This document shows, piece after piece, positions 1 through 64,000 of a stretch of DNA of 64,000 nt. A program made the translations under genes and the position numbers. Source of the stretch: Pseudomonadota bacterium (GTDB taxonomy: Bacteria; Pseudomonadota; Gammaproteobacteria; Steroidobacterales; Steroidobacteraceae); the NCBI GenBank assembly GCA_021798335.1, contig JAJZMI010000052.1, forward strand, positions 1 through 64,000. The letters are read 5' to 3'. Each line of letters begins with the position of its first letter. The first letter of the stretch is position 1. The notes below the pieces were generated by a model. It made no database searches, was not told where the DNA came from, and saw nothing but the letters and a program-made list of their open reading frames with translations.

Positions 1-154
1 TACACGATCGCGATCAGCGGGTTTCGACCTATACAGGACGCGACGTGATTAAGTCCGGCTACGCTAGCGAGGGCTCACGCGTGACTGGTCGGCGTCGAGC
101 CAGAATGGCCGCCGTGAAGAAGCCCGACACATTCCTTTTGCGGGCCCCGACATA

Positions 155-895
155 CTACATACATTTCGAGTCGCCACAGTTGAGACACGTCATGCAGCCG
201 TCCATCATCACCACGGCTGCAGTGCTGCACTTCGCGCACAGCTGCGCCCCTTCCGGGAACTCGGATTTGGCGAAAGCATCGGTCTGGCGGGCGCGGGCTT
301 CGTATTCCGCGCGCTTCTCGTCGACCAGCTTCTGTTGATGCTCGTCGAGCGCCGGCCTGCGCAGCAGACCGATGGTCTGCAGATGCCGCTCGATGACGTA
401 GCCGAGCTCCGCGATGATCGACGGCATGAACTTCCCGCCGGGCTGCCAGTATCCGCCCCTGGGGTCGAACACCGCTTTCAGCTCGTCCACGAGGAACGTG
501 ACATCCCCGCCCTTGCGAAACACCGCGGAAATGACGCGGGTCAGCGCCACGATCCACTGATAGTGATCCAGGTTCTTCGAATTGATGAAGATCTCGAATG
601 GCCGGCGCTGCTCGGAGTCTGTCCCCTCGTTGAGCACGATGTCGTTGACGGTCACGTACATGGCGTGATCGGAGATCGGAGTCTTGATTTTGTAGGTCGA
701 CCCGATCAGGACCTCCGGACGTTCGAGCTTTTCGTGCATTCGTATGATCTGCGCGCTCTGTCCGGGCCTGTCGCGCGATGATTCGGCCACGGGAGGTGCG
801 ACCGCCGGCTTGGCGGCTTGCGCCCTGGGATCGGGTATTTCCTCGGGCTTCTGCACTTCGTACTTCACGATCTTGTGTTCAATCTTGATGGCCAT
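155..895 (-). CDS. nrdJb: NrdJb-like C-terminal subunit of split adenosylcobalamin-dependent ribonucleotide reductase
   Basis: 246-aa ORF directly downstream of nrdJa; TSCPD-like region and C-terminal Cys-rich tail (CAKC...CMTCLNCGDSKCM). Confidence 0.85.
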   Translation of the reverse strand: MAIKIEHKIVKYEVQKPEEIPDPRAQAAKPAVAPPVAESSRDRPGQSAQIIRMHEKLERPEVLIGSTYKIKTPISDHAMYVTVNDIVLNEGTDSEQRRPFEIFINSKNLDHYQWIVALTRVISAVFRKGGDVTFLVDELKAVFDPRGGYWQPGGKFMPSIIAELGYVIERHLQTIGLLRRPALDEHQQKLVDEKRAEYEARARQTDAFAKSEFPEGAQLCAKCSTAAVVMMDGCMTCLNCGDSKCM

Positions 896-942
896 GATGC
901 GGCTCCCAGATGGCGGTTCACACGACGCTGCCCACGAGCGAC

Positions 943-3090
943 TCAGAAGCGCCCGTAGTACCCCTCGCGCAACGCATCGAACAAATTCGCCGCGGTATGC
1001 AGCTCGCCGTCGTACTCGATTTCCTCGTCGCCCCGCGCCGCCACGACGGTGCCGTCATCCAGCGTGAACTTGTAGACCGTATTCTTCAGATCCTGCTCCT
1101 TGACGAGCACACCCTGGAACGCCTCGGGGTTGAACCGGAAAGTCGTGCAGCCTTTCAGACCCTGTTCGTGGGCGTACAGGTAGATATCCTTGAATTTCTC
1201 ATACGGGAAGTCCGTCGGTACGTTCGCCGTCTTCGATATGGAGGAGTCCACCCACTTCTGCGCGGCGGCCTGGACGTCGACGTGCTGCTTCGGGGTGATG
1301 TCTTCCGAGGTGGCGAAATAGTCGGGCAGCTTCTCGGCCGCGGCGCTCGCATCGGGGTCGGCCCGGGAATTGACCAGCTCGCGATACGCCAGCAGCTCGT
1401 ACGAAAAGACGTCGATCTTCTCCTTGGTCTTGCGGCCCGGACGGATCACGTTACGGAAGTAGTGATGGGCAAACGAGGGCTCGATGCCGTTCGAGGCGTT
1501 GTTCGCAAGGGACAGCGAAATCGTGCCCGTCGGCGCAATGGAGGTGTGGTGTGTGAAGCGGGCGCCGATCTCGGCCAGCTCGCTCACCAGCTCCGGAGCG
1601 ATCGCCGCGATCCGCTGCATGTAGCGGCTGTACCTGGCGTGCAGAATCCGGCCAGGCAGCCGATCTCCCGCCTTCCAGCCATCCCGGACCATCTCGGGAC
1701 GCTTGCGCAACATTTCGGGCGTGACCGTGAATTCCTCGGTCATGATGGGCGCCGGCCCCTTCTCGCGGGCCAGCTCGAGCGCCTCTTCCCAACCGGCGAT
1801 GGCCATTTCGCGCGCGACGTCCTCGGTGAACTTCACCGACTCCGGCGAGCCATACCTGATCCGCAGCAGCGTCAGCGCGCTGCCGAGACCGAGGAAGCCC
1901 ATGCCGTGGCGACGCTTGCGCGTGATTTCCTCGCGCTGCTGCGCGAGCGGCAGGCCGTTGATCTCAACAACGTTGTCGAGCATGCGGGCGAATATCTTGA
2001 CGACCTGGCGATACTCGTCCCAATCGAAGCGCGCGCGCGCGGTGAACGGTTCGCGTACGAAGCGCGTCAGGTTTACCGAGCCCAGCAGACAGCTTCCATA
2101 GGGCGGAAGCGGTTGCTCGCCACACGGATTCGTAGCCCGGATGTTCTCGCACCACCAGTTGTTGTTCATCTCATTGACGCGATCGATGAGAATGAAGCCC
2201 GGCTCGGCGAAATCGTAGGTTGACGCCATGATGATGTCCCACATGCGGCGTGCGGGCAGCGTCTTGTAGATCTTGCAGGCGACCAGTCCCTCGCCGTTCA
2301 CGACATATCCGTCGTGAATCGGCCATTCGCGCCAGACAAACCTGGCCGGATCGCTCAGATCCGGCCGCTCCGCCTCGTATTCCCGGCGCGACAGCGGGAA
2401 TGCGAGCTTCCATTCGCCGTTGCGGCGCACCGCCTGCATGAATTCGTCGGTGATGAGCAGCGAGAGATTGAACTGCCGCAGGCGGCCGCTTTCGCGCTTG
2501 GCGCGAATGAATTCCATGACATCCGGATGTCCGACGTCGAACGTACCCATCTGCGCGCCGCGGCGGCCGCCAGCGGACGAGACGGTGAAGCACATCTTGT
2601 CGAAAATATCCATGAACGAGAGCGGACCGGAGGTGTAGGCCCCGGCGCCCGACACGTACGCGCCGCGCGGCCGGAGCGTTGAATGCTCGTATCCGATACC
2701 GCATCCGGCCTTGAGCGTCAGACCGGCCTCGTGAACCTTGCTCAGGATGTCGTCCATCGAATCACGGATCGTCCCCGAGACCGTGCAATTGATCGTCGAG
2801 GTCGCCGGCTTGTGCTCCACGGCCCCCGCATTGGAGGTGATGCGGCCGGCGGGAATGGCGCCGCGACGCAATGCCCAGAGGAATCGCTCGTACCAGTGCT
2901 CGTGCACGCCCTCCTGCTCGACGTTCGCCAGCGCGCGTGCGACGCGCTTGTAGGTGTCGTCCATCGTCTCGTCGATGGCCGTACCGTCTTTGGCGGTCAA
3001 CCGGTATTTCTTGTCCCAGATGTCGAGCGACGCCTCCTGGAACGGAATGGCGTCTGTGTCCTTCGAATCGATCTTCATGACGGTATTCAT
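943..3090 (-). CDS. nrdJa: Adenosylcobalamin-dependent (class II) ribonucleoside-diphosphate reductase, large part (NrdJa)
   Basis: Motifs NPCGEQPLPPYGSCLLGSVNL, SIAPTGTISL, ANNASNGIEPSF; start set at MNTVMKIDSKD (ATG at 3090) rather than the longer ORF start at 3297. Confidence 0.93.
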   Translation of the reverse strand: MNTVMKIDSKDTDAIPFQEASLDIWDKKYRLTAKDGTAIDETMDDTYKRVARALANVEQEGVHEHWYERFLWALRRGAIPAGRITSNAGAVEHKPATSTINCTVSGTIRDSMDDILSKVHEAGLTLKAGCGIGYEHSTLRPRGAYVSGAGAYTSGPLSFMDIFDKMCFTVSSAGGRRGAQMGTFDVGHPDVMEFIRAKRESGRLRQFNLSLLITDEFMQAVRRNGEWKLAFPLSRREYEAERPDLSDPARFVWREWPIHDGYVVNGEGLVACKIYKTLPARRMWDIIMASTYDFAEPGFILIDRVNEMNNNWWCENIRATNPCGEQPLPPYGSCLLGSVNLTRFVREPFTARARFDWDEYRQVVKIFARMLDNVVEINGLPLAQQREEITRKRRHGMGFLGLGSALTLLRIRYGSPESVKFTEDVAREMAIAGWEEALELAREKGPAPIMTEEFTVTPEMLRKRPEMVRDGWKAGDRLPGRILHARYSRYMQRIAAIAPELVSELAEIGARFTHHTSIAPTGTISLSLANNASNGIEPSFAHHYFRNVIRPGRKTKEKIDVFSYELLAYRELVNSRADPDASAAAEKLPDYFATSEDITPKQHVDVQAAAQKWVDSSISKTANVPTDFPYEKFKDIYLYAHEQGLKGCTTFRFNPEAFQGVLVKEQDLKNTVYKFTLDDGTVVAARGDEEIEYDGELHTAANLFDALREGYYGRF

Positions 3091-3249
3091 GTGTCCGCGG
3101 CGCCCCAAGTGTCTGCACACTGGATCACAGGGAATACGGGCGGCGTGATCAGCATGGCGCTGTGCGTATCGCATCCGGCGATACGTCATTCGTCGACCGG
3201 TATCTCCCCTGAGCCTCCCCGAACGCTCGATCTCGCTCCCGACGGGCGG

Positions 3250-3265
3250 ACACAAGATCTTGTGT
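3250..3265 (-). promoter_or_regulatory. Candidate NrdR box (perfect 16-bp palindrome ACACAAGATCTTGTGT) upstream of nrdJa
   Basis: Sequence acacaagatcttgtgt is a perfect dyad resembling the NrdR consensus acaCwAtATaTwGtgt; 160 bp upstream of nrdJa start. Confidence 0.6.
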
Positions 3266-3508
3266 CGGGGTAAAGAGCCTAATGAGCACTCCGTCACGCG
3301 TCAAGGTTTGAGGAACTCCGCGAACGGGCCGTAAACGTAAATAAAAACAGTAACTTATAGAGTTACCCGCCACGCAGGCTCGCAAATATTTTTTTGAGTC
3401 TGCTTTGGACCGAGTCAAGGTCAGACCCCATATCTTGTATCTGCGGAAAATGCGCAAGTTGTCCGCAGATCCGGAATTCCTCACCGGATCTTCCGCGGCA
3501 CCACCCCG

Positions 3509-3536
3509 CTTGAAATCCCGACTGCCGACCACAGAT
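3509..3536 (+). promoter_or_regulatory. Possible sigma-32-like heat-shock promoter for hsp20
   Basis: CTTGAAA, 13-nt spacer, then CCACAGAT ~60 bp upstream of the hsp20 ATG. Confidence 0.4.
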
Positions 3537-3595
3537 TTACCTCACGACATCCTGGGCGGTAACGCCTGACATCCTCAGCAATCGGAGACTCGATC

Positions 3596-4033
3596 ATGAC
3601 CGTGGTTCGCTATCAGCCTTGGGCACTCATCGACAGCCTGCAGCGCCAGCTGGACCAGGCGTTGTCCGCCGAAAGTGGCGAGGGCGCTGCGGAGGCGGAC
3701 ATCTCGTGGATCCCGCAAGTCGACATCTACGAGGAGTCCGACCGCTTCGTCGTTCTGGCCGATGTGCCGGGCGTCGACCCGAAAGACATCCGCATCACCG
3801 CCGACAAGGACCTCTTGACTCTGCGCGGAGAAAAGCGCGCGCGAGAAACACAGGGGAGCCAGGGCCGCCAACGCCTCGAGCGCCGCACCGGAGCGTTCAT
3901 GCGCAGCTTTACGCTGCCCGAAGGAGCGGACGTGGACCGGATTACCGCCAAGCATGCCGACGGGGTGCTCGAGGTGACCATCCCGAAGGTGCCGGCGCTG
4001 CAGCCGCGCACCATTGAGGTGCGGGCAGCCTGA
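3596..4033 (+). CDS. Hsp20/alpha-crystallin family small heat-shock protein
   Basis: Alpha-crystallin pattern: VLADVPGVDPKDIRITADKDLLTLRGEK ... GAFMRSFTLPEGADVDRITAKHADGVLEVTIPK. Confidence 0.95.
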   Translation: MTVVRYQPWALIDSLQRQLDQALSAESGEGAAEADISWIPQVDIYEESDRFVVLADVPGVDPKDIRITADKDLLTLRGEKRARETQGSQGRQRLERRTGAFMRSFTLPEGADVDRITAKHADGVLEVTIPKVPALQPRTIEVRAA

Positions 4034-4038
4034 TATCC

Positions 4039-4069
4039 CCCTGGGGCCGGCGCGTCGTCGGCCCCAGGG
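4039..4069 (+). terminator. Strong hairpin between hsp20 and the next gene (terminator/attenuator candidate, no U-tract)
   Basis: CCCTGGGGCCG-(9 nt)-CGGCCCCAGGG, perfect 11-bp stem 6 nt after the hsp20 stop. Confidence 0.5.
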
Positions 4070-4087
4070 AGCTTGGGAGATTCGTCC

Positions 4088-5026
4088 ATGGCCGCGCCCT
4101 TGAACATATGCGTGCTGGGCGGCACGGGTTTCGTCGGCACCCGGCTCGCGACCCGTCTGGCGCGCGATGGCCACTGGCTCACGCTGCCTGCGCGGGATCC
4201 CGACCGGGCCCAGGCTCTGCGGGTACTTCCGACCGTGCGCCTGCTCAAAGCGGACGTGCATGATCGCGCCGTTCTCGATCGGCTGGTCGAGGGAATGGAC
4301 GTAGTCATCAATCTGGTTGGCATCCTGAACGAGCATGGCCACGACACATTCCAACGAGTGCACGTCGATCTGGCCGCAAAAGTGGTCGCCGCCATGCGGG
4401 CTGGCCGCATCCGCCGCCTGCTGCACATGAGCGCCCTCGGCGCCGACCTGCACGGCCCGAGCGGCTACCTGCGCAGCAAGGCGGCAGCCGAAAACCACCT
4501 GCGCGCCGCTGCGGCACACCTCGATTTCACCGTTTTCCGTCCCTCCGTCATTTTCGGGCCGGGCGACTCCCTCACCAACCGCTTTGCAGGCCTGCTGCGC
4601 CTGTCGCATGGCTGGATGCCGCTGGCGCGTGCGCAAGCGCGGTTCGCTCCGATCTACGTCGGCGACGTCGCGGAAGCGTTCGCCCGGACATTGCTCGAGC
4701 GTGCGACGTTCGGCCAGACCTACGAACTCGGCGGACCCCAAGTCCTTACGCTGGAGCAGCTGGTGCGCCTGAGTGCTCAGGCCTCGGGCCTGCCCTGCCA
4801 CATCGTACGACTCCCCGATGCGCTCGGCCGCCTGCAGGCGGCCGTCTTGGGCCTGCTTCCCGGCAAGCCAATGACGCTCGATAATTTTCGCTCGCTGACC
4901 CGCGACAGCATCTGCGCCGAAGACGGCTGCGCGCGGCTCGGCTTGCACCCGCGCGCCATCCTCGAAGTACTCCCCGCCTATCTCCGGCCCCAGACCGGGG
5001 CGGTCAGATTCGGCGCCTACCCCTGA
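4088..5026 (+). CDS. Complex I NDUFA9-like NAD(P)-binding SDR family protein
   Basis: N-terminal ICVLGGTGFVGTRLATRLARDG nucleotide-binding motif; extended SDR pattern similar to NDUFA9-like proteins. Confidence 0.88.
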   Translation: MAAPLNICVLGGTGFVGTRLATRLARDGHWLTLPARDPDRAQALRVLPTVRLLKADVHDRAVLDRLVEGMDVVINLVGILNEHGHDTFQRVHVDLAAKVVAAMRAGRIRRLLHMSALGADLHGPSGYLRSKAAAENHLRAAAAHLDFTVFRPSVIFGPGDSLTNRFAGLLRLSHGWMPLARAQARFAPIYVGDVAEAFARTLLERATFGQTYELGGPQVLTLEQLVRLSAQASGLPCHIVRLPDALGRLQAAVLGLLPGKPMTLDNFRSLTRDSICAEDGCARLGLHPRAILEVLPAYLRPQTGAVRFGAYP

Positions 5027-5062
5027 GCAAGCCGGCCCACCACGCGGCCCTCACCCTTTTCA

Positions 5063-6292
5063 TCAATCCGCCCGTAGCGCGCGCAGCGCCTGCAGTGCCT
5101 CGAGACGCTTAGCACGCATCCGCTCACCAACGGCCGGACCGGTCAGACTCTCACGCTCCGCGCTCGTCAGCGTCACGGCGGCACCCGCCGCGCGCGCCCG
5201 GCGCAGATGATCGGCCTGCGGGTAGGGCTGATCCGCAAGTCCCGCCCGGCCGCGCGCGTCCGCTTCACAGGCGGCCAGCAGTTCGTCGAATCGGTCCGGC
5301 CGGCGGAAGGCATCCGTTGCTTCCAGCAACTTCAGAATCGTGCCGGGGCGCGCTTGCAGCGCGCGGTGAACCTGAGCGTGATAGCGGGCGGTGAGCACAG
5401 CCAAGTCTCGGTAAGCATTAGGAATTCTCAGCCGCGCACACAATGCCGTGATCATCGGCACGCCCGCTTCCTCGTGACCATGATGGCTCGGCCACTGCTC
5501 GGGTGCCGTGCGCGCTTTGCCCAGATCGTGCGTCAAGACCGCGAAGCGCACGGCCGTCGCCAGCCCTGCGTCGGCCGACCAGCGCAGCGCCAGCATCACG
5601 TGCACGCCCGTATCGATCTCCGGGTGCCAGGTTGCCGGCTGGGGCACGCCGTAGAGCGCGGCCACCTCGGGGAAGATCACGGCAAGCGCGCCGCAGGCGC
5701 GCAGCGTCTCGAAGAAAACCTCGGGACGGGACTCGGCCAACGCGCGCTCGGTTTCCTGCCAGACCCGCTCCGGCACCAACGCGGCGAGTTCTCCGGACTC
5801 GCTCATGCGGCGCATGAGTTCGAGCGTCTCCTCGGCGACGCGGAATCCGAGCGCCGCGTACCGGGCCGCGAACCGCGCCACACGCAAGACTCGCACCGGA
5901 TCCTCGACGAAAGCCGCCGACACATGCCGCAACAGCCGCGCCTCGAGGTCACGCCGTCCACCATATGGATCGATGAGCTCTCCGCTGAGACTCTCGGCAA
6001 TGGCATTGACGGTCAGGTCGCGCCTTCGCAGATCCTCCTCCAGGGTCACTGCGGGAGAAAACTCGGTGGTGAACCCGCGGTAGCCGGGCGCGGTCTTACG
6101 CTCCAGCCGCGCGAGCGCGTATTCCTCGTGGGTTTGGGGATGCAGAAAGACCGGGAACTCCCGGCCTACGGGCACGTATCCTTGACGCTCGAGATCCTCG
6201 GGCCGCGCGCCGACGACGACCCAGTCGCGCTCGGCCACCGGCCGCCCGAGCAGCCGGTCTCGAACCGCACCGCCGACCAGATAGACTTGCAT
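5063..6292 (-). CDS. cca: Multifunctional CCA tRNA nucleotidyltransferase
   Basis: MQVYLVGGAVRDRLLGRPVAERDWVVVG and RRDLTVNAIAE motifs; HD-type region LTHDLGK. Confidence 0.95.
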   Translation of the reverse strand: MQVYLVGGAVRDRLLGRPVAERDWVVVGARPEDLERQGYVPVGREFPVFLHPQTHEEYALARLERKTAPGYRGFTTEFSPAVTLEEDLRRRDLTVNAIAESLSGELIDPYGGRRDLEARLLRHVSAAFVEDPVRVLRVARFAARYAALGFRVAEETLELMRRMSESGELAALVPERVWQETERALAESRPEVFFETLRACGALAVIFPEVAALYGVPQPATWHPEIDTGVHVMLALRWSADAGLATAVRFAVLTHDLGKARTAPEQWPSHHGHEEAGVPMITALCARLRIPNAYRDLAVLTARYHAQVHRALQARPGTILKLLEATDAFRRPDRFDELLAACEADARGRAGLADQPYPQADHLRRARAAGAAVTLTSAERESLTGPAVGERMRAKRLEALQALRALRAD

Positions 6293-6298
6293 GCAGAT

Positions 6299-7537
6299 AT
6301 GTTAACCGACTTCTCGCGCCCTTCCGCCCGCAATCGGCCCGCGCAGCGCGTGCGCACATGGGGCCGTGCCGCGCGCATCGCCGGCGGCGCACTCATTTTG
6401 GCCACACTGGCCGGTTGCGCCAGCACACGCTACTTGATGCAGGCCGGTGTCGGCGAGTGGCACGTGCTGCGCGACCGGCGGTCCATCGTGGACGTGATCG
6501 ATGATCCGAAGACGCCCGAGTCGCTCGTGCGCCAGTTGGGCGAAGTGCGCGCGGCGCGCCACTTCGCCTGGCAGAAGCTCGGGCTGCCCGACAACGACAG
6601 CTACAAGAGCTATGTGAACATCGGCCGCCGATACGTCGTGTGGAACGTCGTGGCGGCGCCGCAGTTCTCCGTCAGACCCAAGGAGTGGTGTTATCCCATC
6701 GCCGGTTGCGTGCCCTACCACGGATTCTTTCATCGGAGCGCGGCGCGCGCGTATGCCCGCCGGCTGAAACATGAGGGATACGACGTGGTCGTCGAAGGCG
6801 TGCCGGCATATTCGACGCTCGGCTGGCTCCCCGATCCGGTCATGAGCACGATGCTGCGCTACGGAACCGACGAGCTGGTGGCCATGATGTTCCACGAGCT
6901 CGCGCACGAGCTGCTCTATGTGCCCAACGACTCGTCGTTCGACGAAGCCTTCGCGATGACCGTGGAGAACACCGGGTTGCAGCGCTGGCTCGCATACCGA
7001 CACGAGCCGGGGCGTTTCGCCGAATTCGAGCGCCTCGATGCCGCCGATGTGCGCTTCGCGCGGCTGCTGCGTCACACGCGCGAGCGGCTGGCGCGGCTCT
7101 ACGCCGGCGCGATTCCCCGCGCGCGGATGCTGCGCAAGAAGAAACAGGTCTTCGCGCGGCTGGCACGGCGCATCGTTCGACTGGAGCGCAAACTCAAGGT
7201 CAGCACCCCGGTCTACAACCGATGGATCCGCGAAGGGCTGAATAATGCGGATCTGGCCTCGGTGGGAACCTACTACAACTGTCTTCCGGGGTTCGAGCGA
7301 CTGCTCCGGCGGGAAGACGGCAACCTGCCGCGCTTCTACGCCGCAGCGCGCCGCCTGGCTCGCGAGCCGAAGGCCGAGCGCGATCGAGCGCTCTGCCGCT
7401 CACCCCAGCGCATGGCGGCGGAAAACTCCCCGGCGACACCCCATGCCGGCGCGGCCCCTACAGCGAGCCGCGCAGATCCTGCAGCGAAAAACCGCACAGC
7501 GGCACATCGAGTCCGCGCGTCAGCGCCATCACCTTGA
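6299..7537 (+). CDS. Putative zinc aminopeptidase lipoprotein (PF10023-like)
   Basis: Lipobox ILATLAGCAS; MMFHELAHELLYVPNDSSFDEAFAMTVENTG zinc-protease motif. Confidence 0.85.
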   Translation: MLTDFSRPSARNRPAQRVRTWGRAARIAGGALILATLAGCASTRYLMQAGVGEWHVLRDRRSIVDVIDDPKTPESLVRQLGEVRAARHFAWQKLGLPDNDSYKSYVNIGRRYVVWNVVAAPQFSVRPKEWCYPIAGCVPYHGFFHRSAARAYARRLKHEGYDVVVEGVPAYSTLGWLPDPVMSTMLRYGTDELVAMMFHELAHELLYVPNDSSFDEAFAMTVENTGLQRWLAYRHEPGRFAEFERLDAADVRFARLLRHTRERLARLYAGAIPRARMLRKKKQVFARLARRIVRLERKLKVSTPVYNRWIREGLNNADLASVGTYYNCLPGFERLLRREDGNLPRFYAAARRLAREPKAERDRALCRSPQRMAAENSPATPHAGAAPTASRADPAAKNRTAAHRVRASAPSP

Positions 7538-8630
7538 ACGCCTCGCCCATCTGCGCGGGAAGCAGCAGCCGGCGCGCCTCGCCCGCACGGCGCGCATGTT
7601 CCACCGGGCCGGTCGCTTCGGCGACCTGACGCTCGATCCCCGTAGCCAGCAGAAAAGCCGCCTGGGTTGCGAAGCCCGCGACCTCCAGGCCGCATTTGAG
7701 CGCCGCTTCGGCGACGCGGGTGAAGTCCACCCAGGCCGTGATGTCCTGCACCCCGAGGTTGACGTACGGGTCATCATGCACGCGATGCTTGTAATGGCAC
7801 CGCAGCGTCCCGGCCAGGCGCTGGGGGTGATAGTAGTGCGCCCGCGGCAGCCCGTAATCGAACAGCAGCATTGCGCCGCGCTTCAGACAGTCCGCAATGC
7901 CCGCGAGCCACGGTCCTACGCGCAGGCAAATCTCGGACACGTAACCCTCGGGCAGCGGCGCGGGCCATTGTGCGGCGAGCCGAGTCCATTCCTGCGCAAG
8001 CGGCGGCTCCGGCGGCGCCGCGCGCTCGCGCAGCATCTGCCCGTCCACGGCCACGCCAAGCTCGAGGATCGCGCCGTTCTGAATGCGCAAGCGGCGGCAC
8101 GGCAGGGCATCGAGCACTTCGTTAGCGAGGATTACCCCGTCAATGGGCCGCTCGGGCAGCCGCTCGAGCCAAACCACCCGCTCGGCGAGCCCGGGCGGCA
8201 GCGCCGCGATGCGCCGGCGCTGCCGGTCCGCAAGCTCGGCGCTCACCTCCAGAATCGCGTATCGGTCAGGCAGGCAGTTGCGGGCGGCAAGCTCGCTCAG
8301 GACTGCGGCGGCCATGCGCCCGGTGCCCGCGCCGACCTCGAGGATCTCGCCACCGTGCTTGAGCAGCTGCGCACACTGCTCGGCGACACAGCGACTGAAG
8401 AGATCCGAGAATTCCGGCGCCGTCACGAAATCCCCGCCCGCGCCGATCTTGACGCTGCCGGCGCTGTAGTAGCCCAGGCCTGGCGCATACAGCGCCAGAT
8501 CCATGAACCGCTCGAAGGTCAACCAGCCGCCGGCGGCATGCGCCTCGAGGGCGATCCGCTCGGCCAGGGCATGGGAGTGCGCCGCTTCGTCAGCCGTCAG
8601 CGGCGGCGTCATAATGTCGCTCGAACTCAT
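7458..8630 (-). CDS. SAM-dependent methyltransferase, MidA/NDUFAF7 family
   Basis: FMDLALYAPGLGYYSAGSVKIGAGGDFVTAPEFSDLF and EILEVGAGTGRMA motifs. Confidence 0.9.
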   Translation of the reverse strand: MSSSDIMTPPLTADEAAHSHALAERIALEAHAAGGWLTFERFMDLALYAPGLGYYSAGSVKIGAGGDFVTAPEFSDLFSRCVAEQCAQLLKHGGEILEVGAGTGRMAAAVLSELAARNCLPDRYAILEVSAELADRQRRRIAALPPGLAERVVWLERLPERPIDGVILANEVLDALPCRRLRIQNGAILELGVAVDGQMLRERAAPPEPPLAQEWTRLAAQWPAPLPEGYVSEICLRVGPWLAGIADCLKRGAMLLFDYGLPRAHYYHPQRLAGTLRCHYKHRVHDDPYVNLGVQDITAWVDFTRVAEAALKCGLEVAGFATQAAFLLATGIERQVAEATGPVEHARRAGEARRLLLPAQMGEAFKVMALTRGLDVPLCGFSLQDLRGSL

Positions 8631-8650
8631 CCCCGAACCAGCCCCTGCCC

Positions 8651-9424
8651 ATGACCCACAGCCCTGACGATACCCGCACCGATGCTCCGCTTGCCGGCAA
8701 AACCGCCTTGGTCACCGGCGGCGCGCGCCGCCTCGGCGCGGTCATCGCGCGCGCGTTGCACGGCGCGGGCGCGCGGATCGTTCTGCACTATCGCAGCTCC
8801 GCCGACGCGGCTCAGGCGCTCGCCGACCAATTGAACAGCGTACGGGCCGGATCGGTGGTCCTTGCGGGCGCCGACCTGATCGCCCCCGAGGCAATCCCGA
8901 GGCTGGCCAAAACTGCGCAGGCGGCATTCGGGCGGCTCGACATCCTGGTCAATAACGCCTCGACCTTCTATCCAACGCCGGTCGGCAGCATCGACGAGCA
9001 TGCCTGGACCGATCTGATCGGCACCAATCTCAAGGCGCCGCTGTTCCTGGCGCAAGCGCTGAGCGACGCGCTGCGGGTCAATTCCGGTCTGATCCTGAAT
9101 CTCGTGGACATTCATGGCCTGCGCCCGCTGCGCCATCATGCGCTCTACAGCGTCGCCAAGGCGGGACTGATCATGCTCACCAAGTCGCTGGCGCGCGAGC
9201 TGGGCCCGCAAGTGCGCGTCAACGCCATCGCCCCCGGCCCGGTCATGTGGCCCGAGTCGGGCGTCGACGAGGCGCTGCGCCGGCGCATCATCGAACGCAC
9301 GGCGCTCAAGCGTGGCGGCTCGCCCGAGGATATCGCCCGCGCGGCGCTGTTCTTCGCGTGCGATGCCCCATTCGTGACGGGACAGATCCTCGCGGTCGAC
9401 GGCGGCCGCAGCGTCGGGTGGTAG
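8651..9424 (+). CDS. Pteridine reductase (SDR family)
   Basis: TALVTGGARRLGAVIARALH, LVNNASTFYPTPVG, YSVAKAGL, next to folK/folB. Confidence 0.88.
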   Translation: MTHSPDDTRTDAPLAGKTALVTGGARRLGAVIARALHGAGARIVLHYRSSADAAQALADQLNSVRAGSVVLAGADLIAPEAIPRLAKTAQAAFGRLDILVNNASTFYPTPVGSIDEHAWTDLIGTNLKAPLFLAQALSDALRVNSGLILNLVDIHGLRPLRHHALYSVAKAGLIMLTKSLARELGPQVRVNAIAPGPVMWPESGVDEALRRRIIERTALKRGGSPEDIARAALFFACDAPFVTGQILAVDGGRSVGW

Positions 9425-9429
9425 CCCGC

Positions 9430-9933
9430 TCAAGTCCCGCCGCCCGCATTGCTCGCTGCAACGGGCACGAGCGGGTGCGCCGCGCGGTCGAATTGCCGCC
9501 ACAACTCCCCGATGGTCGAATGCACGGTCGGATGGACCAGAGACGGCGCGAGGTCCGCGAGCGGCCCGAGCATGTAGGCACGCTTCAGCAGGTCGGGACG
9601 GGGCAGGCGCAACGCCACGGCATCGACCACCCGATCGCCATACAAGAGGATGTCCAGATCCATCGTGCGCGGTGCCCAGCGCGGCGCCTCGCGAGCGCGT
9701 CCGCACAGCTCCTCGATGAAATGCAACCGCGCAACCACGTCCTCGACCGCAAGATCCGTGGGGAAACCGGCCACGAAGTTGATGAAGTCCGCCCCCTCGA
9801 ATCCGACGGCACGATTGCGGTACCAGGGCGAGAACCTGACGCCCGGAAAGTGCTTGCCGAGCTCGGCGCTCGCGAGCCCGAGGTGTCTCTCGGGCTCGAC
9901 GTTGCTGCCTGCCGCGACATAAACCTCAGGCAT
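9430..9933 (-). CDS. folK: 2-amino-4-hydroxy-6-hydroxymethyldihydropteridine diphosphokinase
   Basis: VYVAAGSNVEPERHL and APRTMDLDILLYGD HPPK motifs; start ATG at 9933. Confidence 0.94.
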   Translation of the reverse strand: MPEVYVAAGSNVEPERHLGLASAELGKHFPGVRFSPWYRNRAVGFEGADFINFVAGFPTDLAVEDVVARLHFIEELCGRAREAPRWAPRTMDLDILLYGDRVVDAVALRLPRPDLLKRAYMLGPLADLAPSLVHPTVHSTIGELWRQFDRAAHPLVPVAASNAGGGT

Positions 9934-9943
9934 TGCGCCCTGC

Positions 9944-10345
9944 TCAGCGCGCCGCAGCGCCGGCGGACGGATCCGCGCGGCGGCGCTCGATCGACACGCC
10001 GACGTCGCGCGAGTTGCGGATCGCGCCCGGTTTGTTGACCGACAGCCGCACCCAGTCCAGGGCGAACTCCTCGAGCAGCAGGACAGCCAGCCGCTGCGCC
10101 AGGGTCTCGACGAGTTTGAATTCGGACGCCTCGATGTACGCCAGCACCCGTTTGGCGACCCGCTTGTAGTCGACCGTGTCGGCCACCTCGTCCGAGGCCG
10201 ACGCCCGCGCGCAATCGACAGGCATCTCCAGATCAACCACCACGGTCTGCTTGACGCGCCGCTCCCAATCGATGAAACCGATGACACACTCGGCGGTCAG
10301 ACCCCGCAGAAAAATCCGGTCCCCCGCGGGGGGTGTGCTGGCCAT
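9944..10345 (-). CDS. folB: Dihydroneopterin aldolase
   Basis: IFLRGLTAECVIGFIDWERRVKQTVVVDLEM ... DTVDYKRVAKRV; start ATG at 10345. Confidence 0.93.
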   Translation of the reverse strand: MASTPPAGDRIFLRGLTAECVIGFIDWERRVKQTVVVDLEMPVDCARASASDEVADTVDYKRVAKRVLAYIEASEFKLVETLAQRLAVLLLEEFALDWVRLSVNKPGAIRNSRDVGVSIERRRADPSAGAAAR

Positions 10346-10446
10346 ACTCACTCTGCAACCCTCTGTTTGCGATCGTAGTTCCGCGGTCCGCAATCCGGGA
10401 AACCGCCGCCCGCGCGGCCCTAAATCTCGCCCTCGCAGCCTACAGG

Positions 10447-10468
10447 CGTTCGCCGCGGGCGGCGAACG
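10447..10468 (-). terminator. Palindromic hairpin between tsaD and folB
   Basis: CGTTCGCCGC-GG-GCGGCGAACG perfect inverted repeat in the tsaD-folB gap; no U-tract. Confidence 0.3.
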
Positions 10469-10529
10469 GCTCACCGGGTCCGCTCGCCCCCGACACCCGT
10501 AAGCCAAGCGCTGCGCGCCGCATGGGATC

Positions 10530-11585
10530 TCACGGCGATCCGAGGGAAGCTTCCCGGCTCGAGGCTCCCGCTGCAACCGGCGCCAACGACTCGATCGGCC
10601 AGTGCGCGCGCGCCTCGATCGCCAATCCTTGATGCGCTCCGGCGCGCAGCCGCAGCAGGCCGGCCATCGCGATCATGGCGGCATTGTCGGTGCAGAACTC
10701 GATACGAGGATAGTACACGCGCGCACCACGATGGGCCGCCGCCGCGGCCAGCGCCGCGCGCAGGCTGAGATTGGCGCTCACGCCGCCCGAGACCACCAGG
10801 GTGTCGAGACCGGTCTGCTCGAGCGCCCGCTCGGCCTTGACGGTGAGCGTCTCGATGATTGCATCCTGAACGCCCCGAGCCACGTCGGCCTCGAGGCGGG
10901 GGTCGAGCGCTCGGCCACGCACCGCATGCTGCACCGCGGTCTTGAGCCCCGAGAAACTGAACTCGAGGCCAGGGCGGTCCAACATCGGGCGCGGGAACTG
11001 GAATACGCCGGGCACACCCGCACCAGCCAGGCGTGCGAGTTCGGGACCTCCCGGGTAGGGCAGTCCGAGAAGCTTGGCGGTCTTGTCGAAAGCCTCTCCG
11101 GCCGCATCATCGCGGGTATCCCCGAGAATGCGATAGCGGCCAACACCGCGAACTTCGATCAACTGGGTATGTCCGCCCGAGACCAGCAGAGCAACGTGCG
11201 GAAAGGGCGGGGGCTGCGGCTCGAGCAATGGCGCGAGCAGATGCCCCTCGAGGTGATGCACCGCCACGGCCGGAATGCCCCAGGCATAGGCCAAGCTCCG
11301 CCCAAGCGCCGCACCGGTGAGCAGCGCGCCGATCAGGCCGGGACCGGCGGTGTACGCCACGCCGCAGAGACTGTCTGTGCCGCCTCCGGCCGTCTCGAGG
11401 GCCCGGCGGACCAGAGGCAGGAGCTTGCGCACATGGTCCCGGGAGGCCAGCTCCGGCACCACACCGCCATAGGCTCGATGGACCTCGACCTGGCTGTACA
11501 GCTCGTGCGCGAGCAGACCGTCGGTTTCGTCCAGGATCGCCGCGGCGCTTTCGTCGCACGAGGACTCGATCGCCAGCACACGCAT
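10530..11585 (-). CDS. tsaD: tRNA N6-adenosine threonylcarbamoyltransferase
   Basis: [36 protein letters not shown]; start ATG at 11585. Confidence 0.97.
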
Positions 11586-11723
11586 TTTTTGCCTTTGCCT
11601 CAAGCCTCAACTAGAATTGCGCGCCCATTTGCCGCCCCCCGAATCCCGCCGCGGCGCGCTCCTGATACAGTCCATGCGCGCGGGCGTCTCGGGGTTCGGT
11701 TCCAAGAACGTTCAGAGGTTTCG

Positions 11724-11933
11724 ATGCCGAGCGTCCGTATCCGTGAAAACGAGTATTTCGATGCCGCCTTGCGGCGTTTCAAGCGCGCCTGTGAAAAGGC
11801 CGGCATCCTCACGGAGCTGCGCCGGCGCGAATTCTACGAGAAGCCGACCCAGGAGCGGAAACGCAAGAAGGCCGCGGCGATCAAGCGGCACATGAAGCGC
11901 GTCTCGCGCGAGGGTATGCGGCCCGCGCGCTGA
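11724..11933 (+). CDS. rpsU: 30S ribosomal protein S21
   Basis: [59 protein letters not shown]. Confidence 0.97.
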
Positions 11934-11951
11934 GGTGAGGAACGGCCCCGT

Positions 11952-12407
11952 ATGACGCTCAAGGAACGTATCATCGATGATATGAAGAGCGCGATGCGCT
12001 CAGGCGAGAAAGAGCGGCTCGCCACGATCCGCATGGCCCTGGCCGCGATCAAGCAGCGCGAGGTCGACGAGCGCATAACGCTCGACGATGGGCAGGTGCT
12101 CGGTCTGCTCGAGAAAATGATCAAGCAGCGCAAGGAAGCGATCACTCAATTCGAGGCCGGCGCGCGCGCCGATCTGGTCGCCAAGGAGCGCGGCGAAATT
12201 GCCGTGCTCGAGCAGTATCTGCCGACGCAGATGAGCGATAGCGAGATCGATGCCCTCATTGCCCAGGTCATCGCGGCCAGCGGCGCGACCTCGGTCAGGG
12301 ACATGGGCAAGGTCATGACTGCGGTCAAAGCGCAGGCGCAGGGCCGCGTCGACATGAGCGTGGTCGGCGCACGGGTGCGCGAACAGCTGGGCCGCCAGCA
12401 GAGCTAG
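11952..12407 (+). CDS. yqeY: GatB/YqeY domain-containing protein
   Basis: LKERIIDDMKSAMRSGEKERLATIRMALAAIKQREVDER typical YqeY; between rpsU and dnaG. Confidence 0.93.
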   Translation: MTLKERIIDDMKSAMRSGEKERLATIRMALAAIKQREVDERITLDDGQVLGLLEKMIKQRKEAITQFEAGARADLVAKERGEIAVLEQYLPTQMSDSEIDALIAQVIAASGATSVRDMGKVMTAVKAQAQGRVDMSVVGARVREQLGRQQS

Positions 12408-12463
12408 TCAAGGCCATCATCCCCCAGCGCTTCATCGACGAGCTGATCGCCCGCACGGATATC

Positions 12464-14200
12464 GTGGAGGTGGTCGGCTCGCGCGTGCCACTCACCAAGG
12501 CTGGCCGCGAATACAAGGCCTGCTGCCCGTTCCATACCGAGAAAACGGCATCATTCTGGGTCAGTCCCGAGAAGCAGTTCTATTACTGCTTCGGCTGCGG
12601 CGCGCACGGAACGGCGCTGCGATTCCTGATGGATTATGACCACATGACTTTCCCGGAAGCGGTGGAGGATCTGGCCGCCCGGCTCGGTCTGACCGTGCCG
12701 CACGAGGGTGGCGGTGGGGCGGATCCCCGGGACACCGCGCTATACGATCTGATGGGCCGGGTCGCCGACCTCTACGCGCAGCGCCTGGCGCATGATCCGC
12801 GGGCGCGCCGCTACCTGACCGAGCGCGGCGTGAGCACCGAAGTTGTACAACGCTTCGGTTTGGGCTATGCGCCGGACGCCTGGGATACTCTGCTGAAGCG
12901 CTTCGGAGCCGGCGAATCCGAACGCCATGCGTTGCTCCAGGCGGGCCTGATCATCGAGCGCGAGCGGGTCGCGGGAGCCGCCGAGCGTCACTATGACCGC
13001 TTTCGGGACCGGATCATGTTTCCGATCCGGGACAGCCGCGGACGAGTCATCGCCTTCGGCGGGCGAGTCATCGACCGCGGCGAACCCAAATACTTGAATT
13101 CCCCAGAAACGTCGCTATTTCACAAGGGCCGGGAATTGTACGGCCTGTATGAATCCCGCAGTGGCGGGACCCTCGAGCGGTTGCTCGTGGTCGAGGGGTA
13201 CATGGATGTCGTACGGCTGCATCAGGCCGGAATCACATACGCCGTCGCAACACTGGGGACGGCGACGACGACCGAGCACCTCAAGCGCATATTCCGGCTG
13301 GTACGCGCGGCGGTCTTCGGCTTCGACGGCGATCGAGCCGGCCGCGCGGCCGCGTGGCGCGCGTTGCAGCATGCCCTGCCCGAGGCTCGCGAAGGGCGCG
13401 AGATCCGCTTCCTGTTCCTACCCGAGGGACACGATCCGGACACCTTGGTCGGCGAAGAGGGCCGGGAAGCCTTCGAGCGGCGCCTCGAGGCCGCCCTGCC
13501 CTTGTCGGAGTACCTCGTACGAGAGTTGTCCGGTCAGTCGGATTTGGCGCATGCTGACGGACGTGCCCGGCTGGCTGAGGCGGCCCGACCGCTGATCGCC
13601 CAGGTCCCCCCCGGGGTATACCGGGAACTGCTGATCGCCCGAATAGCCGAAGTAGTGGGTTTGCCGGCCTTGCGGCTCGCTGAGCTTTGGCACAGCGGCG
13701 CTGCGGCGGCAGAGCCCACGGCGCCGCCGCCCCTCCCGCCGCGCGCGGCGCGCAGCGCCGGCCGGGGCGGTCTGGTTCGACAAGCGCTGGCGCGGCTGGT
13801 GCGCTTTCCGGCGACGGCCGCCGCCGTCACGGACGCGCAGCGTGATGCGCTCACGCGCTGCGAAGAGCCGGGCGCGGATTTACTGCGCGCCGTACTGGAT
13901 GATTTGCGCTCGCAGCCGTTACAGATCTCAGCGCAGCTGATCGAGCGCTGGCGGGATCGACCGGGCGGCGAGCATCTCACGCGCCTGCTCGAGCGCGAGG
14001 CGATGCTCGAGGACCCCGCAGCCGCGGCAGTAGAGCTGCAGGCAGCGCTGCGCAAGCTGGCCGCGCGTGTGGGCGAACAGCGTCTGAAGGTGCTCGAGAT
14101 GAAGAGTAAGACGAGTCGACTGAGCGACGAAGAATTGAAAGAAATTCAAGAACTTACGACAGAACGACCCCTGCAGCGCGAAGGGCCGCCGGAACGGTGA
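12464..14200 (+). CDS. dnaG: DNA primase
   Basis: CCPFHTEKTASFWVSPEKQFYYCFGCGAHG zinc finger; TOPRIM VVEGYMDVVRLHQAG; the conserved N-terminus probably starts further upstream (see finding). Confidence 0.95.
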   Translation: MEVVGSRVPLTKAGREYKACCPFHTEKTASFWVSPEKQFYYCFGCGAHGTALRFLMDYDHMTFPEAVEDLAARLGLTVPHEGGGGADPRDTALYDLMGRVADLYAQRLAHDPRARRYLTERGVSTEVVQRFGLGYAPDAWDTLLKRFGAGESERHALLQAGLIIERERVAGAAERHYDRFRDRIMFPIRDSRGRVIAFGGRVIDRGEPKYLNSPETSLFHKGRELYGLYESRSGGTLERLLVVEGYMDVVRLHQAGITYAVATLGTATTTEHLKRIFRLVRAAVFGFDGDRAGRAAAWRALQHALPEAREGREIRFLFLPEGHDPDTLVGEEGREAFERRLEAALPLSEYLVRELSGQSDLAHADGRARLAEAARPLIAQVPPGVYRELLIARIAEVVGLPALRLAELWHSGAAAAEPTAPPPLPPRAARSAGRGGLVRQALARLVRFPATAAAVTDAQRDALTRCEEPGADLLRAVLDDLRSQPLQISAQLIERWRDRPGGEHLTRLLEREAMLEDPAAAAVELQAALRKLAARVGEQRLKVLEMKSKTSRLSDEELKEIQELTTERPLQREGPPER

Positions 14201-14202
14201 AC

Positions 14203-14231
14203 TTGTGATGGCAAATAGAGCCTCATACACT
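14203..14231 (+). promoter_or_regulatory. Candidate sigma70-type promoter for rpoD
   Basis: TTGTGA - 17 nt - TACACT in the dnaG-rpoD gap. Confidence 0.35.
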
Positions 14232-14318
14232 AGGTGAATTTACTTTGGCGCCCCTTGAGTCCGCCTCGATCCGCCTGCACATAAGGGGTCGAGGCCCCGC
14301 CAACATCTCCGAGATTCA

Positions 14319-16388
<2,070 letters not shown>

Positions 16389-16392
16389 GCGG

Positions 16393-16412
16393 GCCCCGGG
16401 CGCGCCCGGGGC
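16393..16412. terminator. Perfect 20-bp palindrome between convergent rpoD and DUF4404 gene
   Basis: GCCCCGGGCGCGCCCGGGGC immediately after the rpoD stop; no U-tract. Confidence 0.45.
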
Positions 16413-16687
16413 TAGATCCCGAGCTTGCCCAGTGCGTCGATCAGCTGGCGCAGCAGTTCTGCAAGCCCCGGATGCTCGGTCTGGAAGCGCACCGCAAGGG
16501 ATTCCAGATGGGGGACGTGGCCGGCCGCATCACCGGTCCCGCGGCCCAAGGCCCGCCCAATGTCCCGCACCAGCGCCCCGAGCAGGCGACGGGACTCTGC
16601 GTCGATCGACCCCGCCTGGCTCAGCCGCTCGTGAACCCGCGCCAGCAGCTCGCGGAGACTCTCTTCGCTCGTGCGCCCTTGGCTCAT
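16412..16687 (-). CDS. DUF4404-like small protein
   Basis: ESLRELLARVHERLSQAGSIDAESRRLLGALVRDIGRAL ... LESLAVRFQTEHPGLAELLRQLIDALGKLGI; start at MSQGRTSEE (16687) or 16732. Confidence 0.75.
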   Translation of the reverse strand: MSQGRTSEESLRELLARVHERLSQAGSIDAESRRLLGALVRDIGRALGRGTGDAAGHVPHLESLAVRFQTEHPGLAELLRQLIDALGKLGI

Positions 16688-17065
16688 CGACTGCTCCGAT
16701 GGAAACTCCCCGTGGATTGTAGCCGAGTTCACCGGCCGGCAACGGGACGACGTGGACTCCCATGCCCGGACACAGTTGGGCGGTCAAGGGCGAAATCCCG
16801 TGGGCGGGACCGACTGTCAGATCGCGCGATGCGGGCAAGAGGACGCGCGGCTGTCGTTCGCCGTCCTGGGGGGAACGCGGGACCGTCCCGCTCGCCTTGA
16901 CTCGCAGCGCGCCGGCGCCTTCGAAAAACAGGGCCTGATCCGGGACTCCCGGGCAACTGGATCCACCGGTCCACGCATTCGTTCAATGGCCGCAGCGCCG
17001 CTCACGAAATACCTGGTACCGCGCCCTCGGCGGATGCCGCTGCTAGAATGCGCACCCTCCCGGAC

Positions 17066-17138
17066 GGGCCTGTAGCACAGCGGTTAGTGCAGGGGACTCA
17101 TAATCCCTTGGTCGTAGGTTCGAATCCTACCAGGCCCA
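17066..17138 (+). tRNA. tRNA-Ile2 (anticodon CAU; lysidine-dependent type)
   Basis: Cloverleaf: acceptor GGGCCTG/CAGGCCC, anticodon loop CTCATAA, T-arm GTAGG-TTCGAAT-CCTAC; resembles the Ile(CAU) consensus rather than tRNA-Met; CCA not encoded. Confidence 0.85.
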
Positions 17139-17150
17139 CTGTATCCCCAT

Positions 17151-17299
17151 GGCTCTGTTCGCAAAACGTATTGATGCGGACAGGCTATTTGCCGTTTTTG
17201 CGGCAAAAATAGGTGCAAAATCAGCACCCGCACTCAGGGCTGTAAGCTATTGAGTTTATTGCTTTAATGAGAGAATCAATACGTTTTGATAACAGAGCC
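17151..17299. mobile_element. MITE-like non-autonomous element (149 bp)
   Basis: Terminal inverted repeats GGCTCTGTTCGCAAAACGTATTGAT / GGCTCTGTTATCAAAACGTATTGAT (23/25) flanked by the 8-bp direct repeat ATCCCCAT (17143-17150 and 17300-17307); no ORF. Confidence 0.88.
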
Positions 17300-17419
17300 A
17301 TCCCCATCCAGACCGCTTCGGCTGTCAAATACGCTTTGAAACTCAATAGATTCGCGACCGTCACGAGATCGTCCCGCTTCACTGAGCGTCAAATGCCGAT
17401 GGCGCGCTGAGCGGGACGC

Positions 17420-19378
17420 TCAAGCGGCGAGCTCGGCCTCGAGATGATGGGCCAGCTCGGCAATGGTCGGATAATCGAACAGCTCGGTCAGGTCGATCTT
17501 GCCGGGATATTCCTGGTCGATCCGCTCATGGATCTCGATCAGCTTCAGCGAGTTCGCGCCGAGTTCGAACAAGTTGTCGTTGACATCGAGGCGCTTGCCG
17601 CCGAGGACCGCGGCGCAGATCCCCTGCAACTTCGCCTCGATCGCGCTGCGGGCCGCCGGCGCACTAGCCCCGTGCGCGGCGCGCAACGCCGCGAGCTCGC
17701 TCAGCTGCGCGGCGAATGTGCCGTTGAGATAGTCCTGCTCGAGCAGGTGCCGCTGGATCTTGCCGCTGGTGGTCTTGGGGATGCGCTTGACGGGCACCAC
17801 CGCGGCCACCTCCAGACCGGTCTGCTCGTTGAGCACGCGCGCCGCGGCGGCCGCGAGCGGCACGAACCCCTCGAGCTCGCCGCGATGCAGCACGAACAGC
17901 ACCAATTGCTCGACATCCTCCCCGCCGGCGCGCACCCCCGCGGCCACGACCTTGCCCAGCTCCAAGCCCTCGATGCGCTGGACGATCGACTCCAGGTCGT
18001 GCGGGTAGTAGTTCTGGCCGTTGACGAAGATGATCTCCTTGGCGCGCCCGGTGATGTAAAGATCACCCTGATGCACGACCGCCAGATCCCCGGTGCGCAG
18101 CCACCCATCGGCGCTGAATGCCTCGGCGTTCGCCGCCGGGTCCGCGTAATAGCCCTGCGTGACATTCAACCCGCTGATCTGCACGTGACCGACATGCCCC
18201 TGCGGCAGCGCCCGGTCCGTGTCATCGACGATGCGCACGCTGCAATAGGGAATGGCCTTGCCTTCCGAGATCAGCTCGATCCCCGCCTGGGCCCCGGCCG
18301 GCAGCAGCCGAATCGGCTCCCCGACGGCCAGGTGATGACGGTCGGCCACCAGCGTGCGCAGCGCCTCCCCGGGCGGCGGAAAACTCACCGCCAGCGACGC
18401 CTCGGCGAGCCCGTAGACCGGATACATGGCATTGCGGCTCAGATGCGCCGGCGCGAGCCGGTTCAGGAACTGCTCGCACAACGTCACTGAGATCGGCTCG
18501 GCACCGTTGAAGATCAGCCGCACGCTCGACAGATCGAGCCCATCGACGGGACGCTCCCCGAGCACCTTCAGATAGTGTTTGTAGCCGAAGTTCGGCGAAC
18601 ACAGGATCGAGGCGCGCACGCGGCTGGCGAGTTCGAGCCACAGCAACGGCCGGCGAACGAACAGTTCAGTCGGCATGAAGTGCATGTGCATCCGATTGAA
18701 GAACATCACCAGGTGCATGCCGATGAGGCCCATATCGTGCGTCAGCGGCATCCATGAGAGAGTGACGTCATGTTCATTGAGGCTGGCCATCTCAGTCGCG
18801 CCGCGGACATTGGCCAGGATGTTGCCGTGAGTGAGCACCACGCCCTTGGGCTGGCTGGTCGAGCCGGAGGAGAACTGGATGAAGGCCACGTCCTGCGGGT
18901 CAGCCCGGTGCACCTCGCCGGGCTGCGAGATGTCATCGAGGCCATCGACCAGGAAGGCTCGACGGCGCAAGCGCTCGAAGGTCTCGTCCTGGCCGCTCTC
19001 GGCGGCACAGGCCCCGATGCGCTCGAGCGCCCGCCGCTCCGTGTAGATGAACGGCTCGCCCAGCCGCCGCGCAATGCGCAGCAGCTTCTGCCGGTGCTCC
19101 TCGCTGATCCCCCCCGCCACGGGCACCGGAATGATTCCCCCCAGAATGGCGGCCCAGAACGCGTCGATGAATTGCTCGTTGCTCCCGAGCAACAGAATCA
19201 GCGTGTCCCCGCGGCGCGCCCCCAGCCGCTGCAGGTGATAGAGAATGCCCAGCGCCCGCTCGTGCAGTTCCGCGAACGACACGGTACGCACATCATGCTC
19301 GCCCTCCAGGTAAGTAATCGCCCCCGGGAAAACGCGGTTGGCTTCCAGCAGCTCGGTCAGGGTCGTGACATTGGGCAT
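17420..19378 (-). CDS. Fatty-acyl-AMP ligase with C-terminal acyl carrier domain
   Basis: FIQFSSGSTSQPKGVVLTHGNILAN, GYYADPAANAEAFSADGWLRTGDLA, KEIIFVNGQNYYPHDLE; phosphopantetheine motif LFELGANSLKLIEIHERI. Confidence 0.9.
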   Translation of the reverse strand: MPNVTTLTELLEANRVFPGAITYLEGEHDVRTVSFAELHERALGILYHLQRLGARRGDTLILLLGSNEQFIDAFWAAILGGIIPVPVAGGISEEHRQKLLRIARRLGEPFIYTERRALERIGACAAESGQDETFERLRRRAFLVDGLDDISQPGEVHRADPQDVAFIQFSSGSTSQPKGVVLTHGNILANVRGATEMASLNEHDVTLSWMPLTHDMGLIGMHLVMFFNRMHMHFMPTELFVRRPLLWLELASRVRASILCSPNFGYKHYLKVLGERPVDGLDLSSVRLIFNGAEPISVTLCEQFLNRLAPAHLSRNAMYPVYGLAEASLAVSFPPPGEALRTLVADRHHLAVGEPIRLLPAGAQAGIELISEGKAIPYCSVRIVDDTDRALPQGHVGHVQISGLNVTQGYYADPAANAEAFSADGWLRTGDLAVVHQGDLYITGRAKEIIFVNGQNYYPHDLESIVQRIEGLELGKVVAAGVRAGGEDVEQLVLFVLHRGELEGFVPLAAAAARVLNEQTGLEVAAVVPVKRIPKTTSGKIQRHLLEQDYLNGTFAAQLSELAALRAAHGASAPAARSAIEAKLQGICAAVLGGKRLDVNDNLFELGANSLKLIEIHERIDQEYPGKIDLTELFDYPTIAELAHHLEAELAA

Positions 19379-20703
19379 CAGCGGCGTTCCGGCTCAGGAG
19401 TCGACTGTACAGGTGAATTCGAGATTTCTCGCCTGCTTGGCGTGCCCCGGGACATCCTGTCCGCCTGATCCCCGCGGGAAGTCTGCGGTGAACGAGCTTC
19501 CCGATCCGCGCAGCGCGAGTAGATGTCCGATTGCGCCGCCAGCGGCGATCCTCCCATCGTTCGGTCTTTCGGCGGCTGGTAAGCACCGGCGGCCCGCGCC
19601 ACCAGAAGGTATTTCATGAAGTTGCGGTTCGTTTCCGCTTCATGTTCGCTTACCGTGGATCGATCCACGGGATCAAAGAAACAGGTAGGGTCCTCCGCCA
19701 TGTAATCCCCGGTATGGTAGAGCGCCATGGCGCGACACCCGCCGCAGGTGTACTGATAACGGCAGCGACCGCAGCGGCCCCTGAGTCGGGAGCGGTCGGT
19801 TATCTCAGCGAAGAGCGCGCTGGAGTGAACCAGCTCATCAATGGGCGCTTCCAGGACATTCCCCGCATTCAGCGCATCGAGGAGCACGGGACAGAATGAA
19901 ACATCCCCCTCCGAGTTGAGGGTGAGCCAACTTCCGACCCAGCAACCGATGGAGGGGTTTCGCGGCACGGTGTTGTTGCAAAGCCCGCCGGATACCTCCG
20001 CGTGCAGCTCGGGTGACAGGAAATACGGCGTATAGCTCACATAGCCGTGTGGATGGCGGCGCAGCACCGGATGGAAGTACCGCTCGAGATCATTGCTGTC
20101 GAAACCCATGCCGGCAAAGCAGCCCGATCCCGCCCCCCGCGGCACCAACGGCGAGCGATTGTATGCGATGTCGTGCTGCACGCAGAACGCGACGGTCTTC
20201 TCGAAGCTCTGCGTATTGTATTTGCCGATCGTGATCACCACGTGCTGGCCCAGCCCGAGTTCCGCGCAATCTTCAAGCACCCGCAGCGTCTGATCCGACT
20301 CATTGTCCCGGGTCCGGCGGTTTTCGTCATCGATGGCGTTGAGGCCCACCACGATCCGCGCCCGACCTCGTGTCACATCCCGGATCTTCTCCAAACGCTC
20401 CCGGGTGAGCTTCTTGCAGTTGCTCAAGACGGAGCACCGATAGCCCAGATCCACGGTCAGACGCAGCAGATCCAGGGCATCTTTGCGCAGCAAGAACTCG
20501 CCCCCGCTCCATGCCATGGTGTGGACCCCGAGGCGGCGCGCGGGAATCATGATCCGATCCCGGATTTGCTCGAGGCTCAATTCTTTTCGTACACTCTGTC
20601 GCAACTTTTTCCGATCATTGCTGCCGGTCATGCACATCGGGCAGCGCAGATTGCACCGCCGCGTCGCTTCAAAGTATACGACCTGGAACTGGTACTGCGG
20701 CAT
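19378..20703 (-). CDS. Radical SAM/SPASM domain protein
   Basis: CNLRCPMC radical SAM motif; SPASM-like CGRCRYQYTCGGCRAMALYHTGDYMAEDPTCF; 1-nt stop/start overlap with downstream acyl-AMP ligase. Confidence 0.9.
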   Translation of the reverse strand: MPQYQFQVVYFEATRRCNLRCPMCMTGSNDRKKLRQSVRKELSLEQIRDRIMIPARRLGVHTMAWSGGEFLLRKDALDLLRLTVDLGYRCSVLSNCKKLTRERLEKIRDVTRGRARIVVGLNAIDDENRRTRDNESDQTLRVLEDCAELGLGQHVVITIGKYNTQSFEKTVAFCVQHDIAYNRSPLVPRGAGSGCFAGMGFDSNDLERYFHPVLRRHPHGYVSYTPYFLSPELHAEVSGGLCNNTVPRNPSIGCWVGSWLTLNSEGDVSFCPVLLDALNAGNVLEAPIDELVHSSALFAEITDRSRLRGRCGRCRYQYTCGGCRAMALYHTGDYMAEDPTCFFDPVDRSTVSEHEAETNRNFMKYLLVARAAGAYQPPKDRTMGGSPLAAQSDIYSRCADREARSPQTSRGDQADRMSRGTPSRREISNSPVQSTPEPERR

Positions 20704-21451
20704 TTGAAGTCTCGCTTGTTCCCGGGCCAACGGCCCTGCGGACAGCCTCATCCGCTCGCGAGACCGGAAGTGTCAACGCACGGACGTGACCACGCTTGAG
20801 AGAGATCAAATAATGACATGGGGTTTCCCGCCGGGCACACCAGTAACGGCGAGGCGGCCACCGATCACCACTTCCCATGGTGCCGAGCCGGCGCAACGCA
20901 CGGGTGGCGCCGGAACGGGTCCGAGAGTGGACCCTCGAGGGCCGCGGCGCAGGCCTGCGGCAGCGCCGCGGTAGTCACGCTGATGACTGATCCGCCGGCT
21001 CGCGCCGTACCGATCGAGGGCATGGCGAGGCCGCCAACGCGGCGGTCAAGGTTGTGGTCGAGTTTCACCCGGCAAACGGAAAGGCGAAAGCGTTGCGTCT
21101 TTCCCCGCAGCGCTGACTGCCGAGAACCGGTCGTGAACATTCCGATTCACCTGGACCGAAGCGCATGGGTCGAGCGGCCGGCCTTCTGTCCCCGCCGCCG
21201 CGGGGGCTCACCCTGCACCGGGAGGCGGTGGGGCGTGACTGGGCGATGGTGCGGACGGCGAAAAGCGCAGGGCGGTCGAACGGACACTCCCGCATTGGTG
21301 CCGGACGGTTGTACCGAACCGGCCGCCCGAGCCGCGGCGCCGCAGCGTCGGTGTGTCGATGTTTGATCACGGGGGCGCACTTGAGCTTGCGGCCATTCGG
21401 GGCGAGACTGTCCAGGCCGATCCTGGCGACTCGGTACGCTCCCCCATAGCC

Positions 21452-22183
21452 ATGCTCCTGGCCCGCATGCATTATTTCGCCGAAATTGTCTTCGTCGCCG
21501 TGGCGGCGCTGCTGCCGATCATCAATCCCTTCGGCGGAGCGCCCATTTTTCTGGCCATGACCTCTGGGCTCACACCGACCGAGCGTGCGCGTACCGCGAA
21601 ACTCGTCGCCTTCAACAGCTTCGCGCTGCTCATCGCCTCCATCCTGGTCGGCGCCTACGTGCTCGAGTTCTTCGGCGTCTCGATCCCGGCGGTGCAGGTG
21701 GCCGGAGGCATCGTGGTATGCGCCCTCGCCTGGTCGCTGCTCAATGGGCCGCTCAATCCGGTGGTTTCCGCCCCAGCGGGCGCTACCAGTCCCGACAGCA
21801 TCACGCAAGGAGCGTTTTATCCCATCACGATGCCGCTGACCGTCGGACCCGGATCGATATCGGTGGCCGTGACCCTCGGGGCCAACCCGCCGCGTGGCCT
21901 GCGGGCGCTCCTGCCCACGATTCTTGCGCACTTCGTCGGTGTATTGATCACCTGCGTCATCATTTATCTGTGCTACCGCTACGCGGACCGTCTGGTGCGC
22001 CGGCTGGGCAAGACCGGAACAACCATCATGATACGGCTGACGGCGTTCATCCTGCTCGCCATCGGCGCCCAGATCGTCTGGAACGGCGCCAGCGCGATGC
22101 TGCTCGGCGTGCTCCACCCCGGCCGCCATGGCGCATCTTCCGCGCTGGTGGGGTCCAGGCACACCTCGCTCCTGCGAGGATAA
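21452..22183 (+). CDS. MarC family integral membrane protein
   Basis: LLPIINPFGGAPIFLAMTSGLTPTERARTAKLVAFNSFALLIAS; multiple TM helices; ITMPLTVGPGSISVAVTLG. Confidence 0.9.
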   Translation: MLLARMHYFAEIVFVAVAALLPIINPFGGAPIFLAMTSGLTPTERARTAKLVAFNSFALLIASILVGAYVLEFFGVSIPAVQVAGGIVVCALAWSLLNGPLNPVVSAPAGATSPDSITQGAFYPITMPLTVGPGSISVAVTLGANPPRGLRALLPTILAHFVGVLITCVIIYLCYRYADRLVRRLGKTGTTIMIRLTAFILLAIGAQIVWNGASAMLLGVLHPGRHGASSALVGSRHTSLLRG

Positions 22184-22396
22184 AGGCATGAATGAGCATC
22201 GGATGGGTGACTCTCGGGCTCCAATCCGCGGCGGCTTTGGCGGCCTGACAGCCGGTCTTGCGCACACTGCCCGCACCGATGCCGCAGGCTGGCAGGCACA
22301 AGCGCATCATGCACCGATCCCTGCCGCCGTTGCGAGACCTCCGGCGCACACCGGCGCTTGCGCAGTATCCGAACCGGAACGTCCCCCGCTGCGCCG

Positions 22397-23227
22397 CTAG
22401 GGATCGCGGCCAGCTCGTTCCATCATGTCGCGCGCGCTGCCGGCGATGATTTGCTGCAGCCGGTTCAGCCCGTCGGTGAGGGCCGCGGGCCCGGGCTGCA
22501 GGATCTCGGACGACTTAATCTCGAACAATCGATCATGGCGCAGCGCGGGGATCGATTGCCAGCCCGGCCGCTCACGCACTCTTGCCGGGTTGAATTTTTT
22601 TCCGCACCACGAGGCGATCAGGACGTCCGGTGCGCGCCGAACCACCTCGCTCGGATCGGCGATGATGCGCTCCCTGGCGGCAGAGCGCATCGAGAGGTCG
22701 GCGAAGCAATTCTGCGCGCCGGCGATCTCGATGAGCTCCCCGACCCAGCGTATGCCGCAGATCAGCGGATCGTCCCACTCCTCGAAATACACGCGCGGCC
22801 GACAGGGCAGTCGCGCTGCCGCGCGACGCGCTTCCACCATCGAGCGGCGCAGCTGCCCGATCAGCGCCCGAGTGCGCGTGTGCGCTCCGATCATTCGGCC
22901 GAGCATGGCGATCGATTCCAGGATCTCCTCGACGCCGCGTTGATTGAAGACATGCACCTCGAGGCCGGCCCGAATCAGATCGGCGGCGATGCCAGCCTGC
23001 AGATCCGAGAAACCGAGCACGAGATCCGGCTTCAGCGCGACGATGCGCTCGATCTTGGCGCTGGTGAAAGCGCTCACGCGCGGCTTTTCCCGGCGGGCCT
23101 GCGGCGGGCGCACTGTGAATCCCGAGATGCCCACGATGCGGTCCTGCTCCCCGAGCAAATACAACGTCTCGGTCGTCTCTTCCGTCAGGCAAACGATGCG
23201 CCGCGGACCCGTCTTCCGCCGTTCGCT
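22397..23227 (-). CDS. BtuF-like cobalamin/metal-chelate-binding protein (no evident signal peptide)
   Basis: RRIVCLTEETTETLYLLGEQDRIVGISGFTVRPPQARREKPRVSAFTSAKIERIVALKPDLVLGFSD pattern of periplasmic-binding-like B12 proteins. Confidence 0.85.
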   Translation of the reverse strand, partial: SERRKTGPRRIVCLTEETTETLYLLGEQDRIVGISGFTVRPPQARREKPRVSAFTSAKIERIVALKPDLVLGFSDLQAGIAADLIRAGLEVHVFNQRGVEEILESIAMLGRMIGAHTRTRALIGQLRRSMVEARRAAARLPCRPRVYFEEWDDPLICGIRWVGELIEIAGAQNCFADLSMRSAARERIIADPSEVVRRAPDVLIASWCGKKFNPARVRERPGWQSIPALRHDRLFEIKSSEILQPGPAALTDGLNRLQQIIAGSARDMMERAGRDP

Positions 23228-23693
23228 CACGTTACAACCCGATGCCTGGCCGTGCGCGCACCCCGGTGATCTTGCTGCGGCGCACGCGCTCGCGGGGATC
23301 CGCCGATCCATCGCGCGGCGGTTCTTGTTGCAGTCTCATCGCAGAATACGAGTACACTCACATCGGCCTCGAGCATCGCTCCGGTTTCACGGCCCCTGCG
23401 GCCGCCTGCAAGCATCCCGTCCGGCGCTTTGGGACACAGGGCCGCCGCCGGCCTCTGAGCGGCTCGCGGCTTGCGGCTCGTCACTGTCATCCGGAACCTC
23501 GCTTGATTATAGTGCTCGCCGGACGCGGTTGCGCGACCGCGTGGCGAGATCTCCCGTGTCGGGACCGCTCGGTTGGAGGCGCGGCCCGCGACAAGGATCG
23601 ATTGCGCGGCCGGCTGCCCTCGCGAACAGCCGCTGAGGCAGACGCCGGATACCGCAACGGGCGATGCGCGCCGTACGCGGGAGTGACGCGAGA

Positions 23694-24122
23694 ATGACAT
23701 CCGGAAAAACACTCGATCAATGGCTGGCGGAATACTCCGGGTCCCACGGGCACCCGGTCAACCGCATCATTCACACGGTGTGTGTGCCGGCGATCCTGTT
23801 CGCCAGCATTGCACTGCTGTGGAACGTGCACCTGTTCGGGTTGCGGGCCGCCTACCTCGCCATGGTCCTGGTGGCGCCCTTCTACCTGGCGCTCGGGTGG
23901 CTTGCCTCCATCGTCATGGCGGGACAACTTCTCATCTGCGTGTTGATCCTCAGTGTCTGGCCCCACGCAATCCCGCTGACCGCGAGCGCCGCCGTGATAT
24001 TCGTTGCCGCCTGGATCGGCCAGTTCGTCGGCCACGCGATCGAGGGTCGTCGCCCCAAGTTCCTCCAGAACATGATGTTCCTGCTCATTGGTCCCCTGTG
24101 GGTCGTCCTGAAGCATGGCTGA
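23694..24122 (+). CDS. DUF962/Mpo1-like membrane protein
   Basis: KTLDQWLAEYSGSHGHPVNRIIHTVCVPAI ... WIGQFVGHAIEGRRPKFLQN ... LIGPLWVV. Confidence 0.87.
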   Translation: MTSGKTLDQWLAEYSGSHGHPVNRIIHTVCVPAILFASIALLWNVHLFGLRAAYLAMVLVAPFYLALGWLASIVMAGQLLICVLILSVWPHAIPLTASAAVIFVAAWIGQFVGHAIEGRRPKFLQNMMFLLIGPLWVVLKHG

Positions 24123-24304
24123 GCGCCCCGGGAAAGCGGACGTTTCATTCCCGGGTGCGCGCGCCTCGTACGGGCCCACTCGACCGTCGCGTCAGGCGGC
24201 GCCCGGAGGAACCTCATGCGTGTCCGCACCGCCTTCCCGCTCGAGAGCCGCCGCGCATGTCCGATTGTCCCCGGGAGGGCTTTGACGGTCGGCCGCAGCG
24301 ACGG

Positions 24305-24811
24305 TCATACCGTCGTGGTCACGAGAATCGGCTCCTCGAGCTGTTGCTCATCGCAATTCGCGCCCGGACCGCCGCGATCGACAACGAGGAAGCGACTCGT
24401 GGCGCCGAGTGCAAGTAACGAGTGGTGCCAGGTGTTTCGATGATAGCTGACGCCCTGATCGCCGGCCGCGCGGAATGCGCGGAGGGTTCGCGGCGAGTCG
24501 GCCCCGCTCTCGTACGCAACGACAATCAGGAACGGGCGTCCATCGAGCGGATAGAACGCCTGACTCGACAGGGGATGGCGCTCCAGGGTGCGCACCGCGT
24601 GCGGCAGGACACAGGGCTTGGCCCGGAAGATGCTGATCAGGGGGCGGCCACCCTCCCCCACGATGTCGACGGGCGCGAGATCGTCGAAGCGTTCGCAGGT
24701 GCCCTGATTGATGGATCGCGGCAGATGCCCCGCGGTCTCGATCACGCGGCCAAAGGGCGCGAAGGCTTCGGCGGTCAAAGGCTCCGCCTCCAGCAAACTT
24801 AGCGCGGCCAC
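24305..24811 (-). CDS. allA: Ureidoglycolate lyase
   Basis: LTAEAFAPFGRVIE, LERHPLSSQAFYPLDGRPFLIVVA, NTWHHSLLALG. Confidence 0.93.
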   Translation of the reverse strand: MAALSLLEAEPLTAEAFAPFGRVIETAGHLPRSINQGTCERFDDLAPVDIVGEGGRPLISIFRAKPCVLPHAVRTLERHPLSSQAFYPLDGRPFLIVVAYESGADSPRTLRAFRAAGDQGVSYHRNTWHHSLLALGATSRFLVVDRGGPGANCDEQQLEEPILVTTTV

Positions 24812-24815
24812 GGCC

Positions 24816-25814
24816 TCAAGGCTCCTCCGGCCGACCGAACACCCTGACCCGGCTCACCCCCCCGTCGGGGTGAATGTTCACGCGTACGTGCGAGATCGGC
24901 CCCACCTCGCGCAACGCGGACTGGAAGCGATGGACGCTGTCGGCCGTGAGGAATTGCGGCTCCAGGAGCGCAGGCCAATACATCGATTGAATGACCGCAT
25001 GAGCATCCGTGTCCCGCGGCAGCAAGGCACCCTGGATGGACACCTGGTGGGGGAAGTTGCCCTTGAATTGTCCGGTATCGATTTCGACGCAATGGACGCG
25101 CCCCCGGTGCCCGAGTTCCAGAACGATCCAGTCGAACCCAGGCTCGCGACGCCGGCGCGTCTCCCATCCATCGGCCATGCTGGCCGCCCGGCCCGGCAAG
25201 AGGACATTGTGCATCGATCCATAGTGCTCGTCGCTGCATGCCAGGGCACGCCCTCCATGCAGCGCGGCGACCAGATCGATCAGATCCGATTCCCGGCCAC
25301 GGGCGGCCCAGTCGAACTCGATGCGGCCATACGCCCGGAATCGGGCCACCCCGCCGTCCGGGAATATGTTCAGTTTCAGATGAGTCCAGACAGCTTGAGA
25401 AGGCAGCGCGAACACATTCTGCCGGTTGCCCGCCAGCGCCGTCTGCGGCAACAACACCGTCCAGGCCGTATTGGCATCGGGCGCACGGTCCGTACGGCAC
25501 GCCTGCACCGATGCGAAAGGCGGGTAATTACCCGTGAAGTAGCGAGTATCGATGTCTACGGCGACGAGCTTGGCCGGGGCCGCGAGCTGCACGATGCAAT
25601 AGTCGTGCGCCTGGTCCCGGCGCCGGCGCGACTCCCATCCATCCATCCATTTCCCGTGATCGTCGTACTCGTCCGCGCGCCATACCGGCTCCGCCGGCTG
25701 CAGCATTCGCTCCTTGGGGGCGAAGAAGTCGTCGGTCGCGAATAGAGCGATGGCGCCGAGGCGCTCGTCGGCTACATTGATGAATTGCCGGTGCAACTCG
25801 GTGTCAGTGCTCAT
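24816..25814 (-). CDS. alc: Allantoicase
   Basis: Tandem allantoicase-type repeats: DGWESRRRRDQAHDYCIVQLA / DGWETRRRREPGFDWIVLELG; HLKLNIFPDGGVARFRAYG / HVRVNIHPDGGVSRVRVFG. Confidence 0.95.
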   Translation of the reverse strand: MSTDTELHRQFINVADERLGAIALFATDDFFAPKERMLQPAEPVWRADEYDDHGKWMDGWESRRRRDQAHDYCIVQLAAPAKLVAVDIDTRYFTGNYPPFASVQACRTDRAPDANTAWTVLLPQTALAGNRQNVFALPSQAVWTHLKLNIFPDGGVARFRAYGRIEFDWAARGRESDLIDLVAALHGGRALACSDEHYGSMHNVLLPGRAASMADGWETRRRREPGFDWIVLELGHRGRVHCVEIDTGQFKGNFPHQVSIQGALLPRDTDAHAVIQSMYWPALLEPQFLTADSVHRFQSALREVGPISHVRVNIHPDGGVSRVRVFGRPEEP

Positions 25815-26764
25815 CACGGCAAAGATGGCTGAGTGGCAAGCCAGTGTCGGGCAATTTCCACGCGCTTGCAGATCCAGACGTGCTGGTGGTGAAGCACATG
25901 ATCCAAAAAGCGCTCCAGCGAACCGATGCGCGCCGGGCGTCCGATGATACGACAGTGAAGACCCACTGACAGCATTTTGGGCGCATTCAGTCCGTCCGGG
26001 TCGCCTTCGCGGTAGAGAGTGTCGAAGGCCGATTTGAGATATTCGAAAAATTGCTCGCCGCAATTGAAGCCCTGCGCGGTCGCGAATCGCATGTCGTTGG
26101 TATCGAGCGTGTAGGGCACGACGAGGTGCGGAACCCGACGCGCTGCCGCGCCGGAACCGACCGTTACCTGCGTCCAGTACGGCAGGTCATCCGCGTAGGA
26201 GTCGGAGTCATACAGGAGTCCGCCGTGCTCCACGAGCAATCGTCTGGTGTTCGGACTATCCCGCCCGGTATACCAGCCGCACGGCATCGCGCCGAACTGC
26301 TCGCGCAGGATCGCCAGAGCCTCCGCCATGTGCGCGCGTTCGGTCGCTTCGTCCATCGACTGATAGCTGATCCAGCGCAGGCCGTGGCAGGCGATTTCGT
26401 GGCCGAGCTCGCGCAACGCTGCGGCGACTTCGGGATTGCGGCGGATGGCGGTCGCAACCGCAAAAATCGTCAACGGCAGCCTGCGTTGCTCGAAGGCTCT
26501 CAGCACACGCCAGATTCCCGCTCGCGAGCCGTACTCGTACAGAGACTCCATGCTCATGTGGCGCATTGGGAATTGCTGGGCATTGACGATCTCGGAGAGA
26601 AACGTTTCGGATCCCGGATCGCCGTCGAGCACCGAGCTCTCGGCCCCTTCTTCGTAGTTCAACACGAATTGGAGGGCAACCCGCGCGTTACCGGGCCAGC
26701 GTGGCACCGGGGGTGTTCGGCCGTAGCCCACGAGGTCACGAGGATACGAACTCTCGAGTGTCAT
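25814..26764 (-). CDS. puuE: Allantoinase PuuE (polysaccharide-deacetylase fold)
   Basis: YPRDLVGYGRTPPVPRWPGNARVALQFVLNYEEGAE; GHEIACHGLRWISY; stop overlaps alc start. Confidence 0.95.
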   Translation of the reverse strand: MTLESSYPRDLVGYGRTPPVPRWPGNARVALQFVLNYEEGAESSVLDGDPGSETFLSEIVNAQQFPMRHMSMESLYEYGSRAGIWRVLRAFEQRRLPLTIFAVATAIRRNPEVAAALRELGHEIACHGLRWISYQSMDEATERAHMAEALAILREQFGAMPCGWYTGRDSPNTRRLLVEHGGLLYDSDSYADDLPYWTQVTVGSGAAARRVPHLVVPYTLDTNDMRFATAQGFNCGEQFFEYLKSAFDTLYREGDPDGLNAPKMLSVGLHCRIIGRPARIGSLERFLDHVLHHQHVWICKRVEIARHWLATQPSLP

Positions 26765-27284
26765 CTGCTGGAACTATGCCATAACCGCGCAAGAGGCAGC
26801 CGGCTTATGAATGAGAACGCTCCGTCCTGTAATCGCGAACGACAGGAAACCGGCTTCTCGGGTGGAGCGACACGCGACGTCCATGGCGACCCGGTGGGCC
26901 ACCCCGCTCTTGCGCATCATGAGCCTGGAAACTGCGCGGAGCAGGCCGCTTCACCAGGCCTGGCGGCCCGAGGAGGTTCGCGATACCCCAGCGAGGCAAG
27001 CCGTTCAGTCAGATCGAGGCTGCGCATCCCTCAGCGGCCTCACGCACGCCGGCTTCCCGCGATAGCGGCCCGCCATTGGCTGGCGAACGCTGGCGGAATC
27101 CTGTACCGTGAGGCCGTCATCAAGGCGGCGCCGGATCGGCGCGGCGGCGCCTCGGGGAATACCCTCGACCGAGGGAAGCGGCGGACGGTTGCGGATCGGC
27201 TGAGGACGGCTCGCGCGGCCCGGACGCCTACCGTGCGGCCCAATCTCCAAAAAAAATGGCACGTATCCCGGCAGGAGCGGCTCC

Positions 27285-28223
27285 ATGTTAGAGCGAGCAG
27301 CGCACTATTTCGACGAAGTAGGCCGCCGCGGATCGATCCGCAAGGCTGCCGAGCGGCTGCACATCGCTCCATCGGCGGTGGATCGGCAGATTCTGCAGCT
27401 CGAGGCCCGGATTGGCGCGCCGCTCTTCGAGCGTCTTCCGAAGGGGCTGCGCATGACCGCGGCCGGAGAACTGCTGCTCGAGACGATACGGCGCTGGAAG
27501 CGCGAATATGAAGTGCTTCAGACTCAGATCAGGGACCTTCAAGGGCTTTGTTCCGGCGAAGTGTCCATTGCCCTGGTCGAGGGCGCAACGGAATTCATGA
27601 CCGATACTTTGCGTCAATTCCGCGCGCGATATCCGGGTATCGTCTACCGGCTGCACATTGCAGGGCACGATGCCGTGACCGACGCCGTTGTGAGTGGCGC
27701 ATATGACGTTGGCGTGACCTTCAATCCTCCGGCGTTGAACGCGCTGCGGGTCGAGCGCAAGGTCAGCTACCGGATCGGGGTCATCGTGACGCCCGATCAT
27801 CCGCTCGCGGAACGCCGGGAGGTGACCTTCGGGGAATGCGTGGAGTGGGGCTTCGTGGTCCCTGACGACACGATCTCGATCCGCCCGATCCTCGAGCGCG
27901 TGTGGCTGATGTCCATGGACCAGCCGCTGCGCGAGAGCGCGGCGACAAACAGCATCACGCTGCTGAAGTCGATGGTGAAGGGGGGCGTGGGTGTGGGCAT
28001 TCTGACCGGCCTCGACGTTCTGACGGAGGTGAAGACCGGTGAGCTGAAGTTCATACCGCTCGCCTACCCGGGCATCCCGGTCTCGGAGCTGGCCGTGGTG
28101 GTGCAATCGAGCCGAACGCTCTCGGCGGCGGCCTCGACCTTCGTGCAGCATCTGGCGGTGGCCATGGGCGAGGCGGAACTCGCCCTGACCGCGCGCAACG
28201 GGGCCAGTGCGCGCGGTGAGTGA
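27285..28223 (+). CDS. LysR family transcriptional regulator
   Basis: N-terminal HTH FDEVGRRGSIRKAAERLHIAPSAVDRQILQLEARIGAPLFERLPKGLRMTAAGE; divergent from puuE. Confidence 0.92.
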   Translation: MLERAAHYFDEVGRRGSIRKAAERLHIAPSAVDRQILQLEARIGAPLFERLPKGLRMTAAGELLLETIRRWKREYEVLQTQIRDLQGLCSGEVSIALVEGATEFMTDTLRQFRARYPGIVYRLHIAGHDAVTDAVVSGAYDVGVTFNPPALNALRVERKVSYRIGVIVTPDHPLAERREVTFGECVEWGFVVPDDTISIRPILERVWLMSMDQPLRESAATNSITLLKSMVKGGVGVGILTGLDVLTEVKTGELKFIPLAYPGIPVSELAVVVQSSRTLSAAASTFVQHLAVAMGEAELALTARNGASARGE

Positions 28224-28546
28224 TTGCCCCGCGACCGCATCGGATCAACAGGCGTGCGCCGTTTTGGAACGCCCTGTCGCCACCAGAAGGCATGGACAGT
28301 CCGCAAGTACTCGGCTGTAATGACCCCGATTGAGCGCCGCGCCGGATAGCCCGGCAAATGGCAGCGAGCGTGACGACGCGCCATGTCGTATTGGGCATCG
28401 GCGCGATACGCCGCCTGTCTGCCGGGTGGGTGCCGGAAAATCGGTTGGCGGCGGAATCATGCCATCTCGGCTTTGACACAGCATGATTTGCGCATTTTCG
28501 GGGCCACGGGCGGTGGTTCCATGGCTGCAAACAGCGGGGTAAAGGT

Positions 28547-30163
28547 GTGAGCGTCGGCACAACAATTCCTACGGGCGTCGAGATCCGGGCACCCGCCGAG
28601 CCGCGATGCGACGAAATACTGACACGCGAGGCGCTGGCATTTCTCGGCGAGCTGCACCGGGCATTCGAGCCGCGGCGGCGCGAGCTGCTCGCGGCGCGCA
28701 CGGCGTGCCAGCGGCGCATCGCAGCCGGTGAGCGGCCGGACTTCCTGCCCGAAACCCGGGACATCCGCGGCGGCACCTGGCAGATAGCGCCGCTGCCGGC
28801 TCCGCTGCAGCGCCGGCGCGTGGAAATCACAGGCCCGGTCGACCGCAAGATGATGATCAATGCGCTGAACTCGGGTGCCGACGCATACATGGCCGACTTC
28901 GAGGATTCGAACACGCCAAGCTGGCGCAACCAGCTGCAGGGTCAGATCAATCTCAAGGACGCGGTGCGGGGCGCGATAACCCTTGACGCCGGCGGCAAGC
29001 ATTATCGTCTGAACGACACCGTTGCGACGCTGCTCGTCCGTCCTCGCGGCTGGCATTTGCTGGAGCGACACGTGCGCGTCGACGGACAGAGTATTTCCGG
29101 GTCGCTGTTCGACTTCGGATTGGCGTTCTTTCATAACGCCCGGGAACAGATCGCCCGCGGCGCAGGTCCCTACTTTTACCTCCCGAAACTCGAAAGCCGC
29201 CACGAGGCGCGCCTGTGGAATGATGTGTTCGTCCTGGCGCAGGAGGCACTCGGTGTGCCCGTGGGCACCATCAAGGCCACTGTGCTCATCGAGACGGTGC
29301 TCGCGGCCTTCCAGATGCACGAGATTCTCTACGAGCTGCGCGAGCATTCCGCGGGTCTGAACGCCGGACGCTGGGATTACATCTTCAGTGCGATCAAGAA
29401 ATTCAGTGGTCAAGAGAATTTTTGCCTGGCTGATCGCAGTGAGCTGACCATGGAGGCGCCGTTCATGCGCGCCTATGCCCTCGAGCTGGTCAGAACCTGT
29501 CACTGTCACGGCGCGCCCGCGATCGGCGGGATGAGCGCCCTGATCCCGATAAAGAACGACCCGGCGGCCAACGAGCGGGCGCTTCGCGGGGTTCGGCACG
29601 ATAAAGCGCGTGATGCGCGCGACGGGTTCGACGGAGGTTGGGTGGCTCACCCCGGACTGGTGCGGCCGGCCCTCGATGAGTTCGGCAAAGTCCTCGGGAA
29701 CCGCCCGCATCAGCGCGACGTGGTGCCCCCCGGCCGGTGCGCGGCGGCGGACCTGCTGGATTTCCGGCCCGAGCGACCGATCACCGAAGCCGGGTTGCGC
29801 AATGACATCAATGTCGCGATTCACTACATGGGCAGCTGGCTCGCCGGCGCAGGTTGCGTGCCGATCCATAACCTCATGGAGGATGCAGCCACCGCCGAGA
29901 TCGCCCGCTCGCAGGTCTGGCAGTGGGTACACAGCTCCAAGGGGGTGCTCAATGACGGGCGCAAGATCGATGCCATACTCGTGCGCCGGTATATTGCCGA
30001 GGAGCTGGCGCGGATCGAGTCCCTCATCGGGGCTACCGGGGCATCGACCGCGACCTATGCGCATGCCGCGCGACTCCTCGAGGAACTGTGCCTCGCTCCT
30101 GTCTTTGCCGAGTTCCTGACGCTGCCGATGTACGGGATGCTGAGCGATGATCCGGCGGTATGA
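28547..30163 (+). CDS. aceB: Malate synthase A
   Basis: MINALNSGADAYMADFEDSNTPSWRNQLQGQINL; PKLESRHEARLWNDVF; ATVLIETVLAAFQMHEILYELREHSAGLNAGRWDYIFS. Confidence 0.97.
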   Translation: MSVGTTIPTGVEIRAPAEPRCDEILTREALAFLGELHRAFEPRRRELLAARTACQRRIAAGERPDFLPETRDIRGGTWQIAPLPAPLQRRRVEITGPVDRKMMINALNSGADAYMADFEDSNTPSWRNQLQGQINLKDAVRGAITLDAGGKHYRLNDTVATLLVRPRGWHLLERHVRVDGQSISGSLFDFGLAFFHNAREQIARGAGPYFYLPKLESRHEARLWNDVFVLAQEALGVPVGTIKATVLIETVLAAFQMHEILYELREHSAGLNAGRWDYIFSAIKKFSGQENFCLADRSELTMEAPFMRAYALELVRTCHCHGAPAIGGMSALIPIKNDPAANERALRGVRHDKARDARDGFDGGWVAHPGLVRPALDEFGKVLGNRPHQRDVVPPGRCAAADLLDFRPERPITEAGLRNDINVAIHYMGSWLAGAGCVPIHNLMEDAATAEIARSQVWQWVHSSKGVLNDGRKIDAILVRRYIAEELARIESLIGATGASTATYAHAARLLEELCLAPVFAEFLTLPMYGMLSDDPAV

Positions 30164-30531
30164 TTCGATTATGCACCGCGGCGCGCGGACCGCGTGGTGC
30201 GACGTTCGATCATGTGAACATGCATAGTGCTCCATGCTCGGCCCCACGCCGGCGCTGCGCACCGCCGCAGTGCTCGCGCGCGGCTTGACTCGCACGTTTT
30301 TGGTGCATCCCGGCCTGCAACTGCCCGACGCGCCGACCGTGACAGGCCGGCTCGACAGCATCAAGCAACCACGCGTGATCCCGCGGTTGCACTCGCGGGC
30401 GAACGTCGCCATCCTACCGATGAGGAAATTGCGCAATCACCCTGATGCTCGCTCACCGCATGATCATGATGGTCCGAAGCTCCGTGGTGTTGCCGCAGGC
30501 GCGGGCGAGCTCGATGAGGTCAATGTCCGCA

Positions 30532-31371
30532 ATGATTTCGCGGTCTGATTCCGTCACTCCGTTACAGCGGTCCCGGGGCCGGCTGCGGGTTTGCATCATG
30601 CGGCGCGGGCCGGAGTCGGTCCTCGCGGATCTGTATCAGGAAGGATGCCTCAAGGCGAGATTTCCTCGCACGTCACCGGGCGCGCCGGTGAGCGTGGTAC
30701 TGCTGAACAGTGCCGGAGGCGTCGTCCCCGGCGATCGTCTCGATCAGGTGCTGACGCTGGAGGCGGGAACCGAGGCCAGCGTGGTGTCGGCGGGGGCGGA
30801 GCGGTTTTATCGTGGACTGCGCGGCGATGCACCGGCCCAGGTGCGCACGACGATCACGTTGGGCGCCGGCGCTACCCTGGAGTGGCTGCCGCAGGAGTCC
30901 ATCCTGTTCGACGCGACGGCATTGGACCGAACGCTGGCGATCGACATGGAGGAAGACGCGCGGTTGCTTGCGGTGGAGGCGCTGCTGTTCGGCCGTGCGG
31001 CAATGGGTGAAGCGCTGCACCGCATCCAGCTGGTGGACCGGCTGCGCATCCGTCGGGCCGGACGGCTCGTGTGGCAGGACGCGGTTCGGCTTTCGGGTGA
31101 TGCGGCGGCCCTGATGCAGCATCCGGCCACCGGAGGCGGGGCGGCGGCCGTTGCAGGAATTGTCTTTACCGCGCCAGAAGCGACAGCACGGCTCGAGGCA
31201 CTACGCAACGCGATGGCGGCGGCAGGTTACGATGCCGGGGTGACGTGCCGCGACGGCGTGTTATTCGCCCGTCTGGTTGCGCGCGATGGGGCCGTGTTGC
31301 GCGAGCGCATCGCGGCCGCGCTTGCGGTGCTGCGGACCGAGCCGGATCTTCCCCGCAACTGGTGTTGCTAG
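30532..31371 (+). CDS. ureD: Urease accessory protein UreD
   Basis: LADLYQEGCLKARFPR, LLNSAGGVVPGDRL, WLPQESILFDATALDRTL; exact start uncertain. Confidence 0.92.
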   Translation: MISRSDSVTPLQRSRGRLRVCIMRRGPESVLADLYQEGCLKARFPRTSPGAPVSVVLLNSAGGVVPGDRLDQVLTLEAGTEASVVSAGAERFYRGLRGDAPAQVRTTITLGAGATLEWLPQESILFDATALDRTLAIDMEEDARLLAVEALLFGRAAMGEALHRIQLVDRLRIRRAGRLVWQDAVRLSGDAAALMQHPATGGGAAAVAGIVFTAPEATARLEALRNAMAAAGYDAGVTCRDGVLFARLVARDGAVLRERIAAALAVLRTEPDLPRNWCC

Positions 31372-31550
31372 TGCTACGACACACTAATTTGCCAATATCT
31401 GCACAGCAATTGGTATCGACCAGGAACCGTCGGCACCGACTCGCTCTACCCGAGACGTTGCGATGCTTGTGTGTCGCGTTACGAGCGGGCGTGTAATATC
31501 ATTTCTATGGGCATTATGAATTGGCACTGGATCCGGACCGGGAGAAGGCA

Positions 31551-31853
31551 ATGCATCTGACGCCGCGAGAAAAGGACAAACTACTCATCGCGACCGCGGC
31601 GATGGTTGCGCGTCGGCGGCGTGAGCGCGGGGTGAAGCTGAACCATCCGGAGGCGATCGCGCTGATCAGCGATTTCATCCTCGAAGGGGCCCGCGATGGC
31701 CGGACGGTGGCTGATCTGATGGCGGACGGCGCCACTGTGCTGACACGAGCGGAGGTGATGGAAGGTGTCGGTGACATGATCGGTGAGGTGCAGGTAGAAG
31801 CAACGTTTCCGGACGGCACCAAGCTGGTTACCGTTCATAACCCGATCCGTTGA
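31551..31853 (+). CDS. ureA: Urease subunit gamma
   Basis: [57 protein letters not shown]. Confidence 0.97.
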
Positions 31854-31907
31854 TGCTCGCAACGCCAAAATGCGCCGCGTACGCCCGGACCCGCACGGAT
31901 TGACTGC

Positions 31908-32219
31908 GTGACCCCAGGAGAGATTCTTTGCGCCGCAAGCAGTATTGAGCTGAACGCCGGACAGACCCGCGTGACGCTCGAAGTGGCAAACACCGGTGAT
32001 CGGCCCATTCAGGTCGGCAGCCATTATCATTTTGCCGAAACGAATCCGGCGCTCGCCTTCGACCGCGCTCGAGCGCGGGGCATGCGGCTCGACATCGCCG
32101 CCGGGACGGCCGTGCGTTTCGAGCCTGGCCAGAAGCGCCGCGTGACGCTGGTTCCTTATCTCGGCGCACGCATCGTCCAGGGCTTCCGCAGCGCGGTCAT
32201 GGGCACGCTGGAGCCCTGA
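31908..32219 (+). CDS. ureB: Urease subunit beta
   Basis: [60 protein letters not shown]. Confidence 0.97.
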
Positions 32220-32222
32220 ACG

Positions 32223-33929
32223 ATGGCGCGTCTACCACGGGCGGCGTATGCCGATATGTTCGGACCCACGACGGGCGATCGCGTCCGATTGGCAGATACG
32301 GAGCTGTTCGTCGAAGTCGAAGCGGATCACACGACGTATGGCGAAGAAGTAAAATTCGGTGGCGGCAAGGTCATCCGGGACGGCATGGGCCAGAGCCAGG
32401 TGAGCAACGCGGACGGAGCCGCGGATACCGTCATCACCAACGCCCTCATAATCGATTATTGGGGCATCGTGAAGGCGGATGTCGGCATTTCTCGCGGCCG
32501 CATTGCGGCGATTGGCAAGGCCGGCAACCCCGACGTGCAACCCGGCGTGACCATCATCATTGGTCCGGGGACGGAAATCATCGCCGGAGAGGGCAAGATC
32601 CTCACCGCTGGAGGGGTCGACGCTCATATTCACTTCATCTGCCCTCAGCAGGTGGATGATGCCATCGCATCGGGCATCACGACGATGCTGGGCGGGGGCA
32701 CGGGACCGGCGAGCGGCACCGCCGCCACCACCTGCACACCCGGCCCGTTCCATCTTGGGCGCATGCTGCAGGCCGCGGAAGGATTGCCGGTGAATCTGGG
32801 CTTCGCCGGCAAAGGCAACGCGTCGTGCCCGCAAGCGCTCGAGGAAATGGTGCGGGCCGGGGCCATGGCATTGAAGCTGCACGAGGACTGGGGCACGACG
32901 CCAGCGGCGATCGACTGCTGCCTCGGCGTTGCCGATCGGTTTGACGTGCAGGTGATGATCCATACCGACACGCTGAACGAGTCTGGTTTTGTCGAAGACA
33001 CCATCGCCGCCTTCAAGGGGCGCACAATTCACGCCTATCATACCGAGGGCGCTGGCGGCGGCCACGCGCCAGACATCATCCGGGTCGCCTCGTTCCCCAA
33101 CGTACTACCGAGCTCGACCAACCCGACCCGGCCCTATACGCGTAACACGATCGATGAGCATCTGGACATGCTCATGGTGTGCCACCATCTCAATGGCGCT
33201 ATCCCCGAGGATATCGCCTTCGCCGAGAGCCGTATCCGACGCGAGACGATCGCAGCGGAAGACATCTTGCACGACCTCGGCGCGCTTTCCATGATTTCCT
33301 CCGACAGCCAGGCGATGGGCCGAGTCGGGGAGGTCGTGCTGCGCACTTGGCAGACCGCGCACAAAATGAAGGTGCAGCGCGGACCGTTGCCGGGCGATAC
33401 CGCGGCGGACAACAGCCGGGTCAAGCGCTACATCGCGAAATATACGATCAACCCCGCGATCGCGCATGGGATGAGCGCGTATGTGGGCTCCGTGGAAGTG
33501 GGCAAGCTGGCCGATCTGGTGCTGTGGAAGCCGGCATTCTTCGGCGTAAAACCGGATCTGGTGCTCAAGGCGGGCAGCATCGCCTTGGCGGCGATGGGCG
33601 ACCCTAATGGGTCGATCCCCACGCCACAACCGGTTCATTACCGCGCGATGTTCGCCGGCTATGGCCGCTCGCTGGTGGAGTCGTCATTGCTGTTCGTCTC
33701 GGGCGCGGCGCTCGAGGCCGATATCGGCCGGCGTCTCGGGCTGTCCCGCCAACTTGTCGCGGTTGCGGACACGCGTGGCGGTATTGGCAAGAAATCGATG
33801 ATACACAATGACGCCATGCCGAAGATCGACGTCGACCCCGAAACGTATGAGGTGCGCGCGAACGGGGAGCTGCTGACCTGCGCACCGGCCGAGGTGCTAC
33901 CCATGGCCCAACGATACTTCCTGTTCTGA
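32223..33929 (+). CDS. ureC: Urease subunit alpha
   Basis: Nickel/active-site motifs [26 protein letters not shown] (carbamylated Lys), [22 protein letters not shown]. Confidence 0.98.
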
Positions 33930-34459
33930 TGGACGAACATCTACCTGTAGCCCGTCAAGTAGTGCGCGCCGGCGCCTGGCGGGAAGGCGAGCCGGTCGGC
34001 ACCGTAAAGCTGGATCATCAAGGCCGGCAGCAACGGCGACGGCGCCTCGTGACCGAGGACGGGCGCGCGTTCCTGCTCGATCTGGCCGCCAACATGCACC
34101 TCGCGGACGGAGACGCGTTGCTCCTTGAGGATGGCACGCTCGTCCGCGTGGCGGCGCAGATGGAATCATTGCTCGACATTCATGCGCAAGACGCTACCAG
34201 CCTGATGCGCATCGTATGGCATCTCGGCAACCGGCACTTGCCGGTAGAGATTTCCGGGGAGCATCTGCGCACGACGACGGATCATGTGGTCGCGCAGATG
34301 GTGGAGAGGCTGGGTGGGCGCGTGGAGGCGGTCCGCGCGGTGTTCACGCCGGAAGCGGGCGCCTATGCAACGGGGGGGCATGCACAAAATCATGCGGCGG
34401 ACGGTCATCGCCAAGATGGACATCATGCGCACGAACAGCCGCCGCACGGACATGGCTGA
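33929..34459 (+). CDS. ureE: Urease accessory protein UreE with His-rich C-terminus
   Basis: HLGNRHLPVEI; C-terminal GGHAQNHAADGHRQDGHHAHEQPPHGHG; follows ureC. Confidence 0.93.
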   Translation: MDEHLPVARQVVRAGAWREGEPVGTVKLDHQGRQQRRRRLVTEDGRAFLLDLAANMHLADGDALLLEDGTLVRVAAQMESLLDIHAQDATSLMRIVWHLGNRHLPVEISGEHLRTTTDHVVAQMVERLGGRVEAVRAVFTPEAGAYATGGHAQNHAADGHRQDGHHAHEQPPHGHG

Positions 34460-35102
34460 GATCAAGCTGCTGCGTCTGCAGATCTGGCTGTCGCCCGCCT
34501 TCCCCACCGGCGGGTTTGCATATTCCCAGGGCACCGAGTGGGCGGTCAAGACGGGCGATGTGCGTTGCGGAGCGAGTCTCGCCGACTGGCTCTCGATTCA
34601 CTTTCACCATGGTAGCGGCCTGGGTGAGGCGATAGTACTGAGGGCGGCGTATCGCGCGGGAACGGATGCTGCACAACTGACACAACTCGGTGAACTGGCG
34701 CTCGCTGCCAGCCTACCGCGCGAACGGGCAGAGGAAACACTGGCGCAGGGTGCTGCGTTTCTGCGCGCTGCGGGACCCTGGCGGCCAGGCTGGCTCGGCG
34801 AGGCGCTGCCTTATCCGGTTGCCGTCGGCGCGCTTGCTGCGGCGCATCAGATCGGAGAGGATGCGACCTGTCTGGCCTTTCTGACCGCACAGGCCTCGAC
34901 CCTGATTTCCGCGGCCGTCAGGCTCGTACCATTGGGTCAGAGCGCTGGGATCGAGGCTCTTGCCGAGCTGGAGCCGGTACTGATTCGGGCGGCGGCCCGA
35001 GCTCGCTCGATTTCTCCCGAGGACATCGGCGGCTGCGGGTTTCGAGCCGAAATCGCCTCGATGTGCCACGAAATACAGGAAACACGGCTGTTTCGCTCAT
35101 GA
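34452..35102 (+). CDS. ureF: Urease accessory protein UreF
   Basis: LRLQIWLSPAFPTGGFAYSQGTEWAVKTGDV; 8-bp overlap with ureE. Confidence 0.93.
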   Translation: MAEIKLLRLQIWLSPAFPTGGFAYSQGTEWAVKTGDVRCGASLADWLSIHFHHGSGLGEAIVLRAAYRAGTDAAQLTQLGELALAASLPRERAEETLAQGAAFLRAAGPWRPGWLGEALPYPVAVGALAAAHQIGEDATCLAFLTAQASTLISAAVRLVPLGQSAGIEALAELEPVLIRAAARARSISPEDIGGCGFRAEIASMCHEIQETRLFRS

Positions 35103-35148
35103 GGCAAGGACGGCAACGCATGATCGCTGATGACCGGGGGACGGGCGC

Positions 35149-35781
35149 ATGAATTCAAATGGGCCTCTGCGGGTGGGGATCGGCGGCCCGGTGGGGTCGG
35201 GCAAGACGGCACTGATGGAGGGGCTGTGTCGGGCTTTTCGCAGCAGCCACGAGATCGCCGCCATTACCAATGACATCTACACCAAGGAAGATGCCGAATT
35301 TCTGCTGCGCGCCGGGGCGTTGGCGCCGGAGCGTATCCTCGGCATCGAGACCGGCGGCTGCCCGCATACCGCCATCCGCGAAGATGCCTCGATCAATCTG
35401 GCGGGCATCGCGCAGATGCGTCGGCGTTTCCCTGCTCTCGACCTCATTCTCATTGAAAGCGGTGGCGATAATCTCGCCGCCACCTTCAGTCCCGAGCTGG
35501 CGGATATCACGCTCTATGTCATCGACGTCGCGGCAGGCGACAAGATTCCACGCAAAGGCGGACCTGGGATCACGCGCAGCGATCTTTTGATCATCAACAA
35601 AATCGACCTGGCTCCGCTGGTGGGAGCGAGTCTCGAGGTGATGGACATTGACGCCCGGCGCATGCGTGGCGACAAGCCGTTCATCTTCGCCAGTATTCGT
35701 GCGGGTACGGGTGTCGCTGATATCGCATCGTTCATCGTGCGCGAGGGTGGCCTTCGACCGCTACCCCTGATCCACGCTTGA
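35149..35781 (+). CDS. ureG: Urease accessory GTPase UreG
   Basis: [61 protein letters not shown]-type pattern. Confidence 0.97.
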
Positions 35782-35914
35782 GTCGTCGTTCATGTATGCG
35801 GCCGCCTCCTGCGGAGTTTCGTATTGTGACGACCGCGCATCGTGAACGGATCGCGACGATGAGACCGGATCCCAATCCAGCCGCCCGCCATCGGCAGGCT
35901 CCAGGTCGCACTTC

Positions 35915-37258
35915 ATGATAGAAAGCAAGGGTCTCGCCCAAGTCACGGCCGAGGAATCCTACGGCAAGCCGTCCCACCTTTTCGGCCTGTGGATGGCCGT
36001 CAACGTCGAGTTCGCCACGATCACGACCGGGGCGATCGCCACCGGGGTATTCGGTCTTTCGCTGCTGGATGCGGTGCTGGGCATACTGTGCGCCAACGTG
36101 ATCGGCTGTCTGCTGCTCGGTCTGTTTTCCACTTACGGCGTCGACTACGGCCTGCCCATGATGATCACCTGCGAACGGTGGTTCGGGCAGTTTGGCAACC
36201 GCGTCCTGTCCTCACTCACGTCCCTGAGCGGATTCTCCTGGTTCGCGATCAATACCGTGATCGGCGCCTATTTCGTCCAGCACGCGCTGGGCTTCAACCT
36301 GGCCGCGAGCATCGCCGGCCTTTCGCTCGTCCAGGTGTTGATAGCAATCATCGGCCACGACTTCATCATCAAGGCGGAAAAGGCGTTTTTTTGGTTTCTC
36401 GGCATCGTATTCGCCGTGCTGACCGTCATGACCCTGGCGCACACATCCCGGCTTCCGGCCGCCGATCCGGTCAAGCTCGCCAGGGTCGGCGGTCCATCGG
36501 GCGCTTTTCTGCTCACCGTCTCCGTCATGCTGTCGTGGCTGGGAGGGTGGATTCTGTTTTCGGGAGACTATTCGCGCTACATGCGCTATCAGACCAACCG
36601 CGCCGCGCTCAAGAGACGCGTGTTTTGGAATGCCTGCATCGGCTGCTTTGTCTCATCGACGTGGCTGGAGGTGCTCGGCGCCATTCTCGGTGGAACGATC
36701 GCATTGAAGACGCCGGCCGACTTGTTCAGCCCCTGGCTTCCGGGGTGGTTCCGCGTGCCGCTGATCATCGCCATCGTGGTCGGCACGATCAGCCCGAACG
36801 TGCTCAACATCTACTCGGCCAGCCTCTCGGCACTGGCCTCGGGCGTGCGTCTGAAGCAATGGCAGGCGGCGCTGCTCACCGGCGGCATCGGGCTGCTCAT
36901 CGCACTGATCACGTATCGGAACTTCTACCAGGATTATGAGCTGCTCCTGTTCTTCCTCGGTTATGTGATTTTCCCGCGCTTTCCCGTCATGGCCATTGCG
37001 CATGTGCGCCCGCGGGTCTCGCGCCTTTCCCCTGTCGGCGTGACGACGGCAGGCTTCATCGCCTGGCTGTCCGGCCTCCTGTGCAGCGTGCCGTTCTGGA
37101 ACCAACCGCCGGTTTTCGTGGGTTGGTTTGCCGCCGAATTTCCCCGATTCGGCGACATCTCGTTCTTCGTCGGTGCCGCGGTCGCCGCGCTCGTCTACCT
37201 CGGCACGACCGCTCCCGGTCCTGCGGCGGTTCCCGCGGCGGATCCAAGCCGCACATGA
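35915..37258 (+). CDS. NCS1-family purine/cytosine/allantoin-type permease
   Basis: Polytopic; VNVEFATITTGAIATGVFGLS, GLPMMITCERWFGQFGNRVLS, GGWILFSGDYSRYMRYQTN. Confidence 0.88.
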   Translation: MIESKGLAQVTAEESYGKPSHLFGLWMAVNVEFATITTGAIATGVFGLSLLDAVLGILCANVIGCLLLGLFSTYGVDYGLPMMITCERWFGQFGNRVLSSLTSLSGFSWFAINTVIGAYFVQHALGFNLAASIAGLSLVQVLIAIIGHDFIIKAEKAFFWFLGIVFAVLTVMTLAHTSRLPAADPVKLARVGGPSGAFLLTVSVMLSWLGGWILFSGDYSRYMRYQTNRAALKRRVFWNACIGCFVSSTWLEVLGAILGGTIALKTPADLFSPWLPGWFRVPLIIAIVVGTISPNVLNIYSASLSALASGVRLKQWQAALLTGGIGLLIALITYRNFYQDYELLLFFLGYVIFPRFPVMAIAHVRPRVSRLSPVGVTTAGFIAWLSGLLCSVPFWNQPPVFVGWFAAEFPRFGDISFFVGAAVAALVYLGTTAPGPAAVPAADPSRT

Positions 37259-37268
37259 GGATCATTGC

Positions 37269-38657
37269 GTGACCGCCTCGCAACCGGTTGGGCTCGCGAT
37301 TCGTGCACCCCTGCTCAGCTACGGAGCCAATCCCTTCGAGGCGGATCCGGCCGCCTGCGTGCATCATGAGAGCGACGGGCTGGTGCTGGTGGCCGATGGC
37401 CGGGTGACCTATGCCGGTCCCTTTGCTTGCGGGCGCGTGCCGCTCGAGGCCGAGGTCCACGAGTATCGTGACGCTCTGCTGATGCCCGGTTTCATCGACG
37501 CTCATGTCCACTATGCGCAGACACCGATCATCGGCGGATGTGGCAAGCCGCTGCTCGAGTGGCTGGAGACCTACGTCTTTCCGATGGAGCAGCGCTACGG
37601 CGATTTGGAGTTCTGCCGGACGGTGGCCCGCCTGTTCTTTGCCGAGGAGCTGGCGGCCGGCGTCACGACCCCCGTGTCCTATTGCACCGTTCATCCCGAG
37701 TCGGTCGACGCCTATTTCGAGGAAGCGGCACGTCTCGGTCTGTGCGCCGGCGGCGGCAAGGTGCTCATGGACCGGAATGCTCCGGCGATGCTGCTCGATA
37801 CCGCCCAGCGCGGCTATGACGAATCGAAGCGCTTGATCGCGCGCTGGCACGGGCATGATCGGCTCTTCTATGCCGTTACGCCCCGTTTCGCTCCGACCAG
37901 CACCGCGGCCCAGCTCGAGGCGGCCGGGGCTCTGGTTGCGGAAAACGACGGCGTCTATATGCAGACCCATCTTGCGGAAACGCTCCGCGAGGTGGACTGG
38001 GTGCGCAAGCTGTTTCCGGACAGTCAGGATTATCTTGATGTCTATGACCGCGCGGGTCTGCTCGGAGCCCGCTGTCTGTTTGGTCATGCGCTGCATCTTT
38101 CGCCGCGCGAGTGGGACCGGCTCGCACAGGCCGGGGCCGCGGTAGTACACTGTCCCACTTCCAACCTGTTTCTCGGCTCGGGGCTGTTCGATCTGCGCCG
38201 CGCCTTGATTGCGGGCAATCCGGTGCGCACGGCGCTCGGCTCGGATATCGGCGCAGGCACCAGCTTCTCTCCCTTGATGACATTGAACGAGGCCTACAAG
38301 ATTGCCGCGCTGCGCGGCGAGACGCTCTCGGCGCACGGCGCCTTCTACCTCGCCACGCTCGGTTCGGCGCGCGCGCTGTATCTGGATCATCGCATCGGGC
38401 GACTTGCCCCCGGTTACGCGGCCGACTTCGCGATACTGGACCTTGCCGCCAACACCTTGCTGCGCGAGCGACTGCGCTTCGCCGACAGCCTCGAGGAGAC
38501 GCTGGAGGTTCTCCTGGCACTGGGCGACCAAAACTGCATTCGTGCGACCTATGTCGGGGGCCGGCTGGTTCATCGCCGCGACGATTCCGGCAGCGGACCG
38601 GCACCCCGCGCAGCATCGACGGGCCCGCCCCGCACGGTATCCAGCCGCAGGATCTGA
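37269..38657 (+). CDS. guaD: Guanine deaminase (GTG start)
   Basis: LLMPGFIDAHVHYAQTPIIGG, YMQTHLAET, GHALHLSPREWDRLAQAGAAVVHCPTSNLFLGSGLFDL, ALGSDIGAGTSFS. Confidence 0.93.
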   Translation: MTASQPVGLAIRAPLLSYGANPFEADPAACVHHESDGLVLVADGRVTYAGPFACGRVPLEAEVHEYRDALLMPGFIDAHVHYAQTPIIGGCGKPLLEWLETYVFPMEQRYGDLEFCRTVARLFFAEELAAGVTTPVSYCTVHPESVDAYFEEAARLGLCAGGGKVLMDRNAPAMLLDTAQRGYDESKRLIARWHGHDRLFYAVTPRFAPTSTAAQLEAAGALVAENDGVYMQTHLAETLREVDWVRKLFPDSQDYLDVYDRAGLLGARCLFGHALHLSPREWDRLAQAGAAVVHCPTSNLFLGSGLFDLRRALIAGNPVRTALGSDIGAGTSFSPLMTLNEAYKIAALRGETLSAHGAFYLATLGSARALYLDHRIGRLAPGYAADFAILDLAANTLLRERLRFADSLEETLEVLLALGDQNCIRATYVGGRLVHRRDDSGSGPAPRAASTGPPRTVSSRRI

Positions 38658-38947
38658 CCCCGATGTTCCGAATCGGTGGCAAGGCGCAGCGGATCCTGAG
38701 CTCGCCGGGAGGAGTTCCGGCGAGCACCCTGGCCCTCGGGTGGCGTTGCGAATTCCCACCGGTCGAGGGAACGCGGCGAATGACCCTGGATTGCCTTTTT
38801 TAGAGCGGCCTGTTGTCGTATCGGGGGCGATGACCCGCGGCACAGGCGATATACTCGGCCGCGGGCGCTCGGCAACGTTCGCGAGGCGCCCCGCACGGTC
38901 ATGCTGACGGGACCAGGTTTCCCGAGCCACGTCTGAAAGCGCCGGAA

Positions 38948-39301
38948 ATGGGACAACTCACCACGCACGTGCTCGATGTCAGCGCGGGATTGCCGGCTTC
39001 GGGCTTGCGAATCGAAGTGCAGGAGTGGCCTCCTGCGGGGCCACCTTGCGCCGTCAGTGCCACGACGGGTATGGACGGGCGGCTATCCGCGCCTCTGCTG
39101 TCGGGGGAGCGCTTGCGGGCGGGGCGTTATGCGCTCACGTTCCACATCGCAAGCTATTTCCGCGGCCGCGGCGTGGTGCTGCCGGAACCGGCTTTTCTCG
39201 AAGAGGCGGTGATCCGGATCGGGATCGCGGATCCCTCGCAGCACTATCACGTGCCGCTGCTCATCGCGCCCTGGAGCTATTGCGTCTACCGCGGAGGCTG
39301 A
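38948..39301 (+). CDS. uraH: 5-hydroxyisourate hydrolase
   Basis: LTTHVLDVSAGLPASGLRIEV ... YHVPLLIAPWSYCVYRGG (transthyretin-like signature ending YRGG). Confidence 0.95.
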   Translation: MGQLTTHVLDVSAGLPASGLRIEVQEWPPAGPPCAVSATTGMDGRLSAPLLSGERLRAGRYALTFHIASYFRGRGVVLPEPAFLEEAVIRIGIADPSQHYHVPLLIAPWSYCVYRGG

Positions 39302-39302
39302 A

Positions 39303-40814
39303 GTGCCCGATACACCGCAAGGCGAGCCGTCTCGCCCGGCGGGGCGGTGCGAGGTGCGCTTCCTGCTCGACGGAAAAATTGAGCGTGTGGAGAACTGCCC
39401 GCCGACCCTGACGGTGCTGGAATACCTGCGCGAGGTCGCTCATCGCACGGGAACCAAGGAAGGCTGTGCCGAGGGTGACTGCGGCGCATGTACCGTCGTG
39501 CTGGGAGAACGCACGGCGGACGGCCGCGGCATCGACTATCGCGCGGTGAATTCCTGCATCCGCTTCCTCCCCACCATCGACGGACAGGAACTGGTGACCG
39601 TGGAGAGCCTTGCGGCACCGGACGGCACACCGCATCCAGTGCAACAGGCGATGCTGGATCAGCACGGCTCGCAGTGCGGGTTCTGCACTCCGGGATTCGT
39701 GATGTCGCTGTTTGCCCTGTATCTGCGCAACGCAATGCCGTCGCGCGCAACCGTCATCGAAGCTTTGTCCGGCAACTTGTGCCGGTGTACCGGTTATCGT
39801 CCCATCATCGAGGCTGGTGTGCGGATGGGTTCTTATCCCGATCCGGCGCATTGGTCCCGCGATGCGACGGCCAGGGACGCTCGGCGTGCGCGGCTCGATG
39901 CCCTGCACAGGGACGAGCCGCTGCGGCTACCCGGCTTCCGTGCGCCGCGAACCGTCGATGAGGTTGCCTCCGCGCTCGAGGCCGATCCGGGTTCTGTGCT
40001 GCTGGCGGGCGGAACCGACATCGGCCTGTGGGTCACGAAGCAATTGCGCGACCTGCCACCGATCATCTACATCGGCAATGTCAGCGCGCTCAAATCCATC
40101 CGCCGCGAGGCCGATGGCCTGCGGGTGGGTGCCGCGGTCTCGCTGGCCGACGCCTGGGAATCGCTCGTTGACCTGTACCCGGACCTGGCGGAAATGGCGC
40201 AACGATTCGGGTCTCCTCCGGTGCGCAACTCCGGTACGCTGTGCGGGAATCTCGCCAACGGCTCGCCGATCGGCGACAGCATCCCGGTTCTCATCGCCCT
40301 CGGCGCCGAGGTGGAGTTGCGCTGCGGCCCGAGGACGCGTCATGTGCCCGTGGGCCGGCTGTATCTGGGATATCAACGCAAGGACCTCGCGCCGGGGGAG
40401 TTCATCGTCTCGGTGCGAATCCCCCTGCCGAGCGCGGGACTGTGGGTTTCGGCATACAAGGTATCCAAGCGGTTCGATCAGGACATTTCCGCCGTCGCGG
40501 CCGCATTCGCCGTGCGGATCGAGGCCGGGCGGGTTCAGTACGCCAGGCTCGCCTTCGGCGGGATGGCAGCGGTAGCCGCCCGCGCTCCGGCGACCGAGCG
40601 GGCGTTGCTCGCCGCACCGTGGAGCGAGGCCGGCATTGACGCGGCGGCGGCGCGTCTTGCCGAGGACTTCACGCCGCTCACGGATCTGCGCGCCACCGGG
40701 GCCTATCGTTTACAGGTAGCCGCCAATCTGCTGCGACGGTTCTATTTCGAGCACAGTGATCCGCGCGAGCCCACACGCACTGCCGAGGCCCTTGCGGCCA
40801 TGGGGCTCGATTGA
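39303..40814 (+). CDS. xdhA: Xanthine dehydrogenase small (FeS/FAD) subunit
   Basis: 2Fe-2S motifs CAEGDCGACTVV, CGFCTPGFVMS, LCRCTGYRPI; FAD domain LLAGGTDIGLWVTK. Confidence 0.95.
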   Translation: MPDTPQGEPSRPAGRCEVRFLLDGKIERVENCPPTLTVLEYLREVAHRTGTKEGCAEGDCGACTVVLGERTADGRGIDYRAVNSCIRFLPTIDGQELVTVESLAAPDGTPHPVQQAMLDQHGSQCGFCTPGFVMSLFALYLRNAMPSRATVIEALSGNLCRCTGYRPIIEAGVRMGSYPDPAHWSRDATARDARRARLDALHRDEPLRLPGFRAPRTVDEVASALEADPGSVLLAGGTDIGLWVTKQLRDLPPIIYIGNVSALKSIRREADGLRVGAAVSLADAWESLVDLYPDLAEMAQRFGSPPVRNSGTLCGNLANGSPIGDSIPVLIALGAEVELRCGPRTRHVPVGRLYLGYQRKDLAPGEFIVSVRIPLPSAGLWVSAYKVSKRFDQDISAVAAAFAVRIEAGRVQYARLAFGGMAAVAARAPATERALLAAPWSEAGIDAAAARLAEDFTPLTDLRATGAYRLQVAANLLRRFYFEHSDPREPTRTAEALAAMGLD

Positions 40815-43129
40815 GCATCCGGCACGAAAGCGCCCACCTGCACGTGCGCGGGCAGGCCTTGTATGCGGATGACATACCCCTTGCCGCGAACGTACTGCAT
40901 GCGGCGTTCGGCCTGAGCACGATCGCGCATGGCCGCATTCGCTCGATGGATACGACGCCGGTACTGGCCTCTCCCGGGGTGATCGCAGTCGCCGCCGCGG
41001 ACGACGTGCCAGGGGAAAACAACTACGGCAGCATCCTGCACGACGACCCGATCTTCGCTCCCGGCATCGTGCAGTATGCCGGCGCGCCACTGTTTGCGGT
41101 TGCCGCGACGAGCTACACCGCGGCGCGCAAGGCCGCAAGGCGTGCACGTATCGATTATGAGCCGCTTGCGGCCATTCTCGATATTCGGGCTGCGCTGGCG
41201 GCGCAGGCCATGGTGGTGCCGACGGAACGCTTCGAGCGCGGCCGGCCGCAAGCGGCATTGGCGCAGTCGCCGTATCGGCTACAGGGCACCGTGACGATGG
41301 GCGGACAGGACCACTTTTATCTCGAAGGGCAGATTGCCAGCGCGATTCCGCAGGAGGATGGCGGAATGCTGATCATCAGCTCGACTCAGCATCCTTCGGA
41401 GGTGCAGCAGATCGTCGCTCACGCGCTGGCGAGGCGCGCGAACCAGGTTGTCGTGCAATGCCGGCGCATGGGCGGCGGGTTCGGCGGAAAGGAGACCCAG
41501 CCGGCGCTGATCGCCGCCGCCGCCGCGGTGCTGGCCGACAAGACCGGCCGCCCCGTGAAACTGCGGCTCGATCGCGACACGGACATGCTCATGACGGGCA
41601 AGCGGCACGACTTTCTGGCCGATTACGACGTCGGCTTCGATGCCACGGGAAGAATTCTGGGACTGACGGTTCTGTTGGCCTCGCGATGCGGTTACTCCGC
41701 CGATCTGTCCGGGCCGGTCAACGATCGCGCCGCGCTGCACATCGACAACGCGTACTTCCTCGAGAACGTCGCGATCGTCTCCTGCCGCTGCAAGACGCAC
41801 ACGGTGTCCAATACCGCGTTTCGCGGCTTTGGCGGACCGCAGGGAATGGTGGTGATCGAGCAGATCATCGACTCCATCGCCCGAAAGCTCGAGCTCGATC
41901 CGCTGGCGGTCCGGCAGCGGAATTTCTACGGAACGACCTCCCGGAACGTGACTCATTACGGACAGACCGTCGAAGACAACATCATCGAGCACCTGGTGGC
42001 GCGGCTCGCCGCGAGCAGCGCATATCACGAGCGCCGCGCGCGAGTGGCGCAGTGGAACGCGAAGCACCGGATCGTCAAGCGGGGTATCGCCCTCACGCCC
42101 GTCAAGTTCGGCATCTCCTTCACGGCGACCATGTGGAACAGGGCCGGGGCGCTGGTGCACGTCTATACCGATGGCACCGTGCTGGTGAATCACGGCGGTA
42201 CGGAAATGGGACAGGGTTTGTTCACCAAGGTGGCGCAGATCGTCGCGCATGAGCTGGGGCTGCCGCTCGCGGCGGTCCGGGTTTCGGCAACCGACACCTC
42301 CAAGGTGCCCAATACCGCGGCCACCGCGGCCTCATCGAGCACGGACCTGAACGGCAAAGCCGCACAGGCGGCAGCGCGGGCGATCCGGGAGAGATTGGCG
42401 CAGTTCGCGGCCGAAACATGCTGCGTCGACCTCTCGGAGGTCAGCTTCTGCGATGGGCAGGTGTGTGCTGGAGACCGGCGATTCACGTTCGCGGAACTCG
42501 TGCAGCAGGCCAATGCCGCGCGGATCTGCCTGTCCTCGACCGGCTACTACCGCACGCCGAAGATCGGGTGGGACAAGAAGGCGCTGCAAGGACGCCCCTT
42601 CTTCTATTACGCCTACGGTGCCGCGGTGAGCGAAGTGTCCTTGGATGTACTCACCGGCGAGACACAGCTGCTGCGGGTGGACATCCTGCACGATGCAGGC
42701 AACTCCGTGAACCCCGCGATCGATCTGGGACAGATCGAAGGCGGGTTTCTGCAGGGCGTCGGCTGGCTCACGTCCGAGGAATTGTGGTGGAGCTCCGCCG
42801 GCGAGCTGCGCACCCACGCGCCCTCGACGTACAAGATTCCCACGGCGCGCGACTGGCCGCCGCACTTCAGCGTGCAGCTGCTCGATGACCAGCCGAATCG
42901 GGAGGACACGATTTATCGGTCCAAGGCGGTGGGCGAGCCGCCGCTGATGTTGTCCATTTCGACGCTGCTGGCCATTCGCGACGCCATCGCAAGCTGTGGA
43001 CCGCGCGGCGAATTGGCCGAACTCGCCGCGCCCGCAACTCCGGAAGCCGTGTTGCGTGCACTGGCGGCGGTCGGCGCCGGCGCAAAAGCCGGCATTGAGC
43101 CCCCGGCGGGGGCCGAAACGGCCGCGTGA
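40811..43129 (+). CDS. xdhB: Xanthine dehydrogenase molybdopterin-binding subunit (TTG start)
   Basis: GGGFGGKETQ, FRGFGGPQGMVVIE, GTEMGQGLFTKVAQI, EPPLMLSIS motifs. Confidence 0.95.
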   Translation: MSIRHESAHLHVRGQALYADDIPLAANVLHAAFGLSTIAHGRIRSMDTTPVLASPGVIAVAAADDVPGENNYGSILHDDPIFAPGIVQYAGAPLFAVAATSYTAARKAARRARIDYEPLAAILDIRAALAAQAMVVPTERFERGRPQAALAQSPYRLQGTVTMGGQDHFYLEGQIASAIPQEDGGMLIISSTQHPSEVQQIVAHALARRANQVVVQCRRMGGGFGGKETQPALIAAAAAVLADKTGRPVKLRLDRDTDMLMTGKRHDFLADYDVGFDATGRILGLTVLLASRCGYSADLSGPVNDRAALHIDNAYFLENVAIVSCRCKTHTVSNTAFRGFGGPQGMVVIEQIIDSIARKLELDPLAVRQRNFYGTTSRNVTHYGQTVEDNIIEHLVARLAASSAYHERRARVAQWNAKHRIVKRGIALTPVKFGISFTATMWNRAGALVHVYTDGTVLVNHGGTEMGQGLFTKVAQIVAHELGLPLAAVRVSATDTSKVPNTAATAASSSTDLNGKAAQAAARAIRERLAQFAAETCCVDLSEVSFCDGQVCAGDRRFTFAELVQQANAARICLSSTGYYRTPKIGWDKKALQGRPFFYYAYGAAVSEVSLDVLTGETQLLRVDILHDAGNSVNPAIDLGQIEGGFLQGVGWLTSEELWWSSAGELRTHAPSTYKIPTARDWPPHFSVQLLDDQPNREDTIYRSKAVGEPPLMLSISTLLAIRDAIASCGPRGELAELAAPATPEAVLRALAAVGAGAKAGIEPPAGAETAA

Positions 43130-43139
43130 GCGCGACGGC

Positions 43140-44213
43140 ATGAATGGGGGACATGCGAGCCGGTTACCCGAGGATTGGGTGGCGACGCTGATCGAGATGC
43201 TGCGGCGCGACCTCATGGTGGTGCGTGTCGTCGTTGCCGAGACTCGCGGCTCCACGCCGCGCGAAGCCGGCGCATGCATGCTGATTGGGGAAAGTGTCTG
43301 CGTCGGGACCATAGGCGGCGGCCGGCTGGAATGGGAACTCATTGCGGCCGCGCATGAATTGCTCGCCGACGAAAGTACCGCGGCGCGAGTGCGCAAGTCA
43401 GTGCTCGGGACGGACTTTGGACAGTGTTGCGGCGGGGTGGTGTCCACTTGGCTTGAGCGATTCACGCGGGCGGACCTGGATCTGTTGCGCGCGGCAACGG
43501 ATGCGTGTACGAAAGGTCCCGCGATTCTCGTGAGTACTCTCGAGCGAGGCCAGGTGCAGCGCCGCCTCCTGTGCGCGCCGGATGAGTCGGCGCAGGGGCT
43601 GCGCGCGCCGATGGTCCTCGCCGGCAACGCTTCCGGCCGGCTGATATTGCGCGAGCGTCTGGATGCGCAATTCCCGGCCGTTTGGCTTTACGGCGCCGGA
43701 CACGTGGGCCGGGCTGTGGCCGGGCTTTTGCTCGAGCTGCCCCTGCGCGTGACTTGGATCGATTCGCGTCCGCAGCTGAGAGACACTCCCGGCGTTCGTT
43801 ATGAGCCGGATCCTGTTGCCAGCGTCGCAGAGGCTCCGAGCGGAACGTACTTCCTCGTCATGACGCACAGCCATCCTCTGGATTTCAGACTGTGTCATGA
43901 GGTGCTGAAACGCAACGATTTTGCCTGGCTGGGCCTGATCGGTTCGGCGAGCAAATCGGCGCGCTTTCGCTCGCATCTGCGGCGGGTGGGCGTGCACGAC
44001 GACGCGGTCGCGCGGCTGGTGTGCCCCATCGGGATCGAGGGGATCCGGGGCAAATGGCCGGCCATCATTGCGGTGGCCGTGGCCGCACAAATCATGCGTG
44101 AGGTTTGTGCCGCGGCTGCGCCATCGTCCGCGCACGGGGCGTTTCGGCTCGACCCTTGTATCGGACATGACTGCCCCACGTGCGGACTCGGCAACGCAAA
44201 GGTGACTCCTTGA
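43140..44213 (+). CDS. xdhC: Xanthine dehydrogenase accessory protein XdhC
   Basis: VVVAETRGSTPREAGACMLIGESVCVGTIGGGRLEWELI; WLYGAGHVGRAVAGLL; FAWLGLIGSASKSARF. Confidence 0.94.
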   Translation: MNGGHASRLPEDWVATLIEMLRRDLMVVRVVVAETRGSTPREAGACMLIGESVCVGTIGGGRLEWELIAAAHELLADESTAARVRKSVLGTDFGQCCGGVVSTWLERFTRADLDLLRAATDACTKGPAILVSTLERGQVQRRLLCAPDESAQGLRAPMVLAGNASGRLILRERLDAQFPAVWLYGAGHVGRAVAGLLLELPLRVTWIDSRPQLRDTPGVRYEPDPVASVAEAPSGTYFLVMTHSHPLDFRLCHEVLKRNDFAWLGLIGSASKSARFRSHLRRVGVHDDAVARLVCPIGIEGIRGKWPAIIAVAVAAQIMREVCAAAAPSSAHGAFRLDPCIGHDCPTCGLGNAKVTP

Positions 44214-45430
44214 CGAACTATCTTTTGCAGTGGTGCGGCCTGCTGGTCCTGTGGTTGCACATCATCGCGGGAATCGCCTGGATCGGCGCCTCCTTCTATT
44301 TCGTGTGGCTCGATGATCATCTGCAGCCCCCGAGCGGTCCCGAGCCCCTCGATCCGGGAGTCGCCGGCGAGGTGTGGGCCGTTCACGGGGGCGGATTTTA
44401 TCGCTCGCGCAAGTACCGGGTGGCCCCGCCGACGTTGCCGCCGACACTGCATTGGTTCTACTGGGAAGCCTATACGACCTGGATCTCCGGTTTCTCGCTG
44501 CTGTGCCTGCTGTACTTCCGGGATGCGGCGGTCTATCTGATCGATCCGGCGGTCATGGCGCTGTCACGACCCGCGGCGATCGGCATCGCGCTCGGCGTCA
44601 TCGTCGCGAACTGGATCGTCTACGATGGCCTGTGCCGCTCCCCGCTCGCAGACAAACCCAAATCCCTCGCCGTGACGATCGCGCTCATGAGCGTGCTGGA
44701 CGCCTGGGGTCTGTGCCATCTCTTCAGCGGCCGGGGCGCGTTCATGATATTCGGCGCCTCGTTGGGCACCATCATGGTGGCGAACGTGCTGTTCGTGATC
44801 ATCCCGGGGCAGCGCGAGCTGGTACGCGCCACGCGGGAGGGTCGTGCGGTCGATCCCCGGCCGGGGCTGAAGGGCAAGCAGCGGTCGGTCCACAACACCT
44901 ATTTCACCCTCCCGGTCTTGTTCGTGATGATCAGCGGTCATTTCGCAATGACCTATGGCGCGCGCAACAACTGGCTGGTTCTGCTCGCGATGAGCTTTGC
45001 CGGTGCCTGCATCCGCGGCTGGTTCGTGGCGCGGCACAGGCCGGAGGGACGCCGCGGGTTGAAGCCCGCGCTGCCGGCGGCGCTCGCGGCAGTGACATTG
45101 ATCTGCCTCATCGTGGCACTGGCGCCGAAGGACCGCTCGCTCACCGCGCAGGAAGCCACGGCGATTCCGGTCCTGACGGGCAGCAAGATCGAGGCGATCG
45201 TGCACGAACGCTGTGCGCCCTGTCACAGCGCAAGGCCCTCGCCGAAATTCGGCTTCGCTGCGGCGCCCGATGGGATCGTGTTCGACACCTTGAGCGAGTT
45301 CCGGGCGCGCCGGTCGCAAGTGCGGGAAATGCTCGCGACTCGAACCATGCCCCCGGGGGACGTCACCGGTCTGACGAATAAGGAGCGGGTCGAGATACTC
45401 ACGTGGATCGCCAGGGGCGGGCGATCATGA
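44210..45430 (+). CDS. puuD: Membrane urate hydroxylase PuuD with C-terminal cytochrome c domain (TTG start)
   Basis: LHIIAGIAWIGASFYFVWLDDHL, WFYWEAYTTWISGFSLL, C-terminal heme motif CAPCH. Confidence 0.92.
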   Translation: MTNYLLQWCGLLVLWLHIIAGIAWIGASFYFVWLDDHLQPPSGPEPLDPGVAGEVWAVHGGGFYRSRKYRVAPPTLPPTLHWFYWEAYTTWISGFSLLCLLYFRDAAVYLIDPAVMALSRPAAIGIALGVIVANWIVYDGLCRSPLADKPKSLAVTIALMSVLDAWGLCHLFSGRGAFMIFGASLGTIMVANVLFVIIPGQRELVRATREGRAVDPRPGLKGKQRSVHNTYFTLPVLFVMISGHFAMTYGARNNWLVLLAMSFAGACIRGWFVARHRPEGRRGLKPALPAALAAVTLICLIVALAPKDRSLTAQEATAIPVLTGSKIEAIVHERCAPCHSARPSPKFGFAAAPDGIVFDTLSEFRARRSQVREMLATRTMPPGDVTGLTNKERVEILTWIARGGRS

Positions 45431-45933
45431 TTTCCCTGGCGGCCATCAACGGCATGTCGGCCACCGAATTCGTGGCGTTGTTCGGCGCGCTGTTCGAGCA
45501 CTCCCCCTGGGTCGCCGAGCGCGCCGCGGCCAGCCGTCCGTTCGCATCGCGCGAGCAGGTGCTGCACGCCATGCTTGCGGTCGTCGAAGCCGCCTCTGTC
45601 GATGAGCAGATGGCGCTGATCCGCGCCCATCCCCATCTCGGGGCCCGCGGGCGCCAGAGCGCGGGGCTCTCGAATGCCTCCGCGCGCGAACAGAAGCGCG
45701 CCGGCCTCGATGCCTGCAGCGACGAGGAGTTCGCGGAGCTGCTGCGGCTCAATGCGGCGTACGTCAGCAAATTTGGCTTTCCATTCATTCTGGCGGTCCG
45801 GGGGCACGATCCTCGCTCCATACTCGCCAATTTCAAGAGCCGTCTGCACAATGACGCGGATCTCGAGCGCCGCACGGCGCTGACCCAGATTGGCCTCATC
45901 GCCGGGCATCGCCTGACTGAACTGTGGATCTAG
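45427..45933 (+). CDS. uraD: OHCU decarboxylase
   Basis: FVALFGALFEHSPWVAERAAASRPF, IRAHPHLGARG, NAAYVSKFGFPFILAVRG. Confidence 0.95.
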   Translation: MISLAAINGMSATEFVALFGALFEHSPWVAERAAASRPFASREQVLHAMLAVVEAASVDEQMALIRAHPHLGARGRQSAGLSNASAREQKRAGLDACSDEEFAELLRLNAAYVSKFGFPFILAVRGHDPRSILANFKSRLHNDADLERRTALTQIGLIAGHRLTELWI

Positions 45934-46146
45934 CCGGGATCTGCTCCCAAGGCGTAGGCTATAGCGGCGCGCCGGGACAGATCCTGTCCGGTCTCCCGCG
46001 GCGGGCCGCGCGTTCACCGTCCGCAGGACGGCCGTTCCGCCCGCCTGCTCAGGATCTCCGCCCGGTGGCGCCCAGGGGGGGCCAACCGACTCGGTCTGCA
46101 ACTTTCCCGCGCCTGCCGTGTTCTTGCCTCAAACGATGATCCACCC

Positions 46147-46731
46147 GTGCAACCGGCAAGCTCAAGGCCCGATTCTCGAGAGTTCGCAGCATTTATGCGC
46201 GCCTATCAGGATATGGTTTTCTCCACGGCATTCCGCCTGACGGGCAGTTCGGCGCAAGCCGAGGACATCAGCCAGGACGTGTTCCTGAAGGCCTACGAGA
46301 ATTTCGAGCGCCTGCGCGACAGCCCGACCGCGGGCGGGTGGCTGAAGACCGTCGCGACGAACCTGACGCTGAATCACCTGACGCGCCACCGCAAGCGCTG
46401 GCGACTGTTCTCCGAGGTCTTCGCCGATGACGGGCGCGAAGCCGATCTGGAGAGTGCCACCGCGACCTTCACCGACGTGCTGCAGGAGATGGACGAGGCT
46501 CAACGGCATGCACTCATAACGCACGCCCTCAGTCAACTCCCCGACCATCAACGCGTGCCGCTTGCTCTGTTTCACTTCGAAGAGATGTCCTACCAGGATA
46601 TCGCCGCCCGGCTCGGTCACTCGCTGGCCAAGATCAAGACCGACATCCTGCGTGGCCGCCTCGCCATGGCCAAGTCGCTGGCGCAAAGCGGCCTGGCGCC
46701 ACGCCCAACGCAAAGTTGCAACCCCCCATGA
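46147..46731 (+). CDS. ECF-type RNA polymerase sigma factor
   Basis: YQDMVFSTAFRLTGSSAQAEDISQDVFLKAYENFERLR; region 4 LPDHQRVPLALFHFEEMSYQDIAARLGHSLAKIKTDILRGR. Confidence 0.92.
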   Translation: MQPASSRPDSREFAAFMRAYQDMVFSTAFRLTGSSAQAEDISQDVFLKAYENFERLRDSPTAGGWLKTVATNLTLNHLTRHRKRWRLFSEVFADDGREADLESATATFTDVLQEMDEAQRHALITHALSQLPDHQRVPLALFHFEEMSYQDIAARLGHSLAKIKTDILRGRLAMAKSLAQSGLAPRPTQSCNPP

Positions 46732-47216
46732 ATTCCCGTACACGCACGCTCGAAGAGCAGCTGGAACACCTGACGCACGCGACACTGCGGCAGCTCCCGC
46801 CGTGCCGCGCACCCGCCTCCCTCGAGGCCCGCGTGCTGAGGGAAATCGCGGCGCGCGCCGCTGAGCCGCGCCGGGCCGCCGGCATCCAACGGTGGCCGCT
46901 CGCGGCACGTCTGGCCCTCATGGTGGGCTGTGTTCTGTGCATTCCGCTCGCCTGGGTGCTGGCGCTGAGCCTGCGGATGCAGCTGACTTACACGCTGATG
47001 GCAACCGGCGTGATCCACGTTCTGCACGGCATGCGCGGCGTGGGCGGCGCGCTGCTGCTGCTCGCCGAGCTTGCCGCTCACCTGGCGCAGCGGGTTCCGG
47101 GAGTCTGGCTGTTCGGTGGGCTGTTGGCCACCGGCGCGCTGTATGCGGCCCTGGGCGCGCTCGGTTACCTCGCGCTCCGTTCGGCTGCGCCACATTCCAA
47201 GGTTCACTCGGTATGA
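46728..47216 (+). CDS. Small membrane protein, candidate anti-sigma partner
   Basis: Soluble N-terminus then hydrophobic helices; ATGA overlap with the sigma factor gene. Confidence 0.7.
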   Translation: MNSRTRTLEEQLEHLTHATLRQLPPCRAPASLEARVLREIAARAAEPRRAAGIQRWPLAARLALMVGCVLCIPLAWVLALSLRMQLTYTLMATGVIHVLHGMRGVGGALLLLAELAAHLAQRVPGVWLFGGLLATGALYAALGALGYLALRSAAPHSKVHSV

Positions 47217-48895
47217 AACAGATACTCCGTTGGGCTCTTACCGGCGCGCTGCTCGCCGGACTGTGCGCATGCATCGCACCTGCCGCCGCGCGCGCCGCCC
47301 GCCGCGTCGAGGTGGGCACCTCGGGCATCGACATCAGGGGCGGCGGCGATCATGTCGTGATCGGCAAAGGCGGGATCCGCATCACCGATCATTCCAAGTC
47401 CATCGTCATCGCGAAGCACCAGCCCCGCTGCCCGAGCGGTCAGGAAATCGTCGAGGTCAGTCACAGCGCGCGGCTGTCCGCGGGTCGGACAGCGTGCGAC
47501 GTCGTGACGGTATTCGGCAACAGCTCGGTTCACGGCACCGTCACGGACTCGGTGGTCGCGGTCATGGGCAGCACTCGCGTCGACGGCAAAGTCGCCAACA
47601 GTGTGGTGACCATCTTCGGCAACGGCCGCATCAACGGCAGCATCGGCGGTAATGCCGTGACCATTTTCGGCAACCTGAAACTCGGTCCCAAGGCCATCGT
47701 GCAGGGGCAGGCCGTCAGCCTGTTCGGCTCCTTCGAGCGCAGTCCATCGGCGCTCGTCCAGGGGGGAACCGTCCGGCTCATGTCCAACATCTTCCATTTC
47801 ACGGAAACGCTGCGGGGATGGGGCGAGCATTGCCTGCTCTTCGGCCGCCTGCTCGCGCCCCGGCTCGACGTTCTGTGGGCCTGGGGCGTGGCGCTCGGCA
47901 TCCTGGCGATCTACCTGCTGTTGGCCGCGTTGTTCCGCGACGGCCTGCGCCACTGCGTCCGAACGTTGGAGGAGCACCCAGGTGCCTCGATCCTGACGGC
48001 GCTCGCCATGGTGCTGCTCACGCCGATTCTGCTGCTGGCCTTGATGGTCGCCCTGACGGTGACCGTGGTCGGGATCATATTCATTCCCCTGCTGTGGATC
48101 GGTCTGTGGTGCGCCGGGATATTCGGGCGCGTCATCGCGATCGCCTGGCTCGGCCGCCGGGTCCTGAGCGGGGCGCACCGCGGCGCCGACCAACCCGTCC
48201 TGCATGTGCTGGTCGGCGGCGTACTGGTATTGGTCCTGTACATGGTTCCGGTGGTCGGTTTCATCGTCTACGCGGTGATCGGCCTGATCGGCTTCGGCAC
48301 GCTGACCTACACTCTGCTGCTCGAGTTGCGCTCCACGCGCGGCGCCCTGCCGCCGCAGCCGGCACAGTCCCCGAGCGCCGCGAGCGCCGCGCCGCCGGAC
48401 CCCGCGGCGAGCGCGGCCGACGCGACGGGTGAGACCGGCCCGACCAGCGCCGGCCCCGCACCCGGCACGCCGCCGAGCGGCGCGGCCGCGGAGCCGACCC
48501 CGCTCGAATTGGCGGCGCTGCCGCGCGCGGGATTCTGGATCCGCATGGCGGCGCTGCTGATCGATCTGGTGCTGATCAGTGTCTGCCTGAACCTGATCGG
48601 CCATCACGGCAGCGACGGCACGCTGATCGCCCTGGCCGCCTACGGCGCGCTGATGTGGAAACTGCGCGGCACCACCGTCGGCGGCATCATTTGCCACTTG
48701 CGCGTGGCACGCATCGACGGCCAGCCACTCAGCTGGGAAACCGCGATCTTGCGCGCCCTGGGCTGCTTCCTGTCGCTGGTGGCCGCCGGACTCGGCTTTT
48801 TCTGGATCGCCTTCGACGCCGAGCGACAGGCATGGCACGACAAGATCGCCGGCACCGTGGTGGTGTCGGTTCCCAAGGTACGCGGTCTGGTGTGA
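47213..48895 (+). CDS. Polymer-forming (bactofilin-like beta-repeat) protein fused to TM region and C-terminal RDD domain
   Basis: Signal peptide; repeats VTVFGNSSVHGTVTDSVVAVMGSTRVDGKVANSVVTIFGNGRINGSIGGNAVTIFGNL; TM segments; C-terminal RDD-like ALPRAGFWIRMAALLIDLVLISV ... AWHDKIAGTVVV. Confidence 0.8.
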   Translation: MKQILRWALTGALLAGLCACIAPAAARAARRVEVGTSGIDIRGGGDHVVIGKGGIRITDHSKSIVIAKHQPRCPSGQEIVEVSHSARLSAGRTACDVVTVFGNSSVHGTVTDSVVAVMGSTRVDGKVANSVVTIFGNGRINGSIGGNAVTIFGNLKLGPKAIVQGQAVSLFGSFERSPSALVQGGTVRLMSNIFHFTETLRGWGEHCLLFGRLLAPRLDVLWAWGVALGILAIYLLLAALFRDGLRHCVRTLEEHPGASILTALAMVLLTPILLLALMVALTVTVVGIIFIPLLWIGLWCAGIFGRVIAIAWLGRRVLSGAHRGADQPVLHVLVGGVLVLVLYMVPVVGFIVYAVIGLIGFGTLTYTLLLELRSTRGALPPQPAQSPSAASAAPPDPAASAADATGETGPTSAGPAPGTPPSGAAAEPTPLELAALPRAGFWIRMAALLIDLVLISVCLNLIGHHGSDGTLIALAAYGALMWKLRGTTVGGIICHLRVARIDGQPLSWETAILRALGCFLSLVAAGLGFFWIAFDAERQAWHDKIAGTVVVSVPKVRGLV

Positions 48896-48896
48896 C

Positions 48897-50135
48897 ATGA
48901 GCACGCAGCACGACCAACAGTCGGCGATCGAGGCATCGGTCGGCGCCGGCAGCGGCGGCGAAGCGTGGATCGATCTCGAGCGCGCGGCGCCCCAAGGTGT
49001 GACGGAGCGCGGCGTCGGGACGCGCAAAGCGTGGTGGCTTGCGGCCGGCGCGCTGCTTGTGCTCGCCGTGGCCGCCGTGGTGACGATGCGCGTGACGCGA
49101 TCGTCCAAGGCACTCGTACCGCTCGCCGAGCAGCGCAACATCCCGCTGGTCTCGACGCTCGTCCCGGGTCTGCGGCCGGTGAGCACCGAGGTCATGGTGA
49201 CCGGCTCGATCTCGGCCCGCCACGATCTGCCGATCGGCGACGGCGGTCAGGCCGGGCGCATCGTCGCGGTCTACGTGCAAGTCGGTGACATGGTCAGGCA
49301 GGGGCAGATCCTGGCCCGACTGGACGATTCGGTCCTGAAACCGCAAGTCGCGGAACTGGCCGCGGCGCTTGCCAAGGCACGGGCCCAAGCGGCGCTCGCG
49401 GCCGCGGAGTACCGCCGGGCGGTGGCAATCGGCCCGAACGGCGGGCTGTCGGCCCAAGATGTCGAGCAGCTTCAGGCCGTGGCGGCAATGGACGCCGCCA
49501 ACACCAAGATGGTCGCGGCACAACTGCAGCAGAAGCGCGCCGAGCTCGCCCTGACCCGCATCGTCGCGCCGGTCGCGGGCACCGTGCTGACGCGCACCGC
49601 CGAGGTCGGCCAGGTGGCCAGCCCCGCAGGCCCGCCGCTGTTCACTCTCGAAGATCAGAATAGGGTCGAGCTCATCGGGCGGGTCGCCGAGCAGGATCTC
49701 GCCGCGCTGAAGGTCGGGCAACCGGCGAAGGTCTATCTGATCGGATATCCGCGGCCTTTCCCGGGCCACATCTGGCTGCTCGGCGCCACCGTCGACAGAC
49801 AGACCCGGCTTGGCGAGGTGCGTATCGCCCTTGCGCCCAACCGGGCTCTGAGGCCCGGAGCGTTTGCCCACGCAGTGATCGACGAGAGTCACGCGGAGCG
49901 GCCGGTGGTGCCGCAGACGGCGGTCATGACCGACTCCAGAGGGTCGTTTGTGTTCATCGTCAACCGCCGGAACATCATCGTGCGCCGAGCGGTGCAGCTC
50001 GGCGGGGTGCTCGCCTCGGGCGTGGTGATCGCCAGGGGCCTGACCGGGCGGGAACGCGTGGTCACCCTGGCGGGCGGCTTCCTGCAAGGCGGTGAGAAAG
50101 TCCAGGTAGCGCCCGCCGCGCCGAGACGCTCATGA
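48897..50135 (+). CDS. RND efflux periplasmic adaptor subunit
   Basis: GRIVAVYVQVGDMVRQGQILARLDDSVL; coiled coil; LTRIVAPVAGTVLTRTAEVGQVAS. Confidence 0.93.
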   Translation: MSTQHDQQSAIEASVGAGSGGEAWIDLERAAPQGVTERGVGTRKAWWLAAGALLVLAVAAVVTMRVTRSSKALVPLAEQRNIPLVSTLVPGLRPVSTEVMVTGSISARHDLPIGDGGQAGRIVAVYVQVGDMVRQGQILARLDDSVLKPQVAELAAALAKARAQAALAAAEYRRAVAIGPNGGLSAQDVEQLQAVAAMDAANTKMVAAQLQQKRAELALTRIVAPVAGTVLTRTAEVGQVASPAGPPLFTLEDQNRVELIGRVAEQDLAALKVGQPAKVYLIGYPRPFPGHIWLLGATVDRQTRLGEVRIALAPNRALRPGAFAHAVIDESHAERPVVPQTAVMTDSRGSFVFIVNRRNIIVRRAVQLGGVLASGVVIARGLTGRERVVTLAGGFLQGGEKVQVAPAAPRRS

Positions 50136-53100
50136 GGCGCCTGTCCGCATGGGCGATCCGGCATCCGCTGCCGCCGATCGTGCTGTTCGTCGTGCTGCTG
50201 TTCGTCGGCATCGTCTCCTTCCTGCGCCTGCCGGTGACACAGAACCCCCATATTTCCTTTCCCATCGTGTCGGTGGTGGTCAGCGAGCCAGGCGCGGCGC
50301 CGGAGGAAGTGCAGATCCAGATCGTGCGCCGGATCGAGGCGGCGGTGGCGGGGATCGGCAACATCCACCGCATTCTCTCCGACGCCTACCAGGGCGGCGA
50401 GGAAACCGACATCGAATTCCGGATCGGCACCCCGATCGACCGCGCCGTGACCGAAGTGCGCGACGCGGTCACCGAGGTGCAGCCGGATTTGCCCAACGAC
50501 ATCCTGCCGCCGGTGGTGCAGCAGGTCAAAGTCGACGGCGGACCCATCGTGTACTACGCCGTCAGCTCCACCGACATGAGCGACCGGGCGATTTCCTGGT
50601 TCATCGACAACACGATCACCAAGACGCTGCTCAGAGTGCCGGGGGTCGCGCAGGTCTCCCGCTACGGCGGCGTGAGCCGCGAGATCCGCGTCGAGCTGGA
50701 TCCGGCACGGATGCAGGCCCTGGGCATCACCGCCTCGCAAGTCAACCGGCAGCTGGCCAATCTCAACGTCGACATGCCTGGTGGCCGGGCCGATCTCGGC
50801 GATGGCGAGCAGACCATCCGCGTCCTCGGCAACGCGCACTCCGCGTGGCAGCTCGCGCAGACGCAGATTGCCCTTCCCGGAGGTCGGTTCGCCAAGCTCG
50901 GCAGCATCGCCACGGTGCGCGACGCCGCCGCCGAAGTGCGCAGCATCGAGCTGTACAACGGACGTCCCGCCATCTCCTTCGGAGTGGCGCGCGCTCGCGA
51001 CACTTCCGACGTCACGGTGCTGCAGGGCGTGCGGCGGGCCCTGGCCAAGATCCGCAAGGAATACCCCGACGTCAACATCAATCAGACATTCACGTCGGTC
51101 TCTTACACCACGCATCAGTACCACACCGCGCTCGAGGCACTCATCGAGGGTTCGATCCTCTCGGTGCTGGTGGTCTGGTTGTTCCTGCGCGACACGCGCG
51201 CGACGCTGATCTCCGCCCTGGCGATTCCGTTGTCGGCGATTCCCACGTTCGCGTTCATGGAGGCGATGGGTTTCACGCTCAATCAGGTCAGTCTGCTCGC
51301 GCTCTCGATGGTATCGGGTGTGCTCGTCGACGACGCCATCGTCGAGATCGAGAACATCGTGCGGCACAAGCGCATGGGCAAGAGCGCCTATCAGGCCGCG
51401 ATCGATGCGGCCGACCAGATCGCGCTCGCGGTCGTCGCGACTTCCTGCACCATCATCGCGGTATTCGTGCCGGTGAGCTTCATGAGCGGCATCATCGGCC
51501 AGTACTTCAGGCAGTTCGGGCTGTCGGTGGCCGCCGCGGTATTCTTCTCGCTGCTGGTCGCCCGCCTGCTCACGCCGGTGATCGCCGCCTACACCCTCAA
51601 GTCGGAGCCGGAGCCCGAGCACCGCGACGGTCCGGTCATGGCATGGTATCTGCGCGTCCTGAATTGGTGCGTGCACCACCGCTGGAAGACCATCGGGCTC
51701 GGCGTACTGTTCTTCGTCGCCTCGATCTACGGGCTGGCGGTAATGCCCAAGACGTTCATCCAGCAGCCCGACACCAGCACCGCATCGCTCGAGATCGACT
51801 TGCCGCCGGGCGTGCAGCTCGCCGACACGAAACAGGTCGCCAACGCGGCCTACCGCATCCTCGCGCGGCAGAAGGACGTGAAGGCCATCGATGAGTCGGT
51901 CGGCGTCAACGGCAGCGTGCGCAAAGCCAATCTCGCCATCGTCCTGGTGCCCCCGAGCGAGCGCAAGCTGACGCAGGTCCAATGGCAGAACAGCATGCTC
52001 GGCAAGCTGCGCGCGATTCCCAATGTGCAGATGTACTTCCAGGACTTCAACGGCGACAGCAACGGGCATGACGTCACCATCGACCTGACCGGAGACGACT
52101 TGACGCTGCTCGAGCACACCGCCCGCCGGGTGATGCGGCAGATGACGGCGCTGCCCGCGCTGCGCGACGTCAGCTCCGAAGACGATCTGCCGCGTCCGGA
52201 AATCCGCATCCGGCCGCGATTCGATCTGGCCGCCCGGCTCGGCGTGACGGTCGCCGCCATCAGCCAGACGATCCGCATCGCCACGATCGGCGATCTGCTG
52301 CAGAACGATGCGAAGTTCACTCTTCCCGACCGCCAGGTACCCATCCTCGTCAACCTGAAGCGCTCGGCGCGCAGCAGCTTGACGGCGCTGGAGAATCTGC
52401 CCGTGCCGACCGCCGGCGGCGGCACCGTGCCGCTGAAGGCCGTTGCCGCCTTCAGCTTCGGCGAGGGCCCCACCCAGATCCACAGTCGCGACCAGCGCCT
52501 GCGCATCGCGATCAATGCCAATCTCAACAGCGGCGTACAGCTCGGCGAGGCAATGAAGCAGATCCACGCGCTGCCGGCGCTCGAGCACCTGCCGGCGGGC
52601 GTGCATCTGGCCGACACCGGCAATGCGCGCCTGATGTCGGAATTGTTCAGCGACTTTTTGATCGCGATGGGCACCGGGGTTCTGATGGTGTTCGCGGTGC
52701 TGGTGCTGTTGTTCGCCCGGGTGCTGCAGCCGATCACCATCCTCTCGGCGCTGCCGCTGTCCATCGGCGGGGCCGTGGGGGCGTTGTACCTCACAGGCGA
52801 GCCGCTGTCGCTCGGTGTGATGATCGGCTTTCTGATGCTCATGGGAATCGTGGCCAAGAATTCGATCTTGCTGGTCGACTTCGCGATCGAGGAGATGCGC
52901 GCCGGCAAGGATCGACTGGCCGCGCTGCTGGAAGCCGGACACAAACGCGCACGCCCGATCGTCATGACCACGGTGGCCATGGTCGCCGGCATGCTGCCGG
53001 TCGCGCTTGCGATCGGCGACCCGTTCCGCGCGCCGATGGCGATCGCGGTGATCGGCGGCCTGCTGGCCTCCACCGCCCTGACCCTCGTGGTCGTGCCGGC

Positions 53101-53218
53101 CGGGTTCACGGTGGTCGACGACGTCGAGCGCTGGCTCGGACCCAAAGTGGCAAGCCTGGTGATCGCCGAGCCGGGCGCGACGTACGCGGCATCGAGGCCC
53201 GCGCGTGAGCCGGGATGA
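50132..53218 (+). CDS. RND efflux inner-membrane transporter
   Basis: Full-length ~1028 aa; PVTQNPHISFPIVSVVVSEPGAAPEEVQIQIVRRIEAAV; SMVSGVLVDDAIVEIENIVRHK. Confidence 0.96.
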   Translation: MRRLSAWAIRHPLPPIVLFVVLLFVGIVSFLRLPVTQNPHISFPIVSVVVSEPGAAPEEVQIQIVRRIEAAVAGIGNIHRILSDAYQGGEETDIEFRIGTPIDRAVTEVRDAVTEVQPDLPNDILPPVVQQVKVDGGPIVYYAVSSTDMSDRAISWFIDNTITKTLLRVPGVAQVSRYGGVSREIRVELDPARMQALGITASQVNRQLANLNVDMPGGRADLGDGEQTIRVLGNAHSAWQLAQTQIALPGGRFAKLGSIATVRDAAAEVRSIELYNGRPAISFGVARARDTSDVTVLQGVRRALAKIRKEYPDVNINQTFTSVSYTTHQYHTALEALIEGSILSVLVVWLFLRDTRATLISALAIPLSAIPTFAFMEAMGFTLNQVSLLALSMVSGVLVDDAIVEIENIVRHKRMGKSAYQAAIDAADQIALAVVATSCTIIAVFVPVSFMSGIIGQYFRQFGLSVAAAVFFSLLVARLLTPVIAAYTLKSEPEPEHRDGPVMAWYLRVLNWCVHHRWKTIGLGVLFFVASIYGLAVMPKTFIQQPDTSTASLEIDLPPGVQLADTKQVANAAYRILARQKDVKAIDESVGVNGSVRKANLAIVLVPPSERKLTQVQWQNSMLGKLRAIPNVQMYFQDFNGDSNGHDVTIDLTGDDLTLLEHTARRVMRQMTALPALRDVSSEDDLPRPEIRIRPRFDLAARLGVTVAAISQTIRIATIGDLLQNDAKFTLPDRQVPILVNLKRSARSSLTALENLPVPTAGGGTVPLKAVAAFSFGEGPTQIHSRDQRLRIAINANLNSGVQLGEAMKQIHALPALEHLPAGVHLADTGNARLMSELFSDFLIAMGTGVLMVFAVLVLLFARVLQPITILSALPLSIGGAVGALYLTGEPLSLGVMIGFLMLMGIVAKNSILLVDFAIEEMRAGKDRLAALLEAGHKRARPIVMTTVAMVAGMLPVALAIGDPFRAPMAIAVIGGLLASTALTLVVVPAGFTVVDDVERWLGPKVASLVIAEPGATYAASRPAREPG

Positions 53219-53268
53219 GGGGTTGGGCCTCCGAAGTTCAACGTCGCAGCACGCGGAGGACCTTGATC

Positions 53269-53820
53269 ATGATACGTAGACCGTTTGCCCTGATCTGGGC
53301 GGCGCTGCCGCTCATGGCGCTCGCCGCATGCGGCCACAACGATGTGACCGCCAGCCACGGGTCGATCTCGATCGCCTCCAACACAGTGCGCATCAGCGTG
53401 CGCGGCGCGCCGCGCGCCACCATCGACAGCGACGGGAATCTGCTGATCGGCCGGCGCGCCGTCGCGCTCAGCCCGGCCGAGCAGAGGCTCGCGCGGCGTT
53501 ATTATCGGGATGTGCTGCACATCAGCGCCGCGGGCGAGACCACCGCAGAGGCGGGCGGCAAGCTGGGTGTTTCGGTCTTCGGCTCGCTCTTCTCCGCGCT
53601 GTGGCACGACAATTCGTCGATCATCAGACACACCGCCAAGCATGGCGCAGCCCGAGTGACTGCCGACGCTCGGCTGCTGTGCGCACACCTGGCGCGCCTC
53701 GAGACGCTGCAGAACACCCTCGCCGCGGATCAACCCGCGTTTGCGCCGTACCGCGTCGTCCGCCACAAGGATGTGACCGGCTGCCTGAGCGGGACGCGGC
53801 ACCTCACGATGACGAATTGA
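53269..53820 (+). CDS. Putative lipoprotein, DUF2884/YggN-like
   Basis: Lipobox LMALAACG; SIASNTVRISVRGAPRATIDSDGNLLIGRRAVALSPAEQRLARRYY. Confidence 0.6.
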   Translation: MIRRPFALIWAALPLMALAACGHNDVTASHGSISIASNTVRISVRGAPRATIDSDGNLLIGRRAVALSPAEQRLARRYYRDVLHISAAGETTAEAGGKLGVSVFGSLFSALWHDNSSIIRHTAKHGAARVTADARLLCAHLARLETLQNTLAADQPAFAPYRVVRHKDVTGCLSGTRHLTMTN

Positions 53821-54145
53821 TCGGGTCGGTACCGCGCGGCACGCGGACCTCCAGGGCACTCGTGTTTCACACCGCAGCCCGGCCAGCGGTGCGAACGGCA
53901 TTCATCTCGGGCGCCTGGAATTCAACGGTCCGCCGGCGCGTCGTGCCCTGACACCGCTCCCCCGGATCCGGACCTCAGCGCGCCGCTGCGCGGGCGGGGG
54001 AAGTTCGCGACCCCGCCATGAGCCGGTTACACTGTGCGCCGGATCATGAACCGTGAGCTTTGACGCGGCCGGTACCCCTTGGGGAACCCCCGGCGGCGCC
54101 GCCCGGTCAATCCGGCTCTCGGCAATACACTGGAGGCCATGCGCC

Positions 54146-55171
54146 ATGATCGGCACCGGACCGCTCCCCCAATCCGCTCCCGCCCCGGAATCGACCCAAC
54201 CGGGCGCAGCGGCGCTGAGCGCCTTCTCACGCCTGCGCGACTATCTGCGCAGCCAGATCCTCGGCCAGGAGGCGCTGGTGGAGCGGCTGCTGGTGGCCTT
54301 GCTCAGCGACGGGCACCTGCTGGTCGAAGGTCCCCCGGGTCTTGCCAAGACGCGCGCCGTCAAGGCACTGGCGCACGGCGTGGAGGCCGATTTCCAACGC
54401 GTTCAGTTCACGCCGGACCTGCTGCCGGCGGACCTGACGGGATCGGAGATCTACCGGCCGGAAGAGGCCGCCTTTCGCTTCCAACGGGGGCCGCTCTTTC
54501 ACAACGTGATTCTCGCCGACGAAATCAATCGCGCGCCGGCGAAGGTGCAATCGGCGCTGCTCGAGGCCATGGCCGAGCGCCAGATCAGCGTCGGCGCGGC
54601 GACTTACCCGCTGCCGCCGCTGTTCATGGTGATGGCGACCCAGAACCCCATCGAGCAGGAGGGCACCTATCCACTGCCCGAGGCACAGCTCGACCGCTTC
54701 ATGCTGCATGTGCGCATCGACTACCCCGACCGCGCCACGACGCTCAAGGTGATGGCGCTGGCGCGCAGCGAAGCGATCAGTCAGCGCGAGCTGCCGCCGC
54801 CAGCGCAACGGATGAGCCAGCAGACGGTCTTCGCGGCGCGACGCGCGGCGCTCGACCTGACGCTCGCCGATCCGGTCGCCGACTACATTGCCGCACTGGT
54901 CGATGCAACACGCCGCCCCGAGCCCTACAGCGCGCAGCTGCGCCAGTGGTTGCGCTGGGGCGCGAGCCCGCGTGCGGCGATCGCGATCGAGCGCGGCGCG
55001 CGCGCGCGCGCGTGGCTCGATGGACGCGATTTCGTCACGCCCGAGGATGTACAGGCTATCGCTCCGGACGCGCTGCGTCATCGACTGCTCATCGACTACA
55101 CCGCGCAGGCGCAGGGCGTCACCGCCGAAGCCTGCGTCAACGAGCTGCTGGGCCGAGTGCCGGCTCCGTGA
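54146..55171 (+). CDS. MoxR-family AAA ATPase
   Basis: GHLLVEGPPGLAKTRAVKALA, FTPDLLPADLTGSEIY, VILADEINRAPAKVQSALLEAMAERQIS, TQNPIEQEGTYPLPEAQLDRF. Confidence 0.96.
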   Translation: MIGTGPLPQSAPAPESTQPGAAALSAFSRLRDYLRSQILGQEALVERLLVALLSDGHLLVEGPPGLAKTRAVKALAHGVEADFQRVQFTPDLLPADLTGSEIYRPEEAAFRFQRGPLFHNVILADEINRAPAKVQSALLEAMAERQISVGAATYPLPPLFMVMATQNPIEQEGTYPLPEAQLDRFMLHVRIDYPDRATTLKVMALARSEAISQRELPPPAQRMSQQTVFAARRAALDLTLADPVADYIAALVDATRRPEPYSAQLRQWLRWGASPRAAIAIERGARARAWLDGRDFVTPEDVQAIAPDALRHRLLIDYTAQAQGVTAEACVNELLGRVPAP

Positions 55172-55175
55172 GGCG

Positions 55176-56075
55176 ATGACGACCCCCACCCTGGCGGACT
55201 TGTTGACGCTACGCGGCGCGGCGCACGGCCTGACCCTGCGGGGACGCCGGCAGGCACGGGCTGCGCTGATCGGCGTGCACTCCAGCGCACAGCGCGGCCG
55301 AGGCTTGGAGTTCCAGGAGGTCCGTCCCTACACCGCCGGGGATGATCCACGCAGTATCGACTGGCGGGTCACCGCGCGGCGAGGCCGGCCGCATACCAGG
55401 CTTTATCGCGAGGAACGCGAACGGCCCGTGTGGCTGCTGGTCGACCTGCAACCGGGCACATTCTTCGGCAGCCGCCGGCAACTGAAGTCGACGCTCATCG
55501 TGCGGACCGCGGCGCTGCTCGCCTGGGTTGCCGCGCTCGGCGGCGACCGGATCGGCGCGGTGATCGTCGGCGGCGCCGGTGTACGCGTGCTGCCGGCGCG
55601 CGGGCGGCTCGAGGGCGTGCTGCCGCTGCTCCAGGCGGTGCTGCAAGCGCAGCCGGCGGCGCCGGCCCCGCCGGCCCCGCAGTTGCTCGGCGAGGCGGTG
55701 CGCGCGCTGGGCGCGGTGCTTCGTCCCGGCAGTCAGGTGCTCGCGGTCAGCGATTTCTGCGGTGCCGGCGGTCCCGATGAGGATCACTGGATACCGATTG
55801 CGCGCCACAACGACGTCAGGCTCTACTGGATCACCGACCCGCTCGAGTCCAACGGCCTGCCTCCGGGACGCTTCCGGGCGGGACTGCCCGGCCGCGTGCT
55901 GGTGCTCGACGGACAGCGTGTGCGCGATGCCTGGCGCACCGCGTGGCAGAGGCGCGAGCAGCACGTCACCGAGCTCTCGCGGCGCCTGGCCGCGCCGGTC
56001 GTGCGGCTCGACACCTCAGAGAGCGTCGAAACCGTCCTGCGCCCCGTGTTGTTGCGAGGCTTGCCGGCGGCATGA
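55176..56075 (+). CDS. DUF58 domain-containing protein
   Basis: GRGLEFQEVRPYTAGDDPRSIDWRVTARRGRPHTRLYREERERPVWLLVD. Confidence 0.93.
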   Translation: MTTPTLADLLTLRGAAHGLTLRGRRQARAALIGVHSSAQRGRGLEFQEVRPYTAGDDPRSIDWRVTARRGRPHTRLYREERERPVWLLVDLQPGTFFGSRRQLKSTLIVRTAALLAWVAALGGDRIGAVIVGGAGVRVLPARGRLEGVLPLLQAVLQAQPAAPAPPAPQLLGEAVRALGAVLRPGSQVLAVSDFCGAGGPDEDHWIPIARHNDVRLYWITDPLESNGLPPGRFRAGLPGRVLVLDGQRVRDAWRTAWQRREQHVTELSRRLAAPVVRLDTSESVETVLRPVLLRGLPAA

Positions 56076-56593
56076 ATCCCAATTGGCTCAGCGAGCTTGC
56101 GCCGCCGCGCGCGCCGCCGCCGCCGGGCTGGTGGCCGCCGGCTCCGGGCTGGTGGATACTGGCGGCACTGGCGGTCGCGCTTGCCGGCGGGGCGCTGTGG
56201 CGGTGGCGCAGTCCGCGGCGCAGGTTGTGCCGTGTGGCGCTGCGCGAGCTGCGGCGCATCGGCTCGGCCGATGCGGATCTGCGGCACAGCGCCAGGGCCA
56301 TCGAGAATTTGCTGCGACGCTATGCGATAGCCGTGTTCGGCCGCGAGCGGGTCGCCCGCCTTACCGGTGAGGCGTGGCTTGCATTTCTGGCCGCCGAAGG
56401 CGGCGCGCCGCTCGCCGGCGAGCAGGGCCGGCGTCTGCTCAGCACGGCGTTCGGCGGCAAAGCCTATGACGAGCTCCCAAGCTGGCTGGCGGGCGCCGAC
56501 GCCTTCGTGCGCTGCGCGGGGGCCGCCGCCCGGACTAGGCGCAAGAGGCAGCGCTCCGCGGCGGGGTGCAGTGCACAGGGAGGGCGGCCCTAG
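56072..56593 (+). CDS. DUF4381 domain-containing protein
   Basis: Pro-rich N-terminus, one TM, LLRRYAIAVFGRERVARLTGEAWLAFLA; ATGA overlap with DUF58 gene. Confidence 0.85.
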   Translation: MNPNWLSELAPPRAPPPPGWWPPAPGWWILAALAVALAGGALWRWRSPRRRLCRVALRELRRIGSADADLRHSARAIENLLRRYAIAVFGRERVARLTGEAWLAFLAAEGGAPLAGEQGRRLLSTAFGGKAYDELPSWLAGADAFVRCAGAAARTRRKRQRSAAGCSAQGGRP

Positions 56594-57558
56594 TGTTTCA
56601 CTTCGCATGGCCGTGGATGGCGCTGCTCGCGCCGCTCCCCTGGCTGCTGCGCCGCATCCTCCCGAGGAGCGAGCCGCGCGGCGCGGCGCTGTACCTGCCG
56701 ATGGCCATCGAGGTGGCCGGCGCGGGCACCGGCACACCGCGGACCTCGCGCGCCGATGGCGCGCTGCTTTCGGTCATCTGGGCACTGTTGGTGCTCGCGG
56801 CCATGCGGCCGCAGTGGTTGGGCGCACCCATACCGATTCACACCGAAGGCCGTCAGATCATTCTGGCCATCGACTGCTCGGGCTCCATGGCCACCCAGGA
56901 CATGGGCGGACACGAGTCGCGCCTGCAGGTCGTGCAGCAGGTCGCCGGGCGGTTCATCGATCACAGCCAGGGGGATCAAATCGGGCTCATCCTCTTCGGC
57001 ACCCGTCCCTACCTGCAGGCCCCGCTGACGACGGATCTGCGCACGGTGCACCGCTTCCTCGATGAGGCGATGGTCGGCGTTGCCGGGCCCGAGACCGCGA
57101 TCGGGGATGCCATCGGTCTGGCGATCAAGACTTTGCGGCAGGTCGACCACGGCATGCACACCCCGCACCAACCCGTCATGATCCTGCTCACCGACGGCGG
57201 TAACAACACCGGAGTCATGCCGCCGATCGAGGCGGCGCATCTGGCGGCGCAGACCGGCCTGCGCATCGACACGATCGGGGTCGGCGCGGCGGTCCACCGC
57301 ACGTTGTTCGGTTTCAGCGGCAACACCGCTCTGAACACGAAGCTGCTGAAGAGGATCGCCCGCATAACCGGCGGGCGGTATTTCCGCGCCACCAACCGCG
57401 GTGCGCTGCGCGCGGTGTACCGGCAAATCGACCGGCTCGACCCGGTCGCCGCCAATCGGCAATGGCTGCGCCCGGCGACCGAATGGTTCGCGCTGCCGCT
57501 GGCGCTGGCTCTGCTGCTGAGCGTGCCGGCCGCGTGGCGCATGACGGAGCGAGTCTGA
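56593..57558 (+). CDS. VWA domain protein, BatA-like (GTG start)
   Basis: FAWPWMALLAPLPWLLRRIL; MIDAS-type DCSGSMATQDM; ILLTDGGNNTG. Confidence 0.92.
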   Translation: MFHFAWPWMALLAPLPWLLRRILPRSEPRGAALYLPMAIEVAGAGTGTPRTSRADGALLSVIWALLVLAAMRPQWLGAPIPIHTEGRQIILAIDCSGSMATQDMGGHESRLQVVQQVAGRFIDHSQGDQIGLILFGTRPYLQAPLTTDLRTVHRFLDEAMVGVAGPETAIGDAIGLAIKTLRQVDHGMHTPHQPVMILLTDGGNNTGVMPPIEAAHLAAQTGLRIDTIGVGAAVHRTLFGFSGNTALNTKLLKRIARITGGRYFRATNRGALRAVYRQIDRLDPVAANRQWLRPATEWFALPLALALLLSVPAAWRMTERV

Positions 57559-57562
57559 CGTC

Positions 57563-58552
57563 ATGCCCCGTGGCCTGCACGTGCTGCATCCGTTGTACCT
57601 GCTGGCGCTGTTGCCTCTGTGGGCGCTCGGGCTGTGGCTGGCTCGCCGCCGTGCGCGCGACGGCGCCTGGCTGCGCCACATTGATGCGGAGCTCCTGGCG
57701 CGGTTGCGCTTGCACGACAATGGCGGCGGCCGCTCGCCGTGGCCGTGGGTGGTCGCGCTCTGGACAGTCTCGGTAGTGGCGCTCGCCGGACCGAGCTGGC
57801 AGCGGCAGGTCACGCCGGCTTATCGGCTGCCCGCGGCCTGGGTGATTGCCCTGCAGCTGTCGCCCTCGATGGAGGCCCGCGACATCGTACCGACCCGCAT
57901 CGCGCGGGCCCGCTTTGCCATCGACAGTCTGCTCTCCGCGGCGCACGATGCCCGGGTCGGACTGGTCGCCTTCGCCGGTGATGCCTATACGGTGGCGCCG
58001 CTGACCGACGACGTCGACACGGTGCGCAACCTCAGTCGCGTGCTCTCCCCGGATCTGATGCCGGAGCACGGCGCCCGCCTCGCCCCGGCGCTTGAGAAGG
58101 CCGCGCGACTGCTCGACACGTGGGAAGGTCACGACCGACAGATCGTCGTGCTGATGGATGGCGTGACTGACCCGGCGCGCGCGATGATGACCGCCGCGCG
58201 GCTGCACCGTGCGGGCATCGACGTGAATGTGGTCGGCGTCGCAACCCCAGAGGGAGCGCCCGCACCCAGCGGCAATGGCGGATTCGAGCGCGGCCCGGAC
58301 GGCAAGATCATCATGACGCGACTGCATCCGGCGCTCCTGCGGCGCATCGCCGCGGCGGGCGGCGGCGAGTTCGTGACGGTGAATCAATTGCCGCTGCTGA
58401 TCGACGCACTGCATGCGGCGGGACTGAGCAGCTTCGGGCAGGCACGGCGCGCCCCGCACGTGCGCCTGGCAAGCTGGCTGAACGACGGTGTCTGGCTGCT
58501 GCCGCTGATTCTGCTGCTCGGCGCGCTTGCGGGGCGACGGGGGTGGACCTGA
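57563..58552 (+). CDS. VWA domain protein, BatB-like
   Basis: LHVLHPLYLLALLPLWALGLWLARRR; degenerate VWA QLSPSMEARDIVPTRIARARFAIDSLL; terminal TM. Confidence 0.9.
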   Translation: MPRGLHVLHPLYLLALLPLWALGLWLARRRARDGAWLRHIDAELLARLRLHDNGGGRSPWPWVVALWTVSVVALAGPSWQRQVTPAYRLPAAWVIALQLSPSMEARDIVPTRIARARFAIDSLLSAAHDARVGLVAFAGDAYTVAPLTDDVDTVRNLSRVLSPDLMPEHGARLAPALEKAARLLDTWEGHDRQIVVLMDGVTDPARAMMTAARLHRAGIDVNVVGVATPEGAPAPSGNGGFERGPDGKIIMTRLHPALLRRIAAAGGGEFVTVNQLPLLIDALHAAGLSSFGQARRAPHVRLASWLNDGVWLLPLILLLGALAGRRGWT

Positions 58553-58554
58553 CG

Positions 58555-59523
58555 ATGCGCGCAACGATTTTGCTCCTCCTGGGGTTTCTGGTCTGCACAC
58601 CGGCCTTCGCGGGCGTGTGGAGCAGTCTGTGGCGAACCCCCGATCAGCGGGGCGAGGCGCTGCTTGCCGCCGGTCAGCCGGCCAAGGCGGCCCGGCGCTT
58701 CTCCAATCCGCGGCTGAAGGCATACGCGGACCTGCGCGCCGGACGCTATGGCGCGGCGGCGCGCCTGCTCGCGCCGCTGACGGATCCGACTTCCGAATAC
58801 AACCGCGGCAATGCGTTGGTGCACTTGGGTCATCTGCATCAGGCCCTCGCGGCCTACGATGCGGCCTTGAAGCAGGCACCGCACGACGCTGACATCCGGC
58901 ACAACCGCGACTTGGTCGAGCGCATGCTGGCGCAGCAGCCGCCGCGCTCACGCAACTCCGGGCACGGCGGCGCCCAGCGCCACGCCTCGGGCAAGTCCCA
59001 GGGTAGACCGGGGCATGGCTCGCCGCGCAACGCTGCTCGCGGCGCGAGCCAGGCACGGCGCTCGGCCCTGTCCGGCGCAAATGGCCGTGGCTCGAGCCGG
59101 CCGGGCCGCAGCGGCGGCCGGCGGACCGCCGCAGGCAAGCCAGGATCCCGCGCTGCGCACGGCGCGGCCGGTGAGCATCGAGCGCAGACGCCTCGCGCGC
59201 GCGATCAGTCGGGCGAGCGCGCGGGGACGCGGGGGCGCAGTCCCGGTCAGGCACGCCGTGAGGCGGCGCTCGCAGCCGCGCGGGCCCGTTCAAAGGCGGC
59301 GCACGGTTCCCGCCAGCCCGTGCGCGCCGGCCGGGCAAATGGATCGCATCACGCCGCGCACCGCCTCGTGGCCCGCGCAAGCGGGCTGCCGCCGAAACCC
59401 GTGAGCGAGAAAACCCTGGCGCTGCAGCAGTGGCTGCGGCAACTGCCGAACAACCCGGCCGGACTGCTGCGCCGCGAGTTTCTGATCAAATACACGCTGC
59501 GCCACCGCGGGATGGAGCCGTGA
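58555..59523 (+). CDS. TPR protein, BatC-like, with Arg/Gly/Ala-rich linker
   Basis: WRTPDQRGEALLAAGQPAKAARRF, YNRGNALVHLGHLHQALAAYDAALKQAPHDADIRHNRDLVERML; conserved end LQQWLRQLPNNPAGLLRREFLIKYTLR. Confidence 0.88.
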   Translation: MRATILLLLGFLVCTPAFAGVWSSLWRTPDQRGEALLAAGQPAKAARRFSNPRLKAYADLRAGRYGAAARLLAPLTDPTSEYNRGNALVHLGHLHQALAAYDAALKQAPHDADIRHNRDLVERMLAQQPPRSRNSGHGGAQRHASGKSQGRPGHGSPRNAARGASQARRSALSGANGRGSSRPGRSGGRRTAAGKPGSRAAHGAAGEHRAQTPRARDQSGERAGTRGRSPGQARREAALAAARARSKAAHGSRQPVRAGRANGSHHAAHRLVARASGLPPKPVSEKTLALQQWLRQLPNNPAGLLRREFLIKYTLRHRGMEP

Positions 59524-61283
59524 AGGGGCCGGTTGCCGGTGCGATGCTGGCCCTGTGCCTGGGGGTGCTCGCCGCGCCGGCTCGAGCGGCGGTCACGGCC
59601 CGGCTCAGCAGCTCGCAGGTCGCGCCGGGCAGTACCGTTCAGTTGACACTGCGATACGACGGTCTGACCACCAGCGAACCGGATCTGGCGCCGCTGCGCC
59701 GGAATTTTGCCATCCTGGGCACCAGTTCCAGCACCAGCGTCCAGATCGGCACCGGCGGCACCATGGACAGTACCGAGGTCGACCTGACATTGGCGCCGAA
59801 GCACGCGGGCCGCTTGACGATCCCGCCGCTCGCCTGGGATGGGCAGCACAGTCCCACACTGACGCTCACCGTATCCGGCTCGAGCTCGGCGGCGGCGCCG
59901 CAGGCCGGCACGGCCGCGCCTCCCGCAATCTTCATCGTCAGTCACGTCACGCCCGCACATCCGTATGTGCAGTCAGAGGCGCGGCTGACCGTTCAAATCT
60001 TCACCGACGAGCAGCTTTATCACGGCACCCTTGATTTCTCGGGCCATGGGGCGGCCCTGGTGAAGCAGATCGGCACGGATCACTACGCGAGCACGATGCG
60101 CGGCGGGCGGCCCTATCAAGTCATCACGCGTCGCTACGCATTGTTTCCGCTGCGCAGCGGCACGCTGCGTCTGGCCGGCCCGGTGCTCGACGGTCAGGTC
60201 GCCGTGACGCAGAACACCTCACCCTGGAGCAGCAGCTTCGGCAGCTTCTTCGGCCAACTGGTCCAGAGCACCCGGCCGATCGAGGTCCGCGGTGATCCGA
60301 TCGTGCTGTCGGTACGGCCGCGACCGCCAGGCCAGAGGAGCGGTGACTGGCTGCCGGCCCGGCAGGTCACACTGTCTGCACAGTGGAACCCCGCCACCCT
60401 GCGCGCGCAAGCCGGCAATCCACTCACCGTCACGCTCCATCTGCAGGCCACCGGGTTGACGGCCGGGCAGTTGCCCAACCTCGCGCACCTGATCAGGCCA
60501 CCGGCCGGGCTCTCGGCCTACCCCGACCAGCCCCGGCTCCGTAACACGATGCAGGGCGAGGAGATGGTCGGCCAGCGTGATCAGACCCTTGCGTTCATTG
60601 CCAACCGGGCGGGCCAGTACACGCTGCCGCCGATCACGATCCATTGGTGGGACACGCGCACGAACCAGGCCCGCACCGCGAGCATTCCGGGGCGGATCCT
60701 GACGGTCCTTGCCGCTCCCGGCGGCACTGCAGCGGCCGCCTCGCCGCTCGGCAGGGTGTTTGCGCCCGCCACACCCGACGAATCATCTCATCCGGCGGCG
60801 CGCGCCGCCCGCGCCGCGCCCCGCAATGCGAGCGCCAGCGCGGCGCTCAGGCGCTGGCAATGGGTGAGCGCGGGGCTGGCCGCGCTGTGGCTGGCGACGA
60901 TCGGCGCATGGCTCGCAACGGGTTGGGTCCGGCGCCGCCGCCGCGCCGCGCCAGCCCCTCTCGAGCGCGCCGTCCGACTCGATCCGGCGCGCGAGCGCGC
61001 GGCATTTCGCGCCGCCTGCGCCCGCAACGACCCCGTGGCGGCCCGGCACCATCTGCTGCTTTGGGCATCGAGCGCGTGGAACGTCCCGCAGACCAGACTC
61101 AGCACGATCGCCCGCGCGATCAGCCGACCGGAACTCACCGAGCGGCTGCGCGAGCTCGAGCGCGCGTGCTTCGGCGGCGGGAGCTGGACGGGCGAGCCGC
61201 TGGCGCAGGAGCTTACCGAGCTCGCGCCGCGCTCGCCGCCCGGGCATCCGCCCGATGAGCCGCTGCCTCCCCTGTACTCTTAG
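59520..61283 (+). CDS. BatD family protein (GTG start)
   Basis: Signal peptide; AAVTARLSSSQVAPGSTVQLTLRYDG; follows BatC with GTGA overlap. Confidence 0.9.
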   Translation: MKGPVAGAMLALCLGVLAAPARAAVTARLSSSQVAPGSTVQLTLRYDGLTTSEPDLAPLRRNFAILGTSSSTSVQIGTGGTMDSTEVDLTLAPKHAGRLTIPPLAWDGQHSPTLTLTVSGSSSAAAPQAGTAAPPAIFIVSHVTPAHPYVQSEARLTVQIFTDEQLYHGTLDFSGHGAALVKQIGTDHYASTMRGGRPYQVITRRYALFPLRSGTLRLAGPVLDGQVAVTQNTSPWSSSFGSFFGQLVQSTRPIEVRGDPIVLSVRPRPPGQRSGDWLPARQVTLSAQWNPATLRAQAGNPLTVTLHLQATGLTAGQLPNLAHLIRPPAGLSAYPDQPRLRNTMQGEEMVGQRDQTLAFIANRAGQYTLPPITIHWWDTRTNQARTASIPGRILTVLAAPGGTAAAASPLGRVFAPATPDESSHPAARAARAAPRNASASAALRRWQWVSAGLAALWLATIGAWLATGWVRRRRRAAPAPLERAVRLDPARERAAFRAACARNDPVAARHHLLLWASSAWNVPQTRLSTIARAISRPELTERLRELERACFGGGSWTGEPLAQELTELAPRSPPGHPPDEPLPPLYS

Positions 61284-61306
61284 CGCGGCATCGGGTTGGA
61301 TGAGCC

Positions 61307-61960
61307 CTAGACCAACCCGTAGCGCGCCCGGTAAGCCTCGAGCGCCGCGAGTTGCCCGGCCGTGATGCCGTGTGCATCGGGACGCGCAAATGCCTCGATC
61401 AGCTCCGCCAGCGTGAGCACGCTCAGGCACTTCACGCCGTGCTCCTGCTCGATCTCCTGGGTCGCGCTCAGCGCGCCCAGTCCGCGCTCCTGCCGGTCCA
61501 GGGCGAATATGCAGCCGACCGGGCGGGCACCGGCGGCGCGGATCAACTCCAGGGACTCGCGGACCGCGGTGCCCGCGGTCAGCACGTCATCCACGATCAG
61601 CACCCGTCCCTGCAGGGGGGCGCCGATCACCCGGCCGCCTTCACCGTGGTCCTTGGCTTCCTTGCGGTTGAACGCATACGGCACACTGCGGCCATGATGC
61701 TCGAACAGTGCGGCGGCTGTCGCAGCCGCGAGCGCGATGCCCTTGTAGGCTGGCCCGAACAGCATGTCGAACGGGAGACGAGCCTGGCTGATCGCCGCTG
61801 CGTAACAGCGCCCGAGCACGGCAATTGCCTCGCCGTCGCTGAACAGGCCGGCATTGAAGAAATACGGGCTCTCCCGCCCGGATTTGAGCCTGAACGAGCC
61901 GAAGCACAGCGCCTGGCGCGACAGGGCGAGTTCGATGAATCTGAGCTGATGATCTTGCAT
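61307..61960 (-). CDS. pyrE: Orotate phosphoribosyltransferase
   Basis: FGSFRLKSGRESPYFFNAGLF, FGPAYKGIALA, RVLIVDDVLTAGTAVRES. Confidence 0.96.
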   Translation of the reverse strand: MQDHQLRFIELALSRQALCFGSFRLKSGRESPYFFNAGLFSDGEAIAVLGRCYAAAISQARLPFDMLFGPAYKGIALAAATAAALFEHHGRSVPYAFNRKEAKDHGEGGRVIGAPLQGRVLIVDDVLTAGTAVRESLELIRAAGARPVGCIFALDRQERGLGALSATQEIEQEHGVKCLSVLTLAELIEAFARPDAHGITAGQLAALEAYRARYGLV

Positions 61961-62022
61961 AGCGAATATCATTGCCTGATGCGCACCCACCTCGTCAACC
62001 GCCGCGGCACGGATCAGAGGCT

Positions 62023-63450
62023 GTGAGCCCGCCGAATGCGCCGGCCCGGCCCACCGGGGCACTCGGACGCTGGTGGAGCGCGCTCGCGATCTACCGGCAG
62101 CGCAGCGTGATCACGATGCTGTTCCTCGGTTTCTCGAGCGGATTGCCGTTGTTGCTGGTGTTCTCGACGCTGTCGATGTGGCTGCGCCAGTCGGGGATCG
62201 AGCTGTCGACGATCGGCATGATTTCGTGGGTGGGCTTCGCGTATTCGTTCGAATTCATATTCTCGCCGTTCGTCGACCGATGGGAGTTGCCGCTGCTGCA
62301 CCGGCTGCTGGGCCGGCGGCGCTCGTGGATGCTGTTGGCGCAGATCGGCATCGCGATCGGCCTGGCACGGCTCGCCACGGCCGATCCGACCACCAGCATT
62401 GCCTCGATGGCGGTCGCGGCTTTGTTCGTGGCCTGCTGCTCGGCGACGCAGGACGTCGCCATGAACGCCTGGCGCATCGAATCGGCCCCGGGGCAGATGC
62501 AAGGCCCCATGGTGGGGGCATACGAAGTCGGTTACAACGTCGGGATGATCGCGGCGGCCGCCGGCGCCCTCTCGGTCGCCTCCGGCTTCGGCTGGCATGT
62601 CAGTTACGGCGTCATGGCGGCCCTGATGAGCGTCGGCATCGCCACCACCTTGTTGGCCAAGGAGCCTCGGGCCGTCGTGACCCGCGAGGAGCAGCAGCGC
62701 GAGGCGCGCGTCATCGAGTGGCTGGAACGCCGTGCTCACTGGCCCGGCTCGCTGCGCAAGATCGGCGAGTGGTTCATCGGCGCGGTCATCTGTCCGCTGA
62801 CCGACTTCTTCGGCCGATACGGCCTGCGCTTCGCGCTGCCCTGCGTGGCGTTCATCGGATTGTACGAGATGAACGAATTCATCATGGGCGCGATGACCGG
62901 ACCGTTCTACATTGCCCATCACTACACCCTCGATCAGATCGCGCTGGTGGTGAAGGTGTACGGATTTTCCCTGTCGATCGCCGGCGTATTCATTGCCGGC
63001 GCGCTGGTGGCGCGCATCGGCCTGGCACGCTCGCTGCTGATCGGCGGCGCGCTGGCGGTGGTCTCGAATCTGAGCTATTCGTTGCTCGCCACGACCCACA
63101 CGCCGACGCTGCTCGGACTCGGTTTCGCCAACGGCCTGGACAACCTCGCGCGCTCGGTCGAAGGTGTGGCGCTGATCGCGTTCATGTCCAACCTCACCAG
63201 CTCGAAATACACCGCCACCCAGTACGCGTTGTTCGCCTCGCTCTACGCCCTGCCCGGCAAGATCTCCGAGGGCGTTTCCGGATTCGTGGTCCAGCGGATC
63301 GGCTACCCGCACTTCTTCCTGCTCACCGCGGGTCTCGGCATCCCGGGATTGCTCTTGCTCGCGTGGCTCTGGCACAGCGTCCCGCGAGCAAACGCAGCAC
63401 AGGCGCGCGCGGATCGCGGCACACCGGAACGCTGCGATGCCGCCGAGTGA
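62023..63450 (+). CDS. AmpG-like MFS transporter (GTG start)
   Basis: MLFLGFSSGLPLLLVFSTLSMWLRQSGIELSTIGMISWVGFAYSFEFIFSPFVDR; RRRSWMLLAQIGIAIGL; ATQDVAMNAWRIE. Confidence 0.9.
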   Translation: MSPPNAPARPTGALGRWWSALAIYRQRSVITMLFLGFSSGLPLLLVFSTLSMWLRQSGIELSTIGMISWVGFAYSFEFIFSPFVDRWELPLLHRLLGRRRSWMLLAQIGIAIGLARLATADPTTSIASMAVAALFVACCSATQDVAMNAWRIESAPGQMQGPMVGAYEVGYNVGMIAAAAGALSVASGFGWHVSYGVMAALMSVGIATTLLAKEPRAVVTREEQQREARVIEWLERRAHWPGSLRKIGEWFIGAVICPLTDFFGRYGLRFALPCVAFIGLYEMNEFIMGAMTGPFYIAHHYTLDQIALVVKVYGFSLSIAGVFIAGALVARIGLARSLLIGGALAVVSNLSYSLLATTHTPTLLGLGFANGLDNLARSVEGVALIAFMSNLTSSKYTATQYALFASLYALPGKISEGVSGFVVQRIGYPHFFLLTAGLGIPGLLLLAWLWHSVPRANAAQARADRGTPERCDAAE

Positions 63451-63826
63451 AATCGATCTGACGCGCGTCGTCTGTCGCCTCGCGCAGCTCCAGGAGCACG
63501 GCGCGCGGGGATTCACCATCGGCGGCGGTGACTGGCCATTGCGCGGGTTCGTGGTCGAATACGGCGGCGGCGTGCGCGGCTACGTGAATCACTGCCCGCA
63601 CGCGGGCCATCCGCTCGATCTGCTCCCACATCGGTTCCTGACACCCGACCGGACGCTCATCGTGTGCGCCTCGCACGGCGCGCTGTTCGAGCGAGACCGC
63701 GGGGAGTGTGTCGCGGGGCCCTGCGCGGGCCAATCACTCCGAGCAATTCCGTTGCAGATCGTGGACGGCCTGGTGCTCCTGGCGCCCGAAGCGGACATCG
63801 CGGCGCTCGCAGCCACGAGCCCGTAA
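63437..63826 (+). CDS. Rieske [2Fe-2S] domain protein
   Basis: CPHAGHPLDLLPHRFLTPDRTLIVCASHGALFERDRGECVAGPCAGQSL, Rieske CxH...CxxH arrangement. Confidence 0.9.
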   Translation: MPPSEIDLTRVVCRLAQLQEHGARGFTIGGGDWPLRGFVVEYGGGVRGYVNHCPHAGHPLDLLPHRFLTPDRTLIVCASHGALFERDRGECVAGPCAGQSLRAIPLQIVDGLVLLAPEADIAALAATSP

Positions 63827-63829
63827 GGC

Positions 63830-64000
63830 CTACTCGAACAGATCGAGTCCCTCGAGCCGGTTCGCGCGCAGCGCCGTATCGTCGCCGGGGGATTCGCCCC
63901 CTTGGGCCTGATCCTCCTCGTCAACCTCCACATCGACCGAGCCACTCCAGTCCTCCGGCGGCTCGGCGGCTTCGATCAGGCCCTCGTCCCATTGAGCCTC
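63830..64000 (-). CDS. C-terminal fragment of an unidentified CDS running off the window
   Basis: Open frame on minus strand to window edge: EAQWDEGLIEAAEPPEDWSGSVDVEVDEEDQAQGGESPGDDTALRANRLEGLDLFE*. Confidence 0.4.
   Translation of the reverse strand, partial: EAQWDEGLIEAAEPPEDWSGSVDVEVDEEDQAQGGESPGDDTALRANRLEGLDLFE

Follow-up and report, generated by a model that had tools for sequence, protein, structure and literature searches.

An IS1595-linked MITE with an 8-bp target duplication beside a tRNA(CAT) gene in a proteobacterial genus

Introduction

Elements without a transposase that resemble the one described here are known from both archaea and bacteria. A MITE of Haloquadratum walsbyi, 165 bp long with 25-bp inverted repeats and 8-bp direct repeats, has been tied to the IS1595 element ISHwa6 (Kamoun et al., 2013; PMC3852290, Table 4). 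The length of the inverted and direct repeats and the attribution to IS1595 are the same in our case; however, the H. walsbyi MITE is archaeal and present in seven copies in one genome, and the likeness is drawn from its published description. MITEPye1 of Paracoccus yeei is a low-copy, intergenic element that carries no transposase, has TIRs and direct repeats and folds into a long hairpin (PMC11578231). Our element resembles it in all these respects, but MITEPye1 is linked to IS1182 and not to IS1595. Finally, autonomous IS1595 elements from a species of the same genus (genome G218) and from the Burkholderia glumae plasmid p35s1p have the same or a related 25-bp TIR and an 8-bp TSD; unlike our element they encode a transposase, and only the ends are in common.

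Here we analyse a 149-bp element found in a 64-kb stretch of proteobacterial DNA (the window). It is almost certainly a non-autonomous MITE that a transposase of the IS1595 family, acting in trans, moved to a site beside a tRNA gene.

Results

Structure and setting of the element

The original prediction described a 149-bp ORF-free element bounded by TIRs with 23 of 25 identical positions and flanked by a perfect 8-bp duplication, with a dyad in its interior, and the sequence bears out each of these features (Table 1). The window ORF list contains no ORF of at least 80 aa inside the element, which is AT-rich (44% G+C as compared to 66% for the window). The repeat-finding tool gives TIR arms of 27 nt, because the duplication starts and ends with AT. 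When the whole window was screened for inverted pairs with a perfect outer 9-mer, at least 20/25 identity and a spacing within 3 kb, the TIRs of the element were the sole pair above 20/25 and also the sole pair with matching 8-bp flanks; among the 25 longest of the 71 inverted pairs in the window, they were the only near-perfect one.

Table 1. Features of the element and of the adjacent tRNA gene (window positions).
Feature	Position	Strand	Evidence
MITE, IS1595-type, 149 bp	17151..17299	+	TIRs and TSD; homologues in G180 and G186; empty site
Left TIR, 25 bp, GGCTCTGTTCGCAAAACGTATTGAT	17151..17175	+	same TIR on the IS1595 element of G218
Right TIR, 25 bp; reverse complement GGCTCTGTTATCAAAACGTATTGAT	17275..17299	-	repeat search
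Left TSD copy, 8 bp, ATCCCCAT	17143..17150	.	sequence; present once at the G192 empty site
Right TSD copy, 8 bp, ATCCCCAT	17300..17307	.	sequence
Internal dyad CTATTTGCCG...CGGCAAAAATAG	17184..17211	+	sequence and alignment with G180
tRNA gene, CAT anticodon, intronless here	17066..17138	+	ARAGORN; Rfam RF00005, 75 bits

The element is bordered by the tRNA(CAT) gene on one side and, on the other, by a convergent gene that stops at 17420. Counted from the tRNA discriminator base (A at 17138), the left duplication copy begins 4 nt downstream; the 5 nt first given differ from this only trivially. ARAGORN called the gene tRNA-Met(CAT) and set its end at 17139; its naming as tRNA-Ile2 in the original prediction is nevertheless likely to be correct. 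Rfam returned the tRNA only, plus a sub-threshold antisense match across it. On the other side of the element, the translations of the minus-strand region 17420-20751, read by eye, include a fatty-acyl-AMP-ligase-like protein, whose C-terminus resembles a carrier domain, beside a radical SAM/SPASM-like protein; they may belong to a biosynthetic cluster.

The same tRNA(CAT) gene is split by a group I intron (Rfam RF00028) of 237-280 nt in the five relatives examined (G001, G002, G010, G180 and G233; L093-L097). The intron sits between anticodon base 36 and base 37, and split matches suggest its presence in most of the 58 genomes of the genus; the gene is intronless in the window genome and in over a dozen others. 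A known parallel is the group I intron of the Azoarcus pre-tRNA-Ile (PMC3984707).

An empty site in a congeneric genome

The two flanks of the element were joined and used as a query across the genus. An empty site, which had been proposed as a check, was found in the congeneric genome G192, where the joined flanks align over all 229 bases with 98% identity. This genome has a single ATCCCCAT, and the gap corresponds exactly to the element plus one duplication, so that the insertion would most simply be younger than the split from G192. The original prediction of a recent insertion agrees with this. Three further neighbours were inspected, G186, G232 and G011, and all have other sequence downstream of the same tRNA. 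A repeat-like stretch (GGACCTTCCATCC...GGTCGGACTTGC) is common to G232, beside the tRNA (L064), and to G180, next to the MITE copy of that genome (L044, about 1780-1890).

Copies in the genus

The window belongs to contig C173 of an assembly that is 80% complete and consists of 235 contigs. A second copy of the element was not found in this 80%-complete assembly, and the TIR pattern occurs there at the two ends of the element only. A 15-bp match in contig C191 was attributed to chance, as it lies in GC-rich coding-like DNA without TIR or element. When 200 genomes of the family were searched for the TIR with three mismatches allowed, matches were confined to the genus, namely to G180, G186, G218 and the genome of the window.

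G180, another species of the genus, contains a 149-bp copy at a different locus and in the opposite orientation, identical to the window element at 132 of 149 positions and, inside the TIRs, at 84 of 99. It is flanked by ATAAAATA/ATAAAATG, a 7/8-bp duplication. The copy in G186, also another species, is decayed and diverged, 162 bp long, at a different locus and flanked by ATAAACAG/ACAAACAG; the similarity of its interior to the other two copies scored 18 and 21 as compared to shuffle maxima of 14 and 15 (200 shuffles). A covariance model built from the three copies retrieved no further copy in the 58 genomes of the genus. The MITE is thus found in 3/58 of them, with differing loci and TSDs. 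The expectation of a multi-copy element holds as regards homologous copies with other duplications in relatives, but not within the genome of the window, where it is single. BLASTN of the element against plasmids gave nothing, the only two phage matches (26 bases each) were judged to be chance, and the TIR pattern was absent from viral contigs.

Folding and possible effect on the tRNA

As a single strand, the whole element adopts a long hairpin fold (-66 kcal/mol, z -8.2), mainly because of the TIRs. The interior alone has a z of -3.1 here, as compared to -0.5 in G180 and 0.8 in G186, where it is not unusually stable. G180 retains the 10-bp dyad, and one of its pairs shows a compensated change (C-G to T-A); this is too little to claim selection. 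A scan for plus-strand terminators at the element gave none, and the hairpin is not followed by a T-run; the suggested role as a terminator is therefore not upheld. Two terminator-like sites were found on the minus strand, and both depend on a stem that differs in G180. It seems to us improbable that the internal hairpin is a structure of the MITE that functions as RNA or DNA and now affects the 3' end or the stability of the tRNA precursor. The element appears to do nothing for the tRNA; its insertion into the spacer between the tRNA and the convergent gene was probably close to neutral, and neutrality is the simplest interpretation.

Partner IS1595 elements

A full-length IS with the same TIR, which had been suggested as a search target, was found in G218, a third species of the genus. 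It is a complete element of 1048 bp, with the ends GGCTCTATTATCAAAACGTATTGAT and GGCTCTACTCTCAAAACGTATTGAT, and is flanked on both sides by ACAGACAT, a perfect 8-bp TSD. Its intact 325-aa ORF is an IS1595-family transposase (NCBIfam NF033547, 145.7 bits with a cut-off of 75, E 2e-42), which also passes PF12762 (48.8, cut-off 27). In a fourth species, G004, the contig breaks off within a closely related IS and leaves an end of it that has the same TIR; the C-terminus of its transposase is 93% identical to that of G218 over 115 aa. In the 235 contigs of the window genome, an assembly that is 80% complete, no relative of the G218 transposase was found.

The flanking DNA of the G180 MITE is homologous to that of the G004 IS, and both elements occupy the same position in it, after ATAAAATA. 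This common target fits a transposase shared by the two; alternatively, one may have replaced the other. The homology of the flanks extends over about 150 bp (L044, about 1350-1561; L034, about 2540-2711), and the flank of the G180 MITE, judged by eye, resembles the N-terminus of a phage-type integrase.

The nearest plasmid relative is the B. glumae element, annotated as IS1595 family, whose transposase is 45% identical. By direct comparison, its 25-bp TIR, GGCTTTGTTCGCGTTATGTATTGAT, is identical to the left TIR of the window element at about 20 of 25 positions, and it has an 8-bp TSD, TAAAATAA at both sides. The TIRs of the G218 IS and of the B. glumae element both start with GG. Within its TIRs the latter (L098, 802-2321 or so) also carries a passenger gene, with the annotation NTF2-like protein. 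A scan of 85,462 species genomes with the 24-base TIR pattern, limited to exact matches, returned the known relatives and repeated IS ends in two alphaproteobacterial MAGs (Rhizobium and Rhodoplanes); a short C-terminal ORF at these ends is IS1595-like by eye, and its 39-aa piece has no profile match.

The ends of the element could also recall another family, since IS6/IS26 elements typically have TIRs starting with GG and 8-bp duplications, and the element starts with GGCTCTGTT and has a duplication of 8 bp. The ends of that family start with GG, have a G at position 7 and are conserved over 14 bp (PMC6807381). However, in the same genus the whole 25-bp TIR occurs on elements of the IS1595 family, and an IS6 element with this TIR was met neither in the 200 genomes of the family nor in the exact-match scan of the 85,462 species genomes. 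An origin as an IS6/IS26-family MITE is thus very unlikely. Of the two families originally put forward for its mobilisation, IS1595 is favoured by the full IS with the same TIR and the NF033547 match, and IS6 is not needed.

The possibility that the MITE is an internally deleted form of the G218 IS gained no support, as the similarity of the interiors is not above that of shuffled sequences (G180 is borderline, 16 with a shuffle maximum of 16). The MITE is tied to this IS by its ends, duplication length and target only; the interiors have no convincing similarity.

Discussion

The element has defined boundaries, an empty site, copies elsewhere and a partner IS that matches it in TIR and in duplication length. 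From these sequences we infer that an IS1595-family transposase moved this MITE. An IS that has these 25-bp ends too, for instance of the G218 type, would provide such a DDE transposase in trans. The enzyme would bind the TIRs of the MITE and integrate it at ATCCCCAT, an 8-bp target located 4 nt beyond the tRNA(CAT) gene; repair of the gaps would then generate the 8-bp duplication. On the scale of the genus, the insertion is recent.

That the element is instead a hairpin of the tRNA gene, conserved for regulation or processing and MITE-like in appearance only, is hardly credible: the stable fold and the dyad with its compensated pair would suit such a hairpin, but the empty site in G192 refutes this origin, other sequence stands beside the same tRNA in G186, G232 and G011, the homologous copies are away from this tRNA, and the terminator scan, the contribution of the TIRs to the fold energy and the ordinary stability of the interior in G180 and G186 all speak against it.

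As an IS1595-linked MITE, the element is an ordinary new example of a class already described. It adds a bacterial family of such MITEs, with a partner IS and a clean empty site, which is useful in annotating this proteobacterial genus and has little wider consequence.
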